The position numbers were made by a program, and so were the translations under genes. The notes under the pieces were generated by a model. It was given only the letters and a program-made list of their open reading frames with translations. It did not search any database and was not told the DNA's origin. Shown here piece after piece: positions 1 to 64,000 of a stretch of 64,000 nucleotides of DNA (its first letter is position 1; the number at the start of each line of letters is the position of its first letter). Source of the DNA: Rhizocola hellebori (lineage in GTDB: Bacteria; Actinomycetota; Actinomycetes; Mycobacteriales; Micromonosporaceae). Location: positions 372,001 through 436,000 of the forward strand of contig NZ_BONY01000001.1 in assembly GCF_016862955.1 (NCBI RefSeq). The letters are read 5' to 3'.

Positions 1-90
1 GCAAGGCCGTGGGAACGTCTTCCCATGGTTTGGGGCACATTCACTGTGGACAATCGGTTGGCAACAACACCCCAACCGAAAGGAATCCGG

Positions 91-390
91 ATGAAGCGCA
101 GACTCGTCCAGGCGTTGGCGGCCTTGGCTATTGCCGCCACCGGCTCGTTGGTGGCAGCCACCCCGGCGGCTGCCGATGACGGTGGCCCAGTGTGCATCCT
201 CAACCAGAACAGCTGGTTGCGTGAGTTCCCGTGGGGGCCGGTTTATCTCACCCTGAGTGCCGGGCGTGGGTTTCGCGTTCATGTGGTAAGGCCACCCGCC
301 CCCTACTCGCCAGGGACCTGGTACTACGGCCACGGGGCCGAGGCGCCCAACCGCGACGGCTGGATCCCGGCCGAAAACTGCAACTTCTAA
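91..390 (+). CDS. Small secreted protein, SH3-like
   Basis: The product is a 99-residue exported protein of unknown function. It opens with a classic signal peptide (KRR, a hydrophobic stretch, then an ATPAAA-like cleavage region near residue 28). The mature part is rich in Trp, Gly and Pro, has two Cys (in VCIL and ENCNF) that may form a disulfide, and resembles small bacterial SH3-type folds (WLREFPWG, GWIPAENC). The start is the ATG after AAAGGAA; an in-frame ATG at 25 would put the signal peptide internally, so it was rejected. The fold is inferred and no family is named with certainty. Confidence 0.75.
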   Translation: MKRRLVQALAALAIAATGSLVAATPAAADDGGPVCILNQNSWLREFPWGPVYLTLSAGRGFRVHVVRPPAPYSPGTWYYGHGAEAPNRDGWIPAENCNF

Positions 391-406
391 CGCCATACTG
401 GAGGGC

Positions 407-633
407 GTGCCTATCCCCCGGGTTGCGGTGCGCCATGTCGTTGAGGCCGACCGGCCGCGTTTTGTCGAGCTGTTCTGCGATGAGGGCTTCATGGCGTTCT
501 CGGATGGCGTGCTGTCGACAAGCCATCGCAGAATGTCTGCCAGAAGCTGGGATTCCGGTACTGGAAGGAAGCCCCGGTGAACGGGCAGCTACGCAACATC
601 TACCGATTGCGACTGCCGGCCGCCGAAAGCTAA
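407..633 (+). pseudogene. Decayed GNAT acetyltransferase
   Basis: From the GTG at 407 one frame reads RHVVEADRPRFVELFCDEGF, which looks like the N-terminus of a GNAT N-acetyltransferase. From about 527 a different frame reads NVCQKLGFRYWKEAP and then LRNIYRL up to the stop at 631-633, which looks like the GNAT C-terminus. The central acetyl-CoA-binding part is missing and the two pieces are out of frame, so this is an internally deleted remnant and not a working gene. The family is recognised from these two motifs only. Confidence 0.6.
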
Positions 634-663
634 GCGCTTGCTCGGCTCCTCATACTGGTCGAT

Positions 664-3600
664 ATGTGGAGCAGGGTGTCCAGCCCGGTGCTGATCGGCC
701 GGTCCCAGGAGCTTGCCCAACTCGACGCGGCCCATCAGCGTGCGGCCGCGGGCCGGTCGGCGGTGGTGCTTATCGCGGGCGAGGCGGGCGTGGGCAAGTC
801 TCGCCTGGTGGGTGAGTTCGCCGGTTTGGCCGAGCGGTCAGGCGCGCGGGTCCTGGTCGGCGGTTGCGTGGCATTGGACGAGGGCGGCCTGCCCTGGGCG
901 CCGGTCGTTGACTCGCTGCGTGGGCTGGTGCGCTCGGTCGAGCCGGCTGAGCTGGACGCGCTGCTCGGTGTCGCCCGGGATGAGGTTGGCCGGCTGCTGC
1001 CCGAGCTTGGCCACCCACGCGCCGAACCCTCGCCCGACAGCGCCGCGGCACAGGCCCGGCTGCTGGAGCTGTTGCTGGACCTGTTCGGGCGCCTAGGCAG
1101 CGAAGCGCCGCTGGTGCTCGTGCTGGAGGATCTGCATTGGGCCGACCGGGCTTCCCGGGACCTGGTGGCCTTCCTGGCGCGGCGGCTGCGCGACGAGCGG
1201 CTGCTGCTGGTACTCACCTATCGAAGCGACGACTTGGGGCGCGGCCATCCGTTGCGCCCGCTGCTGGCCGAGCTCGGCCGCAGCGAACGGGTCGATCGGG
1301 TCGGCCTGCGCCCCTTCGAACGGGCCGAGCTTTCCGCGCTGCTCGACGCGATCCTGCAGACGCCGGCTCCCGCCGAGTTGGCCGACGACATTTTCGTAAG
1401 GTCAGACGGCAACCCGTTCTACGCCGAGGAATTATTGGCCGCCTGGCGCCGCAGCGAACATCCGGGTTTGCCTGGGTCGTTGCGCGACACGTTGCTGACC
1501 CGGGTCGAGCGGCTGTCCGGGCAGGCTCAGGCCGTGGTGGCCGCTGCCGCAGCGGCTGGACGACGGGTCGATCACCGGCTGATCGCGGCCGTTGCCGGCC
1601 TGACCGAGCCGCAGTTCGCCGATGCGGTAAGGGAGACCGTGGCCGAGCAGGTGTTGCTGGCCGATCCGGACGGTCGAGGTTTGGCGTTCCGGCATGCGCT
1701 GATGCGCGAGGCGGCGCTGGCCGAGCTGCTGCCGGTGGAACGGGTGCGGTTGCATGCCGGCCTGGCCACAGCGATCACCGCGCACCGCGACTGGACGTAT
1801 GGCACCGAGGCCACGGTCGCGGCCGAGCTGGCCTACCACTGGGATGCCGCGCTGGATGCCGAACGTGCCCTGCCGGCTGCGGTTAGGGCAGGCCTGGCCG
1901 CCGAGCAGGTCTACGCCTTCGCCAACGCGGCCTGCCACTTCGAGCGTGCCGCGGCGCTGTGGGATCGGGTCGCCGACGCGGCCGCCTTGGCCGGGCTGGA
2001 CCGGGCCGGCGTCTTGGCGCACGCGGCCGAGGCCGTACACCACACCAACGTACCGGCGCGGGCGGTGGCGTTGCAGCGTGCCGCGGTGGCCGCCCTCGAC
2101 GGCGAAGCCGAGCCCGTGCGGGCCGCGCTGTTGCAGGAACGGCTGGGCCGTTTCCTTTGGCTGGCCGGTGATCCGGGCGCTCTTGCCGCTTACGCCGACG
2201 CGGTCGGCATGCTCGCGGACGCACCGCCGTCGGCCGAGCGGGCGCGAATATTGGCCGCGCATGCCCAGGCACTGATGCTGGTTTCCCAGGCGCAGCAGGC
2301 CCGGGAGGTTGCCGAGCAGGCTTGCGCCATGGCACGTGCTGTCGGCGCTGGCTTGGAGGAGGGCCGGGCGGAGGCGACGCTCGGCGCTGCATTGCATGCC
2401 CTGGGCGACCCGTGGGCGGGGGTGGCGCATCTACACCGCGCCCGTGCGGTCGCCCTCCAGCAGGCCGACATCGACGGGATCGGCTGGTCGTGGATCAATC
2501 AGGTTTACGCCGTCGCGACCACCGGCCAGCTGACCGACGCACTCGCGCTGGCGTTGGAGGGTTCCGAGGTCATGCAGCGCCTGGGCACGGCCAACACCTA
2601 CGGAGACTATCTGCACGGCTTCGCCGGTCAACTGGAGTTCCGGCTCGGGCGCTGGGCCGACGCCGACCGGCGCAGCCGCGAATTGGTGCAGCGGGACCAG
2701 GCCACCAGCGTCAAGGGGATCTTCTTGCGGCTGTGGCGGGCCAGGCTGCTGATCGCCCGCGGTGACCTGCCAGAAGCACACCTGCTGCTCGACCAAACAG
2801 AGGCGCACGTAACGCGCAGCCAGGCGCCCCATCTCGGCGAGATCCGGGCCTTCGCCCTGGCCGAGCTGGCGCTGGCCGAGGGCCGCCACGCCGACGCGGC
2901 CGTGGCCGCCGGCGACGGGATCCTCTTGACCAGCGGCGCCCAACCCCGCGGCCGGGTTACCCTGGCCGCCCTCGGCCTGCGGGCCCTGGCCGAACAGGCC
3001 GCCGCGCTACGGACCCGTAAAGCGCCGGAAGCGGTGAAAACGTTGCAGGAAATCGGCAGCCGGGGTGACGACCTGCTCGCCGGCGCCCAGGAAGCCGGCG
3101 CGGCACGGCCCCCCGGGAAATCGGTGCCGGAACCGACTGCCTGGCTGCGCCAATGCCACGCCGAACACGCACGCCTGCACGGCCGTCCCGATCCTGCGGC
3201 GTGGGCCGAGGTGGCCGCAGGCTGGGATCAGCTCGCCGAGCCGTACCCGGCCGCCTACGCCCATTGGCGGCGGGCCGAGGCGCTTCTGTCCACCCGCGTC
3301 ACCAGAACCGAGGCGGCCGCGCCGCTGCGCGTCGCTGCCCAGCTCGCGCAACACATCGGCGCGCGACCGCTGCTCACCGAGATCACGCGGCTGGCCCGCC
3401 GGGCCCGCATCCAGCTCGTACCACCAAAAGAAACCCCGCCTGCGGCAGACGCGGCACCCTTCGGCCTGACTCGCCGCGAGCTGGAAGTCCTGGCACACCT
3501 GACCGCGGGACACACCAACCGCGAAATCGCCAAGGCACTGTTCGTCGCCGAAAAGACCGCCAGCTTCCACGTCTCCGGCATCCTGAGCAAACTCGGCGCT

Positions 3601-3675
3601 TCCACCCGATCCGAGGCCGCCGCCCTCGCCCACCGCCTCGGCCTGCTCGGCGACGCCGGCGCAACCAGCCGATAG
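664..3675 (+). CDS. LuxR-family ATP-binding regulator (LAL type)
   Basis: This 1003-residue protein is a large ATP-binding regulator of the LuxR family. Residues 39-46 are a Walker A motif (GEAGVGKS) in an AAA/STAND-type ATPase domain; LVLVLEDLHWAD is the Walker B strand. A long Ala-rich helical middle resembles TPR-like ligand-sensing repeats. The last about 65 residues are a LuxR/FixJ helix-turn-helix (LTRRELEVLAHLTAGHTNREIA, then a recognition helix around KTASFHVSGILSKLG). LAL proteins usually activate transcription after binding ATP and a ligand. It stands alone, before a secreted ricin-fold gene, so its target is not evident. Confidence 0.9.
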   Translation: MWSRVSSPVLIGRSQELAQLDAAHQRAAAGRSAVVLIAGEAGVGKSRLVGEFAGLAERSGARVLVGGCVALDEGGLPWAPVVDSLRGLVRSVEPAELDALLGVARDEVGRLLPELGHPRAEPSPDSAAAQARLLELLLDLFGRLGSEAPLVLVLEDLHWADRASRDLVAFLARRLRDERLLLVLTYRSDDLGRGHPLRPLLAELGRSERVDRVGLRPFERAELSALLDAILQTPAPAELADDIFVRSDGNPFYAEELLAAWRRSEHPGLPGSLRDTLLTRVERLSGQAQAVVAAAAAAGRRVDHRLIAAVAGLTEPQFADAVRETVAEQVLLADPDGRGLAFRHALMREAALAELLPVERVRLHAGLATAITAHRDWTYGTEATVAAELAYHWDAALDAERALPAAVRAGLAAEQVYAFANAACHFERAAALWDRVADAAALAGLDRAGVLAHAAEAVHHTNVPARAVALQRAAVAALDGEAEPVRAALLQERLGRFLWLAGDPGALAAYADAVGMLADAPPSAERARILAAHAQALMLVSQAQQAREVAEQACAMARAVGAGLEEGRAEATLGAALHALGDPWAGVAHLHRARAVALQQADIDGIGWSWINQVYAVATTGQLTDALALALEGSEVMQRLGTANTYGDYLHGFAGQLEFRLGRWADADRRSRELVQRDQATSVKGIFLRLWRARLLIARGDLPEAHLLLDQTEAHVTRSQAPHLGEIRAFALAELALAEGRHADAAVAAGDGILLTSGAQPRGRVTLAALGLRALAEQAAALRTRKAPEAVKTLQEIGSRGDDLLAGAQEAGAARPPGKSVPEPTAWLRQCHAEHARLHGRPDPAAWAEVAAGWDQLAEPYPAAYAHWRRAEALLSTRVTRTEAAAPLRVAAQLAQHIGARPLLTEITRLARRARIQLVPPKETPPAADAAPFGLTRRELEVLAHLTAGHTNREIAKALFVAEKTASFHVSGILSKLGASTRSEAAALAHRLGLLGDAGATSR

Positions 3676-3805
3676 AACCTAGGCACGCGAGCGACCCGAT
3701 CCTGGGCAGATTCCCAGTGTGCGCACCGCCCCTGTCAGACCACAGTGGGCTCCTGAAGGCGCCAAACACGCCCGCCCGGTCCATCCCAGACACCAGGAGG
3801 CAACC

Positions 3806-4360
3806 ATGAAGGCCCGAACTACGCTGCGACTGCTGGCCGCCGCGGTCACGGTCAGCGCGCTCGCCATCGGCACCCCGGCGCACGCCGCACCACAACCGGA
3901 TTCGAATGTCGCGCCCGCTTACGTCGCCTACCTCATCGTCAACCACAGGTCGGGAATGTGCCTGGCCCCCAACGGCCCCTTCGCCAACGCCGGCATCGCC
4001 CAGGTGCCCTGCCAGCCGTGGAACACGCAGCAACAGTGGAACCGCATCGATCGTGGCGACGGCATCTACCTATGGCTGGTCAACGTGGCCTACGGCTTCT
4101 GCTGGGATCTCGTGGCCAACAGCGTCCCCGAGGTGCGCCCCGGAACTCTGGTGCAGCAGTTCTGGTGCAACCCCGAATGGACCAGCGAGGACTGGAGAAC
4201 CGAGCCGAGCAACAGGTTCCTCCACGACCTGATCCGCACCAAGATTAACTCCCTGTGCGCGCAGGTCGAGAACAAGTCGACCGCCCCGAACGCCCGGCTT
4301 CGCCTAGCCGGATGCAGCTACTCCGAGTCGTCTCAGCAATTCCAGTTCGTGGCGGTCTAA
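3806..4360 (+). CDS. Secreted ricin-type beta-trefoil protein
   Basis: A 184-residue exported protein. It begins with a signal peptide (MKARTTLRLL, hydrophobic core, HAAPQ cleavage region near residue 28). The mature part has the repeating pattern of a ricin/CBM13 beta-trefoil: GMCLAPNG, QQQWNR, FCWDLVA, SLCAQVEN, and a terminal SSQQFQF in place of the usual QxW. Such lectin folds bind carbohydrate outside the cell, but no catalytic domain is attached. The start follows CCAGGAGGCAACC, a strong ribosome site. Cys residues are spaced to form intradomain disulfides. Confidence 0.8.
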   Translation: MKARTTLRLLAAAVTVSALAIGTPAHAAPQPDSNVAPAYVAYLIVNHRSGMCLAPNGPFANAGIAQVPCQPWNTQQQWNRIDRGDGIYLWLVNVAYGFCWDLVANSVPEVRPGTLVQQFWCNPEWTSEDWRTEPSNRFLHDLIRTKINSLCAQVENKSTAPNARLRLAGCSYSESSQQFQFVAV

Positions 4361-4370
4361 GCCACTTACC

Positions 4371-4412
4371 CAGAATCCGAACCGCTCATTCAGATGGCCG
4401 GTTCGGATTCTG
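4371..4412. terminator. Bidirectional hairpin terminator
   Basis: A 14-bp perfect inverted repeat (CAGAATCCGAACCG and its complement) around a 14-nt loop lies between the convergent ricin-fold and TetR genes. The right arm is inside the last codons of the TetR gene, so the TetR C-terminus is partly encoded by the stem. Confidence 0.75.
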
Positions 4413-5039
4413 CAACCGTTCGAGGCCGTCGAGGATCAAATCGAGCCCGAACGGGAACTCGTCGGCGAAGGCGTAGCCGGGCCGGAGAGCGTGCTCCTTG
4501 ATCATCTCTGTGAGGTGGGGGTACGCGCCCGCCTCCATCAGATCGAACATCCCCTTTGCTACGTCCGCGACCTCGGCTGGCGTGTCGAGCGGCAGCGTCC
4601 GTTCCTGAAGCACGAACCCGAAAACGTAGCTGTCGACGACCGCGAGCGCGTGCGCTGCCATCGCGATGGTGAATCCCGCTTCGCGCAGCCGTCCGATCAC
4701 CCAATCGTGGTGGCGCATCGTCACCGGCCCGGGGGTGCGCCGGGATTCCAGAAAGCCCAGCGCCCACGGATGTCGCGATAGGACGGAGCGGGTGGAGACG
4801 GCGCGCTGGCGCAGGGCGTCTTTCCAGTCCACCTCCGGGCCGGGCAGCTCGATCTGGGCGAACACCACGTCGGCGATTCCGTCCAGGATCTCGTCCTTGT
4901 TGGCCACGTGGTGGTACAGCGACATCGCCTCGACCCCGAGCCGCTCGGCGACCTTTCGCATGCTCACCGACGCCAGGCCCCGCTCATCGGCCACCTGCAC
5001 GGCCGCCTCGAATACGAGTTGCTTGCTCAGCTTGGGCAC
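4386..5039 (-). CDS. TetR-family transcriptional repressor
   Basis: A 217-residue TetR-like regulator. Residues 1-55 hold the N-terminal helix-turn-helix (VFEAAVQVADERGLASVSMRKVAERLGVEAMSLYHHV in pieces), and the remainder resembles the TetR C-terminal ligand domain. Translation starts at GTG with GGAG nine bases upstream. It is divergent from the NAD(P)-binding oxidoreductase at 5143, and two strong palindromes lie between them, so autoregulation and control of the neighbour are likely. The ligand is unknown. The gene ends in a shared terminator hairpin. Confidence 0.9.
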   Translation of the reverse strand: MPKLSKQLVFEAAVQVADERGLASVSMRKVAERLGVEAMSLYHHVANKDEILDGIADVVFAQIELPGPEVDWKDALRQRAVSTRSVLSRHPWALGFLESRRTPGPVTMRHHDWVIGRLREAGFTIAMAAHALAVVDSYVFGFVLQERTLPLDTPAEVADVAKGMFDLMEAGAYPHLTEMIKEHALRPGYAFADEFPFGLDLILDGLERLQNPNRPSE

Positions 5040-5073
5040 CAGTCGGCTCTCCGATTCAGCGCGAGGTTGACTG

Positions 5074-5089
5074 CCTTACAGGTGTAAGG
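5074..5089. promoter_or_regulatory. TetR operator site 1
   Basis: CCTTACAGGTGTAAGG has perfect 7-bp arms around a 2-bp centre. It lies between a possible -35 (TTGACT, 5067-5072) and a possible -10 (TACGGT, 5091-5096) for the oxidoreductase gene, so a bound repressor would block that promoter. It shares its CCTTACA arm with the site at 5104. Confidence 0.7.
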
Positions 5090-5103
5090 ATACGGTACAG
5101 AGA

Positions 5104-5125
5104 GCGCCTTACACTTGTAAGGCGC
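5104..5125. promoter_or_regulatory. TetR operator site 2
   Basis: GCGCCTTACA, a 2-bp centre and TGTAAGGCGC form a 22-bp palindrome with 10-bp arms. Its core matches the site at 5074 (CCTTACA/TGTAAGG), and the two centres are about 33 bp apart, roughly three helical turns. This supports cooperative binding by one regulator. Confidence 0.75.
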
Positions 5126-5142
5126 GGTCGCCGGGAGGGGCA

Positions 5143-5841
5143 ATGGTGAAGATCTGTGTCGTAGGCGCCTCGGGCAAGCTGGGGCGCTATATGGTCCGGC
5201 ACGCGCTGGCCAGGGGCTACGAGGTCGTGGCCGTCTGCCGCGCGCAGAGCGTGGCGAAGCTCGACGAGTTCCGGGACCACATCACGATCGTCGCCGGCCA
5301 CACCAACGACCGAGAGGCCATCCGCAGTGCGGTCGAAGGCTGCGATGGGGTGCTGACTGTTCTGATGCCGTGGGGCGTGCAGGGCTACTCCACCGGAACA
5401 GCCCAAGCGGTGCTTGACTACGCGTCGCCCGGGGCCCGCCTGGTGTTCTCTTGCGGCTGGCACATCTCCCGCGACGGACTGGATCGATACCCGTTGCGCC
5501 TGCGCGCTTTCGTCTGGGCCTTCGGCCCGCTGACGCGGCTATTTCGCGTCGCCGACCTGCGCGACCAGGTGGAGGCATGCCGCCGGATTTTCGCCAGCGA
5601 CACCCGCTGGACCGTGGTGCGCGGCAGCGACCTCGAAGAGGGCGACAGCCAGGGCCTGCCGATATGGCGTCGGCACGTGGGCGACCCGGCCCTCAACAGC
5701 AACATCACCCGCCGGATCGACTTCGCGCTGTTCATGGTTTCGGCCCTCACCGATGACAAGCTGATCCACGAGGCTCCAGCAATCGTCAGCCGCGCAGCCC
5801 CCTCAGCCCGCGCCGCCGCCACGACCGATGCGCCACGTTGA
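5143..5841 (+). CDS. NAD(P)-binding oxidoreductase, NmrA/atypical SDR-like
   Basis: A 232-residue cytoplasmic protein with an N-terminal Rossmann fold. VVGASGKLGRYMVRHAL at residues 5-21 carries the GxxGxxG nucleotide-binding loop typical of NmrA-like and atypical short-chain reductases, and WTVVRGSDLEEG resembles the substrate-side motif of NAD(P)H-binding family members. The start ATG follows GGGAGGGG. It is divergent from a TetR gene and sits behind two matching operators, so it is the probable regulated target. The substrate cannot be told from the sequence. Confidence 0.85.
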   Translation: MVKICVVGASGKLGRYMVRHALARGYEVVAVCRAQSVAKLDEFRDHITIVAGHTNDREAIRSAVEGCDGVLTVLMPWGVQGYSTGTAQAVLDYASPGARLVFSCGWHISRDGLDRYPLRLRAFVWAFGPLTRLFRVADLRDQVEACRRIFASDTRWTVVRGSDLEEGDSQGLPIWRRHVGDPALNSNITRRIDFALFMVSALTDDKLIHEAPAIVSRAAPSARAAATTDAPR

Positions 5842-5842
5842 A

Positions 5843-6064
5843 TCATGAACCTTCGCGCTGGATTTGTTCGCGGATAATCTCCACCTCGACCCGGTCAGGT
5901 ATCCGTCTGGCTTCGCCGCCGTCAAGTCCCCAGGTGGAGTAGCACTGGCAATCGACCCGCGGGCACAGCATGATCCCGCCATCAACCGGATCGCCGGTCG
6001 TCGAGATGATCGCGTGCGGATCGAATGGATGGCCACACTGCAGGCACAACTCGCTGTCCTCCAC
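5843..6064 (-). CDS. Small Cys-rich, probable zinc-ribbon protein
   Basis: A 73-residue protein with a GTG start. It has CLQCGHPFDPH near the N-terminus and CPRVDCQC in the middle, a spacing that fits a small zinc ribbon. The C-terminus is charged (RVEVEIIREQIQREGS). No enzyme motif is seen. It converges tightly on the oxidoreductase gene, with one base between stops. The ordered Cys pairs support a real gene; the function is unknown. Confidence 0.55.
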   Translation of the reverse strand: MEDSELCLQCGHPFDPHAIISTTGDPVDGGIMLCPRVDCQCYSTWGLDGGEARRIPDRVEVEIIREQIQREGS

Positions 6065-6230
6065 GACGCGATGATACCGAGAGCCACACGATCAACTGCG
6101 CCGCAAGGGTTTTGCCCGCTATCCCCGGTCGATGTGATCTTGCGAGGACAGGATGAGGACACGGCGGGGACGATCAGCGTCAGTCTCAGCTTTGCCAAAT
6201 CAACGCCATTCAGTCCCGAAAGGAGACCTA

Positions 6231-7754
6231 ATGCGACGCAGAGCTGTGCTGGCAACCTTGGCAACGGTTGCCTCGACGTTGTCCATCGTGGGCATCGGCA
6301 CGGGGGCCGCAGCCGTGCCGCCACCGTGTGAGAACACGCAGCACTACGACCAGAGCTACGCCTACTACGGTCCGCCCAAATGGGCGCCCGACGCCGAACA
6401 GACCCACCTGAAGAACATCGACTTTCCGACCCCAACAGCGATCTCCGGATCGGTGTCCTCGACCCATCACTGGGGCATCTCCTGGAGCCACGACGCGCGG
6501 ATCGGCTACACCGGCGACGTGGATGCCGGGGGGCGCATCAAGATCATCGAACTGGCCGCAAGCGTGCGGACCGAAATCGAGCTGAAGTTCCACATCGATG
6601 TCGTCGACAAGTTCGAAACCACCACGACGCATTCGACCAGCCCGGTGTTGGCCCAGGGCGAGGGCGTGTACTTCAAGGCGGGCTCCGTCATCCAGACGAT
6701 CCGCCGAACAGAGGATTACAAAGACGAATACTGCAATGTGGGTACCAACGTCGACTACTTCAATATGGGCGGTAACGCCGCCTACCTGACAAAGGATCTC
6801 GGCACCTTTGCCGACCCGGCCGCGGGGCGGGAAGCCATCGGCATCCAAAACCTCGGCTGGGCCTCGGTCAGCCCGCCCGCCTGCTCCTCGGCTGCGGCCG
6901 TAACCGCAAGCGCGGCAACGGAATCGGTCTCGGTCGCCGCGTCGTGCATGCCTGGTGACGCTGACGTGGAGACCGCCTGGTACGGGCCGGGCAGCGGCGG
7001 CGGCGGAGGCGGCGGAGGTGGGGGCGGCACCTGGAGCGGCGCCCGCAACGACCTCAACAGCGACGGGCTCGCCGATCTGCTGGCGCTTTACAACGATTAC
7101 ACGCTGGCGTGGTACCCGGGCAAGGGCGACGGCAACTTCTGGTCGGCGCGCACCATGGGCCCGGCCGGGTTCCTTCAGGTCGCCAAGGCCGATCTCAACA
7201 GCGACGGCAAGAAGGACATGCTCGCCCTCTACACCGACTACACACTTGCCTGGTACCCGGGCAAGGGCGATGGCACCTTCTGGTCTGCCCGCGTCATCGG
7301 GCCGGCCGGGTTCAAGCTGATGTCGCTGGCCGACCTTGATAGCGACGGCAAGGTGGACATGCTCGCCCTCTACACCGACAACACGCTGGCCTGGTACCCG
7401 GGCAAGGGCGATGGCACCTTCTGGTCTGCCCGCGTCATCGGGCCGGCCGGGTTCAAGCTCATGTCCCTGGCCGACCTCAACGGCGACGCCAAGGCCGACA
7501 TGCTCGCGCTCTACGACGACAACACGCTCGCCTGGTACCCGGGCAAGGGCGACGGCACCTTCTGGTCAGCGCGAGTCATCGGGCCGGCCGGATTCAAGCT
7601 CATGTCCCTGGCCGACCTCAACGGCGACGCCAAGGCCGACATGCTGGCCCTCTACAACGACGACACCCTGGCCTGGTACCCGGGCAAGGGCGACGGCACC
7701 TTCTGGTCAGCGCGAGTCATCGGCCCAGCCGGATTCCGGCTGATGGCCCTGTAG
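6231..7754 (+). CDS. Secreted protein with FG-GAP/VCBS-like repeats
   Basis: A 507-residue exported protein. The ATG follows GAAAGGAGACCTA and is followed by a signal peptide ending near AAAVPPP. Residues about 30-245 form an unrecognised domain with several Cys. A Gly-only linker (11 Gly) then leads to five tandem repeats of 47 residues, each with a Ca-binding-like DLNSDGxxDxLALY motif followed by TLAWYPGKGDGxFWSAR and GPAGF. Such repeats form beta-propeller blades in surface proteins and often bind ligands or cells. Five repeats alone make an incomplete seven-blade propeller, so the domain may be open or may oligomerise. Confidence 0.85.
   Translation: MRRRAVLATLATVASTLSIVGIGTGAAAVPPPCENTQHYDQSYAYYGPPKWAPDAEQTHLKNIDFPTPTAISGSVSSTHHWGISWSHDARIGYTGDVDAGGRIKIIELAASVRTEIELKFHIDVVDKFETTTTHSTSPVLAQGEGVYFKAGSVIQTIRRTEDYKDEYCNVGTNVDYFNMGGNAAYLTKDLGTFADPAAGREAIGIQNLGWASVSPPACSSAAAVTASAATESVSVAASCMPGDADVETAWYGPGSGGGGGGGGGGGTWSGARNDLNSDGLADLLALYNDYTLAWYPGKGDGNFWSARTMGPAGFLQVAKADLNSDGKKDMLALYTDYTLAWYPGKGDGTFWSARVIGPAGFKLMSLADLDSDGKVDMLALYTDNTLAWYPGKGDGTFWSARVIGPAGFKLMSLADLNGDAKADMLALYDDNTLAWYPGKGDGTFWSARVIGPAGFKLMSLADLNGDAKADMLALYNDDTLAWYPGKGDGTFWSARVIGPAGFRLMAL
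7053..7751 (+). repeat. Five tandem 141-bp repeats inside the VCBS-like gene
   Basis: Each unit encodes 47 residues and the middle units are almost identical at DNA level (for example the GGTACCCGGGCAAGGGCGA block near 7112, 7253, 7394, 7535 and 7676). The fifth unit ends a few residues short. The near identity shows recent unit duplication or gene conversion. Confidence 0.85.
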
Positions 7755-7771
7755 CACCGATTAGCAACCAC

Positions 7772-7799
7772 AGTGCCGGCCCGACCTCGGGCCGGCACT
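7772..7799. terminator. Bidirectional terminator
   Basis: AGTGCCGGCCCGA is followed by two bases and its perfect complement. The 28-bp palindrome lies between the convergent VCBS-like gene and the STAND gene, and can end transcription from both sides. Confidence 0.75.
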
Positions 7800-7850
7800 C
7801 GTCGCTCGACAACGCCCGATCACGCCACCAAATCAGGGTCAAAGTCACGG

Positions 7851-10800
7851 TCAGCTGACGATGAGCGTGTCAGTGCCGCTTCCCGCGAGATAGGTGAGGC
7901 TGGGGTCGTAGGTCACCGTGCCGTTTGTTTGCACAGTGAAGTAGAAGGTGGCGTTGGCGGTGACGATCCGGTGCCGCCCAGGGGCCAGGGTGAAGGTGTG
8001 CGGGGTCCGGCTGGGTAGGACGGACCCGATCGCGGTGAGCTCGAAGGTCGGGGCCGATTGCCTCGTTGCGTCGATGGTTATCAAGTAGCCGTGGGCCACC
8101 AGCGTGTCGCCGTTGGCGGACAGGAACGCCAAGCCGGAGCTGACGGTGCCGTCTGCCCTGACGGTGAAATCATGGATGTTGAGGCTGGCCGTGGTGACTT
8201 GGTGGCCTCCAGGGAACACTCTGATTGTCGCTACCGGATCCTTGGGGATGATGCTGCTGATTCCGCCCACGCCAAATTTGCTATAGGTCAGCTCGCGCAT
8301 GTCGACATGGATTGTCAGGCCGTGCCCTACCACGGTGTTGGATCCGCTGACGGTCAGGAACGGCTCTGATTGGGTGGTGGTGACTGAGCCGTCGGGGTGG
8401 ACGGTGTAGTCGAGAGTGGTCGTGAAGCCGGTGACCTGGTGTCGTCCAGGAAAGACGGAGATGGTCTTTATGCTGCTGGTCGGGATGATGCTGCTGTATC
8501 CAGGCACGCCGAAGTAGGCGTAGGACAGCTGACGCATGTCCAGGTTGACGCGATGGCCGCGTACGGTCAGGGTAGCCGTGCCTCGACCATCCAAATAGGA
8601 CGCATCTTCGTCATATTGAATTGTACCGGCGGTGGTCACGCTGAAGGCGAAGGTCTTGCCACCGACCGAAAGCTGGTAGGCGGCAGGCGCAAGCGACATG
8701 GCCTGGGGCTGGCGGGAGCTGAGCGCGTTGGCCACTCCGCTGAGGGTGAACGACGAGGACATGGTGAGGTCGGTCAAGTCGATCCCGATGGGAAAAGTCC
8801 CCGCCGGCGGCGTAGTGGTTGGGCAGCAGGTCGACCCGGTGGTGGATGGAGAAGGCCCCGGCGCGGCGGCAACAGCTTGGGTGGAGGCGATAGGGTCAGC
8901 CGAAGGCGAAGCTGAAGACTGGGGCGAATTTGTTGCTGTGGTGGTGGTGCTGGCACTGGCCGACGGTGCCGCCTGATAGGTGACGACTGGGCCGTTGCCG
9001 ATTAGCACGAAAGCCGAGACTACTGCCAGCAGAAGGACGCCCCCGCCGCGGGCCGCCTGCCCGAGCGCCGGGCTGTGCTGGAGGACGGTGACTGGCGCCG
9101 TGGGGATTCCCGGTCTGATGGTGAGGGCCTTGTGCCACAGCGGCGGCGCAGCCGTCGAAGCGACGGCCGGGGTGGCAAGGCGAGCCATGGCGGCCGCTGA
9201 CAGCGCTTCACTCGGACCTTTTCCGCCACCGGAACGTCCCCCGGTAAGGATTCTCTCGAACCAGCCGAACATCTCCTCGCGAAGCTGGCGCGGGCGTGAG
9301 CGGTGAGGTCCCAGCTGCGTGACCCAAAAGCCTGTCCCGATGCCGGGAAGCAGATGGCGTATAGGCGCCAGTGGCCAATGCTTGCGGAATCGGCCTCGCA
9401 TACCGACCGAGCGGGAAGTGTCGGGAGCCGCAGCCGCGGTCTGCAGCCGCTGCAGGTTCTCGGATTCGTTGCGAAGGCGCTTGAGAGATATGGGATAGTC
9501 GCCGGCCGCCTGATGGTAAAGGTCGACGGCGCTGGCCTGAGCCTCGTAGGCGTTCTGGAACTGATGAGCGTCGACAAAGCACAGCGCCAGGTTCGCCAGG
9601 CCGTCCGCCATTTCCACCATTTCGGCCGGGGAGACGGGCTCTGCGTTGCGCTCATGCTGAATCAGGATCGCCTGCTGCGCAGCCGCAACCGCGTCGTCGT
9701 GGCGATGGGCTGTGAGCAGAGCGTAGGAAAGGTTGCCGTATGCCGCGGCGAGGTCGCGCCGCAGGTGCGGGTGCGTCACCGCCGCGCGCTCATAAAGCGT
9801 CACTGCTTCGCGGGCGCTGTCGACCGCGCCCGCCCGTGATGCCTCAATCAGCAAAAGCGCTTTGACGGTAAGGCAGGCCGCAAGGTCCACGCCGTCGGCG
9901 GCTTCCGCTGGCTCGCGGCGGTGAGCGGCCAGTGCCTCTTCGATGGCGGCTAGGCCGTCGACTGGTCTTCTGCCCGCGGCCGCGCATATCGCCAGCGTCT
10001 GCAGCGCGTTCGCGAAGTGTGACCGGTACCCGTCAAAATCTAATGTGGACAGAGCTCGAAAGGTTTCCGCCGCGCTACCCGCCAGCCGGATGGCGAGGCT
10101 CACCGACTCGCTGCCGCCCGGCTGATCGAGTTGGTGGGTGGCCAGACAGGCCGCCAGACGCAGCCGCGCCGAGGCCGTGCCTAAACGATAGACGAGAGGC
10201 TGCTGCGTGCTCAGCTCGTTCATCAACTCGATCGCGGTCGCCGCCGACTCGATCGCTTCGCCGATGCGCCCGCTGGCCCGCAGGGCGTCGGACAGGTTTC
10301 CCCATGCCAGCGCCAGCCGATAGGTGTAGTCGGCGCTGGTGGCGGCCTGGCGGGTGATGGCCTCGATGACCTCGCGGGCGTCCCCGATCGCCTCCTGCGC
10401 TTGACCCGCGTCGATCTGGCATGCGCACAGGTTCACCAGCGCAGCCACCAGAGCGGGAAGATGAAGTCTTTCGTCCATATCGGACAGACGCCGACGGATC
10501 TGCGCCGCCCGCGTGAACGCCGCGATCGCTTCTTCCATCTGACGGTGTTCGGTCAGCCTGCTGCCCAGGTTGTTCCATGCCGAGGCGTGTGTCGCGGCCT
10601 CACCAGGATCCCAATCGCCAGATTCGCTTATGCCGCACGGAACGTGTACGAGCAGACCGGTCGCCTGCCGGGCGGCCGTCAATGCCTCGCCGTGGTGACC
10701 CGCCTCGGACAGCCGCCGGCTGAGGGTGATGAGGTCATCTATATAGGCCTTGCCCGGACTGTCGGATGGCACAGCGAGTCGTCTCGACACCTGCACGGCC

Positions 10801-12356
10801 ACCTGTCTGAGGCGGGGCAACAGCTGGTCGGCCAGAAGCTGGTCAACGGCCCTGACCACGTGCAGCTCGGTGGCCGGGTCGCGAATGGCTTCCAGCATCA
10901 AGGCCGTGAAGCGCTCGTGGTGGTCGGCGGCTACCAGCGCGGGAAGGTAGGTGGCAGGGCTCATGCGCACCAGGGCCGCCACCGCATGGCCGAGCCGTCT
11001 CGCACCCAGTTGGTGCACGGTGTCGGCGGTGGGTGCGGACAGCGCGCGCAGAAGCGTCGCGATGACATGACCGGCCTGCGCGGCGCTGCTGCCGCGGGTG
11101 AGGTTGGTGATATGGACGGCCCAATCTTCATCGCTGCGCTTATCCATCGCCCCCTTCAGAAGGTGCAGATCGCAGAGCCGATCCGGCTTGGGCGCTTGCC
11201 AGATCGACACGTCGCCTGGGTACATGCCCGCCAGCGTGCGGACCAGAGCGTCGACCGTCGCTGCGGGAACGTCCGCCAGCTGCGGCAGGGCGGCCATCGC
11301 GCGAGCGGCCTCACGGCTGTGCTGAAACGGGAGCAGGCACACGACATCGAGGAGCCGCATCGGCTCCGGTCCGAGATCGATGTCGCCTGCCGCCGCGGCG
11401 AGAGCCAGCCTCAGCTGGCGGTGCTCGTGGGCTTCCAGCAAGTGCTCAATCGGGTCCATGGCGCGCGTCGCCGTGGTCGGCTCGATCTGGTCAAGCACAC
11501 TGATGAGTGCGTCGGCGTAAAGGTCCAATGTGGTCTGGAAAGGTCCCGGAGGCTCCCGCGGTAACGCGAGCTCGTTGGCGAGCAAGCCTTCAGCGATAGC
11601 TTTAGCGGCAAACGATTCGGCCGCAGCACGCCACAGGAGTCCCGTCCTCTGGTCAAGCGACTGACCCGACGCGGTCAGCGACTCGGGCAGCGAGGCAAGC
11701 CAACGAACCTGGGGATCGACCAGTCCAAGTCCGCTCCTGTGCCTGGTCACCAATTCGCTCCACCAACGGCCGGTCTGACGCGCCAGGAGCAGCAGCCGCA
11801 CCGGCGACACCTCACGGTCCACACCTGCCACGACGTCAAGCAACGCGGCCGCAAGCTCGGCGTTCGCGTCGGCGTAGTCGACCACAAGCAGCGCACCCTG
11901 CACGTCGGGCAGCGTGGCCGAGTGTGCCGCCGCCGCGAGCAGCCGCTCGCCTTCGGTTGACCTCACCACACCCGCCAGCCATCCTCTGTCGCGAAGACGC
12001 TGGCAAAGCTGCAAAGCGAGCACGGTCTTGCCCTGACCGCCCGGCCCGCAGACGAGCTGGGCGGCTGCCGCCGGACCGTTGACACACCAACCGAAAAGCT
12101 CGTCGGTTTCGGGCCGCTCGACCACATCGAACACCATTGCGGCCGGATCCAGCCATGTGCTCAACCTGTTGGCAGGAGGCGGACTCGCCGGGCCGAACAA
12201 CCATGCCGCAGCCTCATCACGGTCTGCCGGGGGCACCGTCGGCACCGGCAGGGCCGCGTTGTTGATGCCAAAGATGTTCACCCCACCGCGGATGGTGACA
12301 TCGCGGTGGAACGCGATCTCCACGGCCTGGAAGAGCTGATCGCTGCCATCATCCAT
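7851..12356 (-). CDS. STAND NTPase with TPRs, membrane span and external beta repeats
   Basis: The product has 1501 residues. Residues about 17-33 (DVTIRGGVNIFGINN) repeat a motif found at the C-terminus of the cyclase-like protein upstream. Residues 104-111 (GPGGQGKT) are a Walker A and LLVVDYADA near 156 a Walker B, as in STAND/NACHT-type switches. From about 500 to 1000 there are tetratricopeptide-like helix pairs (ASAWNNLGSRL, AYGNLSYALLTAHRHDDAVAAA). A membrane span lies near 1106-1121, followed by a Ser/Thr/Pro linker. The last about 315 residues hold four beta-rich repeats of about 80 residues. It overlaps the cyclase-like gene by 8 bp, so the two are translationally coupled. STAND proteins are signal-triggered switches; here the external repeats could sense a signal across the membrane. 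That role is inferred. Confidence 0.85.
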   Translation of the reverse strand: MDDGSDQLFQAVEIAFHRDVTIRGGVNIFGINNAALPVPTVPPADRDEAAAWLFGPASPPPANRLSTWLDPAAMVFDVVERPETDELFGWCVNGPAAAAQLVCGPGGQGKTVLALQLCQRLRDRGWLAGVVRSTEGERLLAAAAHSATLPDVQGALLVVDYADANAELAAALLDVVAGVDREVSPVRLLLLARQTGRWWSELVTRHRSGLGLVDPQVRWLASLPESLTASGQSLDQRTGLLWRAAAESFAAKAIAEGLLANELALPREPPGPFQTTLDLYADALISVLDQIEPTTATRAMDPIEHLLEAHEHRQLRLALAAAAGDIDLGPEPMRLLDVVCLLPFQHSREAARAMAALPQLADVPAATVDALVRTLAGMYPGDVSIWQAPKPDRLCDLHLLKGAMDKRSDEDWAVHITNLTRGSSAAQAGHVIATLLRALSAPTADTVHQLGARRLGHAVAALVRMSPATYLPALVAADHHERFTALMLEAIRDPATELHVVRAVDQLLADQLLPRLRQVAVQVSRRLAVPSDSPGKAYIDDLITLSRRLSEAGHHGEALTAARQATGLLVHVPCGISESGDWDPGEAATHASAWNNLGSRLTEHRQMEEAIAAFTRAAQIRRRLSDMDERLHLPALVAALVNLCACQIDAGQAQEAIGDAREVIEAITRQAATSADYTYRLALAWGNLSDALRASGRIGEAIESAATAIELMNELSTQQPLVYRLGTASARLRLAACLATHQLDQPGGSESVSLAIRLAGSAAETFRALSTLDFDGYRSHFANALQTLAICAAAGRRPVDGLAAIEEALAAHRREPAEAADGVDLAACLTVKALLLIEASRAGAVDSAREAVTLYERAAVTHPHLRRDLAAAYGNLSYALLTAHRHDDAVAAAQQAILIQHERNAEPVSPAEMVEMADGLANLALCFVDAHQFQNAYEAQASAVDLYHQAAGDYPISLKRLRNESENLQRLQTAAAAPDTSRSVGMRGRFRKHWPLAPIRHLLPGIGTGFWVTQLGPHRSRPRQLREEMFGWFERILTGGRSGGGKGPSEALSAAAMARLATPAVASTAAPPLWHKALTIRPGIPTAPVTVLQHSPALGQAARGGGVLLLAVVSAFVLIGNGPVVTYQAAPSASASTTTTATNSPQSSASPSADPIASTQAVAAAPGPSPSTTGSTCCPTTTPPAGTFPIGIDLTDLTMSSSFTLSGVANALSSRQPQAMSLAPAAYQLSVGGKTFAFSVTTAGTIQYDEDASYLDGRGTATLTVRGHRVNLDMRQLSYAYFGVPGYSSIIPTSSIKTISVFPGRHQVTGFTTTLDYTVHPDGSVTTTQSEPFLTVSGSNTVVGHGLTIHVDMRELTYSKFGVGGISSIIPKDPVATIRVFPGGHQVTTASLNIHDFTVRADGTVSSGLAFLSANGDTLVAHGYLITIDATRQSAPTFELTAIGSVLPSRTPHTFTLAPGRHRIVTANATFYFTVQTNGTVTYDPSLTYLAGSGTDTLIVS

Positions 12357-13080
12357 TGCGAATGCCGAACACGTTGGACCCGCCGTTGATCGTCAACTCC
12401 CCCATGACTTTGGTGGTCACGCTTTGCGGGGCGCCTGCGGTGGTCGCGCCCGCCCGGTCAGGTGCGCCCTCCGGCACGACCAGACTCAGGCGATGAGTGT
12501 CAGTGCCCGGCAGCCACAGCCAGGCCTTCTCATCGAACTCTTTCTCGGTGACCTGGACCGCGCGGAACCACTCTGGCTCGACATCGGACAATCGGCTGCC
12601 GATCCAATCACGAAAAACCACCTGCGACACAATGACCGCCAGCACAGCGTCGTCAGCCAATTCCAGCGCCCTTTTGACGACAGCGCTGTTGACGAGGCGG
12701 CTCACCCCCACCACGGCCTGACCCGAATATCCGTTGGCGGCCGGCTGCACCGGCCCATCGTCGATGGCGAGCCGGAGCCTGATCCGGTCCCGGTGGTCGC
12801 GTGAAGCGTTGAGGTTGCGCAACATAATGTCCAGCTGTTGGCTGAACGCTCCAGCCACTCGAGGCAGCATTTCCTTCGCGGGTACCAGACACAGCTCCTC
12901 GTCGCCCTTGGCCTGACGCAACCAGCAGGTGCGATCCAGGCCCGCGGCTTCGGCCGCTGCCTCCAGCGAAGCGAGCAGCTCCTGCTGAATACGCGCCTGC
13001 CGCGGATCGTCGTTGCGGCCGTAGCCGACCACATCGACCGCAAGACACAGGTACCGATCCACGCTGGCTGGATCGACCAT
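12349..13080 (-). CDS. Class III nucleotide-cyclase-like protein
   Basis: The 243-residue protein resembles a cyclase homology domain. LCLAVDVVGYG (Asp16) and QAKGDEELCLVP (Asp60) match the two metal-binding aspartates of class III cyclases. GQAVVGVSRLVN (Arg128) matches the G..V..ASRL segment, although the usual transition-state Asn is Gly125. The last residues (GELTINGGSNVFGIRNG) repeat the motif at the start of the STAND protein. The ATG at 13080 follows GGAAGGGGTGGCA; an upstream in-frame ATG at 13131 was judged less likely. Pycsar cyclases are relatives that make cCMP or cUMP. The nearby PycTM-like and Crp/Fnr genes support a cyclic-nucleotide product, but activity is not proven because the Asn is missing. 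Confidence 0.65.
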   Translation of the reverse strand: MVDPASVDRYLCLAVDVVGYGRNDDPRQARIQQELLASLEAAAEAAGLDRTCWLRQAKGDEELCLVPAKEMLPRVAGAFSQQLDIMLRNLNASRDHRDRIRLRLAIDDGPVQPAANGYSGQAVVGVSRLVNSAVVKRALELADDAVLAVIVSQVVFRDWIGSRLSDVEPEWFRAVQVTEKEFDEKAWLWLPGTDTHRLSLVVPEGAPDRAGATTAGAPQSVTTKVMGELTINGGSNVFGIRNG

Positions 13081-13160
13081 TGCCACCCCTTCCCCTGGCC
13101 GTCCACCTTGCCCGAAAGCAAGACTTGCCATTCCGTACAGTTACGGGATCCGCAAAAGCA

Positions 13161-13844
13161 TTAGCTGTTTCCCGTGTCGGCCCTGCGCCACAGCTCCTCC
13201 GGGTCGCTTACCACGATGCGGCGGTAGCCGCGGTGCAGGATCTTGTCTCGGGCCAAGGCCCGCAACGTCTTTTCCACCGTTGCCAGCCCGACGCCGGCCA
13301 GCGAGGCGATCTCGCTTTGTGTCAATGGCACCGCGAGTTGCAGACCCTCCGCGGCCGGTCGACCGTACATGTCGCTCAATGCCACCAAAACTCGGCACAC
13401 GCGCGAGGCAGCGTCGGTGGCGGCGAAGTCAATTCGCCTTTGATTGGCCCAGCGCAACCGATCCGCCAGCAGGCATGCCAGCGCGAACGACACCTCCGCC
13501 TGGCTGCACAAAAACGCGCGCAGGTCAGCGGCAGAAATCGCATGCGCCATGGTCGCCGAGCACGTCGTCACCGAGGCCGAACGTCCCGCGGCAGAAAGCA
13601 CTCCCATCTCCCCGACCAGATCACCGCCCGCCCGGATGGCCAGCAGCGGTTCATGTCCGCTGTCGTTACCATGAACCTTCACCAGACCATCGATCAAAAG
13701 AAATGCGTGCCCGGACGGCTCACCCAGCCGCATCATGCAACGGCCGGCCGGAAACCGCGCCTTCGTCCCCAACGACAGCATCGCCGCCCGCGCCGGCTCA
13801 GCCAGCCGACCGAGCAAACTCACCGCGGGCCAAGTGACCGCCAC
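13161..13844 (-). CDS. Crp/Fnr-family cyclic-nucleotide-binding regulator
   Basis: About 227 residues. The N-terminal half is a cyclic-nucleotide-binding beta barrel (LGRLAEPARAAMLSLG, then AGGDLVGEMGVLS, the phosphate-binding-cassette region). The C-terminal part is a Crp-type winged helix (VPLTQSEIASLAGVGLATVEKTLRAL). It lacks the Cys set of FNR iron-sulfur proteins. The GTG at 13844 is chosen because the open frame further upstream overlaps the PycTM-like gene and reads poorly; the true start could differ by some codons. It lies 56 bp behind the effector gene and 80 bp before the cyclase-like gene, all leftward. It probably reads the cyclic nucleotide made by the neighbour and changes transcription, by inference. 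Confidence 0.85.
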   Translation of the reverse strand: MAVTWPAVSLLGRLAEPARAAMLSLGTKARFPAGRCMMRLGEPSGHAFLLIDGLVKVHGNDSGHEPLLAIRAGGDLVGEMGVLSAAGRSASVTTCSATMAHAISAADLRAFLCSQAEVSFALACLLADRLRWANQRRIDFAATDAASRVCRVLVALSDMYGRPAAEGLQLAVPLTQSEIASLAGVGLATVEKTLRALARDKILHRGYRRIVVSDPEELWRRADTGNS

Positions 13845-13900
13845 ATCATCAATATATCGCGATAGCTGATCCGCCAAAGTCGCCGATCGGACGAGACCTG

Positions 13901-14380
13901 TCAGCCAGAAAACGGGGCAGTGACGAACAAAAACGTCAGTATCACCACCGCGACGATGGTGAGCAGCACCGATCCCTGCAGCATCCGGTACTTCCTCCAG
14001 TTGATGCGGCTCAGCGAGACCAGCTGATGAGCCGTCATCACCTGCCTCTCCTGCGCGGTGAGGCTGCGGAGCTGCCCGGCCAGCGCCTGCGGCTCCCACA
14101 GCCGCAGGTGCCCAAAGAAAATCATATGATTCCGGTACTGGGCCACGTGTCTACGGGCCGAGCCGAGCATCGGCATAATGACCAACGCCGCCAGACAGGT
14201 CGCCACAAGAAGCAGGCCAACCCCGACCACCCCCACCTTGGCCGGCCACGGCGACCTCGACTGAAGCAGGCGTTCATATCCGCTGAGCGACAAAACAAGC
14301 GCGCCGCCCTGCAACGTCAACAGCACCGAGGCCTTCAGATCGGCCCTGTTGGCCCAAGACTCCATCAGCGCGTGAGTCAT
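13901..14380 (-). CDS. Pycsar-type membrane effector (PycTM-like)
   Basis: About 159 residues with three hydrophobic helices (near residues 16-34, 50-75 and 134-155). Family signatures recognised are NRADLKASVLLTLQGGAL at the first helix, VIMPMLG after the second, NHMIFFGHL in the cytoplasmic part, and LSRINWRKYRMLQGSVLL before the last helix. In Pycsar anti-phage systems such proteins disrupt the membrane after binding a cyclic pyrimidine nucleotide. The ATG at 14380 has GGAG nine bases upstream and gives the usual size; the frame is open to 14524, so a longer product is possible. It is the first gene of the leftward four-gene group with the Crp/Fnr, cyclase-like and STAND genes. Confidence 0.75.
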   Translation of the reverse strand: MTHALMESWANRADLKASVLLTLQGGALVLSLSGYERLLQSRSPWPAKVGVVGVGLLLVATCLAALVIMPMLGSARRHVAQYRNHMIFFGHLRLWEPQALAGQLRSLTAQERQVMTAHQLVSLSRINWRKYRMLQGSVLLTIVAVVILTFLFVTAPFSG

Positions 14381-14641
14381 CGACGCAAGCTCCAGCCGAC
14401 CCACCGGCTGCTGCCCACCACCGCTCGACCGCCGCCGCCCCAGATACCGCACCACACCCATAACCACCGTCCACCGTCCGCGTCCGACAACCCACCCACA
14501 AGAATCGACCTCATGGCTGAGCAAACCCCGTCAGCCGACGGATTGTGAACCCCACCACCGCCTCGACGAGATCTGGCCGAGTTAGTCAAGCCCCCGGCCG
14601 GAGGAGTTCATACATCGACGGGAGTCACCAGAATGTGACGG

Positions 14642-15340
14642 GTGGGCGACCTGCTGGAGGCATACCGGCTGTGGTGGCACGGGCCGCAAGATCCCCACCA
14701 TCATCTGTGGTGGTGGGATCTCTACGCATGGGGCCGCGCGGGCAAAGTGGCCCAGGGCGTAGCCGCAGTGACGATCATTCTTGATCTCCTAGGCGCAAAG
14801 CGGCTCAAAGGTGCGGGCAAGTGGGCGAAACAGCTTCGGCCCTCTGTCGGCCAGGTGCTTTATGGCCTTGCCAATCGGAGCCCAGTGGCAGTGCTGCTTG
14901 TGGTCTCGGGGCTGGTGGCCCCGCCGGTGGTCCTGTATTACCTCATATTCCACGTCCTCAGATCTCCGGCCATCGAATCTCCTTGGTTGTGGCCCATCGT
15001 CGGTATTTTGTGGTTGCTGGGGATGTGGCTACTCCTGAGCGACAGGCAGGAATGGCGACAGATAGCCGACGAGGAAGCCGATCGACTCGGCCGTCCGCGG
15101 TGGCTCAACCGCGTCGGGCTGTTGTTGCTCGCTGTCGCCATGGCGCCTGTGGCCGGGGCGGTTCTCGCTGTGGACTTCACGCTGCTCGTACTGCCTTGGA
15201 TTGTCGTGTATGCCGCGGTGGTCGTCATACTCAAATGTCTCGGCTGGCTAATGGACCGGGCGGAGCCAGCAAGACTGTTGAGGGTTCTGGCCGCCATACT
15301 GTTCTTCCTCGGCCTGCACTTTGACATCCTGGCGTCCTAA
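14642..15340 (+). CDS. Multi-pass membrane protein, unknown
   Basis: A 232-residue protein beginning at GTG. Its N-terminus is rich in Trp and His (WWHGPQDPHHHLWWWDLY). At least four hydrophobic stretches follow (near residues 80-105, 115-132, 155-180 and 180-200), with a charged loop RQEWRQIADEEADRLGRP between. No family is recognised. It is divergent from the PycTM-like operon across a 260-bp gap, so it might share its control region, but nothing in the sequence shows it belongs to the system. Confidence 0.6.
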   Translation: MGDLLEAYRLWWHGPQDPHHHLWWWDLYAWGRAGKVAQGVAAVTIILDLLGAKRLKGAGKWAKQLRPSVGQVLYGLANRSPVAVLLVVSGLVAPPVVLYYLIFHVLRSPAIESPWLWPIVGILWLLGMWLLLSDRQEWRQIADEEADRLGRPRWLNRVGLLLLAVAMAPVAGAVLAVDFTLLVLPWIVVYAAVVVILKCLGWLMDRAEPARLLRVLAAILFFLGLHFDILAS

Positions 15341-15455
15341 TCTCCGCTATGGCGTTGGCTATCCGCGCTCAGGCAGCGACGGGATCAGCCCGCAGGATGG
15401 ATGAGCCAGCGCGATGCCGGTTTCGCCATAGGCCGCAAGTTGAGGCCAACCTGCC

Positions 15456-15564
15456 TACGCCCTCGCAGTCACCTCCCGCATCTACGACGACACCGGCCAG
15501 CAAATTACCGAGGTGCCCGCCCACTATCCAGCCCATCGCCAGATTCAAAGTCCGCTGGCCCTGA
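15456..15564 (+). pseudogene. Frameshifted C-terminal scrap of an IS481-type transposase
   Basis: One frame reads SRIYDDTGQQITEVPAH and a second frame continues IARFKVRWP to a stop at 15564. Together they match the C-terminus of IS481-family integrase-type transposases (RIYD...TEVP...IARFKVRKP). The frameshift and the lack of any catalytic DDE region show a dead fragment. The rest of 15341-15638 shows nothing else. Confidence 0.5.
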
Positions 15565-15638
15565 GGCCTCGGCTGATGAAGCGCCACAACTGTCCGTCAG
15601 TTCAGGCCCGCGGCTGCCATATAGCAGATGGAAAGGCG

Positions 15639-15860
15639 TCAGATTGACGTGATTTTTTTTAAAGTGCGTGGTGCCAGTGGCAGCGCAACCCACGCGACAA
15701 GACCGGCCGCGATAGTCATGATAGCCAGCCATACCAGGCCAGATAGCGATTGTGTGGACGCAGGAACCTCGCTGGCGGCGGCAAGCGAGGCCAGCAACGC
15801 GACGATCAGACGACGCGTGTCCACAACGACATTGTTCCACCACCTGTCGAGATACGACAC
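15639..15860 (-). CDS. Small membrane protein, unknown
   Basis: A 73-residue product with one strong hydrophobic segment (LVWLAIMTIAAGLVAWVALPLA, split here into LVWLAIMTIAAG and LVAWVALPLA) and possibly a weaker one nearer the N-terminus (LIVALLASLAAA). It follows the L7/L12-like gene by 12 bp on the same strand, so the pair may be an operon. No family is recognised; reality as a gene is moderate. Confidence 0.4.
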   Translation of the reverse strand: MSYLDRWWNNVVVDTRRLIVALLASLAAASEVPASTQSLSGLVWLAIMTIAAGLVAWVALPLAPRTLKKITSI

Positions 15861-15872
15861 AGGCCGCTGTCC

Positions 15873-16079
15873 TCACCGCGTTGCTCTCGCACCTACCGCT
15901 GACGACACGGTGAAGTCATCAGGTCGCACCTTTCGAAGATGCGCGTACCGCTCGTGAAATATGTCGATCGCCTCCTTCAACCCGCAGCTCCGGACCTCCC
16001 GTATCTCCTGCATCGCGTCAAGGATGCGGCCTTGAACGATGAAGTCGTCGACCTGCCTCCACGAACTCACGCGAGCCAT
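15873..16079 (-). CDS. Small L7/L12-C-terminal-like protein
   Basis: A 68-residue protein. VDDFIVQGRILDAMQEIREV followed by GLKEAIDIFHERY resembles the ClpS/ribosomal L7/L12 C-terminal fold seen in many small actinobacterial proteins (a helix with the I.A...R pattern followed by GLKEA). It begins with ATG (MARVSSW) and is followed after 12 bp by a small membrane protein. The role is unknown. Confidence 0.5.
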   Translation of the reverse strand: MARVSSWRQVDDFIVQGRILDAMQEIREVRSCGLKEAIDIFHERYAHLRKVRPDDFTVSSAVGARATR

Positions 16080-16151
16080 CTTGCCCTAGCGCGCCAGTAA
16101 CCAAGGGCGACGCCTTTCGTGTCAACAAGGTCAAGCTGCATCGGAACACGA

Positions 16152-16440
16152 TGTCCGACTCCGCTTGATGCGTTACGAAATGGCTCCGGATGATGCGTAA
16201 CTCTTCGCCGAGTGTTGGTGGAGTTGAACGTGACCGAGCGTTATCGAGCGGTTTTGCAGGTTCAGGCGGGGGTCACCGTTGAAGCAGCCGACCGCACCTT
16301 CCGCGTCTACGACAACGACCCGTTACGCACTGAGGTGCCGGCCACCACCGCCAGGCCTATCTCCCGATTGAAAGTCCGCAAACCCGAACCACCACGCCAG
16401 AAATCCCGACCGAACTGAGCCAGAAGCACGACGACGGACA
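16152..16440. mobile_element. Internally deleted IS481-like element (MITE-like)
   Basis: The 289-bp segment starts TGTCCGACTCCGC and ends with the complement of TGTCCGTCGTCG, giving short imperfect inverted ends. Between them lies a shortened transposase frame holding only the two ends of an IS481-type protein. No target duplication is visible. The limits rest on the TGTCCG ends and are approximate. Confidence 0.45.
16212..16418 (+). pseudogene. IS481-type transposase, in-frame internal deletion
   Basis: The 68-residue frame begins MLVELNVTERYRAVLQVQAG, the typical IS481 transposase N-terminus before its helix-turn-helix, and jumps without frameshift to RTFRVYDNDPLRTEVP and ISRLKVRKPEPPR, the typical C-terminus. 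The whole DDE catalytic core is gone, so it cannot transpose by itself; it might still be mobilised by a full-length relative. Confidence 0.6.
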
Positions 16441-16443
16441 CTG

Positions 16444-16962
16444 TCACTTGACGACGTGGAAGTCAGGGTGAGCGATCCAGGCAGTCATCGCCGCTGCGTC
16501 CAAGTAGACGGCGTCGTCGACGCGAACGCAGCGACCGGCGCTGGCCAGATAGTGGAGCAGCTCTGCCGAAGGCGCAGCGCGGAAATCGATGAACACCCAG
16601 CCGTCGGCCCGCCGTGCCACTCGCTCGGCAATGCGGGCCAGGGCAGGTCGGCCGCCCAGGTCGCTGACGAAGATGTGCAACACGATGTCACAGCACATGA
16701 CCGTGCCGGCCGCCTCTGCGACGAACTGCAGCTCCTCGACACTAATCTCGAAGTCTGGCGACTGAATGTCGTATCCGTAGGGCAGGCCATCGGCAGACTG
16801 CCAGTAGCCTGGGTCGGGCTCGTACCGGACCAGGCCCTCGCTGGCCATCTCCTCCAGCACGATCGGCGCGACATAGCCTGCGGTACACGGACTCAGCACG
16901 CTCAACGCCGTTCCACCCATGACGAAGAGTACACAGCATCCCAGCAAGCTGAGGCCACACAA
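16444..16962 (-). CDS. DUF6368-like protein
   Basis: A 172-residue protein. The C-terminal half (IAERVARRADGWVFIDF, then AVYLDAAAMTAWIAHPDFH with terminal VVK) resembles a family of actinobacterial proteins I know as DUF6368, whose members end in a similar HPxF(H/R)xVK. The first about 20 residues are hydrophobic and Cys-containing; an in-frame ATG at about 16919 would remove them and may be the true start. Its stop lies 3 bp beyond the IS481-like element. The function is unknown. Confidence 0.5.
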   Translation of the reverse strand: MCGLSLLGCCVLFVMGGTALSVLSPCTAGYVAPIVLEEMASEGLVRYEPDPGYWQSADGLPYGYDIQSPDFEISVEELQFVAEAAGTVMCCDIVLHIFVSDLGGRPALARIAERVARRADGWVFIDFRAAPSAELLHYLASAGRCVRVDDAVYLDAAAMTAWIAHPDFHVVK

Positions 16963-17129
16963 CTCAGCGCGCCCTGCCGCTGGCCTTGAGCGTCACCATT
17001 GCGTGGACAACCCGATCAAGAGTGACGCACCCCACGTCCCGATAAAGATCCGTCACCGGGATCCTGAGACTCCACAAGAAACCGACGGATTTGTGCAGCT
17101 GACCCGGATCGCCGCCCGAAGGGAGTTCC

Positions 17130-17534
17130 ATGGACATAGACGAGAGCCTTCGTCGTTATGGACTGCACCCGTCCTCAGCTGATCTGCCCCGCATACGCGA
17201 CATATTGCAAGCCCAAGCCGATCTTGGGCAGGATGACCAGGACAGAGAGCTCATGAACCTGTGTTGCCTGCAGCTGTTCAACGCTGGACAACTGAGCGAC
17301 GTACTTGTCATCTGGCTGGCCAAGGAATCGAGCTGGGACGCCCACTGCTCAATCGACGTCCAACTGCTCTGCGGAGCAGGACTCTCCGCCACCAAGGCGC
17401 ACCTGGAGGCCGCTGGGGGTGAGGATGCTGCAGAAGCGCTGCGCTACCTGCTCGAGTGCGAGGCTGCCGGCGACTTCGACAACTTCTCTATAGGCGAACA
17501 AGCCCGCTGGAGGGCCAACTACTACCTCAGCTGA
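17130..17534 (+). CDS. Conserved actinobacterial hypothetical protein
   Basis: A 134-residue soluble, acidic, mostly helical protein. MDIDESLRRYGL, LMNLCCLQLFNAGQ, and VLVIWLAKESSWDAHCSIDV with QLLCGAGL form a pattern I recognise from hypothetical proteins in many actinomycetes. It may interact with other cytoplasmic proteins through helical repeats. The ATG follows AAGGGAGTTCC. No functional clue comes from its neighbours. Confidence 0.7.
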   Translation: MDIDESLRRYGLHPSSADLPRIRDILQAQADLGQDDQDRELMNLCCLQLFNAGQLSDVLVIWLAKESSWDAHCSIDVQLLCGAGLSATKAHLEAAGGEDAAEALRYLLECEAAGDFDNFSIGEQARWRANYYLS

Positions 17535-17682
17535 ATCGAGTCCCCGAGTCATCAGCCGACCGATTCGCCTGATGCCATGCCAGCCGACCGCAGCCATTTC
17601 GTTGGCCGCGGCAGCCGCGGTGAGGCCTTCTTCCAGCCCCCCATCGGCGCGGTTCGGCGTCCGGTCCGGAACTGGGGCTGGC

Positions 17683-20088
17683 TCACGATTTTCGATCGTC
17701 CTGCTCGCCCTGGGGCGTCTGGTGGGGGTGGTGGAATTTGACCCGGACGGCGTGGGCGTCGGGGTGCTCGAGTTGCTCGAGAATGGCCAGGGCTTGTTGC
17801 CAGGTGTCGCGAGCCGTCTGGAGGTTGCCGGTGGTGTGGTGGGTGTCGCCGAGGTGGGTGAGGATGGTCGCTTGGTGGTAGCGGTCGCCGAGGTCCCGGT
17901 AAAGGTCGAGGGCGTGCTGGTAGCAGGTGATGGCCTGGTCGTGGTGGCCGAGGTGGTGGTGGGCGTAGCCGAGGCTGTCCCAGACGGCGGCCTGCCCGTG
18001 GCGGTCGTCGAGTTCCTGGTGCAGGGGCAGGGCCTGCTGGCAGTGGGTGAGGGTCTGCTGGTGGTCGCCGAGCAGGGCGTGGTACCAGCCGATGTTGTTG
18101 AGGGCGTGGGCCTGCCCGCGCCGGTGGCCAGCGGCCCGGAACAGATCGAGGGCCTGCCGCGTGTGGTGCAGGGCGTCGGCGGGGCGGCCGCGCCGCTCCC
18201 ACACCTGGCCGAGGTTGAGATGGGTATGGCCCTGCCCGGCCAGGTCTCCGGCTTGGGCGGTCAGGTCGAGGGCGTGGTGCTGCTGGGTGTGGGCGTCGTC
18301 GAGGCGGCCCAGCCGGATGTAGGAGGCTGCCAGACGGCGGTGGGCGCGGGCTTGTGCGGCGGGGTCGGCCAGACGCCCTGCGGCGGCCACCGCCGCCTGC
18401 CCGGCGGCGACCTGGTCGTGCCAGTGCCCCCGCCGGCCGAGGAAGTCGTCGAGGGTCCAAGCCAGCTGCCAAGTGTGGGTGTCGAACCCGATGACGACGG
18501 CGTGATCGACAGCGGCCAGTAGCACCGGACGCTCATCGGTGAACCATTCCACGGCCTGCTGGTAGTCGGTGGGGTGTTCCGGGATTACGCCGAGCTGGGG
18601 CGGGGTGAGCGTGATCGGGTCGCGGGCCGGTTGCAGCAGCCGGACGGCAGTGTGGGCGGTGTGCAGGTAGTGGTCCAGCAACCGGTGCGTAGCGGCGTGG
18701 CGCTGCTGGTCGAGGTCGAGGCGGTGGGCCTGTTCGGCGGCGTAGGCACGTAGCAAGTCGTGGAAGGTGTAACGGCCCGAGACGCTCTCGACGAGCAGGC
18801 TCGCCCGGGTCAGCTCACCCAGCAGCGCCCGCGCCTCGGGCAGCGGAACGGCGGCGAGGCTGGCCGCCGCCGCCGCGGAGGTATCCGGGCCGGGGTGCAG
18901 GCCCAGCAGCCGAAACAACCGCGCCGCCGCCGGGGTCAGGGCCTCGTAGGACCAGGACAACACCGCCCTTACGTCAGTGGCCGGGTCATCGGTGCTCAGT
19001 GTGTCGAGCCGCCCGCCGCTGCTGTTGTCGTGTAATCCATCGGCCAGGGCGTGCAGGGGCAGGTGGGATTGGTTGGCGGCGCGGGCGGCCACGATGGCCA
19101 ACGCTAGGGGCAGCCGCGCACACGCGGTGATGATCTGCTCGACCGCGCCGGGCTCGGCGGCGACCCGGGCGGGGCCTAGACGGCGGGTCAGCAGCTGGCG
19201 CGTCTCGTCCCGAGTGAACAGGTCCAAGGTGATCGGATGGGCGCCGTCAGCGGCGACGAGCCCGGAAAGCTGATTGCGGCTGGTCACCAGGACCAGGCAA
19301 GTCGCCGCTCCGGGTAGCAGCGGGCGCACCTGGACGCTGTCGCGGGCGTTGTCCAACACGATCAGCATCCGCCGCCCTGCCAATTCACTGCGGTATAGGG
19401 CGGCCTGCGCATCCAGATCCTGCGGGATCCGCTGGGGTGGCACCTGCAGGGCGTCCAGGAACCGGCGCACCGCCTCGGCCGGGTCCATCACCGACCCTGC
19501 CGGGTCGAACCCGCGTAGGTTCACAAACAGCTGCCCGTCCGGGAACTCCTCGGCCACCTGATGCGCCCAGTACACCGCCAACGCTGTTTTGCCTACCCCG
19601 GCCGTACCGCCGATCGCCGAAATCATCACCGCGGCGCCCGCCACTGGCTGATTTTTCTGATCACGCAGCAGGCCGGTCAGCCAGGCCACTTCGCCAGCCC
19701 GGCCAGCGAAAAGGGGTACCGCCGCAGGCAACTGCCGCGGCACCACCCGCGCGGCCGCGCCCACCGACTCCCCGCCGCCGACGATGTCCACAGCACTGGG
19801 CACGTGCCGCGCCGCGGCCTCAGCCGACGCAGGTATCCTGAGCTGGCGGTACAACGCCCACGAGCCCAGCATCGCCGCGACCGCCAAGGCAGGCACCGCC
19901 ACGGGCAGTTCATCTTGGAGCAGCCCCGCCGCCCCCGCCACAAACGTCGCCAAGCCGGTCGACGCCACCACGAACACCTCCGGCCGCAACCCACCCCCGC
20001 GGCGATGTGGACCCACGGCGGCCTCCAGAATGTCGTGACAGCTTGCCCCACACAGTGTCCAGCCCTTCACCGCGTCCAGCCAGGCCAT
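17683..20088 (-). CDS. Membrane-anchored NB-ARC/TPR protein
   Basis: The 801-residue product starts at the ATG at 20088. Two hydrophobic segments lie at about residues 36-58 and 61-80. A NB-ARC ATPase follows, with Walker A GTAGVGKT (161-168), MLIVLDNA as Walker B, LVTSRN as the sensor strand, and a GLHPG-containing winged-helix region. From about residue 560 there are six or more TPR units (AHRRLAASYIRLGRLDDA, HALNNIGWYHALLGDHQQ). Such proteins are signal-triggered STAND switches, in some cases for immunity or regulation. No effector or DNA-binding domain is fused. The GC-rich DNA gives long antisense open frames over the TPR part, which are not genes. Confidence 0.85.
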   Translation of the reverse strand: MAWLDAVKGWTLCGASCHDILEAAVGPHRRGGGLRPEVFVVASTGLATFVAGAAGLLQDELPVAVPALAVAAMLGSWALYRQLRIPASAEAAARHVPSAVDIVGGGESVGAAARVVPRQLPAAVPLFAGRAGEVAWLTGLLRDQKNQPVAGAAVMISAIGGTAGVGKTALAVYWAHQVAEEFPDGQLFVNLRGFDPAGSVMDPAEAVRRFLDALQVPPQRIPQDLDAQAALYRSELAGRRMLIVLDNARDSVQVRPLLPGAATCLVLVTSRNQLSGLVAADGAHPITLDLFTRDETRQLLTRRLGPARVAAEPGAVEQIITACARLPLALAIVAARAANQSHLPLHALADGLHDNSSGGRLDTLSTDDPATDVRAVLSWSYEALTPAAARLFRLLGLHPGPDTSAAAAASLAAVPLPEARALLGELTRASLLVESVSGRYTFHDLLRAYAAEQAHRLDLDQQRHAATHRLLDHYLHTAHTAVRLLQPARDPITLTPPQLGVIPEHPTDYQQAVEWFTDERPVLLAAVDHAVVIGFDTHTWQLAWTLDDFLGRRGHWHDQVAAGQAAVAAAGRLADPAAQARAHRRLAASYIRLGRLDDAHTQQHHALDLTAQAGDLAGQGHTHLNLGQVWERRGRPADALHHTRQALDLFRAAGHRRGQAHALNNIGWYHALLGDHQQTLTHCQQALPLHQELDDRHGQAAVWDSLGYAHHHLGHHDQAITCYQHALDLYRDLGDRYHQATILTHLGDTHHTTGNLQTARDTWQQALAILEQLEHPDAHAVRVKFHHPHQTPQGEQDDRKS

Positions 20089-20521
20089 CCGCCTACAACC
20101 AGCCGACAGGTACCTCCGCGGTTGCGGGGTCGCGTGCTGTTCAATCGATCTCGCACCTATGCCGACTCGGCTATGTCGATCTCGGCCTCTCAACTAGATG
20201 CCTCAATCGGACGCGCATTCACTTGATATCACAAGGGAACGGTGACCGGTGCGCGGCCATCGTCGCTGCGCGCCGACCTCTTTTCCGGTGCTGTCTTTGA
20301 AGGAACGGACAGCCCTGCTGGCCACTCACCGCAGCAGGCAAGGTCTCCTACCTCATCAGCCTTCCGTCCCGCGCTCGTGGCGCAAACAACAACATCGCCA
20401 GAACCGAGTGACGTTTCAGGCCTTCTCCGCAGGTGTTTCCGGGCGGCTTCAGCGCACGATGCCAGCGTTGTGGGCAGAGGCGAGACAGGCTCGCCTCAGG
20501 CTAACAACGGAAAGAGGCAAC
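20089..20521. other. Gene-free interval (433 bp)
   Basis: No convincing coding signal is seen. It is the upstream region for both the NB-ARC gene (leftward) and a secreted protein gene (rightward). The rightward frame of that secreted gene stays open upstream, but without a ribosome site. No clear operator palindromes were noticed. Confidence 0.5.
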
Positions 20522-21025
20522 ATGAATCGTGTAAGGATGACGGGGCGGTTTCTGCTGGCGGTTGCCGCCGGCACCGCCCTGTTGTTCGCTACGGCGAGCA
20601 CGGCGTCGGCTGCCACAGCTGTCCAGTCCGGCGGCGTTGCTCCGGCGGCGGTCGGCGCGAACCTTACCGGCGCGACAATCACGTTCTTCACGCTAGACGA
20701 AAACAAGGACGACAACACGTTCGTCCGGGTCCAGGTACGGGACGAAAACGGTGCGCTCGCCTCCACGACCAGTGGGTTCTTCGGCGAGTTCAAGGACGGC
20801 ACGACCCGTGGACCGCTTCCGATGACGGTGCGGTCGGGCATCAAGTGGGAAACGCTGACTTTCAACAGCGTCACCATCAGCATCGTCCCGGACGGAAACG
20901 ACACGTGGAGGTTCGGGTTCGAGGTCGACTTGTTCTTCTCCGACGGGTCCGTCGAGCCTGAGTTCATCGACTTCGTGTCACTCAGCCAAAACCACAGAAG
21001 CGAAGCATTCGAGTTCGTGTTCTGA
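20522..21025 (+). CDS. Small secreted protein, unknown
   Basis: A 167-residue exported protein. The ATG follows GGAAAGAGGCAAC and is followed by a signal peptide (MTGRFLLAVAAGTALLFATA) with cleavage near ASAATA at about residue 30. The mature domain is acidic and beta-rich, with ITFFTLDENKDDNTFVRVQV and SIVPDGNDTWRFGFEVDLFF suggesting a jelly-roll or beta-sandwich. Asp/Asn-rich turns may bind calcium. No family is recognised. Confidence 0.75.
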   Translation: MNRVRMTGRFLLAVAAGTALLFATASTASAATAVQSGGVAPAAVGANLTGATITFFTLDENKDDNTFVRVQVRDENGALASTTSGFFGEFKDGTTRGPLPMTVRSGIKWETLTFNSVTISIVPDGNDTWRFGFEVDLFFSDGSVEPEFIDFVSLSQNHRSEAFEFVF

Positions 21026-21043
21026 GCCGGGACCTGAGAAAGT

Positions 21044-21079
21044 CCGTGGCCGCCCGCATCGACCAGCGGGCGGCCACGG
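21044..21079. terminator. Bidirectional terminator
   Basis: A 14-bp perfect inverted repeat (CCGTGGCCGCCCGC and complement) around an 8-nt loop lies between convergent genes ending at 21025 and 21096. Confidence 0.8.
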
Positions 21080-21095
21080 CCGTGAAATGGCAGCG

Positions 21096-22220
21096 TTAGC
21101 CGCGGAAGAGCGCGTGAGCGGTCCTGACGGTTCCCTGGATCCAGCCGACAGTCCACATGGTCCCCGTTTGCTTATCGACGCCGGCAGAAGCCAGTGCCAG
21201 CGCGGACGCCGGGTGATCTGATGAGGTTGTTACCGGCGGCGGCGGCACACTGCGATCTACGGTGAATCCTGTGCCGTCCCAGTGCTCGATGTGGTCCAGC
21301 ACTGCCGAGGGCGGCCCTGATTGGCCGAAAACCCATACATCCGTGGGGGAAAGCGCTAGTACCGCGGTCAGCGTGACCCCGGCCGAAGCGATCTCCGGCC
21401 GCCATCCGCCCTCGGTCAGGTGCAGCACACGTGACGTACACAGCAAAATGCAATTCGTACCGACCGCCCACACATCCGTTGCCGAGTTTGCCGCCACGTC
21501 GCTGAGGGCCACGGTGGCGATGTCGGCCGGAATGGGCACCTGACTCCATCGGACGCCGTCCCAGTGCAGGACCAGCGCGGCCGATCGGCCGTTCTGCAGC
21601 TGGGCCCCGACGGCCCACGCGTCCGTCGGCGAGACGGCGAATACCGATGCCAGGGAGGAAGGAACGGCTAACGGCGGCGCCAGCGACTGTTGCCATTGGC
21701 CGGCTGTCCGGCGCAGGATCAATGGCCGGGAGTTGCCGGTGCCGACAGCCCAGCCTTCAGCGGCGGTGAGCAGATCGATGTCGGCGAGGTCTCCGGTCAG
21801 CCCGGCCGGGCCGGGTTGCTCGGTCCACGCGACGCCGTCGTAATGCACCAGCAGGGGCGCTATCTTCACTGCGGCATTGGGGGATTCGATGTCGCCGACC
21901 GCCCATATGTCATCGGGCCCGACGGCATCGACGGCGTTCAGACCGGCAACGCTGGTCTCGTCTGTGGGGTCTGGAGTCGGTTCCAAGCTCCACCTGCTGC
22001 CGTTCCAGTGGACTGCCAGTGTGCGCCTCATGTCCGTGGTCCATGCACCGACTACCCAGACGTCGTCCGGCGCGACGACGGTCACGCCGGTCAGCACGAC
22101 TTCTGCGGCCTCGCTGAAGGTAGGTGGTGGCGCCACCACCCAGGCAGACGGCCCGGCGGAGGTGGAACCGGCGAACAGAACCACTGCGGCTGATGCTGTT
22201 GCGGTGAGAATTCGAGTCAC
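21096..22220 (-). CDS. Secreted beta-propeller-like protein
   Basis: The 374-residue product has an N-terminal signal peptide (MTRILTATASAAVVLFAGST). Six or so repeats follow, each with a phrase like VGPDDIWAVG, SPTDAWAVG or NSATDVWAVG and then a LHWDGVRW or VHYDGVAW strand, which is the signature of actinobacterial secreted propellers of unknown function. Two Cys in NCILLCTS could form a disulfide. No catalytic residues are evident; a binding or scaffold role on the cell surface is inferred. Confidence 0.75.
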   Translation of the reverse strand: MTRILTATASAAVVLFAGSTSAGPSAWVVAPPPTFSEAAEVVLTGVTVVAPDDVWVVGAWTTDMRRTLAVHWNGSRWSLEPTPDPTDETSVAGLNAVDAVGPDDIWAVGDIESPNAAVKIAPLLVHYDGVAWTEQPGPAGLTGDLADIDLLTAAEGWAVGTGNSRPLILRRTAGQWQQSLAPPLAVPSSLASVFAVSPTDAWAVGAQLQNGRSAALVLHWDGVRWSQVPIPADIATVALSDVAANSATDVWAVGTNCILLCTSRVLHLTEGGWRPEIASAGVTLTAVLALSPTDVWVFGQSGPPSAVLDHIEHWDGTGFTVDRSVPPPPVTTSSDHPASALALASAGVDKQTGTMWTVGWIQGTVRTAHALFRG

Positions 22221-22308
22221 GATTACTCCTATTGTCGAGGACCGTTCAATCCTGCCCAGCAGTCCACGACCGGCGCCCGCCGTAACGCACGAGGATTCTC
22301 GGTCGGCA

Positions 22309-25300
22309 TTACCCAGATTTCTGCGAGCTCCTGATGCGGTCGGCGAAGGTGATCAGCGCGGTGCGTTCCGCGGCGCCGGTCTTCGCCAGCAGGCTGGCCA
22401 CATGCTTTTCCACGGTGCGCGGGGACAGGAACAGGCGCCGTGCGATCTCGAGGTTGGTCAGCCGGTCGGCGACGCAACGGAGCACCTCGTGCTCCCGTAC
22501 CGAGATGCCGTGCGCCAAGGCGAGTGGCGGTAAGTCACCGTGCCCCCGGCGGTGCTGCGGCACCGGCGTTCCGGCCTGGCGCAGCAGTTCCCGGCAGGCC
22601 CGGGCGATCGGCGGGATGGTGGTGTGGAAGTAGCCCTCCGCGGTCCGTAGCCAAGCGCTCGGCTCCCCCCAATGATGTTCGAGCGCATGTGGTGCCACCA
22701 GACGCAAACCGAGATGCCGAGCCGTCGGGTACGCCTGCGACTCGTGAAGGAAGCGTTCCACGGCGGCTGTGTCCGCATCGATGACGGCACCCGCCAGCAG
22801 AATGAACAGGTTGTTCCATCCTGCCTGGGCTTGAACGGAGCCTGCCATCTTGGCGTGCTCGGCCCGGCCGGATTGTCCATTCAGGACAGACAGCAAAAGA
22901 TGCGGGCCCTGTATGAAAGACAGGTACGAAGTGGGCTGCCGCGCCTCTCGAGCCGCGGCGGCATCGAGCTCGGCAACGGCTGCGGCCCGATCCTCGTGCA
23001 GGAGGTGGCCGATCGCCAGGCCAAAGCCGTGTACCGCGGAAGCGAAATCGTCGTCCTCACCGCCCAGACCCTGGAAGATCGCCATCAACCGTAGTGCCTC
23101 GGCACGGTGACCGCGATGAGCCTCCGCCATGATGCGTTCACCCAGCGCGACGCGCTGCATGCTGGTGAGGCGAAGCCGGGCCGCGGTCTCCTCCACGCTG
23201 CGAGCGGCGGCGGCCGCCTCCGTGAACTCGCCCCGGCAGATCTGCGCCACCGCGGTTTCGAGGCGGATAGACAGCGCGGTGGCGACCGCGCCCGCGCTCT
23301 CGGCCGCAGTGAGCGCGTCGGCCAGCCGACCGGTGTCTCCATGGCGAATCGCATCGTCGGCACCCAGGTTGTACAGCAGCCTGATCCGCCAGTTGACCAA
23401 TCCGTGGGCCTCCGCGATCGCCAGGCCCCGCTGGTACAGAGCGTCGGCCTCGGCGAGGTCACGTAGCCGGGCGACCCCGCCAAGCGATTTCAGCGCACGG
23501 CACATGACCTCGGGCATGTTCGCCGCCTCTGCGCCGATGAGAGCCCGTTCGGCGAGGACGGTCGCCTTCGCGTACCGGTCCGCGGTCGGGTTGCCGAAGG
23601 CGAGCTCCGCCTCGACAGCGTCCAGTGCCGGATCGGGCCGCGACCCCAGCAATGTCCGGGCGCATGCCACCTCGCCGAGTCCACGCTGCCAATGCCCGGA
23701 CGCCTCGGCCACCCTGGCCATCCGTATATGCATCGCGGCCCGCGACTCAGGCGTCGCCGAAAGCCACGGCTGGCCGCTAATCGCATCTGCGTCGGCGACA
23801 CGGCCGGCGTTCGCGTAGGCGTCAACCAGTTCCACGGCAAGCGACGTCGCCAAGCCGTCGGCATCGGCGCCCGACGCCATCGATAGGGCCTGCTCCAGCA
23901 GGGCTGTCCCGGTCGAAAGCGCTCCATGTGCGACGGCCTGGCATCCCGCGACGCCGAGCAGCTGCGCCGCTCGTCGAGGCTCACCCGCCGTGGCCCACAG
24001 CCGGCCGGCAACTCTTTCCCAGCCAGGGAACCCGTCGTCCGCAGCGGCTTGTAGGGCCTGAGCCGCCCGCGCAGCCAGCATCGTGCGCTCGATCGACAGC
24101 AAACGGGCGACAATTGCTTCGGCCGTCAGGGCATGGCGAAACCCGTACCAGAGCGGGCTGTCTTGAGCCTCGACGAGCTGCGCATCGACCGCCGCGCGCA
24201 GGCTCCGCACCAATGTGTCCTCGTCAACGCCGGCCGCTGTGGCGGCGCTCCGCACCGGGAACCGGCGGCCGAACATGGCTGCTGCACGCAGAACTGTGAC
24301 CGTATCGGGATCAAGCCGTTCTACCCGGCTGGTGAGCGTCGCCGCCAGGCTCATTGGCATCGGCGCCATCGCCGAGCCGCGCATCGTCCACCTTGCTCCA
24401 TCGTGTACCAGAACACCGTCGTCGACCAATCCGACAAGCAGCTCCTCGATGTGCAGGGGCACGCCGTCGGCCGCTTCCGTAACCCGTTCGAGGACGGGTG
24501 GTGGCACCTGCTCCGCCGCCACGCCAAGGCAGGCACCCGCAAGCTGCCGCACCGCGTCGTCGTCAAGACCGGCAAGCTCGATCACGTCGGCGATGCGCCT
24601 GAGGTGTGCGGCGCGTACCAAATCGATCGCTGCACCAGGCGTGGTACGCGTGGTGCCGATCAGCAGCAGCGAATTCCCGGCCAGATTATCGATCAGATAG
24701 TCCACGATCGCGAGCGTGTCCGCATCAGCCTCGTGGAGATCTTCGAGCACAAGCAGGCACCCACCGCGCCTGCCAAGGAAGATCAGCAACCGCAGGACCG
24801 CCTCGGCAAGCACGACAAGGGAATCGTCGAATTCAGCCGTCGCGTGGATCCGCAGCTCCGGCAGGAGACGTGCCAGCGCCGGCAGGTATGGGCGCAGCTG
24901 CGGATCGTCAACCGGCCCGGATCGCCGCAGCGTCGACATCAGTGCCTCGTTCAACGGCCGGAACTGGATGTCAGCAGACGTGGCGCGGCCGCGCAGCACT
25001 GTCATGCCACGCGCTGCCGCGAACCGCTCGGCCTCGGCTGCGAGCCGGGACTTGCCGATGCCCGCTTCTCCGACAATGAAAACCGCCATGTCCGCCGCAG
25101 CAACCGAGGCCCGCAACGCGGCCAGCTCGCTGCCGCGGCCGAACAGGTCGCACTCGCCCAGGCGCACCCGCAATCCGGCAGGTGCCGGGGGCAGCGCGGT
25201 CTGCAAGCCGGTTTCCTGGCGCAGCATCGCCGATTCAAGCTCGCGCAGGGCCGGGCTCGGATCGATACCCAAGTCGTCGGCGAGGGTGCGCCGAAGCTGC

Positions 25301-25932
25301 CGGAACACCTCGAGAGCATCGGCTTGCCTGCCGCTGCGGTAGAGCGCCAACATCAGGTGCGCGTTCAGTTGTTCGTCGAGCGGAGAGTCCTTGACCAGCT
25401 GCTCCAGTTGCGGCACGAGTGCCGCGTGCTCGCCGAGCGCGAGCCGCGCTTCGATCAACGCCCGGGATGCCTGAAGCCACAATTGATCCAGATGCACTGC
25501 CTGGTCGTCGAGCCAAGCCACCCCGACCACGTCGGCGAGCGGCTGACCGCGCCACAAGCGCAGGGCGTCCTGAAGATATTCCACTCGCCGCGCCGGATCG
25601 ACCGGCCGAGTCCCCTGCTTGATCAGATCCTCGGCGAGCTCGACGTCGACGGACCGCGGATCGAGCTGGAGAAGGTAGCCGCCCTGCCGAGCGACGATCG
25701 CGTTGCGATCGCCAAGATTGTCACGCAGGTACGAGACATGGCGCTGCAGCGTGTTTACGTTGGTGGACAGCCGTTGTGGCCCCCACACCACGTCCATGAG
25801 CGTCTCAGCGCTGATCACCTCACCGCGCCGTAACGCTAGCGCCGCAAGTAAAGCCCTGCGGCGCAAGCCTTGCACTGGCCTGGCTACCCCGTCGATCACT
25901 ACGTCAACCGGACCTAGTAGCCGTATCAGCAC
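22309..25932 (-). CDS. SARP-type/LuxR-type chimeric large regulator
   Basis: The 1207-residue protein has DNA-binding domains at both ends. Residues 1-95 are an OmpR-like winged helix, and 97-245 a bacterial transcriptional activation domain (BTAD), the SARP pair. Residues 288-295 are a Walker A (GEAGIGKS) of an AAA-type ATPase with CLLVLEDLHEAD as Walker B. A long helical sensor region follows. The last about 65 residues are a LuxR-type helix-turn-helix (ISVREHEVLRCVADRLTNLEIA, RTVEKHVASLLAKTG). SARP-LALs commonly activate specialised-metabolite clusters. None is next to it here, so the target is unknown. Confidence 0.9.
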   Translation of the reverse strand: MLIRLLGPVDVVIDGVARPVQGLRRRALLAALALRRGEVISAETLMDVVWGPQRLSTNVNTLQRHVSYLRDNLGDRNAIVARQGGYLLQLDPRSVDVELAEDLIKQGTRPVDPARRVEYLQDALRLWRGQPLADVVGVAWLDDQAVHLDQLWLQASRALIEARLALGEHAALVPQLEQLVKDSPLDEQLNAHLMLALYRSGRQADALEVFRQLRRTLADDLGIDPSPALRELESAMLRQETGLQTALPPAPAGLRVRLGECDLFGRGSELAALRASVAAADMAVFIVGEAGIGKSRLAAEAERFAAARGMTVLRGRATSADIQFRPLNEALMSTLRRSGPVDDPQLRPYLPALARLLPELRIHATAEFDDSLVVLAEAVLRLLIFLGRRGGCLLVLEDLHEADADTLAIVDYLIDNLAGNSLLLIGTTRTTPGAAIDLVRAAHLRRIADVIELAGLDDDAVRQLAGACLGVAAEQVPPPVLERVTEAADGVPLHIEELLVGLVDDGVLVHDGARWTMRGSAMAPMPMSLAATLTSRVERLDPDTVTVLRAAAMFGRRFPVRSAATAAGVDEDTLVRSLRAAVDAQLVEAQDSPLWYGFRHALTAEAIVARLLSIERTMLAARAAQALQAAADDGFPGWERVAGRLWATAGEPRRAAQLLGVAGCQAVAHGALSTGTALLEQALSMASGADADGLATSLAVELVDAYANAGRVADADAISGQPWLSATPESRAAMHIRMARVAEASGHWQRGLGEVACARTLLGSRPDPALDAVEAELAFGNPTADRYAKATVLAERALIGAEAANMPEVMCRALKSLGGVARLRDLAEADALYQRGLAIAEAHGLVNWRIRLLYNLGADDAIRHGDTGRLADALTAAESAGAVATALSIRLETAVAQICRGEFTEAAAAARSVEETAARLRLTSMQRVALGERIMAEAHRGHRAEALRLMAIFQGLGGEDDDFASAVHGFGLAIGHLLHEDRAAAVAELDAAAAREARQPTSYLSFIQGPHLLLSVLNGQSGRAEHAKMAGSVQAQAGWNNLFILLAGAVIDADTAAVERFLHESQAYPTARHLGLRLVAPHALEHHWGEPSAWLRTAEGYFHTTIPPIARACRELLRQAGTPVPQHRRGHGDLPPLALAHGISVREHEVLRCVADRLTNLEIARRLFLSPRTVEKHVASLLAKTGAAERTALITFADRIRSSQKSG

Positions 25933-26349
25933 CTCTCACCCCCGCGGACGCCTCCGGCTCCACGCTACCGATGAGTGGTCGTTCCTCATGCCGACAAGTC
26001 GGACACGCGACCGTGGTACCACGACTTATCAGTGTTTCGGCAGAACAGATAGCTTATCGACAGAGCCACATAATTGACTCAATTCATTGTGGCCTTGCTC
26101 ACCTAGTCCAACCGATTCCCGTCGGTGTCGCGAGTGGAGTGCCTGTCGTCGTGGCGGTGGTCACGCTGTGGCCCTCTTCTCCTGCCTCGCCGCTCGCCCG
26201 TGAAGTTGGCTCGTCGCAGACCCCAGCCGTCTAGTTGCAGTCAACGGCGCCCTCCACCAAGGCGGCGACCTACGGCGTGGGGAACAACCTCTGCCCTGCG
26301 ATCGATTTCGCGCCTGCGTCCCACCTGCGCTGGGCAGACGCTCGCGGTG
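25933..26349. other. Gene-free interval (417 bp)
   Basis: The interval lies between the start of the SARP-LuxR gene and the stop of the VOC gene. The only open frames are short and lack family motifs or ribosome sites. It probably holds the SARP-LuxR promoter; no distinct repeats were noticed. Confidence 0.5.
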
Positions 26350-26790
26350 TCAGCTGACGCAGAACTCGTTGCCTTCCGGGTCTTGCATGACGACGAAATA
26401 CTGCTGGTCGCCCGGCTCGTCATAGGTGTTGCGGCTCAGCACAGTGGCGCCCGCCTCGACCAGGTCGGCGACCTTCCGCTCGACGATGTCGATGCACTGC
26501 TGCAGCGAAAGGGCACGATCACGTCCGGTGGGATACAGATCGAGGTGCAGCCGGTTCTTGCCTACCTTCGACTCGGGAACCTGCTGGAAGAAGATCGGCG
26601 GGCGCAGCCCTTCCGGGTCGAAGAGCCGGTTGCCGAAAGCGGCGGCGTCGCCGAGCCGGGCACGGTAGAGCGCATTCCAGGTGGTGTCGGGCTGGGCCGG
26701 AGGCACCGGCACATAACCCAGGGCACGAGCCCAGAACGCCACCATCCGTGCTGGGTCGTGCACATCGAAGGCCAGCTGCCAGAACATCAT
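26350..26790 (-). CDS. VOC-family (glyoxalase-like) protein
   Basis: A 146-residue vicinal-oxygen-chelate protein. It has two paired beta-alpha-beta-beta-beta modules: WQLAFDVHDPARMVAFWARAL at the N-terminus, LHLDLYP in the middle, and YFVVMQDPEGNEFCVS at the C-terminus. This is the common actinobacterial DUF-like glyoxalase form that includes resistance and unknown enzymes. The start is the outer of two adjacent ATG codons (MMFW). Substrate unknown. Confidence 0.85.
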   Translation of the reverse strand: MMFWQLAFDVHDPARMVAFWARALGYVPVPPAQPDTTWNALYRARLGDAAAFGNRLFDPEGLRPPIFFQQVPESKVGKNRLHLDLYPTGRDRALSLQQCIDIVERKVADLVEAGATVLSRNTYDEPGDQQYFVVMQDPEGNEFCVS

Positions 26791-27032
26791 GATCCCGACA
26801 CTAGCCCTGCCGTGCGACAAGCAACCCGGTGAGCCGTCCATCGCCAGCCGCGATGCCAATCAATTGAGCAGAGCCGCGGCGGCGGATAGGAACTGATGGG
26901 CACCACTAGAAGAAGCTGAGTTAGATTGGCGACCCGACAGAACGAACCCGAATACGGCACCACAGACAGTGAGCTGGAACCCACCAGATGGACGAACCCG
27001 TGGGTGTCGGATACGAGGCGGGTAAGGCCGAA

Positions 27033-27062
27033 GGGGAACCTGCCCGGCTGGGCAGGTTTCCC
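27033..27062. terminator. Terminator of the SGNH hydrolase gene
   Basis: AACCTGCCC, a GGCT loop and GGGCAGGTT give a 9-bp perfect stem, extended by three more pairs of G and C with one bulge. It begins 13 bp past the stop at 27075 on the leftward strand. Confidence 0.65.
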
Positions 27063-27074
27063 AATCGGTGTGTA

Positions 27075-29156
27075 TCAGGGCTGGCCGATGGCGAGCTGGA
27101 ACATCGCCTTGTATTCCTGGAAGCCTGTGACTGTCGGGTGGAAACTTTCTGGCCGCGGGTTTAGCTGTGGATCCAGTTTGACCGCGTGTATCCACGGGTC
27201 GAATGTGTCGCAATGGCCATGCCCGGCAAAGGGAGCTGGATCCACGTAGGTGACTGGAATTTGCTGGGCCTGCGCCTGCGTTACGGCCGCGTTGATGATG
27301 TAGTTGAGCGCGTCGGCCTTGGCGTTGAGCCATTGTGCGTCGGCGTGGTCCACCCACGCGGTGATCGGGCCGATCGTAGCCACCACGCATTTGTAGCCGC
27401 TTGGCGTTTCGGCCTGCTCGTAGCCGTCAGTGAGGGTGCCGAAGAGGCGCGGATATCCGGCAATGTAGATGTGTGCATCAGGTGCGCGGCTGTGGATGTC
27501 CGCGAAGATGCTGGTCAGTGGATGGATGGGTCGTTCCGTGGACTCTGAGGTTGTTTGCCAGGCGAGCGCGGCGATCCGCTCGTCCACCTCGAGGCCGAGT
27601 TCGTAGGCGCATCCAGAGTTGTCCTCACCCAGGGTGCGGCTAATGCAGCTTTCGAGCACCTGTTTGAAGCCGACGTCGTTGCCGCCGATGGTCATGGTGA
27701 CGATCTCGGTGTCGGAGGTGATTCGGTCGAGCTGCGCTGGTTCGTGGGGGTTGTCTGGATTGGCGACGTAGAGGTCGTCGGTCACGGCGCCGCTGCACGC
27801 GCCGAAGGTGAAGCCGCCCAGGTTCACCGCGTCGGCCAGGAGCGGGCCGTACGCCTGAGGCGAACGATGGCACTTGCTGGGCAGCTCGGCGCTGTCGGAG
27901 TCGGGATGGTAGATGAATGTCCCCTCACCTGAGGAGTAAGAGTCGCCCAGCGCCACATAGCGTGCCGGTTCGGATTGTATGGGCGTGCGCGTGGATACGT
28001 ACACGTCATAGAAACCTCCGGTTTCACCGGGTGCGATGCTGTCGGGGCCGGAGAACGTGGCCGTCTCGGCATCGCCTGCTACCGCGAAGTCCCAGATATG
28101 GCCTGAAACAATCGGTTCGAGGGTTTGGGCGCCGGTGTCGTAACGCCAGTACTGGCTACCGGCGTTGTTGGGGGCGCAGGCCTGGAAGATGAATCGGGTG
28201 GCGTCGTCGCTGACCCAGGTTTCAGGGGATGGCTGATAGCACCACACTGGCCCGGCGGGGATGGCCACGTGGGAGTATTCGTCGGTTTGCAGGTCGTGCA
28301 GGCTGATGCCGTCGCTGCCAGCGCGTGCGACATACCTGCCGTTCGGACTGGCATGAAATCCCCACGACAGCGGGCCCAACAAGGTGGTCTCGCCCGCAGC
28401 GATGTCGCGTCTGAAGAGGCGGTAGCCTGACCCGTTCGAATTGGGCTCGGGCAAGTTCGGTGAGTCGCTGTAAAAGTAGGCATGCTGACCATCTGCCGAC
28501 AGCCACCCGGTGTACGAGTACCAACTGGACAGACCGCCAGCGTTGTTGAGCCCTACCAATGTGTATTGGCCGCTCTGCCGGTCATAGCGGGCTGCCTGAA
28601 AGTAGTTGTTGTACGGCCCGCCGGTGATTTCGCTGGGGAACTGTACTGAGAAAAGCAGATAGCGTCCTTCATGGCTCATGAAGGTGGGACTGGGGTAGAT
28701 GCCCAATGCCGCCTGCCCGTCCGGCCGCGGCAAATACGTGATCTGACGGGTTACCCGATCGACAATGGCTTGACGGCGGGAGCCGTACCGGTCGGACTCG
28801 GCGAAGGAGATCGTGCTGCCGTCTGGGCTGATTGACGGATAGTAATACCATGTCTGCGGTGCCGCGATCGGCAGCGCGGTGGCGGTGCCAGACAGTGCGT
28901 CGGCGATCACCACTTTCTGGCGGTAGCCGTCGCCGTACTCGGGTGCATCGCTGATGAACACGGTCCACCGGCCATCGGCGCTGGCTGCCGCGGAGGTGGC
29001 GTTGCCTGAAGCGCCTGTGCCGTTGGGGCTGAGGCTGACCCGCAGCGGTGAACTACTGACCTGTGCCACGGCAGGCACCACTGCGCAGACAACAGTAAGG
29101 AACTCGACGGCCAGTATGGCTGTGGTTAGAGCGCCCGTTCTGGTATTTGTTTTCAT
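27075..29156 (-). CDS. Secreted SGNH/GDSL hydrolase with N-terminal propeller
   Basis: The 693-residue protein starts with a signal peptide (TTAILAVEFLTVVCAVVPAVAQ in two parts). Residues about 35-390 carry TolB/WD40-like repeats (SPDGSTISFAESD, SADGQHAYFYSD, SPNGRYVARAG). The SGNH hydrolase domain follows: block I has ALGDSYSSGEG with nucleophile Ser406, block III has TIGGNDVGF, and block V has ESFHPT with His673. Cys pairs in KCHRSP and FGACSG fit the secreted SGNH lipase-like group. It probably cleaves an ester outside the cell; the substrate is unknown. The propeller may bind a partner or sugar. Confidence 0.85.
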   Translation of the reverse strand: MKTNTRTGALTTAILAVEFLTVVCAVVPAVAQVSSSPLRVSLSPNGTGASGNATSAAASADGRWTVFISDAPEYGDGYRQKVVIADALSGTATALPIAAPQTWYYYPSISPDGSTISFAESDRYGSRRQAIVDRVTRQITYLPRPDGQAALGIYPSPTFMSHEGRYLLFSVQFPSEITGGPYNNYFQAARYDRQSGQYTLVGLNNAGGLSSWYSYTGWLSADGQHAYFYSDSPNLPEPNSNGSGYRLFRRDIAAGETTLLGPLSWGFHASPNGRYVARAGSDGISLHDLQTDEYSHVAIPAGPVWCYQPSPETWVSDDATRFIFQACAPNNAGSQYWRYDTGAQTLEPIVSGHIWDFAVAGDAETATFSGPDSIAPGETGGFYDVYVSTRTPIQSEPARYVALGDSYSSGEGTFIYHPDSDSAELPSKCHRSPQAYGPLLADAVNLGGFTFGACSGAVTDDLYVANPDNPHEPAQLDRITSDTEIVTMTIGGNDVGFKQVLESCISRTLGEDNSGCAYELGLEVDERIAALAWQTTSESTERPIHPLTSIFADIHSRAPDAHIYIAGYPRLFGTLTDGYEQAETPSGYKCVVATIGPITAWVDHADAQWLNAKADALNYIINAAVTQAQAQQIPVTYVDPAPFAGHGHCDTFDPWIHAVKLDPQLNPRPESFHPTVTGFQEYKAMFQLAIGQP

Positions 29157-29212
29157 GGCCTGAGCATGGGATCTGTGGATGGTTCAGCGGCAGACACCTC
29201 TTTGGGGGTCAT

Positions 29213-30349
29213 GTGAGTGATCAATCGGTCCGGCGCACACCGCTCGAATACACGGCGGCCAGGATCTGCGTGTGGCTGAGGGCGGGCGAGGTTGTCGTCT
29301 GCGCTCCGGTGGCACTGATGACTGCCGTCGCACCGGTGAACCAGACCCGGCTGATCACCGCGGTTGTTCTGTTCGCTGGCTGGGTGGGCTGCTATTCATG
29401 GCTGGTGCTGCGGCGCGGGCTCACGACGCTGGCGGTGGGTGGGGACGTCGCTGTGACGGTCTTGCTCTGCCTGGCCCAGAAGACGCTGGTGCCACTGCAG
29501 ATCGTGGACGACGGCTCGGGCTGGGTGTCGGTGGTGGCGTCGCTTTGTGTGGTCAGCCTTCCCGTCGCGCGCAAGCCGCTGTTCGCCGTCCCGGCCGGCC
29601 TGACCGTGGTGGCCGCATTCGGCGCGGGCTTCTGGCTCGCCGGCCAGCCGATGAGCAAACACGCCACGCTGATGGTGTTCCAGCTTGCCGCCGCCGTCAC
29701 CGTCATGATTTTCGTGAGGCGTGCGGCCGGGCACGCCGACAAGGCCTTCGCCGACATGCAGACCGCCGAACGGCAAGCCGCGGTGGAAGCGGCGCGGCGC
29801 TTGGACGCCCGGAGGCAGCTGCGGCAGGTCCACGACACCGCGCTGACCACGCTGACTCTGGTCAGTGCGGGTGCCGTAAACGCAGGCACCCCGTCGCTTG
29901 TGCGGCAGGCGAGCGCAGATCTGTCTGCTATGGAAGAAATCTCGTCGGCACAGCATCCCGATGACTGGACCGAGACCCGGCTCGACCTGGCCCTGCGGCG
30001 AGTTGCGGCCGGCGTCCCGGCAAGCCTCACCACACACGTGGACCTGGCCGCGTGCGCCGCCCCCAACTGGGTCTGCGACGAGCTCGCTGCCGCGGTTGCC
30101 GAGCTGATCCGCAATGTGGCGCAGCACGCCAAGACCACGGAAGTGTGGCTGCGTCTGGCTCGGCAGGGGGCCGTTGTGACCGTGACCGTGGCCGACCGCG
30201 GCGTCGGTTTCGATGCACAGCACGTGCCTGCGCAACGCCACGGCACACGAGAGTCGGTTTCAGGGCGCATGCGTGAGATCGGCGGCCAGGCCGACCTGCG
30301 ATCCGCGCCCGGGCAGGGCACCACCTGGACGCTGACATGGCCACAGTAA
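29213..30349 (+). CDS. Sensor histidine kinase, NarL/DesK type
   Basis: A 378-residue membrane kinase. It has about five hydrophobic segments in residues 25-170, a coiled-coil-like linker, then an H-box QVHDTALTTLTLV with His207 as likely phosphorylation site. The ATPase domain has the N-box ELIRNVAQHA, G1 DRGVGFD and G2 GQGTT. The GTG start follows TTTGGGGGTCAT; an ATG 66 bp earlier is less well placed. The stop overlaps the next gene by 13 bp and a response regulator follows third, so the three form an operon. Confidence 0.85.
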   Translation: MSDQSVRRTPLEYTAARICVWLRAGEVVVCAPVALMTAVAPVNQTRLITAVVLFAGWVGCYSWLVLRRGLTTLAVGGDVAVTVLLCLAQKTLVPLQIVDDGSGWVSVVASLCVVSLPVARKPLFAVPAGLTVVAAFGAGFWLAGQPMSKHATLMVFQLAAAVTVMIFVRRAAGHADKAFADMQTAERQAAVEAARRLDARRQLRQVHDTALTTLTLVSAGAVNAGTPSLVRQASADLSAMEEISSAQHPDDWTETRLDLALRRVAAGVPASLTTHVDLAACAAPNWVCDELAAAVAELIRNVAQHAKTTEVWLRLARQGAVVTVTVADRGVGFDAQHVPAQRHGTRESVSGRMREIGGQADLRSAPGQGTTWTLTWPQ

Positions 30350-31464
30350 CCGCTGCCGCTTTGGCAAGGGCCCAGCGCTATGCGCGGGGCCCGCTGATCG
30401 GTGCAATCGTCGTGGCAGGCGCCTGGCATGTCGGCAACGATCTGCTGGGCATCGCAACCGGCTGGCACACCTACCGGGCGGCGTGGGTGGCGCTGGCGGC
30501 CTGGTGGCTGTTCACGATCACCGGAACGTTCGCCTCTGTCCAGCTTCTGCGCGCGGCACCGATGTCGGCTTTGGTGCCTATAGCGGGGACGATGGTTCTG
30601 CTGGCAGCAGTGGCCGCGAACGCGGTCGCCATTTCGCCTCAGCAGAACTTCGCTCTGGCCCACTGGGGGTGGGCATCGTTCGCGTGGTTCGCCATGCTGC
30701 TTTGGTGGCGCCATCCCCTCCGCTGGCTGGGGGCGGCCATGCTGGCCAATATCGCGGTCACCTTCGCCGCCCTGGTGATTACCCGGGATTTAAGCCGCAT
30801 CGACGTCGCTCGAATCATTATGGTGTTCTATGGCGCGGGCGCCATTCAGCTCGGGGTCGCCGCTGGCGGCAAAGCGCTCGAAAACACAGCCCGCCGAGCC
30901 TCCCAGATTTCGTCTGCTGAGATGGTTTTGGCGACCAATCGCGAAGCGGCGCAGCGGATTCACACCGACCGTAGGCGCCGCTACCGGGACATCGGTCATG
31001 ATGTGCGCCAACTGCTGGCAGGCCTGGCCGCAAGCACCCTTGACCCAGGCGCAGAACATGTCCAGCAGCGGTGCGGCGTGCAGGCCGCCAGACTGCGCCG
31101 TCTCCTGGCCGAACACGACGACAGCCCAAGCCCACTGCTGCATGAGTTGCGGGCCTGTGCCACCAACGCCGAACGTAACGGAGTGGCGGTGACTCTCGAA
31201 GCCGTTGGCGTGGAACCCGATCTGCCGGTGAAGGTGCGGCGCGCCCTATGCGAAGTGCCGATCCACCTGCTTGCCGCCACCCGGACACAGGCCAGATTAA
31301 CTGTCGTGTGTACGCAGGAACCGATCCAGGTCGACATCAGCGTAGTTGCTGACGCAGGTGCGCTGCCGCAGGCTATGCCAGCGCCCGCGGAAATCGAAAT
31401 GTTCGCCAGTAGAGAGGAGGAATTGTTGTGGGTACGAACCCGCTGGGCGCCGAGGAGCTCGTGA
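30337..31464 (+). CDS. Sensor-kinase-like membrane partner, degenerate ATPase
   Basis: A 375-residue protein with six hydrophobic segments in the first 170 residues, then a helical region (RRRYRDIGHDVRQLLAGLA) reminiscent of a kinase H-box: it has GHDV where a kinase would have HD. The part after that holds ATNAERNGVAVTLEAVG, but no clear G1/G2 boxes. It looks like a kinase paralogue that lost ATP binding. It overlaps the real kinase upstream and the response regulator downstream (37 bp), so it is probably a co-sensor or phosphotransfer modulator. That is inferred. Confidence 0.6.
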   Translation: MATVTAAALARAQRYARGPLIGAIVVAGAWHVGNDLLGIATGWHTYRAAWVALAAWWLFTITGTFASVQLLRAAPMSALVPIAGTMVLLAAVAANAVAISPQQNFALAHWGWASFAWFAMLLWWRHPLRWLGAAMLANIAVTFAALVITRDLSRIDVARIIMVFYGAGAIQLGVAAGGKALENTARRASQISSAEMVLATNREAAQRIHTDRRRRYRDIGHDVRQLLAGLAASTLDPGAEHVQQRCGVQAARLRRLLAEHDDSPSPLLHELRACATNAERNGVAVTLEAVGVEPDLPVKVRRALCEVPIHLLAATRTQARLTVVCTQEPIQVDISVVADAGALPQAMPAPAEIEMFASREEELLWVRTRWAPRSS

Positions 31465-32099
31465 CCGTTGCCGTCGTGGATGACCACCAAGTCGTACTCG
31501 ACGGCATTCGCGCGTGGATTCACCAAGACCAGCCAGCCCGCATCCACGTGCTCGCAGACGGCGGACAGATCGACTCAGTGCTGGCGGGGCCTGGCGGCCG
31601 GGCCGACGTTCTGATCCTCGACTTGGGCCTTTTCGGTGGATCGGTGGCGGACAGGGTCGCCGAGCTGGCCGAGCGGCATCGGGTCGTGGTCTTCTCGGCG
31701 GAGCGATCCGACGAGACCATCCGTGCAGTCCTCGCAGCAGGTGCCGTTGCCTATCTGACCAAGGACGAGGGCAAGGAACACTTCATCGGCACCGTGCTCG
31801 CCGCCGCCGAGGACCGGGCCTACGTCACACCATCGGTGGCGCGTGCCATGCTCGGCGATACGAGCCCGCACCGGCCGCGACTGTCCGATCAGGAACGCCG
31901 CGCTTTGCTGCTGTGGTTCCAGCTTCCAAAGAAACAAGCGGTGGCAACGCAGATGGGCATCAGCGTGGAAACAGTAGACCAGTACATAGGGCGTGCCCGC
32001 GCCAAGTACCTTGATTCCGGGCGGCAGGCCGGGAACAAGGCCGCCATGGTGGCCCGTGCGATCGAGGACGGATTGATACGGCCCGAAGATGTCCGATGA
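31428..32099 (+). CDS. Response regulator, atypical LuxR-type output
   Basis: A 223-residue protein beginning with GTG. The receiver has an acidic pair (VAVVDDHQVVL), phospho-acceptor Asp in LILDLGLFGG, and Lys in AYLTKDEG. The output region (RLSDQERRALLLWFQLPKKQAVATQMGIS in parts, then VDQYIGRARAKYL) resembles a NarL/LuxR helix-turn-helix but is clearly diverged. It is cotranscribed with a histidine kinase and a kinase-like protein. The target genes are unknown. Confidence 0.8.
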   Translation: MGTNPLGAEELVTVAVVDDHQVVLDGIRAWIHQDQPARIHVLADGGQIDSVLAGPGGRADVLILDLGLFGGSVADRVAELAERHRVVVFSAERSDETIRAVLAAGAVAYLTKDEGKEHFIGTVLAAAEDRAYVTPSVARAMLGDTSPHRPRLSDQERRALLLWFQLPKKQAVATQMGISVETVDQYIGRARAKYLDSGRQAGNKAAMVARAIEDGLIRPEDVR

Positions 32100-32252
32100 G
32101 ATTAAAAGCACCCAAACGGATTTCATTGGCCCTATAGTCCGCCATAAAGGAAGCTCAGACAGTTCAGTTCATTGCCGCAGCGTCACCTATCGCGGCAGCG
32201 TGAGGAGACGTTTGCTCGGGCGCCCTCGGACCGACCCGTGTTCGGGTGTAGA

Positions 32253-33140
32253 TCAGGGTCGGCGGGTGGCGTCCTGGGCGGTCTGTTCGAAGGCGCGGAT
32301 CAGGGGCGATTCGGTGGCTGTCTGCCAGATCGGTGCATATTGGAGGGTGTGCGTGTCCGAGATGGGCACGTAGGTGATGCCGGGCCGGGGGTGTGACGTG
32401 ATCGCGTGCTGTCCGACGAGTGCAGCGATTTCGCCGCCGGCGATCGCGGTGAGCGCCTCTTCGAGGGTGGCTACGATCTGCCCGCGGTGGATCGGCTGGC
32501 CGGTCGGTGTGGTGCGGGGTGTGTGCGCCTCCGTCCAGTAGTCCGGGACCGGGTTCTCTGTCACTGGGACGGTCAGCCCGGCGAGGTCTTCGATCTCGGC
32601 CGTGTCCCTGACTGCCAGTGGGTGCGTGGAGGCCACGGCGAGCACGAGCGGCTCGGTGTAGACGACGGCCCCGACCGTGAGATCGGGCTCGCGTACCGGG
32701 AGCCAGAGCAGTGCGATGTCGACGTGGCCGGTGCGCAGCGGTCCGAACGGATCGTTGAAGGTGATCTCCCGCATGCGCAGCTCGCACTGTGGATACCGCT
32801 GCCGGAACAGGTCGATGACCGGCGCGATCTTTTCACGGTGATTGACGAATGTGCCCAGCGAGAGGGTGCCGGCCGGGCCGCGTGCGGTCGCGGCTGCGGT
32901 GTCGATGCCGTTGCGGATGAGTTGGTACGCGGTTTTCAGATCGGCGTGGAGTTGCTGGCCGATCGGGGTTAGCGCCACGTGGTGTGGTGAGCGGTCGAAC
33001 AGCGGCGCGCCAACGCGGCGCTCCTGCTTCTTGATCGCCTGGCTGACCCGGGCCGGGGTTACCCGCAGCCGCTGGGCGGTACGCCCGAAATGCAGCTCCT
33101 CGGCCAGTGTCAGGAAGATCTCGATGTCGCGCAATTCCAT
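32253..33140 (-). CDS. LysR-family transcriptional regulator
   Basis: A 295-residue LysR protein starting at the ATG at 33140. Residues 1-62 are the helix-turn-helix (MELRDIEIFLTLAEELHFGR, TPARVSQAIKKQERRVG) and the rest is the periplasmic-binding-protein-like effector domain. LysR proteins often control a divergent gene; here the VOC gene at 33256 is divergent across a 115-bp gap, so it is the likely target. The inducer is unknown. Confidence 0.9.
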   Translation of the reverse strand: MELRDIEIFLTLAEELHFGRTAQRLRVTPARVSQAIKKQERRVGAPLFDRSPHHVALTPIGQQLHADLKTAYQLIRNGIDTAAATARGPAGTLSLGTFVNHREKIAPVIDLFRQRYPQCELRMREITFNDPFGPLRTGHVDIALLWLPVREPDLTVGAVVYTEPLVLAVASTHPLAVRDTAEIEDLAGLTVPVTENPVPDYWTEAHTPRTTPTGQPIHRGQIVATLEEALTAIAGGEIAALVGQHAITSHPRPGITYVPISDTHTLQYAPIWQTATESPLIRAFEQTAQDATRRP

Positions 33141-33255
33141 GGCCGCCACCACCTCTACGTTTAGCTTCAGGTTAACGCACCTTGCCAAGATCGGCGTTGC
33201 CCGGATGCTGGGACTCACCACATGCTTGACAACTATGAATCTTGAAACCCAAAGC

Positions 33256-33669
33256 ATGAAAGCGCACGTCAGCTCGATCCTCCTGGGCGTCCAAGACCTG
33301 GACAGGTCAAAGCAGTTCTACACAGAGGGGCTCGGCTGGAAGATCAAGGACGACTTCGGAGTCTCCGTGTTCTTTGAATCGGATGGAAGCTCTCTTGTCG
33401 GCTTCTACGGCCGCGAAGGCCTGGCCGGCCTGGCTGGCACGAGCCCTGCAGGCAGCGGCTTCAGCGGGCTTGTCCTCACCTACGTCGTGCGTAGTGAGGC
33501 GCGAGTGGACGAGATCATCGCGGTGGCCGAGAAGGCCGGCGCCACGATCCTCAAGCCCGCCGCCGCCCTGCCGTGGGGCGGGTACGGCGGCTCCTTCGCG
33601 GACCCGGACGGCTACATCTGGAGTCTGGGCTACAGCGCCCAGGCAGCGGACCAGCCCTACGCCGAGTAA
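33256..33669 (+). CDS. VOC-family (glyoxalase-like) protein
   Basis: A 137-residue protein with the two VOC modules: MKAHVSSILLGVQDLDRSKQ followed by FYTEGLGW, and GGYGGSFADPDGYIWSLGY at the end. In this family a divalent metal can sit between modules, but the exact ligand set cannot be fixed. The divergent LysR regulator suggests inducible expression. An alternative ATG 21 bp earlier is in frame. The substrate is unknown. Confidence 0.85.
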   Translation: MKAHVSSILLGVQDLDRSKQFYTEGLGWKIKDDFGVSVFFESDGSSLVGFYGREGLAGLAGTSPAGSGFSGLVLTYVVRSEARVDEIIAVAEKAGATILKPAAALPWGGYGGSFADPDGYIWSLGYSAQAADQPYAE

Positions 33670-33735
33670 CCGCCGAGGGAAGCTGCCGGCGGAAGATCAC
33701 CACCTGCGCCAGCGGACCCACAGGCCCCACGCACA

Positions 33736-33770
33736 GTTCCTGGCCTCACCACTGCGGCGAGGCCAGGAAC
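33736..33770 (+). terminator. Terminator behind the VOC gene
   Basis: GTTCCTGGCCTC and its perfect complement form a 12-bp stem with an 11-nt loop, 66 bp beyond the stop. It separates the VOC gene from the YdeI-like gene. Confidence 0.7.
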
Positions 33771-33801
33771 CCTAGAGTTGGCAAGGTGGAGGGAGTACAT
33801 C

Positions 33802-34236
33802 ATGAAATTTAGGACCCGCGTTGAGCCTCCGGAGCCCATGAGAGGGCTGGAAATTCCGCAAAAGATTGTGGAGGCGCTCGGTGCAGGCGGACGGCCGCCG
33901 GTGACGATCACGATCAACGGGCATTCATGGAAGAGCCGAGTCGCTATCATGCGCGGCCGGCACCTGCTCGGCCTGAGCAACGCCAATCGGCAAGCCGCCG
34001 GTGTCGTGACCGGCGACGAGGTTGAGGTCGAGATAGAACTTGATACCGAGCCCCGTGTCGTGATCGAGCCCCCGGACTTCGCCCGTGCTCTGGACGCCGA
34101 CCCGGTCGCCCGGGCCGCCTACGACCGTCTCGCTTACAGCCACAAGCGCGAGCACGTGAGCGCTATCGAACGCGCGAAGAAGCCCGAAACGCGCACACGG
34201 CGGATCGAGAAGGCCATCACCACGCTGCGGGACTGA
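33802..34236 (+). CDS. YdeI/OmpD-associated-like protein (DUF1905 + YdeI C-terminus)
   Basis: A 144-residue cytoplasmic protein. The N-terminal half (IPQKIVEALGAGGRPPVTIT, INGHSWKSRVAIMRGRHLLGL) is a DUF1905-type beta barrel with the phrase GDEVEVEIELD. The C-terminal part (ALDADPVARAAYDRLAYSHKREHV, then RRIEKAITTLRD) is the helical 'bacteriocin-protection, YdeI' motif. The ATG follows GGTGGAGGGAG. In other bacteria the C-terminal motif was linked to resistance to cationic peptides; that role here is not shown. Confidence 0.85.
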   Translation: MKFRTRVEPPEPMRGLEIPQKIVEALGAGGRPPVTITINGHSWKSRVAIMRGRHLLGLSNANRQAAGVVTGDEVEVEIELDTEPRVVIEPPDFARALDADPVARAAYDRLAYSHKREHVSAIERAKKPETRTRRIEKAITTLRD

Positions 34237-34430
34237 CGACCCACATGTTTCGATCCATCCAATTCGGAGCTACACCGTTAGATCCACAGTCCCCGCCGCC
34301 GAACCCGGCTCACCCACCGCCCACCCCCTCGCTCTGCTTGCCTCCTGGCCACCACCAACGACACCCCGGCCGGAACAGACCACAACGCGCGGGCAATAGA
34401 CACACGTTCCACGTAGTGGTCTGACCAAAA

Positions 34431-34465
34431 GGGTTGGTGGACAGCGTCTACGCCGCCACCAACCC
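34431..34465 (-). terminator. Terminator of the rhamnosidase-like gene
   Basis: GGGTTGGTGG and its complement form a 10-bp stem with a 15-nt loop. Read leftward it is followed by TTTT, so it fits an intrinsic terminator for the gene whose stop is at 34480. Confidence 0.7.
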
Positions 34466-34479
34466 CATGCCGGTTAGCG

Positions 34480-37400
34480 CTAGCCGGTGCTTCTCAGCGA
34501 CGCGATGACGGCGTCAGTTTCTCGGACCAGGGCGTCGCGTGCGCCCGCATCCCTGACGACGTGCGGGTCGTTGGCGAGTCGCTTGAAGTCCTCCAGCTGC
34601 CTGATGGCTTCTGACTCACGGCCCAGCAGGGCAAGAATCGCCGCTACCGCGATCCGCACCTGCAACTTGACCGAGCCGATGATGCCGATCTTCCCCTGTG
34701 CGGTGAAGGCCGCCACGAGCTTGCTGAGCGAAGCGAGCGTCGCCGGCGCGGAGCTGAACTCGAATCGTCCTTCACCGACGCGGTACACGTCATAGTTGCC
34801 ACTGCGGCGCAGCAAGGTGGCGCTGCCGGCCAGCACCTGGCTGGTGCTGGTGTCGGCGGTGGCCAGCGGCACCCAGACCTCTCCGCTCGTGCCCGACGGC
34901 GAGACGACCTGCATGTGGAACTGGCCGTCCGCGACATCTTGAGCCCACTTCACCGACAGGGCGCCATAGCGTGTCGGTACTTGTCCTTGCGCCCAGGCGA
35001 GGTCGGTGGGTTGGGGCTTGACTGTCCAGCTCCGGTAGCCCGGATCGACTGCTGTCGAGCCGAGGACAGCCTCGGTGAGGATCTGCGTCGGGCCGGCGCC
35101 CCACGCGTGGGCCAGGCTGTCGAACCCGCGGCTGGGCAAGCCGTTGCTCAGGACGAATTCCCAGAAGGTACCGGTGTAATAGCCGCTGTTGGGGTCGACC
35201 TGCAAACCCCATAGGCGCCGCAACAGTTCCAGCGCACCGGCCGCGTCGTTGCTGCGGATGCGGGCCATCATCTCCCAGGTGTTGTTCAGGGGTTCGATGG
35301 TGTGGCCGAAGGGATCGGTCATGCTGGGCGCCGGCTGGGTGATCTCGCTGCCGTGCGGCTGCCACCGTTCCTTGAAGTAGGTCAGGATGGGGGAAACCTT
35401 GTCCGGCGCGGCGACACCCAGCCGGATCGCGTTCATGTTCGCGTCGAGCGGGAAGACGTTGGGCCGGGTGTCGGTGTGCTGGTACAAACCGGCGGTCTGG
35501 TTGAACAGCCGCGAGTTGATGGCCTCCTTGAGTGCGGCCGCTTTTTGGGTGTACTCGGCCACCTTCTCCGGTGTGCCGACGTGGCTTTCCAGCCACGTCA
35601 TCTCCTGGAGCAGCTCGTAGTAGGCGAGGCTGTATTCGGTGACCTCGCCGGTTTGGGTGGTCTGCCAGTAATCGTTGTCGTTGGTAACGATCAGGCCGTT
35701 GGCGTTCACTCTCGACCCGTGATAGGCCGTTGCTGCTTCGAGTTTGGGCAGCAGCCCGGCCAGGTATTCGGTGTCGCCGGTGTAGCGGTAGTACTGGACC
35801 GCGATGATGGCCGAATAGGCGGAGTAGGTGACCGCGTAATCGAAGGCGCCACAACCTCGGAAGCCGACCGCGCTGGTGAGGCGGCCGGTTGCGGCCTGTA
35901 GGTTGACGATGCTGTCGATCGATCCCCTGACATAGGGATGGCTGTTGGAGCCGATCGAGATCATGGCGACCGGGTCGGTGACCATGAGGTCGCCGGACCA
36001 TACCGCCCGGTCGCGTTTGGCGCCGTCGAAGAAGACCGGCACGGTGAAGCAGGGCGCCACGCCTACCGGCACCATGTCCATCTGCGCGGTGTAGGCGCCC
36101 GCGTACCACATCCGGTTGAACTGGTCGTCGCTGGACAGGAACCAGCCCTCGTACTTGTCCGCCGGTGCGCGGTAGGCCTTGAAGTTCAGGCCGGCGCTGG
36201 TCAAGGTGACCGTGCCCGGGGTGGTCAGTTCGATCGATTCGAAGCGGAATCCGCCGCGGAGACCGCCGGTGTAGGTCTGCGGGGTGGTGATGGACAGGTT
36301 GATCTGCGCGCCGTTGTCGTTGACGTAAGTCCCGGTTCCGGTCAGGGTCGTCCCCGCCGGGTAGGGGTTGGTCAGTGCGGGGGTGAACGAAATCCCTGAG
36401 CCTGCACTGGAAACGGTCTCCCCGGTGCGGTGCGCGCCGGTGAGCGCGGGCGTGAAGGTGATGCCGCTGCCTGCGCCGCGGATCGTGGTCCCCGACGCGT
36501 GCGCAAGGTCCAGCGCTGGCGAGAAGGTGATACCCGTGCCGGGTGAAGCGAGCGTGCTCAGCGTGGTGTGCGGGTTGGCCAGTGCCGGGGTGAATGTCAC
36601 GCCTGTCCCTGGTTTGGTCAGATCCAGCACGGCCGCGCCCACGTCGTACACATTGGACAGTGGTGTGGTCAGGGTGAGCCCGGAGCCGGTGGGCCCGGCC
36701 GTGCCGACGGTCTGGATGACTTTGGTCTCGCGGCTCGCGCCAGCACCGACCGAAATCGTGTCCCCCACGGCGAATCCCGCCACGCTCGCCACCCTCAGTG
36801 TGGTCGGCCCGGGCGGCTCGGTGACGTTGAAGTTCCAGGGCGCGATCCCGTAGGCACCGCTGATCGCCGCCGCGGGCCACGAGGAGTCGTCGAAGCCGGC
36901 GGTGTTCCACCCGGCCGGAGGTGTCGCAGGTGTGCCGGCCAGCGCCTTCCACGAGGCGTCGGTGACGATCCGGGTCCCGTCGAGTTCGGCTGCCGCGATG
37001 ACGCTGCCCGCACCGCCGCTGTTGAACGGCGCGATGGCGATCACGTTGGTACCCGGCACGAGCAGAGACTTGATGTCCGAGATCTGCGAGGTGCGCCAGG
37101 CGTTGTTGGCCCCGGCGGAGCTGGACACCTGAACGCCGTTGACGTATGTCGCATGTCCATCGTCGGCGTTGACCCGCAGCACAGCGCTAGCCAGCGCCGC
37201 CGGATCGGCAACGTTGAACGTCTTGCGCAGATAGATGGTCCCGGGCGGCGTGACGGTGCTTGCCCCCGCGACGTTCCAGACCCAGTTCGCACCGGCCAGC
37301 GCGGGCACCGGCTGTCCGGAGTTGACGTTCTGTGCCGCTACAGTGCTGTTGGTGCCCGCGGTGCCGACCTGGGTGATGGTGACATGGTCTTGGCCCGGCC

Positions 37401-38403
37401 CGGGATCGATGTCGATCTCGCCGCCCACCGTCAGGCCGCTGACACTCGTCACTTTAACATTCGTGTCACCGACGGCCGCCGCATCGAACAGCTGCGATGT
37501 TGTCGCGGCAGTACCGACGCTGCTGACCGTGCGCACTTCAAGCCCGGCACCGGAATCGAGCAGCAGACGCTGACCGGTGGCGAACCCGGCCACGTTTGCC
37601 ACCTTGAGGTTGGTCGCTCCCCCGGCCACCGGATACACCACGGTGGTCGGAGCGCCTGCGGAGGTGCCCACCGCCGTGATGGTGACCGTCTCGGAGCCAA
37701 GGGTCAAAGGACTGCCTATGGTGTACCCGGCAACGCCTGCGACATTGACATTTGTGTCCCCCGGCGAGGCCAGCAGGACCAGCGAGGTGTTGGGCGCGGC
37801 GGCGGACCCGACCGCGGTCACGGTCCGGGTCTCGGTGCCGAGCACGATTGGGGAGCCGACGTAGAACGGCGTGGCAGCAGCGACTTTGACGTTCACCGCA
37901 CCGGCGTTCGCCTCACGCGACAGCGTCGTCGTGGTGTTGGTGTTGAGGAAAGGCAGGGCTTCGCTGGTGGAGATGCGCAGGTTGTTGGTCGTGGCGGGCG
38001 GTGCCGGCGTGCTTGCCGAGACAACGGCGAACGGTGTTCCTCCCATCTCCTGGCCGTAGTCCAGGACGATGATGGCGGGCTGCCCGCCGGGTTCCACTGT
38101 CATCACCGTCGCGCCACTGCCATCCGTGAGCGCCTGCGCGTTGGTCACGGCGCCATGGGTGCGGACAATTCTGACCGGCTTGACGTCATCGTTGGACGGT
38201 CCGGGCACAAGGCGTTGCCAGTCAGGATTTTCCGGCCAAGTAGGCAGACCGCTTGCGTCATGTAGGCCAGAGGTGGGTGCTTGCGAACCGGCCGAGGCCG
38301 AGCCCGCGGGAAGCACAGCGACGAGCATTCCGATCAACGCCATGACCGCGGTGCGCCGCCCGTGGCGATCTAAGCGTTCCCATAACATCCCGTGAAGCCG
38401 CAT
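34480..38403 (-). CDS. Secreted alpha-L-rhamnosidase-like six-hairpin hydrolase, large form
   Basis: A 1307-residue protein starting at ATG after GAAGGAGATCCC. It has a signal peptide (to about residue 40), then a domain shared with the paralogue at 38473. Residues about 153-690 are an extra block inserted into that domain: four to five VGSPIxLGxETxTVTAVG-type repeats, a jelly-roll like the rhamnosidase N-domain (GTIYLRKTFN, ATYVNGVQV), and four ITFTPAL units. The (alpha/alpha)6 catalytic part follows (KRDRAVWSGDLM, GFRGCGAFDYAV, NDNDYWQT, NTWEMMARI, LAHAWGAGPT). The last about 80 residues resemble a FIMAH-type helical domain. It most likely removes terminal rhamnose from plant glycans; exact specificity is inferred. 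The general-acid motif differs from classic GH78 (RDR in place of RDE). Confidence 0.8.
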   Translation of the reverse strand: MRLHGMLWERLDRHGRRTAVMALIGMLVAVLPAGSASAGSQAPTSGLHDASGLPTWPENPDWQRLVPGPSNDDVKPVRIVRTHGAVTNAQALTDGSGATVMTVEPGGQPAIIVLDYGQEMGGTPFAVVSASTPAPPATTNNLRISTSEALPFLNTNTTTTLSREANAGAVNVKVAAATPFYVGSPIVLGTETRTVTAVGSAAAPNTSLVLLASPGDTNVNVAGVAGYTIGSPLTLGSETVTITAVGTSAGAPTTVVYPVAGGATNLKVANVAGFATGQRLLLDSGAGLEVRTVSSVGTAATTSQLFDAAAVGDTNVKVTSVSGLTVGGEIDIDPGPGQDHVTITQVGTAGTNSTVAAQNVNSGQPVPALAGANWVWNVAGASTVTPPGTIYLRKTFNVADPAALASAVLRVNADDGHATYVNGVQVSSSAGANNAWRTSQISDIKSLLVPGTNVIAIAPFNSGGAGSVIAAAELDGTRIVTDASWKALAGTPATPPAGWNTAGFDDSSWPAAAISGAYGIAPWNFNVTEPPGPTTLRVASVAGFAVGDTISVGAGASRETKVIQTVGTAGPTGSGLTLTTPLSNVYDVGAAVLDLTKPGTGVTFTPALANPHTTLSTLASPGTGITFSPALDLAHASGTTIRGAGSGITFTPALTGAHRTGETVSSAGSGISFTPALTNPYPAGTTLTGTGTYVNDNGAQINLSITTPQTYTGGLRGGFRFESIELTTPGTVTLTSAGLNFKAYRAPADKYEGWFLSSDDQFNRMWYAGAYTAQMDMVPVGVAPCFTVPVFFDGAKRDRAVWSGDLMVTDPVAMISIGSNSHPYVRGSIDSIVNLQAATGRLTSAVGFRGCGAFDYAVTYSAYSAIIAVQYYRYTGDTEYLAGLLPKLEAATAYHGSRVNANGLIVTNDNDYWQTTQTGEVTEYSLAYYELLQEMTWLESHVGTPEKVAEYTQKAAALKEAINSRLFNQTAGLYQHTDTRPNVFPLDANMNAIRLGVAAPDKVSPILTYFKERWQPHGSEITQPAPSMTDPFGHTIEPLNNTWEMMARIRSNDAAGALELLRRLWGLQVDPNSGYYTGTFWEFVLSNGLPSRGFDSLAHAWGAGPTQILTEAVLGSTAVDPGYRSWTVKPQPTDLAWAQGQVPTRYGALSVKWAQDVADGQFHMQVVSPSGTSGEVWVPLATADTSTSQVLAGSATLLRRSGNYDVYRVGEGRFEFSSAPATLASLSKLVAAFTAQGKIGIIGSVKLQVRIAVAAILALLGRESEAIRQLEDFKRLANDPHVVRDAGARDALVRETDAVIASLRSTG
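36333..37944 (-). repeat. About 1.6-kb repeat-rich block inserted in the rhamnosidase-like gene
   Basis: Against the paralogue at 38473 the match runs up to RISTSEA(L/I) and resumes at (Y/F)VNDNG(A/S)QIN. The stretch between is about 540 residues here but only about 10 there. It encodes VGxxI-type repeats near residues 170-350 and 535-590, a jelly-roll near 370-525, and four (G)xGITFTPAL units near 598-688. Coordinates are estimated from residue counts. Confidence 0.7.
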
Positions 38404-38431
38404 GGGATCTCCTTCGTTTGCAAAGGGCGAT

Positions 38432-38466
38432 GGCCGGCCAGGGCGCAGATCCCGCCCCGGCCGGCC
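38432..38466 (-). terminator. Terminator of the CBM6 rhamnosidase-like gene
   Basis: GGCCGGCCAGGGCG and CGCCCCGGCCGGCC pair over 14 bp with one mismatch and a 7-nt loop, 6 bp beyond the stop at 38473. It separates the two rhamnosidase-like genes, which read the same way. Confidence 0.7.
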
Positions 38467-38472
38467 GGTGTA

Positions 38473-40944
38473 TCAGGACTTGACGAAGGTGAATTCGTCG
38501 ACGTCGAACAGGTTGCCGGTACCGGCGAAGGTCAGGTAGACGTTCGCGGTGCCGGCGGGCACGCCGGAAAGCGTTGTGGTGACGTTGGTGTAGGTGTCCC
38601 AGCCGCCGGTGGAGGGCACGCTGACCGAGCCGATGATGGTGCCGGTCTGCGACCCGGTGCGCACCTGCAACGTGCCGCCGTTGCCGCCTGAGGAAACCCG
38701 CGCCCGCAAGGACACGGCCCCACCGACGTTGACGTTGTTGTAACCCGCCCAGTCCCCCGCGGCGATGTAGCCCAGCCGCGCGCCGCCATTGGCGCCGCTG
38801 GCGCTGACGGCCTGCACCCCGCTCTGCGAGCTGAAGGATTCAGCCTGCACGGTCACGTTGGTGCCGGGCTGGCTGGACGGGGACGAGGTGGGCGAGACCG
38901 ACGGAGACGGCGTCGCTCCCGAAGGCCCGGAGCTGAACGAGAACGTTCCGGCGCCCACCGTGTAGATGTCGTAAAGCCCGCTGCGCCGCACGAAGTTGGC
39001 GCCGGCCGTCAGCGCGGAACTGACGCTGCCCGCCGAGGCGAGCGGCACCCACACCTCCCCGCTGGTACCGCTCGGTGAGGTCACCTGGAGGTGGAACTGG
39101 CTGGCGGTGTCCTGTGCCCACCTGACGATCAGGGAGCCGTTGGCCGTGGGAACCTGGCCCTGGGCCCAGGCGAGGTTGGCCTGATGCGGCTTTACCTGCC
39201 AGGTGGAGTAGCCCGGGTTGACGGCGGTGGCCCCCAGGACCGATTCGGTGAGCACCTGGGTCGGGCCTGCTCCCCAGGCATGCGCGAGACTGTCGAATCC
39301 ACGGTCGGGCAGTCCGTCGCTCATGACGAATTCCCAGAACGTGCCCGTGTAGAACCCGCTGTTCGGATCGACCTGAAGCCCCCAGAGGCGGCGCATGAGC
39401 TCGAGCGCGCCGGCGGTGTCGTCGGCCTGCATCCGCGCCATCATTTCCCAGGTGTTGTTGAGCGGCTCGATGGTGTGCCCATACGGGTCGGTCATGCTGG
39501 GAGATGGTTGCGTGATCGGGCTTCCGTGGGCCTGCCAGCGGCTCCTGAAGTAGCTCAGGATGCCCGGCACGCTTGCCGGTGTCGCCACCCCGAGGCGGAT
39601 GGCGTTCATGTTCGCGTCGAGCGGGAAGACGTTGGTCCGAGTGTTGGTGTGCACGTAGAGGCCGGCGCTCGCGTTCCACAACCGGGAGTTGATCGCGGTC
39701 CTGAGCGCGTTGGCCCGGTTGGTGTAGTCGGTGACCCTGGCCGCCGTACCGACCCTGCCCTCCAGCCAGATCATGTTCTGGAGCAGCTCGTAGTAGGCGA
39801 GGCTGTACTCGGTGACCTCGCCGCTCTGGCTGGTCTGCCAGTAGTCGTTGTCGTTGGTGACGATCAGGCCGTTGGCGTCGAGCCGGGTCGCGTGATACGC
39901 CGTCGCGTTCTCCAGCCTTGGCAACAGCGACGTGATGTACGCGGTGTCGCCGGTGTATCGGTAGTACTGGACCGCGATGATGGCCGAGTAGGCCGAATAG
40001 GTGACGGCGTAATCGAAGGCGCCGCATCCCCGGAAGCCGACCGCACTGGTCAGCCGGCCGTTGGACGCCTGCAGGTTCATGATGGCGCTGATGGAGCCCC
40101 GAACGTAAGGCCCGCTGTTGGTGCCCAGCGACAGCTGCGCCACCGGATTGGTGATCATGAGGTCGCCGGACCAGATGGCCCGGTCACGCTTGGCGCCGTC
40201 GAAGATGACCGGCTGGGTGAAGCAGGAGGCGACACCGGTGGGGACCATGTCCATCTGGGTGGTGTAGGCCCCGGCGTACCACATCCGGTTGAGCTGGTCG
40301 TCGCTGGACATGAACCAGCCCTGGTACTGGGCTGGGCCGGCGCGGTAGGCCCGGAAGTTCAACCCGGCCGCGGTCAGGCTGACGGTTCCTGCGGTCCGCA
40401 GCTCGATGGCCATGAACCGGAAGCCGCCGCGCAACGCACCGGTGTACCGCTGCGCGCTGGTAACCGTGAAGTTGATTTGCGAGCCGTTGTCGTTGACGAA
40501 CGCCCCGCTGCTGTTGGTGAGAAATCCGATCGCCTCGCTGGTGGATATCCGGACCGTGTTCGACGCGGGCGTGGACGCCGACACCGTGACGTAAGGCGTT
40601 CCGCCCACCTCTTTGCCGAAGTCGAGAACGATCGCGGCGGGCTGGCCTCCGGACGGGACGGTAATGACGGTGGTACCGGTGCCCTGGACCAGCGCCGCGG
40701 CGTTGGTCACCGAGCCTTGTGTGCGCACGACGCTCACGGGCCTTACGTCGTCGCTGGACGGCCCCGGCACAAGGCTTTGCCAGTTCGGGTTCGCCGGCCA
40801 GGTCGGCAAGGCCGCCACCGAAGGGCTTGCCGGCATCAGAATCGTGACCGCCACGGCCACCACCACACTGACCACGGCGCAGATCAGAGCTTTGGCAGAT
40901 GTCCGCAAGCGCGGGTGTTGCCTTGAGAATTCGCCATCGTGCAT
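38473..40944 (-). CDS. Secreted alpha-L-rhamnosidase-like hydrolase with CBM6
   Basis: An 823-residue protein. The ATG at 40944 follows AGGAGGATCCTC; an ATG 24 bp upstream lacks such a site. A signal peptide (residues about 18-43) precedes a beta domain (LPTWPANPNWQSLVPGPSSD, RISTSEAIGFL). The (alpha/alpha)6 catalytic domain spans about residues 200-620 with KRDRAIWSGDLM, CGAFDYAVTYSAYSAI, NDNDYWQT, NTWEMMARM and LAHAWGAGPT. A Pro/Ser linker (TPSPSVSPTSSPSS) leads to a C-terminal carbohydrate-binding module of family 6 (VQAESFSSQSGVQ, DWAGYNNVNVG, FAGTGNLFDVDEF). It is a shorter paralogue of the gene at 34480, which lacks CBM6 but has an insertion. It follows the GH3 gene by 75 bp. Confidence 0.85.
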   Translation of the reverse strand: MHDGEFSRQHPRLRTSAKALICAVVSVVVAVAVTILMPASPSVAALPTWPANPNWQSLVPGPSSDDVRPVSVVRTQGSVTNAAALVQGTGTTVITVPSGGQPAAIVLDFGKEVGGTPYVTVSASTPASNTVRISTSEAIGFLTNSSGAFVNDNGSQINFTVTSAQRYTGALRGGFRFMAIELRTAGTVSLTAAGLNFRAYRAGPAQYQGWFMSSDDQLNRMWYAGAYTTQMDMVPTGVASCFTQPVIFDGAKRDRAIWSGDLMITNPVAQLSLGTNSGPYVRGSISAIMNLQASNGRLTSAVGFRGCGAFDYAVTYSAYSAIIAVQYYRYTGDTAYITSLLPRLENATAYHATRLDANGLIVTNDNDYWQTSQSGEVTEYSLAYYELLQNMIWLEGRVGTAARVTDYTNRANALRTAINSRLWNASAGLYVHTNTRTNVFPLDANMNAIRLGVATPASVPGILSYFRSRWQAHGSPITQPSPSMTDPYGHTIEPLNNTWEMMARMQADDTAGALELMRRLWGLQVDPNSGFYTGTFWEFVMSDGLPDRGFDSLAHAWGAGPTQVLTESVLGATAVNPGYSTWQVKPHQANLAWAQGQVPTANGSLIVRWAQDTASQFHLQVTSPSGTSGEVWVPLASAGSVSSALTAGANFVRRSGLYDIYTVGAGTFSFSSGPSGATPSPSVSPTSSPSSQPGTNVTVQAESFSSQSGVQAVSASGANGGARLGYIAAGDWAGYNNVNVGGAVSLRARVSSGGNGGTLQVRTGSQTGTIIGSVSVPSTGGWDTYTNVTTTLSGVPAGTANVYLTFAGTGNLFDVDEFTFVKS

Positions 40945-41019
40945 GAGGATCCTCCTGTGTTTCGGCAACTGCAGTGCCGGCTCACCAGGCGTGGGCCGGC
41001 CAAGCCACGCAGGCGGGTA

Positions 41020-43320
41020 TTAGCGCGACTGTCGTGGTTGGATTCGTTGGGTCAGATCGGCGATGACCGCATGGTCGATTCCTGTGCCGGGGAAGGCGGC
41101 CAGGCTGTCGAGCGGGAAACCACCGATGACCTTGATGAGTTCCTCGTCGGCGAGGATGCCGCGGGGCCGGCCATCTTCGTCGGCGCCGAGCACTTCTTTG
41201 ATGGCGGCCGCGCCGGCAGGGTCGGCGAGCCACTCGTGCAGGGTGGCCATGCCATCGAGCCGAATGGCAAGCGGTGGCGTGCTGACGTCGACCGCCGTGA
41301 TAAGACGAAGGTCGCGTGAGGAAGCGCCGATGGCGATCTCGAACACGCCACCTTCGCAGACCCATCGATGACTGGCAGTCGACCAGTAGGACAGGTCACG
41401 TGCGTCGAGGTCGAACGTGACGCCGATCGCCTCGCCCGGCGCGAGGCCGACTTTCGTGAAGGCCTTCAGCTCGCGGACCGGCCTGGCCACCTGGGCCTGG
41501 GGGTCGCCGACGTAAAGCTGAACGACTTCCGCGCCGGCCCGCTCGCCTGTGTTGGTGACCGTGCAGGTCACCGTCAGAGCGAGATCGCCGTCTTCGGCTT
41601 GGCCGCTGACGGTGGCCGACAGATCGGTGTAGTGGAAGGTCGTGTAAGACAGGCCGTGGCCGAAGGGGTAACTGACCTCGCGGTCAAGCGCGTCGAAACC
41701 GCGGTAGCCGACGAAGACGCCTTCGCCGTAGCGGACATGGCCGGACTCGCCGGGGAAGTTGAGGTATGAGGGGCTGTCCTGCAAGCGCAGCGGCAGTGTC
41801 TCGGCGAGGCGGCCGCTGGGGTTTGCGGTGCCGAAGAGCAGATCGGCGACGGCGCCGCCGGCGGCCTGACCCGACAACCAGCACTCCAGAACCGCCCGGG
41901 CGTGATGTTCCCAGTCCGACAGCTGGATCGCCGAGCCGTTGGACAGCACGACGACCAGGTTCGGGTTGACGGCGGCAAGCCGTGGTATCAATGCGGTCTG
42001 GTTCGCCGGAAGCTCAATGTGCCGCCGGTCGAAGCCTTCCGACTCCTCGGCCGGGGGCAGGCCGAGAAACACCACGACAGTGCGGGCACGGCTGGCCAAG
42101 ACGACGGCTTCGGCCGCGAGTTCGCCGTCGTTGACATCGGCGTCGACGCCGAATCCGGCGGCGAAACCTATCTCCACACTGGCTGGCGCCGCCTTGCGCA
42201 GCTCGTCCAGCGGTATGTCGAGCGTGGTGGGATTGACCTGGGAGCTTCCGGCTCCCTGATACCGCGGCGTGCGGGCGAACTCGCCGATCACCGCGACGAG
42301 CTCACCCGCCTTTGGGCGCAGGGGCAAGATGCCCGCCTCGTTCTTCAGCAGCACCGCGCACTCGGCCGCAGCGGCTCTGGCCAAGGCGTGATGGGCGTCC
42401 ACGTTCACTCTGTCCGGTGTAGACACTGTGATACGGGCCTTGTCGACGAGTTGCAGGACGCGAAGAACCGCCTGGTCGACCACGCTTTCGTCGAGGGTGC
42501 CCGCACGCACCGCGGTCACGATCGCGACGTCACTCACGCCGAAGTTGGGTGGCATCTCCAGATCCAAACCCGCGGCAAGGGCGGCAACCCGATCGCGCAC
42601 CGCACCCCAGTCGGACATCACCAGGCCGCTGTATCCCCATTCCTGGCGCAGGATCTGATCCAGCAACCACTCGTTCTGCGACGCCCAGACACCGTTGATC
42701 TTGTTGTAGGCGCACATCACCGCCCAAGGGCCGGCTTGCGTGACGACGCGTTCGAACGCGGGCAGGTAGATCTCGCGCAGCGTGCGCTCGTCGACCTCCG
42801 CGCTGACGCGCAACCGGTCAGTCTCCTGGTTGTTGGCAGCGAAGTGCTTCACCGTGGCCCCAACACCTTGGCTCTGTATGCCCGCCACCACGGCCGCACC
42901 CAGTACCCCAGAAAGGAAAGGATCTTCAGAGAAGTATTCGAAGTTGCGGCCGCACAACGGGGAGCGCTTGATGTTGATCCCCGGACCCAGCACCACAGCG
43001 ACACCTTGGGCGCGCGCTTCCTCACCAATCGCTTGGCCGATACGAAACACCAGCTGCGGATCCCAGGACGACCCCAAAGCGGAGGCGGTCGGGAAACAGG
43101 TGGCCGGCAGGCTCCCGGAGATGCCGGCCTGATCCCCCTGATCGGGCTTGCGGCGCAGCCCGTGCGGCCCGTCGGAGACCATGATGGACGCGATGCCAAG
43201 CCGCGGCACAGCCGTGGTGTGCCACATGCCCGAGCCGAGACACAGCGCCGCTTTCTCCTCAAGGGTCAGCTCCGCCAGCAGGTCGGCAGCGTCGGCGTGC
43301 GCTTCGTGGGCGAAGGTCAT
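41020..43320 (-). CDS. GH3 beta-glucosidase
   Basis: A 766-residue glycoside hydrolase family 3 enzyme with no signal peptide, so cytoplasmic. The (beta/alpha)8 domain contains KHFAANNQETDR and the nucleophile Asp237 in GLVMSDWGAV. The C-terminal sandwich and fibronectin-III-like domain follow (FLGLPPAEESEGFDR, PFGHGLSYTTFHY). A further about 80 residues (MATLHEWLADPAGAAAIKEV) extend the C-terminus, as in some GH3 members. It probably cleaves beta-glucosides after rhamnose is removed from rutinoside-like substrates; this is inferred from the setting. A perfect LacI-type palindrome sits 18 bp before the ATG. Confidence 0.9.
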   Translation of the reverse strand: MTFAHEAHADAADLLAELTLEEKAALCLGSGMWHTTAVPRLGIASIMVSDGPHGLRRKPDQGDQAGISGSLPATCFPTASALGSSWDPQLVFRIGQAIGEEARAQGVAVVLGPGINIKRSPLCGRNFEYFSEDPFLSGVLGAAVVAGIQSQGVGATVKHFAANNQETDRLRVSAEVDERTLREIYLPAFERVVTQAGPWAVMCAYNKINGVWASQNEWLLDQILRQEWGYSGLVMSDWGAVRDRVAALAAGLDLEMPPNFGVSDVAIVTAVRAGTLDESVVDQAVLRVLQLVDKARITVSTPDRVNVDAHHALARAAAAECAVLLKNEAGILPLRPKAGELVAVIGEFARTPRYQGAGSSQVNPTTLDIPLDELRKAAPASVEIGFAAGFGVDADVNDGELAAEAVVLASRARTVVVFLGLPPAEESEGFDRRHIELPANQTALIPRLAAVNPNLVVVLSNGSAIQLSDWEHHARAVLECWLSGQAAGGAVADLLFGTANPSGRLAETLPLRLQDSPSYLNFPGESGHVRYGEGVFVGYRGFDALDREVSYPFGHGLSYTTFHYTDLSATVSGQAEDGDLALTVTCTVTNTGERAGAEVVQLYVGDPQAQVARPVRELKAFTKVGLAPGEAIGVTFDLDARDLSYWSTASHRWVCEGGVFEIAIGASSRDLRLITAVDVSTPPLAIRLDGMATLHEWLADPAGAAAIKEVLGADEDGRPRGILADEELIKVIGGFPLDSLAAFPGTGIDHAVIADLTQRIQPRQSR

Positions 43321-43337
43321 TTTGAGTCCATCTCGTT

Positions 43338-43349
43338 TGAAACGTTTCA
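43338..43349. promoter_or_regulatory. LacI-type operator before the GH3 gene
   Basis: TGAAACGTTTCA is a perfect 12-bp palindrome with a central CG, the form bound by LacI-family regulators. It overlaps the leader or promoter of the GH3 gene and fits TGAAnCGnTTCA, shared with the site at 48413 and loosely with those at 52012 and 52132. Confidence 0.75.
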
Positions 43350-43742
43350 TTTGTCGGGCGTGCAGCACTAATGGCCAATGCGGCATGAGCAGATCCGCAC
43401 CAGCCCTGTTGGGCCCACCGTGATCTCCGGAATGGCGCCGCCTTGCACCGGCGGCCGAGCATTTGATACGGGGAACGTTTTCCAAAATGTTGCGACCGAC
43501 ACTAGGAGTTCACGCCAAAGACGTCAAGAGGCGTATCTAGATTCAGAGTCGTGGACCATGGGCAACGTTTCCCGATTTAGTCCGAGATCTCCCGGGAGAC
43601 GGCCGCCGGGAGTGGGCCAGCACAGCCGCCGACAGGGGTTTCAAGTTGCCGCCCCTGGCCCACTCACGGTCGTCTAGCCGAAAACCCGGCGTGATCCGTG
43701 CACAGTGTTTGCTGTCCACGTTGGACAAAATCATCGAGAGAG
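43350..43742. promoter_or_regulatory. Gene-free control region with two weaker LacI-like sites
   Basis: No coding signal is seen. GGAACGTTTTCC (43472-43483) and GGCAACGTTTCC (43562-43573) are imperfect palindromes centred on CG, near in form to the 43338 site. The region probably holds the GH3 promoter; the two extra sites are suggestive only. Confidence 0.4.
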
Positions 43743-43783
43743 GGGCGGGCCTCCAAATCCGGGAAGACGATGGAGGCCCGCCC
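43743..43783. terminator. Strong terminator at the end of the rha operon
   Basis: GGGCGGGCCTCCA and its perfect complement give a 13-bp stem with a 15-nt loop, beyond the CBM6 remnant. It would end leftward transcription from the isomerase-aldolase operon. Confidence 0.75.
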
Positions 43784-43789
43784 GGCCGG

Positions 43790-44121
43790 CTACTGCTTCA
43801 CGAACGTGAAGTCGTCGACGTCGAAGAGACTGCCGGTGCCGGCGAAGGTGAGGTACACATTGGCTGTGCCGGCAGGCACGCCGGTGAGCGTGGTGGTAAC
43901 CGTGGCGTATGTGAATAGGTCGCTTGAGTGTGGCCCATTCCGGTGTAGAACGACCGGCCGCCCACGTATTCCTTGCACCAGGTGATGGGGTGATCGCCGT
44001 TCATCGTGCCGCCGGAGTAGGAGGGACTCGTTGAGCGTGGCGAGGACACGTGCCGTGGAACGCGGGTTGGTGCGGTAGTTGTACCACTCGTCGAACTTGG
44101 TGTAGCTGGCCGGAAGGACCA
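43790..44121 (-). pseudogene. Remnant of a ThuA-domain/CBM6 gene
   Basis: Downstream of the aldolase stop, the leftward strand reads YTKFDEWYNYRTNPR and VLATLNES in one frame, then SYSGGTMNGDHPITWC and GGRSFYTGMGHTQATYS one frame over. Both match the C-terminal part of ThuA-type (trehalose-utilisation-like) domains. It then jumps to VTTTLTGVPAGTANVYLTFAG and FDVDDFTFVKQ, the tail of a CBM6 nearly identical to the end of the protein at 38473. A frameshift and a deletion are thus needed to explain it. The original gene probably encoded a secreted ThuA-CBM6 protein of the rhamnoside system. Confidence 0.65.
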
Positions 44122-44124
44122 TAC

Positions 44125-46167
44125 TCAGCGCAGGAACGCCGCCGCGACGCCGGCGTCGACGGGCACGTGCAAGCCGGTGGTGTGCGACAGTTCCCCGGCC
44201 ACGAGAGCGAACACGGCGTTGGCCACATGCTCGGGCAGGACTTCTCGCTTGAGCAAGGTGCGCTGCGCGTAGAACGCGCCGAGTTCGGATTCCTCGACAC
44301 CGTAGACGGCGGCGCGCTGGGCGCCCCAGCCGCCGGCGAAGATGCCCGAGCCACGGACCACACCGTCGGGGTTCACGCCGTTGACGCGGATGCCATGCTC
44401 CCCGAGTTCCGCGGCGAGAAGGCGTACCTGATGAGATTGGTCGGCTTTGGCCGCGCTGTAAGCGATGTTGTTGGGGCCGGCGAAAACGGCGTTCTTGCTG
44501 GATATGTAGACGATGTCGCCGCCCATGCCCTGGGCGATCATCGACCGAGCGGCTTCGCGTGCGACAAGGAACGACCCCTTGGCCATCACGTCGTGCTGCA
44601 GGTCCCAGTCGGCATCCGTGGTATCCAGCAAGGGCTTGGATATCGACAGCCCGGCATTGTTGACGACGAGGTCCACGCCGCCGAAGGCGAGCGCGCAGGC
44701 CTCGACCATGGCGGCCACGGCATCGGCGTCGGTGACGTCGGCGCACACCGGCACCGCGACGTCGGTGCCGCCGATCTCCTCGGCGACCCGCGCTGCGGCG
44801 GCCTCGTCGCGGTCGGCGACCACGACACATGCGCCTTCGGCGGCAAGGCGATGGGCGATGGCCCGGCCGATGCCCGACCCGCCTCCGGTGACCACCGCGA
44901 TGCGTGCGGCCAGCGGTGCGGGTTTGGGCATCCGGGCCAGTTTGGCCTCTTCCAAAGCCCAGTATTCGATGCGGAACTTCTCCGCCTCGTCGATCGGGCG
45001 GTAGGTGGAAATGGCCTCGGCACCGCGCATCACGTTGATGGCGTTGACGTAGAACTCCCCGGCGACCCGCGCGGTCTGTTTGGTCGCCCCGAACGAGAAC
45101 ATGCCCACCCCGGGTATCAGCACGATCGCGGGATCGGCGCCGCGCATCGGCGGTGATCCCGGCTCGGCATGGCGCGCATAGTAATTCGCATAGTCCTCGC
45201 GGTAAGCGCTGTGCAACAGCGCCAGCCGCTCGATGATCTCGCTCAGCTCCGCCGTCGGCGGCAGATCGAGAACCAGCGGCTTCACCTTGGTACGCAGAAA
45301 ATGGTCTGGGCATGAAGTCCCCAGATCGGCCAGCCGCTGGTGTTTGTCTCTGGACAGGAAGTCCAGCACGACCTCGCTGTCGGTGAAGTGCCCGACCTGG
45401 GGCCGGTCGGTGCTGGCCAGCCCACGAATGACGGGTGCCAGCGCGGCGGCCAGTTTTCTGCGCCCAGACTCAGGCAGCGCACCGTATTGCGGCATCACGG
45501 CACCAAGGGGTTCGGCGACGCCGCGTTCTTCGATGAACGCTTGCGCCGTCGCGATGATTTCTAGCGTGTTGGCCTCGCACTGGGCACTGGTCGCGCCCCA
45601 GGCGGTGATGCCATGCCCGCCCAGGATCACGCCGATGGCCTGCGGGTTCTGGCGTTGCAGCTGGGCGATGTCCATGCCCAGCTGGAATCCGGGCCGCCGC
45701 CACGGTGCCCAGAGCACGCGGTCGCCGAAGCACTCCTTGGTCAGCGCTTCCCCGTCGGCGGCGGTGGCAAAAGCGATTCCGGCATCGGGGTGCAGGTGGT
45801 CGACGTGCGCGACATCGAGCAGACCGTGCATCGCGGTGTCGATCGACGGGGCCGCGCCGCCGCGGCCGTGCAGGCAGTAGTCAAACGCCGCAACCATTTC
45901 GTCTTCGCGTTCGACGCCGGGGTACGTGGCGGCAAGCGCCCGCAGCCGGTCTAGGCGCAGCACCGCGAGGCCGGCAGCGGTCAGCGTGCCCAGGTCACCG
46001 CCGGAACCCTTGACCCACAACAGTTCGACGTCCTGCCCGGTCGCCGGGTCAACGTCTGTTCCCTTCGCGGAGGTGTTGCCACCGGCGTAGTTGGTGTTTC
46101 GCGGGTCCGCGCCCAGCCGGTTGGATCGCGCGACAAGTTCAGCGGGAGTGTGCATCGGCTCAGGCAC
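44125..46167 (-). CDS. rhaD: Bifunctional rhamnulose-1-phosphate aldolase/lactaldehyde dehydrogenase
   Basis: The 680-residue fusion has an N-terminal class II aldolase domain (about residues 1-400; metal-ligand region around VDHLHPDAG and LGGHGITAWG). A C-terminal short-chain dehydrogenase (about 415-680) has VVTGGGSGIGRAIAHRL for NAD(P), NNAGLS, and the catalytic Tyr/Lys in YSAAK. Such fusions (often called RhaD or RhaEW) split L-rhamnulose 1-phosphate to dihydroxyacetone phosphate and L-lactaldehyde, then oxidise the lactaldehyde to L-lactate. It overlaps the isomerase gene by 8 bp. The lactate product explains the nearby lutABC genes. The role is assigned from fusion architecture and context. 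Confidence 0.9.
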   Translation of the reverse strand: MPEPMHTPAELVARSNRLGADPRNTNYAGGNTSAKGTDVDPATGQDVELLWVKGSGGDLGTLTAAGLAVLRLDRLRALAATYPGVEREDEMVAAFDYCLHGRGGAAPSIDTAMHGLLDVAHVDHLHPDAGIAFATAADGEALTKECFGDRVLWAPWRRPGFQLGMDIAQLQRQNPQAIGVILGGHGITAWGATSAQCEANTLEIIATAQAFIEERGVAEPLGAVMPQYGALPESGRRKLAAALAPVIRGLASTDRPQVGHFTDSEVVLDFLSRDKHQRLADLGTSCPDHFLRTKVKPLVLDLPPTAELSEIIERLALLHSAYREDYANYYARHAEPGSPPMRGADPAIVLIPGVGMFSFGATKQTARVAGEFYVNAINVMRGAEAISTYRPIDEAEKFRIEYWALEEAKLARMPKPAPLAARIAVVTGGGSGIGRAIAHRLAAEGACVVVADRDEAAAARVAEEIGGTDVAVPVCADVTDADAVAAMVEACALAFGGVDLVVNNAGLSISKPLLDTTDADWDLQHDVMAKGSFLVAREAARSMIAQGMGGDIVYISSKNAVFAGPNNIAYSAAKADQSHQVRLLAAELGEHGIRVNGVNPDGVVRGSGIFAGGWGAQRAAVYGVEESELGAFYAQRTLLKREVLPEHVANAVFALVAGELSHTTGLHVPVDAGVAAAFLR

Positions 46168-47326
46168 CCCATCCGGCCTGGCTGCCGCCCACCCGCTCGG
46201 CTTCGATGCGCTGCTGGTATCCGCTGGCGTGGTAGGCGGCTACCGGATCGGGGTCCAGGCCAATCTCCGTGCGCATCTGCGCCAGCAGGGGCCGCACATC
46301 GGTGGAGAAGGCGTCGGTCAGCACCGCATGCGCGGCGAGGACGTCTCCGTTGGCCTGCGCCGCCGCCAACGCGTCGGCGTCCACGAAAAGCGCTTTCGCG
46401 GTGGCCTCCTGCACATTGAGCACAGATCGGATCAATGCCGGGACCTTCGCCTCCAAGTTGTGGCACTGGTCGAGCATGAACGCCACCTCCGAGCCAGCGC
46501 CGATCGCGCCCGTGCGAACCAGCTCGTGCATGATGCGGAACAGCTGGAACGGGTCTGCGGCACCGACCATCAGATCGTCGTCGGCGTAGTTGCGGCTGTT
46601 GAAGTGGAAGCCGCCGAGCTTGCCGAAGCGGCGCAGCACGGTGACGAGGAATTCTATGTTGGTACCGGGCGCGTGATGCCCGGTGTCCACCAGCACCTGC
46701 GCCCGCTCCCCCAGCGCCACGCAATGCGCATACGAAGTGCCCCAGTCGGGAAGGTCCATGGTGTAGAAGTGGGGCTCGAACAGCTTGTATTCCACCAGCA
46801 TTCGCTGGTGCGGGCCGAGCCGGTCGTAAACCCGTGCCAGCGCGGCGGCGAGGCGATCCTGCCGGGCGGCAATCGAATCCTGCCCGGCATAGTTCGTGCC
46901 GTCGGCGAACCACAGCGACAGGATCGTCGACCCGGTGGCGTCCATGATGTCGACGCACTCCAACAGATGGTCGAGTGCTTTGCGGCGCACCGCCGGATCC
47001 GGGTGGCAGACGCTTCCCAGCTTGTAGTCGTTGTCCTGGAACACATTGGGGTTGATCGCGCCGATCGCGATGCCCTGATCCTTGGCGGCGCGGGCCAGAT
47101 CGGTGTAGTCGTCGACCCGGTCCCACGGAATGTGCAACGCCACGCTGGGCGCGGCCCCGGTGAGGCGGTGCACCATCGCGGCGTCGGCAACCTTCTCGTA
47201 CGCGTCGCGGGGCACGCCCGGCTGGGTGAACACCTTGAACCTGGTGCCCGAGTTGCCGTACGCCCACGATGGCGTCTCGATGGGCATGGCTCGCAGCGCG
47301 GCCTTGATGTCAGCGTGGTCGTTCAT
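46160..47326 (-). CDS. rhaI: L-rhamnose isomerase
   Basis: The 388-residue protein is of the RhaI type, a TIM-barrel aldose-ketose isomerase with metal ligands. Recognised motifs are LVEYKLFEPHFYTMD, LVDTGHHAPGTNIE, and LGGFHFNSRNYADDD, which supply Glu, His and Asp ligands for the Mn/Zn site. It interconverts L-rhamnose and L-rhamnulose. The product must be phosphorylated by a rhamnulokinase before RhaD can act, and no such kinase is in the window. It follows the binding-protein gene across a strong hairpin and overlaps rhaD. Confidence 0.9.
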   Translation of the reverse strand: MNDHADIKAALRAMPIETPSWAYGNSGTRFKVFTQPGVPRDAYEKVADAAMVHRLTGAAPSVALHIPWDRVDDYTDLARAAKDQGIAIGAINPNVFQDNDYKLGSVCHPDPAVRRKALDHLLECVDIMDATGSTILSLWFADGTNYAGQDSIAARQDRLAAALARVYDRLGPHQRMLVEYKLFEPHFYTMDLPDWGTSYAHCVALGERAQVLVDTGHHAPGTNIEFLVTVLRRFGKLGGFHFNSRNYADDDLMVGAADPFQLFRIMHELVRTGAIGAGSEVAFMLDQCHNLEAKVPALIRSVLNVQEATAKALFVDADALAAAQANGDVLAAHAVLTDAFSTDVRPLLAQMRTEIGLDPDPVAAYHASGYQQRIEAERVGGSQAGWGA

Positions 47327-47356
47327 ATCTTCTCCTGTATTGCCCCATGGCCGAGC

Positions 47357-47391
47357 GGGGGTGCGAGCGACTGAGCGCCGCTCGCACCCCC
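47357..47391 (-). terminator. Hairpin between binding-protein and isomerase genes
   Basis: GGGGGTGCGAGCG and its perfect complement form a 13-bp stem with a 9-nt loop in the 72-bp gap. No T-tract follows, so it may be a partial terminator or an mRNA-stabilising 3' end that raises binding-protein levels over the enzymes. Confidence 0.65.
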
Positions 47392-47398
47392 GCCGGAA

Positions 47399-48373
47399 TT
47401 ACTTGATGGTGGCGACGTTGTCCTTGGTCACCAGCAGAACCGGGTTGAAGACCTCCCGCTCGGCCGCGTTGCCGAAGGTGATGGTCTCCTTCTTCAGCGC
47501 CTGGTCGGCGAGCTTGACGGTCAGCGCGCCCATCGCGTTGGGGTCCTGCGCGACGGTGGCGGCCAGGCCGCCAGCCTTGATCGCGGTCAGTGCCTCCGGG
47601 TCGGCGTTGAAGCCCACGGTCACGATGTCGGTCACCGGGTTCTTGCCGGCGTCCTTGACCGCGTTCGCGGCGGCGACACCCATCGGGTCGTTGCAGGAGA
47701 ACACCCCGGCGACATCCGGGTTCTTGGCCATGATGTCCTTCATGACCTTGTAGCCCTCTTCGGCCTTGGAGTTGCCCGACAGTTCGGCGACCACCTTGAA
47801 GCCCTGCTTCTCGATGGCCTCCTTGAACCCGGCGTTGCGCCGCGCGGCGTAGACCGCCGAGGGCTCACACGTGATCGAGGCGACGTTCTTGCTGGTCTTG
47901 CCATTGGCGACGATCTGCTTGGCCATGTAGTCGGCGGCCAGCTTGCCGCCGCCGGCGTTGTCGGAGATGACGATCGCGTCGTAAGGCGCGCCGCCGCCAC
48001 CGATGTCGTCGACGATGACCGGCACACCTTTGGCCTTGGCCTTGGCGATGATCGGGCCTAGCGCGCTGGGCTTGAACGGGCTGATGATCAGCACGTCGAC
48101 ACCTTGGTCGATGAGCGCCTGGGCGCCGGTCACCATCTCGTTCTCGTCGCTCTTCTCGTCGTGCAGCTTGAACTCCCAGCCCTTGGCGACGGCAGCCTCA
48201 CGCGTGCCCTTCTCCATCTTCTGGAAGAACTCGTACTGCATGTCGTACACGGAGAAGCCGACGACGACCTTGCCCGACTTGCTCGGGGTGTCGCTGGGCG
48301 AGTTGGAGTCCGAACAGCCCGCCATGACCAACGCGCCGACGACGGCGAGAGGGAGGAGACCCTTTCTGAACAT
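47399..48373 (-). CDS. rhaS: Rhamnose-type ABC importer, substrate-binding lipoprotein
   Basis: A 324-residue lipoprotein: hydrophobic N-terminus with lipobox VMAGCSDS (Cys at about residue 19). The rest is a periplasmic-binding-protein type 1 of the Peripla_BP_4 class (VVVGFSVYDMQYEFFQKMEKG, LIISPFKPSALGPIIAKAKA, VFSCNDPMGVAAANAV). It would capture L-rhamnose outside the membrane for the permease/ATPase genes upstream. It has its own LacI-type operator in front and does not simply continue the permease operon. Substrate assignment comes from the flanking rhaI/rhaD genes. Confidence 0.85.
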   Translation of the reverse strand: MFRKGLLPLAVVGALVMAGCSDSNSPSDTPSKSGKVVVGFSVYDMQYEFFQKMEKGTREAAVAKGWEFKLHDEKSDENEMVTGAQALIDQGVDVLIISPFKPSALGPIIAKAKAKGVPVIVDDIGGGGAPYDAIVISDNAGGGKLAADYMAKQIVANGKTSKNVASITCEPSAVYAARRNAGFKEAIEKQGFKVVAELSGNSKAEEGYKVMKDIMAKNPDVAGVFSCNDPMGVAAANAVKDAGKNPVTDIVTVGFNADPEALTAIKAGGLAATVAQDPNAMGALTVKLADQALKKETITFGNAAEREVFNPVLLVTKDNVATIK

Positions 48374-48412
48374 ACTGATGCCCTTCCATGGGACGCTTGA
48401 ACCTAGCCGAAG

Positions 48413-48424
48413 TGAATCGTTTCA
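48413..48424. promoter_or_regulatory. LacI-type operator before the binding-protein gene
   Basis: TGAATCGTTTCA matches TGAAnCGnTTCA with one unpaired position. It lies 40 bp upstream of the rhaS-like start, between that gene and the permease gene, so rhaS-rhaI-rhaD can be induced as a separate unit. Confidence 0.75.
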
Positions 48425-48464
48425 AATATGCTGTAGCGCGCATGCGCCACCGGTTGGTGCGTGA

Positions 48465-49481
48465 TTACCGGGCGAGGCCCGTTTTGGGCGTTCTTCCGCC
48501 CAGTCCAGTCACCGCTCGCCGCAGAGAACCTGGTGCGGCGAAGCGGGTCCGTAGCCCGTCGATGGTCAGGGCGATGATGAGTACGCCGCCCAGCACGATG
48601 CGCTGGTAGGCGGACGGGACACCCTCGCTGACGAGCATGTCGTTGAGCACGCTGACCAGGAGCACGGCGGAAAACGTGCCGATCAGGGTGCCCTTGCCAC
48701 CCTTGAGGCTGGTGCCCCCAAGGACGACCGCGGCGATCACTTTGAGCTCGAACCCGTCCTGGGCCGAGCCATCTGCGGTCCACACCCGGGTGATGTAGGT
48801 CAGCGCGGCGATGCCGACGCTCACCCCCACCAGAGCGAAGACGAAAACCCTGAGCCGGGTAGGCGAGATGCCGCAGAACCGGGCCGCCTCGGGTGAGGAA
48901 CCGTAGGCCAGGACCCGCCGGCCGGTCGCGGTGCGCCGCATGAGCAGCCAGGCCGCCGCGTACACCGCGAGCATGATGAGGAAAGGCACCGGCAGACCGG
49001 CCACGTTCAGCCCACCGATCTTGACGAATGGCGAGCCGATCTGGTCGTAGGGAAGGGTTTTGGGCCCGTCCTTGGTGAGGATGTACGCCACGCCCCGGAA
49101 CACGAACAGCGTGCCGAGGGTGGCCACGAATGGAGGCACCGCCAGCCTCGTGATCAGGCTGGCATTGACCAGCCCGCACGCCAGCCCGGTGGCCAGGGCG
49201 GCGGCCACCGCGAGCACCGTGCCACCCGCGGCGAACCCCATCAGGGAGACCACGCTGCACAGGGCCAGCTGCCCGCCGACCGACAGGTCGAACGCGCCGC
49301 TGGCGATGGCGAAGGTCATGCCCGCCGCGACGATGCCGAGATAGGCGCTTTCCCGCAGCACCGACTGGGCGTTGTCCAGACTGAAGAAATCCGGTGTCAG
49401 CACTGGCGCTACGGCCAGCAGCAGCAACAAAATCGCGGTGATGCCCCAGGTGTCCCAGAGCCCGCCCAGTGATCGTTTCAT
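48465..49481 (-). CDS. rhaQ: Sugar ABC transporter permease
   Basis: A 338-residue integral membrane protein of the RbsC/BPD_transp_2 type with about eight to ten membrane helices. Signatures include [40 protein letters not shown] and [18 protein letters not shown]. Its ATG overlaps the stop of the first permease gene (ATGA), so they are coupled. With the partner permease it forms the transmembrane channel of the rhamnose-type importer. Which permease is called P and which Q is arbitrary. Confidence 0.85.
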
Positions 49482-50440
49482 CGGGTTGCCTCCGGCACAA
49501 CGGTTGGGGCCACAGGGATATCGGCTCTACGCAAGCCTTTGATCGCGAGCGCCGCGATGAGCAGCAGCCCGACGCTGACGCGCTGGTAGGCCGGAGGTGT
49601 GTTGAGCAGGTTGAGCCCGTTGCGGATCGTCTCGATGAGCAGCGCCCCCAGGACGGTGCCGACGATGGAGGCGCGCCCGCCGAGCAGCGCGGTGCCGCCG
49701 ATCACGACGACGGTGATCGCGTCCAGCTCGAAGCCCATGCCCAGCTGGCCGTTGCCCTTCTGCAGCTGGCTGGAGATCAGCAGCCCCCAGACTCCGCCCG
49801 CGACACCGACCAGCACGTAGACAGCGATGCGGATGCGGTCCACCGGCAGGCCGGAAACGCGTGCCGCTTCACGGTTGGAGCCCACCGAGCAGACCCAGCG
49901 GCCGAATCTGGTGCGGTTCATGGCCCACCACGCCACGACGGTCGCGATGACCGCCAGCACGATCGGCATCGGGATGCCCAGCGGGCGTCCGCCGACGAGA
50001 TACTTCAGCCCGGTGGAGCTGACGATCTGATCGTGCCCGCCCGAGTAAGCCAACGAAATCCCGCGGACGATGACCAGCGTCGCCAGCGTGGCGATGAACG
50101 GGGTGACCCCCAGCTTGGTGACCACGAGCCCGTTGGCCAGGCCGATCGCCGCGCCCGCAGCCAGCGCCAACGCCATCGCTACGAACAGCGGCTGCCCGGC
50201 GATCAGGGAGCTGCAGCAGATGACGCCGGCCAGGGAAACCGTGGAGCCGATGGAAAGGTCGAACTCCCCCATGGCCAGACAGAACGTCATCGCCAGGCCC
50301 GGCAGCGCCACGATGCCCGCGGCCACCAGCACGTTCTCCACATTGCCGCCGGTAAGGAAGCTGTCCGTCGCCAATCCAAGGACGAGAACCACCACAATCA
50401 AAGGCAGCATCAGGGGTACGCGGCGCAGCACGGCGGTCAT
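49478..50440 (-). CDS. rhaP: Sugar ABC transporter permease
   Basis: A 320-residue membrane protein of the same RbsC-like class, with [42 protein letters not shown] and [17 protein letters not shown]. The ATG at 50440 overlaps the ATPase stop (ATGA), which sets the start; the open frame upstream lies inside the ATPase gene. It is the partner of the permease at 48465. Confidence 0.85.
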
Positions 50441-51972
50441 GACGCCGCCTCGGAGAAGATCTTCCGGCCGGTGGTCGCGCACAGCATGACGTTTTCCTCG
50501 GTGCGATCGTCGCCGGTCAGGTGGCCCACGATCTGCCCCGAAGCAAAGACATAGACGCGGTCGCTGATGCCGAGCAGCTCCGGCAGGTCGCTAGAAATCA
50601 TGATCACACCGGCTCCGTCCGCGGTGATCTCATTGATGAGGTGATGGATCTCGACCTTGGCGCCGATGTCGACTCCCCGGGTGGGTTCGTTGAGGATGAG
50701 CAGCCGCGCACCCGGGGCCAGCGCCCGTCCAAAAAGGACCTTCTGCTGGTTGCCGCCGGACAGTTGCCCGATGAGCTGGTCCGGGCCGGTGGTGCGGATG
50801 GCCAGGCGGGCACGGTAGGTGCTGAATATGTCGAGCTCTGCGCTCGGCGACAGCAGCCGGCCCAGGGCGCCGCGCACCTTGTCCAGCACCGAGATGGTGA
50901 GGTTGTGACGCACGGTGAGGTCGGGCAGGATTCCGGCCGTCTTACGGTCCTCGTGCAGGAAGCCGACCCCTGCCTTCATCGCGTCGGCCGGCCCCTTCGG
51001 CCGGTAAGCGTTGCCCCCCAAGCGCATTTGCCCTGACTTCAACGGAACAGCACCGAAGATCACCTGGGACAGTTCCGGTTGTCCCGCCCCGGCCACGCCG
51101 CCGATCCCGACTATTTCCCCGGCTCGCACGGTCATTGACACCTCGCGCAGCTGACGGCCGGCGCTGACCCGGTCGAGCTCGAGCACGACGTCGCCGTCGG
51201 CTACGTCGTCGCGGTGAAACATCGAGGCGATGTCGCGGCCGACCATCAACCGCACAAGCTCATCGGTGCTGGTGCCGGCCAATGGGCTGGTACGCACATG
51301 CTTTCCGTCTCGCAGCACGGTCACGCGGTCGGCGACGGCGAAGACCTCATCGAGGCGATGGCTGACGTAAATGACGCTGCGCCCCTCAGCCCGCAGGCGG
51401 CGCACCACATCCAGGAGCCGGGCCACCTCGTCTGCCGACAGGGCCGCCGTCGGCTCGTCCATGACGATGATCCGGCCGTTGACCGACAACGCTTTGGCTA
51501 TCTCCACGAGCTGCTGCTCGGAAACAGTCAGGCTGTTTACCGCAGCGGCGGGATCGATGCTCACGCCGAGGGTGGCGAAAAGGGCGGCAGCGCGGCTATT
51601 GATCTCGGCGTACCGGATGCCGCGGCTGAACCGGTGAAAGGGTTCGCGCCCGGAAAAGACGTTCTCTGCCACCGACAGGTCGGGATAGAGATTGAATTCC
51701 TGGTAGATGACAGCGATCCCGGCGTGCATCGCATCGGACGGCCGCCGCGGACGGTAGGCGTTGCCGCCCAGCCGGATCGCACCCGCGCTGGGCCGGTGCA
51801 GCCCGCCGAGGACCTTCAGCAGCGTGGACTTGCCTGCGCCGTTTTCGCCGACGAGGGCGTGAACTTCGCCGGCCGCAACGTCGAAGTGCACGTTGTCGAG
51901 GGCGCGTACGCCGGGGAACTCGACCGTCAGCCCTTCAACCTCGAGCAATGCCCGCCTCCCGCTGTTTGCCAT
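50437..51972 (-). CDS. rhaT: Sugar ABC transporter ATPase, double-domain
   Basis: A 511-residue RbsA/RhaT-type protein with two fused ATPase domains. The first has Walker [10 protein letters not shown], a [13 protein letters not shown] signature and IIVMDEPT. The second is degenerate in Walker A (GVAGAGQPE, the usual state in RbsA-type proteins) but keeps [16 protein letters not shown] and LLILNEPT. It powers rhamnose import with the two permeases and the binding protein. The ATG follows GGGAAGGGGGAGGTGG. The gene is divergent from a LacI regulator, with operator-like sites between. Confidence 0.9.
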
Positions 51973-52011
51973 CCACCTCCCCCTTCCCGCGATCCACGTC
52001 CTAGATCAAAT

Positions 52012-52023
52012 TGAATCGTTTTA
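52012..52023. promoter_or_regulatory. LacI-type operator for the importer operon
   Basis: TGAATCGTTTTA is a near match to TGAAnCGnTTCA (one mismatch). It lies 40 bp upstream of the ATPase gene in the divergent promoter region, at the same distance as the site before the binding-protein gene. Confidence 0.6.
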
Positions 52024-52131
52024 CATCCTGAGTGAGACGTACGCTACGATCTCGCTGCGAGCCTGTCAACAGATTGGCACTCCACCTGGTGGACCTGCAC
52101 TTCAACACATACGGTTGGTCGCTGAAATGTT

Positions 52132-52143
52132 TGACACGATTCA
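52132..52143. promoter_or_regulatory. LacI-type operator for the lacI-lut operon
   Basis: TGACACGATTCA is a near match to TGAAnCGnTTCA, 67 bp before the lacI ATG. It could let the regulator control itself and lutABC. A weaker TGAAATGTTTGA overlaps at 52123-52134. Confidence 0.55.
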
Positions 52144-52210
52144 TTTCCGGCGTAATCTGAATCCGCCGCGGCCCCCAGGGCTGCACCCATTTGCCACACC
52201 GCGAGGAGCC

Positions 52211-53245
52211 ATGGCGACCGTCAGCATCAAGGAGGTTGCCCACCGGGCAGGGGTCTCGGTCGGGACGGTGAGCAATGTGCTCAACCATCCCGACACCGTC
52301 GCGATTGCCACCCGGCGCAGAGTGCTCAGTGTCATCACCGAGCTCGGCTATGTGCGCAACGACTCCGCGCGCCAGTTGCGCGCCGGCCGGAGCCAGACAG
52401 TCGCGATGGTGGCGCTTGATCTGGCCAACCCCTTCTTCACCGATGTCATGCGCGGCGCCGAGATCGCCGCCGAGGCCGGCGGTGTCAACGTCATGATTTT
52501 CAACAGCGGCGAGGACACGGCTAGAGAGCGACGTCATCTCGACATGCTTGGCGGGCAACGGGTTCTCGGCGTCCTGATCACCCCGGTGGACGAGACCAAC
52601 AATGCGCGCCTGGACAGGCTGGTCGAGCGTGGCATCCCCGTTGTTCTGGTCGACCGTGGAAGCGGAAGCCACGAACGCTGCTCGGTGGCCGTCGACGATG
52701 TCCTCGGCGGACAGCTTGCCGGACAACACCTTCGTGAGCAGGGCCACCACCGGATCGCTTTCGTCGGCGGCCCTTTCTCCATCCGCCAGGTCTCCGACCG
52801 CCATACCGGGTTCACCGCCGCACTCAACGATGGGCCGGACGTTCGGCTCTTCAGCACCTCGAACCTCACCGTTGCCGCCGGCCGCGAGGCCGGGCAAACG
52901 ATCGCGGAACTGCCTGCTGCCAAACGACCCACAGCGGTGTTCTGCGCCAACGATCTGCTCGCGCTGGGCGTCCTGCAAGAAATGACCACCCATGGGGTAA
53001 GCGTTCCGCGCGACATGGCCATCGTCGGCTACGACGACATCGAGTTCGCCGCCGCAGCAGCCGTGCCATTGTCCTCGGTGCGCCAGCCGCGCGAGCAGCT
53101 CGGCCGCGCGGCCACCCAGCTTTTGCTGGAGGAAGTCAACGAGCCCCAGTCGCACGAACACCGCCACGTGGTGTTCCGGCCCGACCTCGTCGTGCGCGAA
53201 TCCAGCGCCACCAAGGTCACGGCGTCCGCGAAGCGCGGGAAGTGA
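52211..53245 (+). CDS. LacI-family regulator of the rhamnose genes
   Basis: A 344-residue protein. The N-terminal helix-turn-helix reads SIKEVAHRAGVSVGTVSNVLN, followed by the hinge helix (VRNDSARQLRAG) and a periplasmic-binding-protein-like sensor domain (VALDLANPFFTDVMRGAE, CANDLLALGVLQEM, VGYDDIEFAAAAAVPLSSV). The ATG follows GAGGAGCC. It is divergent from the importer and directly followed by lutABC. The inducer is probably a rhamnose-pathway compound, by inference. The DNA-binding region is nearly the same as in the second LacI at 56257. Confidence 0.9.
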   Translation: MATVSIKEVAHRAGVSVGTVSNVLNHPDTVAIATRRRVLSVITELGYVRNDSARQLRAGRSQTVAMVALDLANPFFTDVMRGAEIAAEAGGVNVMIFNSGEDTARERRHLDMLGGQRVLGVLITPVDETNNARLDRLVERGIPVVLVDRGSGSHERCSVAVDDVLGGQLAGQHLREQGHHRIAFVGGPFSIRQVSDRHTGFTAALNDGPDVRLFSTSNLTVAAGREAGQTIAELPAAKRPTAVFCANDLLALGVLQEMTTHGVSVPRDMAIVGYDDIEFAAAAAVPLSSVRQPREQLGRAATQLLLEEVNEPQSHEHRHVVFRPDLVVRESSATKVTASAKRGK

Positions 53246-53249
53246 CGCG

Positions 53250-54080
53250 ATGCGTGTCGCGCTTTTCGTCACCTGCCTGGCCGACACGCTGTTCCCGCGC
53301 GTGGGGCAGGCCACCACCAGGTTGCTGGAACGCCTTGGGCACGAGGTTGTTTTCCCGCCGGCTCAGACCTGCTGCGGCCAGATGCACATCAACACCGGCT
53401 ATCAACGCCAGGCCCTGCCCCTGGTTCAGCATTTCGCCGACGTTTTCGAAGCTGCCGAGGCGATCGTGGCCCCGTCCGGTTCCTGTGTCGGGTCGGTGCG
53501 CCATCAGCACGCTTCACTCGCGCGCCGCCTCGGTCACCCGCGGCTGGCCGAGCGTTCGGCCGCGCTGGCCGCCAAGACCTTCGAGCTGTGCGAGTTCCTG
53601 GTCGATGTCCTCGGCGTCACCGACGTGGGCGCCTACTTCCCGCACCGCGTGACCTATCACCCGACCTGCCACTCGCTGCGGATGCTGCGGGTGGCCGACA
53701 AACCGTTGCGGCTGTTGCGAAATGTTCGAGGGCTGGAGCTGACACCGCTGCCGGATGCCGAACAATGCTGCGGTTTCGGCGGAACGTTCGCGCTGAAGAA
53801 CAGCGACACTTCCACCGCCATGCTCGCCGACAAGATGGGCCACGTGCTCTCCACCCGCGCCGAGGTGCTCACCGCCGGGGATGCGTCGTGCCTGATGCAC
53901 ATCGGCGGCGGCCTCACCCGTCTATCGGCCGGCACCCGCACGCTGCACATCGCCGAAATTCTCGCTTCCACCGAATCCGGCCCAGGCGGCGCCGTGCCGC
54001 TCGCCGTTACGGCTGAAAAGCAAGGCCGCGTAGCGCCGTCCGCCAGGAACGCAGGCGCGGATAGGGAGGCCGGGTCATGA
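53250..54080 (+). CDS. lutA: Lactate utilisation protein LutA
   Basis: A 276-residue cytoplasmic protein with two CCG domains, which bind iron-sulfur or disulfide cofactors in the L-lactate-oxidising complex: TCCGQMHINTGY in the first half and EQCCGFGGTFALK in the second. It begins 4 bp after the LacI stop and overlaps lutB by ATGA. LutABC together oxidise L-lactate to pyruvate. Its place behind the rhamnose LacI links it to lactate made by RhaD. Confidence 0.9.
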   Translation: MRVALFVTCLADTLFPRVGQATTRLLERLGHEVVFPPAQTCCGQMHINTGYQRQALPLVQHFADVFEAAEAIVAPSGSCVGSVRHQHASLARRLGHPRLAERSAALAAKTFELCEFLVDVLGVTDVGAYFPHRVTYHPTCHSLRMLRVADKPLRLLRNVRGLELTPLPDAEQCCGFGGTFALKNSDTSTAMLADKMGHVLSTRAEVLTAGDASCLMHIGGGLTRLSAGTRTLHIAEILASTESGPGGAVPLAVTAEKQGRVAPSARNAGADREAGS

Positions 54081-55543
54081 GCAAAGTGTTTGTGGGGATG
54101 CCCGCGCATGCCCCGGCGGGAGTCGGGGCCTTGCACGCCTCGGAGTCGTTCCCCGCCGCCGCCCGCACCGCGCTGGCCGACACCCAGCTGCGCCGCAACC
54201 TTGGCGCCGCCACCACCACCATCCGCGCCAAACGCGAAGCCGTGGTTGGCGAGCTGGCCGACTGGGAGCAGCTGCGCCTGGCCGGTCAGGCGATCAAGGC
54301 CGCCACCATGGCCCGCTTGGACGAACATTTGATACGGCTGGAAGAGGAAGTCACCAAGCGCGGCGGCGTCGTGCACTGGGCACGCGACGCCGCTGAAGCC
54401 AATCGGATCGTCACCGGCCTGATCCAGGCCACCGGCGCAGACGAAGTCATCAAGGTCAAGTCCATGGTCACCCAGGAGATCGGCCTCAACGAGGCGCTGG
54501 CGGAGGCCGGCATAGCCGCGTGGGAAACCGACCTGGCCGAGCTGATTGTCCAACTTGGACACGACAAGCCGTCGCATATCCTCGTCCCCGCCATCCACCG
54601 CAACCGGGCCGAGATCCGCGAGATCTTCCTGCGTGAGATGCCCGGTGTCGAGGCTAGTCTGGCCGACGAACCCCAAGAGCTCGCCATGGCGGCCCGAGCC
54701 CACCTGCGGCGCAAGTTCCTCACCGCGAAGGTGGCAGTCTCCGGCGCGAACTTCGCCATCGCCGAGACCGGCACGCTCGTCGTGGTCGAGTCGGAGGGCA
54801 ACGGCAGAATGTGCCTGACCCTGCCCGACACGCTGATCACGGTCATGGGCATCGAGAAGGTCATCCCGTCCTGGACCGATCTCGAGGTCTTCCTGCAGCT
54901 GCTGCCGCGCTCGTCCACCGGCGAGCGGATGAACCCTTACACGTCAATGTGGGCGGGCATCACCGAAGGCGACGGGCCGCAGGAGTTTCATCTGGTGCTG
55001 CTCGACAACGGGCGCACCGCTGTCCTGGCCGACGAAGTGGGGCGCGAAGCATTGCACTGCATCCGGTGCAGCGCCTGCCTGAACGTCTGCCCGGTCTACG
55101 AGCGCACAGGCGGCCACGCCTACGGGTCGGTCTACCCCGGCCCCATCGGGGCGGTGCTCACTCCGCTGCTGACCGGCGTGCTGGAAAACCCTTCGCTGCC
55201 ATACGCCTCCACCTTGTGCGGCGCGTGCTTCGACGCCTGCCCGGTGCGCATCGACATCCCCTCAATCCTGGTGCACCTGCGTGCCCGCAGCACGGAGCAA
55301 ACACGGAAACCGCCTTCAGCCGAGGCGATCGCGATGACCCTCGCCTCCTGGGTAATGTCGTCTCCCCGCCTGTTCGGCTGGGCAGGCCGGGCCATGCGGG
55401 CCGGGAGGCTGCTTGCCCGCCGCGGCCGCATTCGCAGGCTGCCGCCGCCGCTGTCCGCGTGGACCGCCGCCCGGGACGCGCCCTCACCGCCGAGGCAGAC
55501 TTTCCGCCAGTGGTGGCGGCACCGCGATGGAGGCACGCCGTGA
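54077..55543 (+). CDS. lutB: Lactate utilisation iron-sulfur protein LutB
   Basis: A 488-residue protein. The N-terminal part is a LUD domain (IVTGLIQATGADEVIKVKSM, AETGTLVVVESEGNGRMCLT). The C-terminal part has two ferredoxin-type 4Fe-4S motifs: CIRCSACLNVCPVYERTGGH and CGACFDACPVRIDIP. It carries electrons in the LutABC lactate dehydrogenase. Its stop (TGA) overlaps a GTG that begins a 19-residue frame created by a local duplication. Confidence 0.9.
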   Translation: MSKVFVGMPAHAPAGVGALHASESFPAAARTALADTQLRRNLGAATTTIRAKREAVVGELADWEQLRLAGQAIKAATMARLDEHLIRLEEEVTKRGGVVHWARDAAEANRIVTGLIQATGADEVIKVKSMVTQEIGLNEALAEAGIAAWETDLAELIVQLGHDKPSHILVPAIHRNRAEIREIFLREMPGVEASLADEPQELAMAARAHLRRKFLTAKVAVSGANFAIAETGTLVVVESEGNGRMCLTLPDTLITVMGIEKVIPSWTDLEVFLQLLPRSSTGERMNPYTSMWAGITEGDGPQEFHLVLLDNGRTAVLADEVGREALHCIRCSACLNVCPVYERTGGHAYGSVYPGPIGAVLTPLLTGVLENPSLPYASTLCGACFDACPVRIDIPSILVHLRARSTEQTRKPPSAEAIAMTLASWVMSSPRLFGWAGRAMRAGRLLARRGRIRRLPPPLSAWTAARDAPSPPRQTFRQWWRHRDGGTP

Positions 55544-55609
55544 CGGCGCGCGCTTTCGGCCAGTGGCGGCGGCGGCACCGCGATCGAGGCACGTCGTGAC
55601 GGCGCGCGA
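55508..55609 (+). repeat. Tandem duplication at the lutB-lutC junction
   Basis: CAGTGG...CACCGCGAT(G/C)GAGGCACG(C/T)CGTGACGGCGCGCG occurs at 55508 and again at 55561, with a 3-bp size difference and few substitutions. Each copy ends with the same GTGA stop/start overlap. Confidence 0.8.
55540..55599 (+). CDS. 19-residue linker frame between lutB and lutC
   Basis: GTG at 55540 overlaps the lutB stop (GTGA). The frame encodes VTARAFGQWRRRHRDRGTS and stops at 55597-55599, where GTGA also begins lutC. It is a by-product of the tandem duplication, yet it lets ribosomes step from lutB through a short frame to lutC. It may be translated, or lutC may start independently. Confidence 0.45.
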   Translation: MTARAFGQWRRRHRDRGTS

Positions 55610-56210
55610 TGAGGTGCTGGCCAGAATCCGCTACGCCTTGTCGGCCCCGGCGGATCCGGTCGACCCGCCGCGCGACTACCGGCGCACCGGTGAGCATGCG
55701 CCCGGCGCACCACAACTGTTGCAGTTACTGACCGAAAGGCTCACCGACTACAAGGCGACCGTCCACTCGGCAACGCCGCAGACGCTCGGCTCTGTCCTGG
55801 CAACCGCGCTGCACGGCACCCACCGGGTCGTCGTTCCGCCTGGCCTACCCGAGGAATGGATGCCGGCATCCGCCGTGGTCGATGACGGCGATCTGTCCTA
55901 TGCAGACCTCGATACCGTCGACGCTGTCCTGACCGCGTGTGTGGCCGCAGCCGCCGATACCGGAACCATCGTCCTGGACGCTGCGGCCGACCAGGGCCGC
56001 CGCGCGATCACGCTCATCCCCGATCGGCATGTGTGCGTGGTGCGCGCCGCCCAGGTGGTGCAGTCCGTCCCCGAGCTGCTGACACGGGCCGACCCCCGCA
56101 GGCCGCTCACGTTCATCAGTGGCCCGTCGGCCACCAGCGATATCGAACTGCAACGAGTGGAGGGGGTTCACGGCCCCCGGAACCTCATCGTGGTAATCCT
56201 CAACGATTAG
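55596..56210 (+). CDS. lutC: Lactate utilisation protein LutC
   Basis: A 204-residue LUD-domain protein. The C-terminus holds the family signature GPSATSDIELQRVEGVHGPRN. The start is set at the GTG in the second repeat copy (VTARDEVLARIRYALS), which resembles usual LutC N-termini; the frame is open further upstream, but that part overlaps lutB and lacks family likeness. It completes the lutABC set and converges on the second LacI gene. Confidence 0.85.
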   Translation: MTARDEVLARIRYALSAPADPVDPPRDYRRTGEHAPGAPQLLQLLTERLTDYKATVHSATPQTLGSVLATALHGTHRVVVPPGLPEEWMPASAVVDDGDLSYADLDTVDAVLTACVAAAADTGTIVLDAAADQGRRAITLIPDRHVCVVRAAQVVQSVPELLTRADPRRPLTFISGPSATSDIELQRVEGVHGPRNLIVVILND

Positions 56211-56256
56211 CGAAGAAGGGGAAACGAAAAGCGGCTCCCCGAACCGGACATGGCGA

Positions 56257-57321
56257 TCAGCGCTGCGGGCGGATCACCCGATGAGCCGATCTGACCGGAT
56301 CCGGCGCTGTCGTGGAGGAGGCGCGCACAACAAGTTTGGGAGGAAACTGGATGTGCTGGTGATTGTGGTCAGAGCCCGCCTCCGCCTCCATGAGAAGCAG
56401 TCTCGCGGCACTGCGCCCGATACTTAACCGGGGTTGGCTGACCGACGTCAGCGGGACAGCCGCCGCGGCGGCGAACTCGATGTCGTCGTAGCCCACGATC
56501 GCCATCTGGTCGGGGACGGCAATGCCCCGGCTGGTCATCTGCTGCAGCACTCCCAGTGCCAGCAGGTCGTTGGCACATACCGTCGCGCTAGGACGACGGT
56601 TTACCGGCAACCCGCCAAGCCACTCACCGGCCCGGCGGCCCTCGGCGACGTTCGGAGCATCCGTGATCACATTGACGAGCGTTTCCTCGGCAAGCCCGAG
56701 ACGGGCGATGCCGCGCCTGCAACCGAGCAGGCGGTCAGACACTTGGGTGATGGATAACGGCCCGCCGACGAAGGCGATGCGACGATGTCCCTGTTTGAGC
56801 AGGTGGGTGATGGCCAGGTCGCCACCCTGGACATCGTCGACGCCTACGCTGCACCAGTCGGCGGACTCCTGCGGTGCCCGGTCGACCAGCACGACCGGCA
56901 CCCCGAGTGCCCGCAGCGCCAGCAACTTGGGGTTGGCGTAGTCCACCGCGGTGATGAGAGCCCCGTGCACCCGGTGCTGCAGCAGCTGATCGAGATACTC
57001 TTCCTCCCGTGCTGGGTCCTGGTCGCTGTTGCACAGGAACAGCGCGAAGCCCGCGTCGCGGGCGACCTCGTCGATGCCCCGGGCGACATCGGTGAAGAAC
57101 GGGTTGCCCGCGTCGAGCACCACGTAGGCGAGCATGCGGCTGCCGCCTGAGCGCAGCTGGCGCGCGGACTCGTTGCGCACGAAGCCGAGCTCGTCGATCG
57201 CGGCCAGCACCTTGGCCCGGGTTTCCGGCCGCACGAGTTCGGGCCGGTTCAGGACATTGGAGGTGGTGCCGACCGAGACGCCCGCCCGCCGTGCGACGTC
57301 TTTGATACTCGCCCCGCTCAT
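56257..57321 (-). CDS. Second LacI-family regulator
   Basis: A 354-residue protein with a helix-turn-helix (SIKDVARRAGVSVGTTSNVLN), hinge (VRNESARQLRSG), and sensor domain (YVVLDAGNPFFTDVARGIDE, CANDLLALGVLQQM, VGYDDIEFAAAAAVPLTSV). The similarity to the LacI at 52211 runs over the whole length, so they are paralogues. The ATG overlaps the GH1 stop (ATGA), so it is the last gene of the leftward GH78-binding protein-GH78-GH1 group, separated from the GH78 part by a terminator. It probably controls these genes through the site at 63246. Confidence 0.9.
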   Translation of the reverse strand: MSGASIKDVARRAGVSVGTTSNVLNRPELVRPETRAKVLAAIDELGFVRNESARQLRSGGSRMLAYVVLDAGNPFFTDVARGIDEVARDAGFALFLCNSDQDPAREEEYLDQLLQHRVHGALITAVDYANPKLLALRALGVPVVLVDRAPQESADWCSVGVDDVQGGDLAITHLLKQGHRRIAFVGGPLSITQVSDRLLGCRRGIARLGLAEETLVNVITDAPNVAEGRRAGEWLGGLPVNRRPSATVCANDLLALGVLQQMTSRGIAVPDQMAIVGYDDIEFAAAAAVPLTSVSQPRLSIGRSAARLLLMEAEAGSDHNHQHIQFPPKLVVRASSTTAPDPVRSAHRVIRPQR

Positions 57322-58541
57322 GCGGTCGCCCGGCCATGGCCGAACAGGTCGAGGCGTCCTGTGGTGGCGACGTTGGCGAAGGCGTAAGCGCTGGGCTTTG
57401 GCACGCGCCTGAAGTCGTTGTCGTGCTCGACGGCGATCAGCCCAAATTTGGGACCGTATCCTTCGCTCCACTCGAAGTTGTCGAACGCCGACCAGTGCAG
57501 GTAGCCGCGCACATCAACGCCTTCGGCTCGGGCCTGGGCCAGCGCGGCGAGGTGGGTGTGCAGGTAGTCAAGTCGTTCGGTGTCGTCTTCGGTGGCGATT
57601 CCGTTCTCGGTAACGTAAAGCGGCAGACCGGTTGCGCTGGCCCGGTGCAGAATCTGGCGCAGGCCGTCGGGGTGCACGGCCCAGCCCATCTGGGTCAGCT
57701 GCGAGCCTTCCGGTGGGTCCGCGAATATCGTGGGCGATGCCGGATCCACCCATTGCTTGCGGTAGTACTGCACCCCGAGCCAGTCCCCGCGATCGGGTCC
57801 GATGAGGCCCTCCAGGTACAGGTCGACGATTTCGTGTTGCATGACGCGGTGAAGCGCATGGCAGGCCTCGTCGTCGCGGATGGGGGCCAACAGGGGCAGC
57901 TGCAGCGCCAGTCCCACCGATGAGCTGCCGGATGCGCTGCGAATCGCTTGCACCGCAGCATGATGCGCCTGCAGCAGGACCCGGCCGACTCGCTTCCACA
58001 GGGTGGGGTTAGTGATCCCGGGCGGGTGGTAACCCTCCAGATAGCCGTGCAACGCGACCATTTGCGGTTCGTTGATGGTGCACACGAACGGCATCAGGTC
58101 ACCCAGCTCCGCGGCGACGTGGTGACAGTAGCGGGCGAACAACGCGACGGCTTGCGGGCCGAGCCAGCCGCCCTGGGCGGCGAACCAGCGCGGCAGGGTG
58201 AAGTGGTGCAGGGTAACGAATCCGGTCAGTCCCGCGTCGGCAAGCGCGGCGAGCACCCGCCGGTAGTGCGCCATTGCGCCGCGGCTGAACTCACCCGGCG
58301 CGGGCTCGATGCGCGACCACTCCAGCGAAAGCCGGTGGGTATTATGGCCCAGCGCTTTGAGCAAAGCGAAGTCTTCCCGGTACCGGGAAAAATGATCGAT
58401 AGCGTCCAAAGACGACTCACGGGCCGCGGAGCCCGGATCGTGTTCGAAATCCCACCAGTCGTTGTTGACGTTGCCGCCCTCCACCTGATGCGCGGAAGTG
58501 GCCGCCCCCCACAGGAAGTCGGCCGGAAAGTCGCGATCCAC
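57318..58541 (-). CDS. GH1 beta-glucosidase
   Basis: A 407-residue family 1 glycoside hydrolase without signal peptide. Acid/base Glu158 lies in CTINEPQ and nucleophile Glu312 in LYVTENG; the N-terminal motif FLWGAATSAHQVEGG is also present. The GTG at 58541 has TTGGAG six bases upstream and lies past the terminator hairpin of the preceding gene; upstream starts at 58605-58706 would put the hairpin inside the gene. It may split glucosides left after derhamnosylation, or imported disaccharides. This is inferred. Confidence 0.85.
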   Translation of the reverse strand: MDRDFPADFLWGAATSAHQVEGGNVNNDWWDFEHDPGSAARESSLDAIDHFSRYREDFALLKALGHNTHRLSLEWSRIEPAPGEFSRGAMAHYRRVLAALADAGLTGFVTLHHFTLPRWFAAQGGWLGPQAVALFARYCHHVAAELGDLMPFVCTINEPQMVALHGYLEGYHPPGITNPTLWKRVGRVLLQAHHAAVQAIRSASGSSSVGLALQLPLLAPIRDDEACHALHRVMQHEIVDLYLEGLIGPDRGDWLGVQYYRKQWVDPASPTIFADPPEGSQLTQMGWAVHPDGLRQILHRASATGLPLYVTENGIATEDDTERLDYLHTHLAALAQARAEGVDVRGYLHWSAFDNFEWSEGYGPKFGLIAVEHDNDFRRVPKPSAYAFANVATTGRLDLFGHGRATA

Positions 58542-58559
58542 CAATGACTCCAATACGGC

Positions 58560-58604
58560 ATGTGCTTGGTCTCCACGTAGCCACCCCGTGGAGACCAAGC
58601 ACAT
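58560..58604 (-). terminator. 18-bp hairpin terminator behind the GH78 gene
   Basis: ATGTGCTTGGTCTCCACG, nine bases, and the perfect complement. It starts 4 bp past the GH78 stop at 58609 and ends 18 bp before the GH1 start, so it separates enzyme genes or dampens GH1/lacI expression. Confidence 0.85.
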
Positions 58605-58608
58605 TCCC

Positions 58609-61600
58609 TTAGCTCGGAACGGATACGAAGGTGAATGATCCGGGCGGCACTCGGTACACGGCGTAGTCACCGTCGAGCCGCACGAACTCGGCCCGGCGAG
58701 GCTCACGCACGACGCGCCCGCCTTGGCGCGGAACCCATATCTCGGCGGTGGTGTTGGGGGGCACGGACACCGAAAGCTCGAACCGGTTCGGCCCCTTGCT
58801 CCACTCTGAACGCACGATGCCTTGTGGCGTCTGATAGCTGCCCTTCACCGACGTCAGGTCGCCGACAATCTTCGGCTGGATGACAAGTGCCCGGTAGGCG
58901 ATGGAGCCGCTCGCTTCGCGGATGCCGGCCAGGCCGGTGTGGAACCATTCCTCGATCTGCGCCAAGATCATGTGGTTCTTGGAGTCACCGAGGTTCCAGC
59001 GTTCGCCCATCGTGGTCAGACCGTTGGGGTTGGCGGTGGTCGATGCCATGAAGAACCCGTAGCTGGGCTGCTCATCTTCCTGTATCAGGTCCCACAGCAC
59101 ATCGTCGCGCCCACCGGCGGCAAGGGCCCGGATGGTCGGGGCCATGCCGATGGTGCCGCCGCTGAAGTGCGGGCCGTCGCCGGAGGGATGGAAGGCGTAC
59201 ACGAGCTCGACGAGCGCGTCGAGGACGGCCTGGCGTTCGGTGTCGGGCACCAGCCCGGAGTCGAGCGCGAGCGCCTGCGCCGCCTGGGTGGCGCCGGTGG
59301 TTCCCGCGTCGCCGTCGGTGGTGTAGCGGCGCAGGGTGGTGTTGTAGAAGTGCGCGTGGAACGCGGCCTTGATCTCCTGCGCCAGCGCCTGGTAGCGCTG
59401 GGCGTCGGCCTGGTGGCCGGTCAGCTGCGCCATCGTGGCCAGCTTGCTGATCATGATGTAGTAGCCCCAGGTACCGGTGATGCGGCCCGACGTCTGGTCG
59501 GCGGAGACCCAGTCGGCCAGGGCGGCGTCGACGATGTGGGCGTCGGCGCCCGTCCCCACCTTTTGACGCTGGACGTAATCCGCGAAGTCGATCATCTGGT
59601 CGTAATAGCGGCTCATCGTTTCGGTATCACCGTAAAGCTCATAGAGCATCGACGGCACGAGAATGATCGCGTTGCCCCAGTTGATCTCATCGCCGAAGCG
59701 GCCGGTGTAACCCCAGTCGTAAACGGGGGTTTTGAGCGCCACGTTGCCCGCCATGGGGCTGTCGGCGATGGACTGTCCCTCGACCAGATGATGGATAGTG
59801 GTTTTCAGGTAGGCCGCGAGGTCGTAGTTGCGGTGGATGGAGCCCATGGGCATCGTGTAGTCGGCCGGGTAGGACAGTTTCTCGCGCCCGGGGCAGTCGG
59901 TGAACGTCGACATGATGTTGCTCGCGAACGAGTACCGGGCCATGGTGTGGATGCGGTTGATGCGCGCGTTGGAAGTGGTGACCGTGCCGGCCGTGGGCGT
60001 TGCCGCCTGCAAGCGCAGGCCCTTGATGGTGTCCTTGGTGGGCACGTAGCCCTCGGGCAGCCCGGTCAGCTGGATCCACTGCATGCCGAAGTAGTTGAAG
60101 TCTGGCGTCCAAACCTCCCCGTCGACCAGTCCCGCGGTGGTGTAGGTGTTGAACAGATCCACCCCACGGCGCCCGCCGCCGCCCATCAGCGACTCCTGGT
60201 TCACGGTGCCGTCGGCGTTGAGCGACTCGGCCGGCGAAATCCGGATCGCGGTGCCGCCGGGAACCCCGCGGCCCAGACGCAGTTGCGGCCAACCAACGAT
60301 GTTTTGCCCGAAGTCGAACACCCACGTGCCGGGCACCGGGTTCGTTACCGAAACGGGTGTGAACGTCTCCACCACTTTGACTGGTTCGGCGTTGCGGGCA
60401 ACGAGCTTGGTGGCGAGGTTCGGCGGCGGGGCGATGCCCGCGTCGATCCAGCCCATGGCGGAGCCGTCGCGCCGTGTCGCCGTGGCCGAAAGGTCGGCGC
60501 GTGGCGCGTCCCAGCCGACTTGCTCGCGGCGCGCGTCGTAGTCGGCACCGGAATACCAGCCGTCGGTGACCAGAGCGCCCAGCGCGCTGCGCCAGCTGCG
60601 ATCGGAGACGATGACCTCGCTGGACCCGTTGCTGTAGGCGATTTCCAGCCGCGCGATCAGGCGCGGGGTGACCGCCGCGCCTGCGCTCGGGTCGGAAGCG
60701 GCGATGTTGTTGCCCGAGCCGGTCACCGAGGCGCCGGCCGTGTGCGGCTTGGCCAGGCCGGGGGTGAACGTGATGCCGGTTCCGTCCGCGCCGGCCGTGC
60801 CGATCACCGTGATGGTCCGCGATTCGAGGCTGTCGCCGCCATTGCCCGTGTCGACGTTAATGGTGCCGCCGACGTGATAGTCGGCGACGCTGTCGAGTTT
60901 CACAGTCGTGGCGTTGGCCTCCGCGTCAGCGGCCAGGACGCCGTTTCCCTTGGGCTGGCTTTGCCACCAGGAATAGGGCGACGTCCGGCCGACGGCCGGG
61001 TTGGTGACGCTGCGGCGAACATAGGCGGTGCCGTTTCCCAGCTGGACGCCGAAAGTGTTGTCGCCCTTGCGAAGCTTGCCGGTGATGTCGTAGGTCCGGT
61101 ACTCGCTGGACAGCTGGTAGTTGGAGTTTCCCGGGGCGAGCACCTCGTCGGTGAGTTTCCTGCCGTTGAGGGTCGGCAGCTGCAGGCCGACACCGGACAG
61201 GTACAGGCGGGCGTTGCTGACCTGTTTACGCGGGTCGATGCTGAACTGGCGCGCGAAGATCGGCATGGGCTGGGTCTCGGTCCGCCCCGGATACTCGATC
61301 CAGCGCGCCGCCCCCCAGTCGCTTTGCTTGAGCAGCCCCATTTCCCACGACGACGACTCGCTCCAATCAGATGCTTTGTGGTCAGCGTCCCAGACCCGCA
61401 CCTGCCAGACCACCCGCTGGCGGGAAGCCAGCTGTGGCCCGCCGTAGCGGACACCCGACTGGATCGCCGAGGCGACCTTGCCGGAGTCCCAGATCAGCCT
61501 GCCCTTTCTCAGGTTCGCTTCGCTGGTCGCGGCCTGGATCTGATAGGCGGTCTGCCGGTCGCCCGGGCAGGCCGCTCGCGAAAACGGCCGATAGCAGGGG

Positions 61601-61824
61601 TGAGCCGCGGCATGCCTCGTCTCAGCCATCTGCCATCCCAGCAAGGGATTGGTGTTGTCGATGCCCAGCGCCCTGCCGTGCCTGCCGTCAACCCGAAGGT
61701 TGACGACTTCGACATGGGGTTGGCCTCCGACGGCGGCGGCCGGGGTGGCGTTGAGTGCTTGCGACATGACCAGGGTCAATGACATCCCCAGCCCGGCGAG
61801 CACGCGATGCGTGGCTGTCGACAC
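58609..61824 (-). CDS. Secreted GH78 alpha-L-rhamnosidase
   Basis: A 1071-residue protein. The GTG at 61824 follows GAAGGAGTCACC and begins a signal peptide (HRVLAGLGMSLTLVMSQALN). Domains follow the GH78 order: fibronectin-like, jelly-roll N-domain (MPIFARQFSID, LYLSGVGLQLPTLNG), a sandwich (VFDFGQNIVGW), the (alpha/alpha)6 catalytic barrel (FTDCPGREKLSYPADYTMPM with the acidic Glu; GDEINWGNAI), and a C-terminal sandwich (WVPRQGGRVVREP). In the N-domain, about residues 305-370, it has one VGGTINVDTGNG...ITVIGTAG/GITFTPGL repeat, the same type as in the protein at 34480. It removes alpha-L-rhamnosyl ends from plant glycosides. Confidence 0.9.
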   Translation of the reverse strand: MSTATHRVLAGLGMSLTLVMSQALNATPAAAVGGQPHVEVVNLRVDGRHGRALGIDNTNPLLGWQMAETRHAAAHPCYRPFSRAACPGDRQTAYQIQAATSEANLRKGRLIWDSGKVASAIQSGVRYGGPQLASRQRVVWQVRVWDADHKASDWSESSSWEMGLLKQSDWGAARWIEYPGRTETQPMPIFARQFSIDPRKQVSNARLYLSGVGLQLPTLNGRKLTDEVLAPGNSNYQLSSEYRTYDITGKLRKGDNTFGVQLGNGTAYVRRSVTNPAVGRTSPYSWWQSQPKGNGVLAADAEANATTVKLDSVADYHVGGTINVDTGNGGDSLESRTITVIGTAGADGTGITFTPGLAKPHTAGASVTGSGNNIAASDPSAGAAVTPRLIARLEIAYSNGSSEVIVSDRSWRSALGALVTDGWYSGADYDARREQVGWDAPRADLSATATRRDGSAMGWIDAGIAPPPNLATKLVARNAEPVKVVETFTPVSVTNPVPGTWVFDFGQNIVGWPQLRLGRGVPGGTAIRISPAESLNADGTVNQESLMGGGGRRGVDLFNTYTTAGLVDGEVWTPDFNYFGMQWIQLTGLPEGYVPTKDTIKGLRLQAATPTAGTVTTSNARINRIHTMARYSFASNIMSTFTDCPGREKLSYPADYTMPMGSIHRNYDLAAYLKTTIHHLVEGQSIADSPMAGNVALKTPVYDWGYTGRFGDEINWGNAIILVPSMLYELYGDTETMSRYYDQMIDFADYVQRQKVGTGADAHIVDAALADWVSADQTSGRITGTWGYYIMISKLATMAQLTGHQADAQRYQALAQEIKAAFHAHFYNTTLRRYTTDGDAGTTGATQAAQALALDSGLVPDTERQAVLDALVELVYAFHPSGDGPHFSGGTIGMAPTIRALAAGGRDDVLWDLIQEDEQPSYGFFMASTTANPNGLTTMGERWNLGDSKNHMILAQIEEWFHTGLAGIREASGSIAYRALVIQPKIVGDLTSVKGSYQTPQGIVRSEWSKGPNRFELSVSVPPNTTAEIWVPRQGGRVVREPRRAEFVRLDGDYAVYRVPPGSFTFVSVPS

Positions 61825-61966
61825 GGTGACTCCTTCCTCGCCCGGCGCAATCAGCCGGGCGAGTAATCGGATTTCAGTGTTTTCTGGCCGGACAGCGGGG
61901 TCACCGGTCATTCAGGGCGACCTGGTGACCCCGCCCGGCCACGGAGACCGGCCGCGGGCGTGGCGG

Positions 61967-63226
61967 TCAGGCTCCGGCCTTGTAGTTGGTGTCCATGGCG
62001 GCGAGGACCTTGTCCGGTGTGGACTGTCCACTAAAGATTTCCTGCAGACCGCTGAGCATGGTCTGCTGCACCTTGGCGTTAGGCCACAGCTGGTCCATGA
62101 ACGGGACAGTGCGGCCGTCGTTGATGAACTTCGCTACCTCGGCCAGCGAGGGATCGATGGTGTAGCCGGTGTTCGGCAGGGCCGGCAAGCTGCCCTGCTT
62201 CTTGTTGAACACGGACATGCCTTCCGGCGACATGATGTAGCTGATGAACTTGAGCGCGAGTTCCTTGTTCTTGGCCTTGGCGTTGACGCCATATCCGGCG
62301 CCTGCCGCGCCGGGGATGAAGAACTTGGCCGGATCGTCGGTGGCGGGCAACGCCTTGAGCACGAACGTGCCCGCGGGGTTCTTGCCCTTGAGCAGGGCGA
62401 CCACCCAGTTGCCCTGGATGATGCCCAGCGTCTTGCCGGTCGCCGCGAGGTCCTGGCTGGCCTCATAACTGGTGCCCAGCCCGTTGGCCTGGAAGCAGCC
62501 GGTCTTTTCCATCTCGATGTACTTGGCCATCGCGGTGCGCCATTCCGAGTTGGCGAAGGTGGCCTGGCCCGCCTGCATCTTCGTGTCGAAGTCCTTGTCG
62601 GCGGAGTAGACGGTGGTGGCCACCAGGGCGTACAACGCGATCTGCGTCACCCAGTTGTCCTGGTTGCCCAGAGCGAAGGCCGGCGTTCCCTTGGCCGCAG
62701 CGGCCTTGCAGAAGGCCAGAAGTTCGGTCCAGGTGGTGGGCGCGGTCAGCCCGGCCTTGCTTAACGCCTCCTGGTTGTAGATGGCGCCGATCCCGTTGAG
62801 CCCGAAGACGGCGTTGTAGGTCTTTCCGTCGTACTGGGTTACTCCCTTGACGCCCGCGGGCAGCTTGGAGGCCCACGGCTGGCTCGACAGGTCGAGCAGG
62901 TAGCCCGGTTTGGCCAGAACGTAGGTGGCGCCAGGGTTTCCGTTGCCCGGCCAGACCGACATCACGTCGGGCGCGGTTCCGGAGGCCAGCTGAGTGCGGA
63001 TCTGCTGCTGGTACTGGTCTGCGCCACCCGTGGTGAAGTTGACCTTCACACCGGGGTTGGCCGCCTCGAACGCCTTAACGACGTCTTCGATAGAACCTTG
63101 ATCCACCGACGCCAGGGTCAGCACCTTGGAGTCGCCACTTTCGGCATCGGGGCCACCGCTACAACCGGTCAATACGGTGGCGGCTGTCAACGCCGCCAAG
63201 ACGGCCGAGGGGATGCGTATGTTCAT
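61967..63226 (-). CDS. Sugar ABC substrate-binding lipoprotein (family 1)
   Basis: A 419-residue lipoprotein. The ATG at 63226 follows GCAGGAGACAAT; the lipobox is VLTGCSGG (Cys at about 22). The body is a cluster B, SBP_bac_1-type binding protein (VVKAFEAANPGVKVNF, ASGTAPDVMSVWPGN, NGIGAIYNQEALSKAG), unlike the Peripla_BP_4 protein of the rha importer. It lies between GH78 genes with no permease in the window, so its partners are either outside or shared. It may bind oligosaccharides released by GH78 enzymes. Confidence 0.85.
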   Translation of the reverse strand: MNIRIPSAVLAALTAATVLTGCSGGPDAESGDSKVLTLASVDQGSIEDVVKAFEAANPGVKVNFTTGGADQYQQQIRTQLASGTAPDVMSVWPGNGNPGATYVLAKPGYLLDLSSQPWASKLPAGVKGVTQYDGKTYNAVFGLNGIGAIYNQEALSKAGLTAPTTWTELLAFCKAAAAKGTPAFALGNQDNWVTQIALYALVATTVYSADKDFDTKMQAGQATFANSEWRTAMAKYIEMEKTGCFQANGLGTSYEASQDLAATGKTLGIIQGNWVVALLKGKNPAGTFVLKALPATDDPAKFFIPGAAGAGYGVNAKAKNKELALKFISYIMSPEGMSVFNKKQGSLPALPNTGYTIDPSLAEVAKFINDGRTVPFMDQLWPNAKVQQTMLSGLQEIFSGQSTPDKVLAAMDTNYKAGA

Positions 63227-63245
63227 ATTGTCTCCTGCGAGGAAA

Positions 63246-63258
63246 GAGAACGGTTTCA
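63246..63258. promoter_or_regulatory. LacI-like operator before the binding-protein gene
   Basis: Read leftward, TGAAACCGTTCTC matches the LacI-type GAAACCGTTC core. It lies 20 bp upstream of the binding-protein ATG, inside the short gap after a GH78 gene. It differs from the TGAAnCGnTTCA sites in having an odd-length centre. Confidence 0.45.
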
Positions 63259-63262
63259 ATCA

Positions 63263-64000
63263 CTAATCGGTGAAGGTGCCGCCAGGCGCGACGGCGGTGA
63301 GGGTGTAGCGGCCGGACGTCAGCCGCAGGATTGCCCCCGCGGCTGACGCCTCGACCCCGAGAACCCCGGGCTGGTCCGCCGCGACCGCGTCGCTTTCGCG
63401 CACGCTGCCCGGCTCGGGTGTGGGGATCTCCAGTGATGCTGTGCTGCCGGGCGGCACGGTGACCGTCACCGTGATCCGGCCATCCGCGATCGACCATCCG
63501 CAGGCGACCTGCCCCCGCACGGTCTCCTGCTCTGCGCGGGCCCAAGTCAGCTTGCCGCCGGGCAGTGGCCGCAGCAGCAGCTCGCGATAGGCCACCGACC
63601 CGGACGCCTGGTCGATGCCGGCGACCCGGCCGAAAAGCCAGTCTCCGACGCTGCCGAGGCTGTAATGGTTGAAGGAGTTCATGGTGGCCGATTGGAATCC
63701 GCTGTGGTCGGTCCAGCCGTCCCAGCGCTCCCAGATCGTCGTGGCACCGTGGCGGATCGAGTACCCCCACCCAGGGAACTCCGTCTGGTGCAGCAGGGCG
63801 TAGGCCAGATCGGCCCTTCCGTGGTCGGCCAGGACCGGGCACAGCAGCGCCACCCCGACGAATCCGGTGGTGAGTTTGTTGCCCCGTTTCTCGATGTCGG
63901 CGGCCAGATGTTCGACCGCCTTCGGCACCAGTTCCTGCGGCAGGAGCCCGAAAGCCAGCGCCAGCAAATATCCGGTCTGGGTGCCGCCTTCGACCGTTCC
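63263..64000 (-). CDS. GH78 alpha-L-rhamnosidase, C-terminal part (cut by window end)
   Basis: The open frame runs out of the window, so only the last about 245 residues are seen. TQTGYLLALAFGLLP, TTGFVGVALLCPVLAD, FPGWGYSIRHGATTIWERWDG, SFNHYSLGSVGDWLFGRVAG and IADGRITVTVTVPPGSTASL are the C-terminal half of the GH78 barrel and the last beta-sandwich domain. NHYSLGSVGDW is the family motif near the active site. The gene is upstream of the orphan binding protein. Confidence 0.85.
   Translation of the reverse strand, partial: GTVEGGTQTGYLLALAFGLLPQELVPKAVEHLAADIEKRGNKLTTGFVGVALLCPVLADHGRADLAYALLHQTEFPGWGYSIRHGATTIWERWDGWTDHSGFQSATMNSFNHYSLGSVGDWLFGRVAGIDQASGSVAYRELLLRPLPGGKLTWARAEQETVRGQVACGWSIADGRITVTVTVPPGSTASLEIPTPEPGSVRESDAVAADQPGVLGVEASAAGAILRLTSGRYTLTAVAPGGTFTD

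What the first reader, a model, noticed from the sequence alone, without database searches (positions are those of the whole stretch)
12250..12410. The same short motif ends the cyclase-like protein and begins the STAND protein
The cyclase-like protein ends TINGGSNVFGIRNG; the STAND protein has TIRGGVNIFGINNA near its start. Nine or so positions are identical over fourteen, just across an 8-bp gene overlap. This looks like a homotypic docking peptide that pairs the sensor with the cyclase, or a scar of gene splitting.
Basis: partly seen in the sequence, partly recalled or inferred. Interest (0 to 1): 0.65.

Follow-up and report, generated by a model that had tools for sequence, protein, structure and literature searches.

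The report
Shared motif links sensor to cyclase
A soil actinomycete carries a four-gene signalling operon in which an immune-type sensor and a cyclase-like enzyme, made by separate overlapping genes, share a matching tag of about 24 residues; related bacteria carry their own matched tags, which points to a short like-finds-like signal that tells the sensor which enzyme to switch on.

Summary
In detail: 9 of 14 residues match (cyclase 12352-12393, STAND 12255-12296), inside a gapless 24-residue match, beyond chance (0 of 20,000 shuffles). In 54 cyclase-NTPase neighbour pairs (window plus 53 of 80 fetched loci), the tag at the cyclase C-terminus tends to match the tag near its own partner's N-terminus and changes in step with it: over 25 tail clusters mean z is 5.9 for own partners, 0.65 for others, and 0 of 100,000 re-pairings reach the observed sum. 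One species with two such systems keeps two distinct tag pairs. Tags lie in low-confidence tails, not folds. Relatives of the window's STAND carry another, BASS3-like tag shared with small upstream proteins; other homologues fuse the cyclase to NB-ARC or NACHT. Best reading: a homotypic recruitment motif working like bacterial amyloid signalling sequences (BASS), here with a cyclase as effector. The operon also holds a CRP-type regulator and the genome's only PycTM, so it looks like an NLR-gated, Pycsar-like pathway. Contact, amyloid nature and enzyme activity were not tested. A tag profile built without the window misses the window's tags, and some pairs show no significant match.

The parts
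12352..12426 (-).
   Evidence: modelled at pLDDT about 52-68, outside the cyclase fold
12255..12329 (-). STAND-side tag: QAVEIAFHRDVTIRGGVNIFGINN(A), aa 10-34; core 12255-12296
   Evidence: sits ahead of the NTPase match that begins at aa 93
12349..13131 (-). Cyclase-like gene (260 aa), predicted class III nucleotidyl cyclase fold with a C-terminal tail that carries the tag
   Evidence: no Pfam, PADLOC or NCBIfam hit; AlphaFold model and Foldseek match to 3mr7 E 4.8e-8 and CyaC; profile match to mycobacterial cyclase Ma1120 E 6e-4
7851..12356 (-). STAND-TPR gene (1501 aa), NLR-like receptor
   Evidence: nSTAND_NTPase5 33.8 bits (cut-off 34) and TPR_2 26.7 bits (cut-off 27), both just under the curated cut-off
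12349..12356 (-). 8-bp overlap of cyclase and STAND genes
13161..13877 (-). CRP-type cNMP-binding transcription regulator; start codon not certain (frame open to 14099)
   Evidence: cNMP_binding 41.8 bits (cut-off 27.5), HTH_Crp_2 51 bits (cut-off 27); PADLOC PycTIR match over the cNMP-binding part, E 7.2e-12; start candidates
13901..14524 (-). PycTM-family membrane protein (207 aa as called; start not certain)
   Evidence: PF18967 PycTM 59.5 bits (cut-off 27.2); PADLOC PycTM E 7.7e-25; only PycTM in the genome

Best explanation
The two tags are a matched pair of homotypic signalling motifs that couple a STAND (NLR-like) receptor to a nucleotide-cyclase-like effector made by the neighbouring gene; in role they are bacterial amyloid signalling sequences (BASS). 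Proposed working: (1) a trigger makes the STAND ATPase oligomerise (inferred from the family); (2) its clustered N-terminal tags stack with the like tag on cyclase tails, in register (inferred from concerted sequence and spacing); (3) class III cyclases form their active site at a dimer interface, so crowding switches on cyclic-nucleotide synthesis (inferred from the family); (4) the product acts through the CRP-type regulator and probably the PycTM protein of the operon (inferred from gene content). Shown here: the matched pair, its concerted change across systems, its place outside modelled domains, the operon, and cyclase-NTPase fusions in relatives. Not shown: contact, fibrils, enzyme activity, trigger. 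I hold the coupling role at about 0.8 and the amyloid form of it at about 0.4.
For: Match beyond chance. 41 of 54 neighbour pairs beat all 200 shuffles, one of them (L056) only by an alignment that is not the tag. One pair per cluster, 25 clusters: mean z 5.92 own against 0.65 other, 0 of 100,000 re-pairings; own partner ranks first in 14 of 25 rows and 14 of 25 columns, the window first both ways. Two systems of Allosalinactinospora lopnorensis: own z 8.0 and 11.9, crossed 0 and -1. Tail of the gene upstream against the cyclase head in 13 loci: mean z -0.19, highest 1.46; cyclase tail against partner head in 16 loci: mean 6.04. Spacing V-to-FG equal on both sides in 17 of 18 FGI-type pairs (7/7, 9/9, 11/11), p 0.0012, spacings read by hand. 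Tags at pLDDT 52-68 (window cyclase) and 35-47 (L036 partner). Tag glycine invariant in 52 cyclases and at least 90% kept in 36 partners. Same STAND type with another neighbour has another tag, matched in 5 of 7 places. Cyclase fused to NB-ARC (L140, L141) or NACHT (L142) in 3 of 6 long ORFs fetched.
Against: A profile of 24 tag rows without the window does not find the window's tags at E <= 10; with the two window rows included it finds them first and second at E 0.003 and 0.015. The window STAND head resembles the L037 head (z 5.6) but not those of seven other partners (z -1.0 to 1.2). Among 25 cluster representatives L033, L058 and L099 have negative z and L102, L032, L064, L035, L031 are weak (1.1 to 2.8); the second, tandem cyclase of L047 does not match its partner (z 0.2). 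L058 breaks the equal-spacing rule (9 against 7). 27 of 80 loci gave no pair, and 9 of 10 Saccharothrix loci with a V(I/V)QA tail showed no downstream ORF with the like pattern. Tests do not model the relatedness of the loci. Nothing here measures contact or aggregation. The cyclase has Gln73 and Val141 where class III enzymes are recalled to use Lys and Asn, so activity is open.
Confidence: 0.8

Rival explanations
1. Same coupling role, but by a soluble beta-strand or hairpin docking contact of fixed stoichiometry, not by amyloid-type templating.
For: The window tag lacks the RHIM tetrad and was not found by the out-of-sample profile; no aggregation evidence exists. The L036 partner model places two short strands (61-63, 66-68) in the tag, at low confidence.
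Against: Near-symmetric matching of the same sequence and spacing on both sides fits self-stacking better than an ordinary two-sided interface; relatives of the same STAND type use a tag like the published amyloid-forming BASS3 peptide.
Confidence: 0.4
2. Scar of gene splitting or of an internal duplication, with no function for the likeness.
For: Cyclase-NTPase fusions exist in relatives; L130 carries two tag copies in one ORF.
Against: Concerted change of the two copies over 25 clusters; 5 of 9 identical residues differ in codon; the STAND type of the window carries a different tag when its neighbour is a different protein.
Confidence: 0.05
3. Chance likeness of two glycine-rich low-complexity stretches.
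For: With no prior on position 7 of 300 shuffled protein pairs reach 9 of 14.
Against: 0 of 20,000 with position fixed; re-pairing test over 25 clusters; within-operon and upstream-gene controls near zero.
Confidence: 0.02

Closest known systems
BASS, bacterial amyloid signalling sequences (Dyrka et al. 2020, not held; known here through passages of PMC7889193, PMC8086366, PMC12261475)
   Same: [quoted passage not shown] published motifs are 20-40 residues; some published pairs were found only by aligning neighbours, being missed by the family profiles. STAND relatives of the window carry ITGDGNVV-type tags close to the BASS3 peptide VDLRDAKGVQVGDGNVQINRF.
   Different: Effector is a cyclase-like enzyme; the passages seen name BELL, CHAT and TIR. 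The window tag itself is not RHIM-like by reading, and no BASS profile was at hand.
Pycsar anti-phage system (PycC cyclase with PycTM or PycTIR)
   Same: A cyclase of class III fold next to a PycTM gene and a cNMP-binding protein.
   Different: The cyclase matches no PADLOC PycC model and no PycC among solved structures by sequence; a STAND receptor with a matched tag and a CRP-type regulator are added.
[quoted passage not shown] 2020 PMC7159879 and 2021 PMC8195603, passages)
   Same: Homotypic module on a core NTPase component and on an effector, the two copies of a neighbourhood being most alike; cNMP cyclases occur among the coupled domains.
   Different: EADs are small folded domains; here it is a tag of about 24 residues in a low-confidence tail.
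Multi-domain cyclase-NTPase proteins (cyclase fused to NB-ARC-TPR or NACHT)
   Same: Same cyclase family and STAND-type NTPases, in one chain (L140-L142).
   Different: In the window the two are separate proteins with matched tags.

Membership tests
BASS | Like short motif at effector C-terminus and NLR N-terminus in adjacent or overlapping genes | tested here: met
BASS | Partner is an NLR-type protein (STAND NTPase plus repeats) | tested here: met
   nSTAND_NTPase5 33.8 bits against 34, TPR_2 26.7 against 27, both marginal
BASS | Match to one of the ten published family profiles | not testable with these tools
   profiles not held; founding paper not held
BASS | BASS3 in particular: RHIM-like core (I/V)Q(I/V)G..N (pattern recalled; one BASS3 peptide seen) | tested here: not met
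   window tags read T-I-(N/R)-G-G-x-N: only G..N is shared, by reading; STAND relatives L112, L125, L128 read TGDGNVV
BASS | Forms amyloid or prion-like fibrils | not testable with these tools
Pycsar | Cyclase belongs to PycC | tested here: not met
   0 PADLOC families for the cyclase; no PycC among the 8 solved sequences at E <= 1 or the 50 fold matches shown
Pycsar | Pyrimidine-selecting residues of PycC (F100, R142, Q144 of EaPycC; F60, K104, F109 of AnPycC) | tested here: inconclusive
   residues; placed only by offset from the metal Asp (Ala31, Gln73, Lys75, Leu80 in the window), no structural alignment made
Pycsar | PycTM or PycTIR receptor next to the cyclase | tested here: met
   PycTM 59.5 bits over cut-off 27.2, the genome's only one
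Pycsar | Makes cCMP or cUMP and protects against phage | not testable with these tools
   needs an assay
Class III nucleotidyl cyclase | Class III fold | tested here: met
   AlphaFold model mean pLDDT 84.6 and Foldseek 3mr7 E 4.8e-8
Class III nucleotidyl cyclase | Two metal-binding Asp (role recalled) | tested here: met
   Asp33 in at least 90% and Asp77 in all of 52 sequences
Class III nucleotidyl cyclase | Transition-state Asn and Arg (positions recalled) | tested here: inconclusive
   Arg145 invariant, but Val141 where Asn is expected by offset
EAD | Shared module is a small folded domain | tested here: not met
   about 24 residues, pLDDT 52-68 in the window cyclase and 35-47 in the L036 partner; the window STAND itself was not modelled

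The most novel reading that the evidence does not exclude
An NLR-gated Pycsar-like pathway: a STAND receptor uses a prion-like matched tag of a so far undescribed family to assemble and switch on a cyclase, whose cyclic nucleotide then drives both a CRP-type gene switch and a PycTM membrane effector. Swapping of tags between effectors and STAND families would make a large, mutually insulated set of such circuits in actinobacteria and would supply a trigger for Pycsar-type cyclases.
Probability: 0.35. Interest if true: 0.85.

Novelty: new variant of a known kind. Interest (0 to 1): 0.68.

Why it matters
What switches Pycsar cyclases on is open: PMC11224242 (passages) suggests direct binding of phage parts or a change such as pH. 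Here gene order, matched tags and fusions point to an NLR-type receptor as the switch of a PycTM-linked cyclase, and this can be tested by swapping about 24 residues. It would also extend amyloid-type NLR signalling from membrane-killing proteins to second-messenger enzymes, and the matched tag pairs would be a ready set of insulated coupling parts. I met no description of cyclases as partners of such tags: of the 25 rows listed one held both 'pycsar' and 'amyloid' (PMC13142454, listing only, on TIR domains), and the listings showed none by title or abstract start. The library lacks most subscription journals and I opened only eight papers, in part.

Tried and rejected
Gene-split scar: disfavoured. 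Chance: rejected. RHIM/BASS3 membership of the window tag: not met by reading. PycC membership: not met by profile. DUF2652 cyclase-like family (PMC4886424, passages): Pfam gave the window cyclase no hit up to E 1. Own-genome hunt for further tag copies: besides the two window copies only weak hits, E 2.6 to 7.5; the window-free profile missed the window copies. Class-wide STAND search: only the window's own in 394 genomes at E <= 1e-30. Saccharothrix cyclase tails with a V(I/V)QA pattern: of 10 loci scanned only L049 had a downstream ORF with the like pattern; none of the ten is in the pair counts. Long fused ORFs: 6 of the 7 hits with open frames of 1,000 aa or more were fetched; L140-L142 are cyclase-NTPase fusions, L137 had no Pfam hit, L138 gave no ORF by my filter and L139's one ORF was not scanned. 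A control for how often a CRP-type gene lies near any locus was not made.
Full report
What is there. On the minus strand, in transcription order, lie a PycTM-family gene (13901-14524), a CRP-type cNMP-binding regulator (frame ending at 13161), the cyclase-like gene (12349-13131) and a 1501-aa STAND-TPR gene (7851-12356) that overlaps the cyclase gene by 8 bp. The STAND and TPR matches lie just under Pfam's cut-offs. The genome has 10.77 Mb. Its family sample includes contig G205:C20 of 299,155 bases, the length of a contig titled Micromonosporaceae bacterium KJ-029, so the host is most likely a Micromonosporaceae.

The motif. The cyclase ends TINGGSNVFGIRNG and the STAND has TIRGGVNIFGINNA at aa 21-34, 9 of 14 identical, inside a gapless 24-residue match. 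None of 20,000 shuffles of the first 150 STAND residues does as well; with both whole proteins shuffled 7 of 300 do. Four other comparisons within the operon give z between -0.8 and 0.7 against 7.1 for the pair.

Homologues. The cyclase has relatives at E <= 1e-5 in 60 of 298 genomes of the order, own included. A scan of named genomes found 97 relatives, of which the best 80 loci were kept, L031-L110. A profile made from downstream neighbours found a partner in 53 of the 80 loci, in 52 of them right behind the matched cyclase (in L047 behind a second, tandem cyclase). L037, a window-type STAND missed by that profile, was added by position. The pair table therefore has 54 rows: the window and 53 loci; 27 loci gave none. 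Most partners are about 700 aa with a P-loop-like stretch; Pfam gives only sub-threshold nSTAND3 matches in the two FGI-type ones tested, L032 and L065, and HEAT_2 over its cut-off in L052.

Concerted change. 41 of 54 pairs beat all 200 shuffles; one of these, L056, does so by an alignment that is not the tag because its start was misplaced. With one pair for each of 25 tail clusters the own-partner mean z is 5.92, the other-partner mean 0.65, and 0 of 100,000 re-pairings reach the observed sum; the own partner is first in 14 of 25 rows and 14 of 25 columns, the window first both ways. L033, L058 and L099 have negative z; L102, L032, L064, L035 and L031 are weak (1.1 to 2.8). Tag types seen: GDITVEGQNAVGPGAMAIGSV with GDMLVRGQNATGHGALAIGTV (L052), HVRADKVVGGDEITY with RVRAQKVVGGDEITY (L076), THAPAQFGNHNTM with THGPAQFGSHNTM (L085). 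Two systems of Allosalinactinospora lopnorensis (L077, L081) match only their own partners: z 8.0 and 11.9, crossed 0 and -1. As a control, the tail of the gene upstream against the cyclase head gave mean z -0.19 in 13 loci, against 6.04 for cyclase tail and partner head in 16 loci. The second cyclase of L047 does not match its partner (z 0.2). These tests do not model the relatedness of the loci.

The window's own type. L037 (Actinophytocola xanthii) has the same STAND type (nSTAND_NTPase5 33.1 bits and TPR_12 22.2, both below cut-off), with tail VTATFLDSVDVNGGVIGIRNS and head VDAVFHGPVDLNGGVIGI; window and L037 match at z 5.6 (heads) and 6.6 (tails). Against seven other partners the window head gives z -1.0 to 1.2. 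By eye the wider type reads xVINNFxGxVxAxxxxFGI. The spacing from the V to the FG glycine is equal on both sides in 17 of 18 pairs: 9/9 in fourteen, 7/7 in L048 and L069, 11/11 in the window; L058 has 9 against 7; permutation p 0.0012, with spacings read by hand. A 24-row profile without the window did not find the window copies at E <= 10; with the two window rows in it, they come first and second, E 0.003 and 0.015. The window's place in this type thus rests on L037 and on reading.

Outside the folds. AlphaFold of the window cyclase with 52 rows models about aa 21-220 well and leaves aa 221-260 at pLDDT 52-68; Foldseek finds class III cyclases, 3mr7 E 4.8e-8 and CyaC. The L036 partner with 36 rows has its tag at pLDDT 35-47, with a low-confidence helix and two short strands there, and a well-modelled domain from about residue 81. 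The FG glycine of the tag is invariant in the cyclases and at least 90% kept in the partners. The window's STAND was not modelled.

Tag swapping. STAND relatives in the family were found in 6 of 300 genomes at E <= 1e-30, own included, at 7 other places. By local alignment a tag of the style GDRSIG..VVITGDGNVV (in L127 only its second half) is shared with a small upstream ORF in L112, L125, L126, L127 and L128 (5 of 7); L130 has two copies in one ORF; L129 shows none. Pfam puts nothing above cut-off on the three upstream proteins tested; several look by eye like membrane proteins. The tag resembles the published BASS3 peptide VDLRDAKGVQVGDGNVQINRF. So the same STAND type carries another tag when the neighbour is another protein. 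Further STAND relatives (L117-L121) have by eye a trypsin-type stretch at the N-terminus, as if the effector slot were filled by fusion.

Fusions. Of six long cyclase ORFs fetched (of seven with open frames of 1,000 aa or more), L140 and L141 join the cyclase domain to NB-ARC and TPR, and L142 joins it to NACHT with a sub-threshold LRR match; the cyclase profile hits them at E 2.7e-39 or better in a three-sequence search. The other three showed no such fusion. Sensor and cyclase can thus be coupled by fusion or by tag.

The rest of the pathway. An iterated CRP profile found a gene in 67 of 80 loci, 63 of them within about 3.1 kb upstream of the cyclase's end, in either orientation; no background rate was measured. 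All four tested by Pfam (L032, L052, L076, L081) have cNMP_binding and HTH_Crp_2. PycTM-like ORFs came up in 12 of 80 loci, 10 of the 12 confirmed by Pfam, L085 and L096 not. Of 18 genomes searched whole, ten picked because their loci had such an ORF, 13 have a PycTM. In seven of those ten (L032, L033, L037, L042, L047, L051, L076) it is the only one and its coordinates fit the locus; L069 has one more; in the L085 genome the one copy is not placed, in that of L096 there is none. In the L077/L081 genome the one copy is the C-terminal part of the L081 partner itself. In the genomes of L031, L036 and L065 PycTM lies elsewhere, and in those of L052, L058, L088 and L090 there is none. The window's PycTM is the only one in its genome.

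Mechanism and limits. Shown: the match, its concerted change, its place outside modelled domains, the operon, the fusions. Inferred: oligomerisation of the STAND, stacking of tags, activation of the cyclase by crowding, use of its product by CRP and PycTM. The cyclase keeps both metal Asp positions but has Gln73 and Val141 where class III enzymes are recalled to use Lys and Asn, so substrate and even activity are open. It works like a BASS pair; membership in one of the ten BASS families could not be tested. It is Pycsar-like in gene content, but its cyclase is not a PycC by the tests made.

Literature. Seen: passages of PMC8086366, PMC12261475, PMC7889193, PMC8195603, PMC11224242, PMC7885112, PMC4886424 and PMC7159879, section 13 of PMC8086366, the outline of PMC4886424, and search listings. 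The founding BASS paper is not held.

Noticed in passing
window 7854-9059 (-), STAND aa 1100-1501: A hydrophobic stretch (aa 1100-1118, mean hydropathy 1.68), then a Ser/Thr/Pro-rich linker and, by eye, several beta-rich repeats: the receptor may be membrane-anchored with an outer C-terminal domain. L037 has a like linker and a milder hydrophobic stretch by eye.
   Followed up: partly
L081:8781-10418: The NTPase-type partner carries a PycTM domain at its C-terminus (aa 431-531, 51.9 bits): a tag, a partner NTPase and PycTM in one chain.
   Followed up: partly
L130 (upstream of and within the STAND frame): One ORF holds a membrane-type stretch, two successive copies of the GDGNVV-type tag and the STAND part: looks like an effector-STAND fusion that kept both tags.
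   Followed up: no
L047 3-753 after the first cyclase stop: Two tandem cyclase genes before the NTPase gene; the tail of the second resembles an FGI-type tag by eye but does not match significantly (z 0.2).
   Followed up: partly
L038-L054 (Saccharothrix): Ten cyclase loci share a tail with V(I/V)QA(G/A)RDA..RNDQRGSHFGP but mostly no adjacent tagged partner was found; a partner may be encoded elsewhere.
   Followed up: partly
window 17683-20193 (-): A second STAND-type gene: NB-ARC (41.8 bits) with TPR repeats, about 3 kb upstream of the operon.
   Followed up: no
window 6153-7754 (+): A protein with near-identical repeats of the form ADMLALY.D.TLAWYPGKGDGTFWSARVIGPAGFKLMSLADL (by eye), facing the STAND gene tail to tail.
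   Followed up: no
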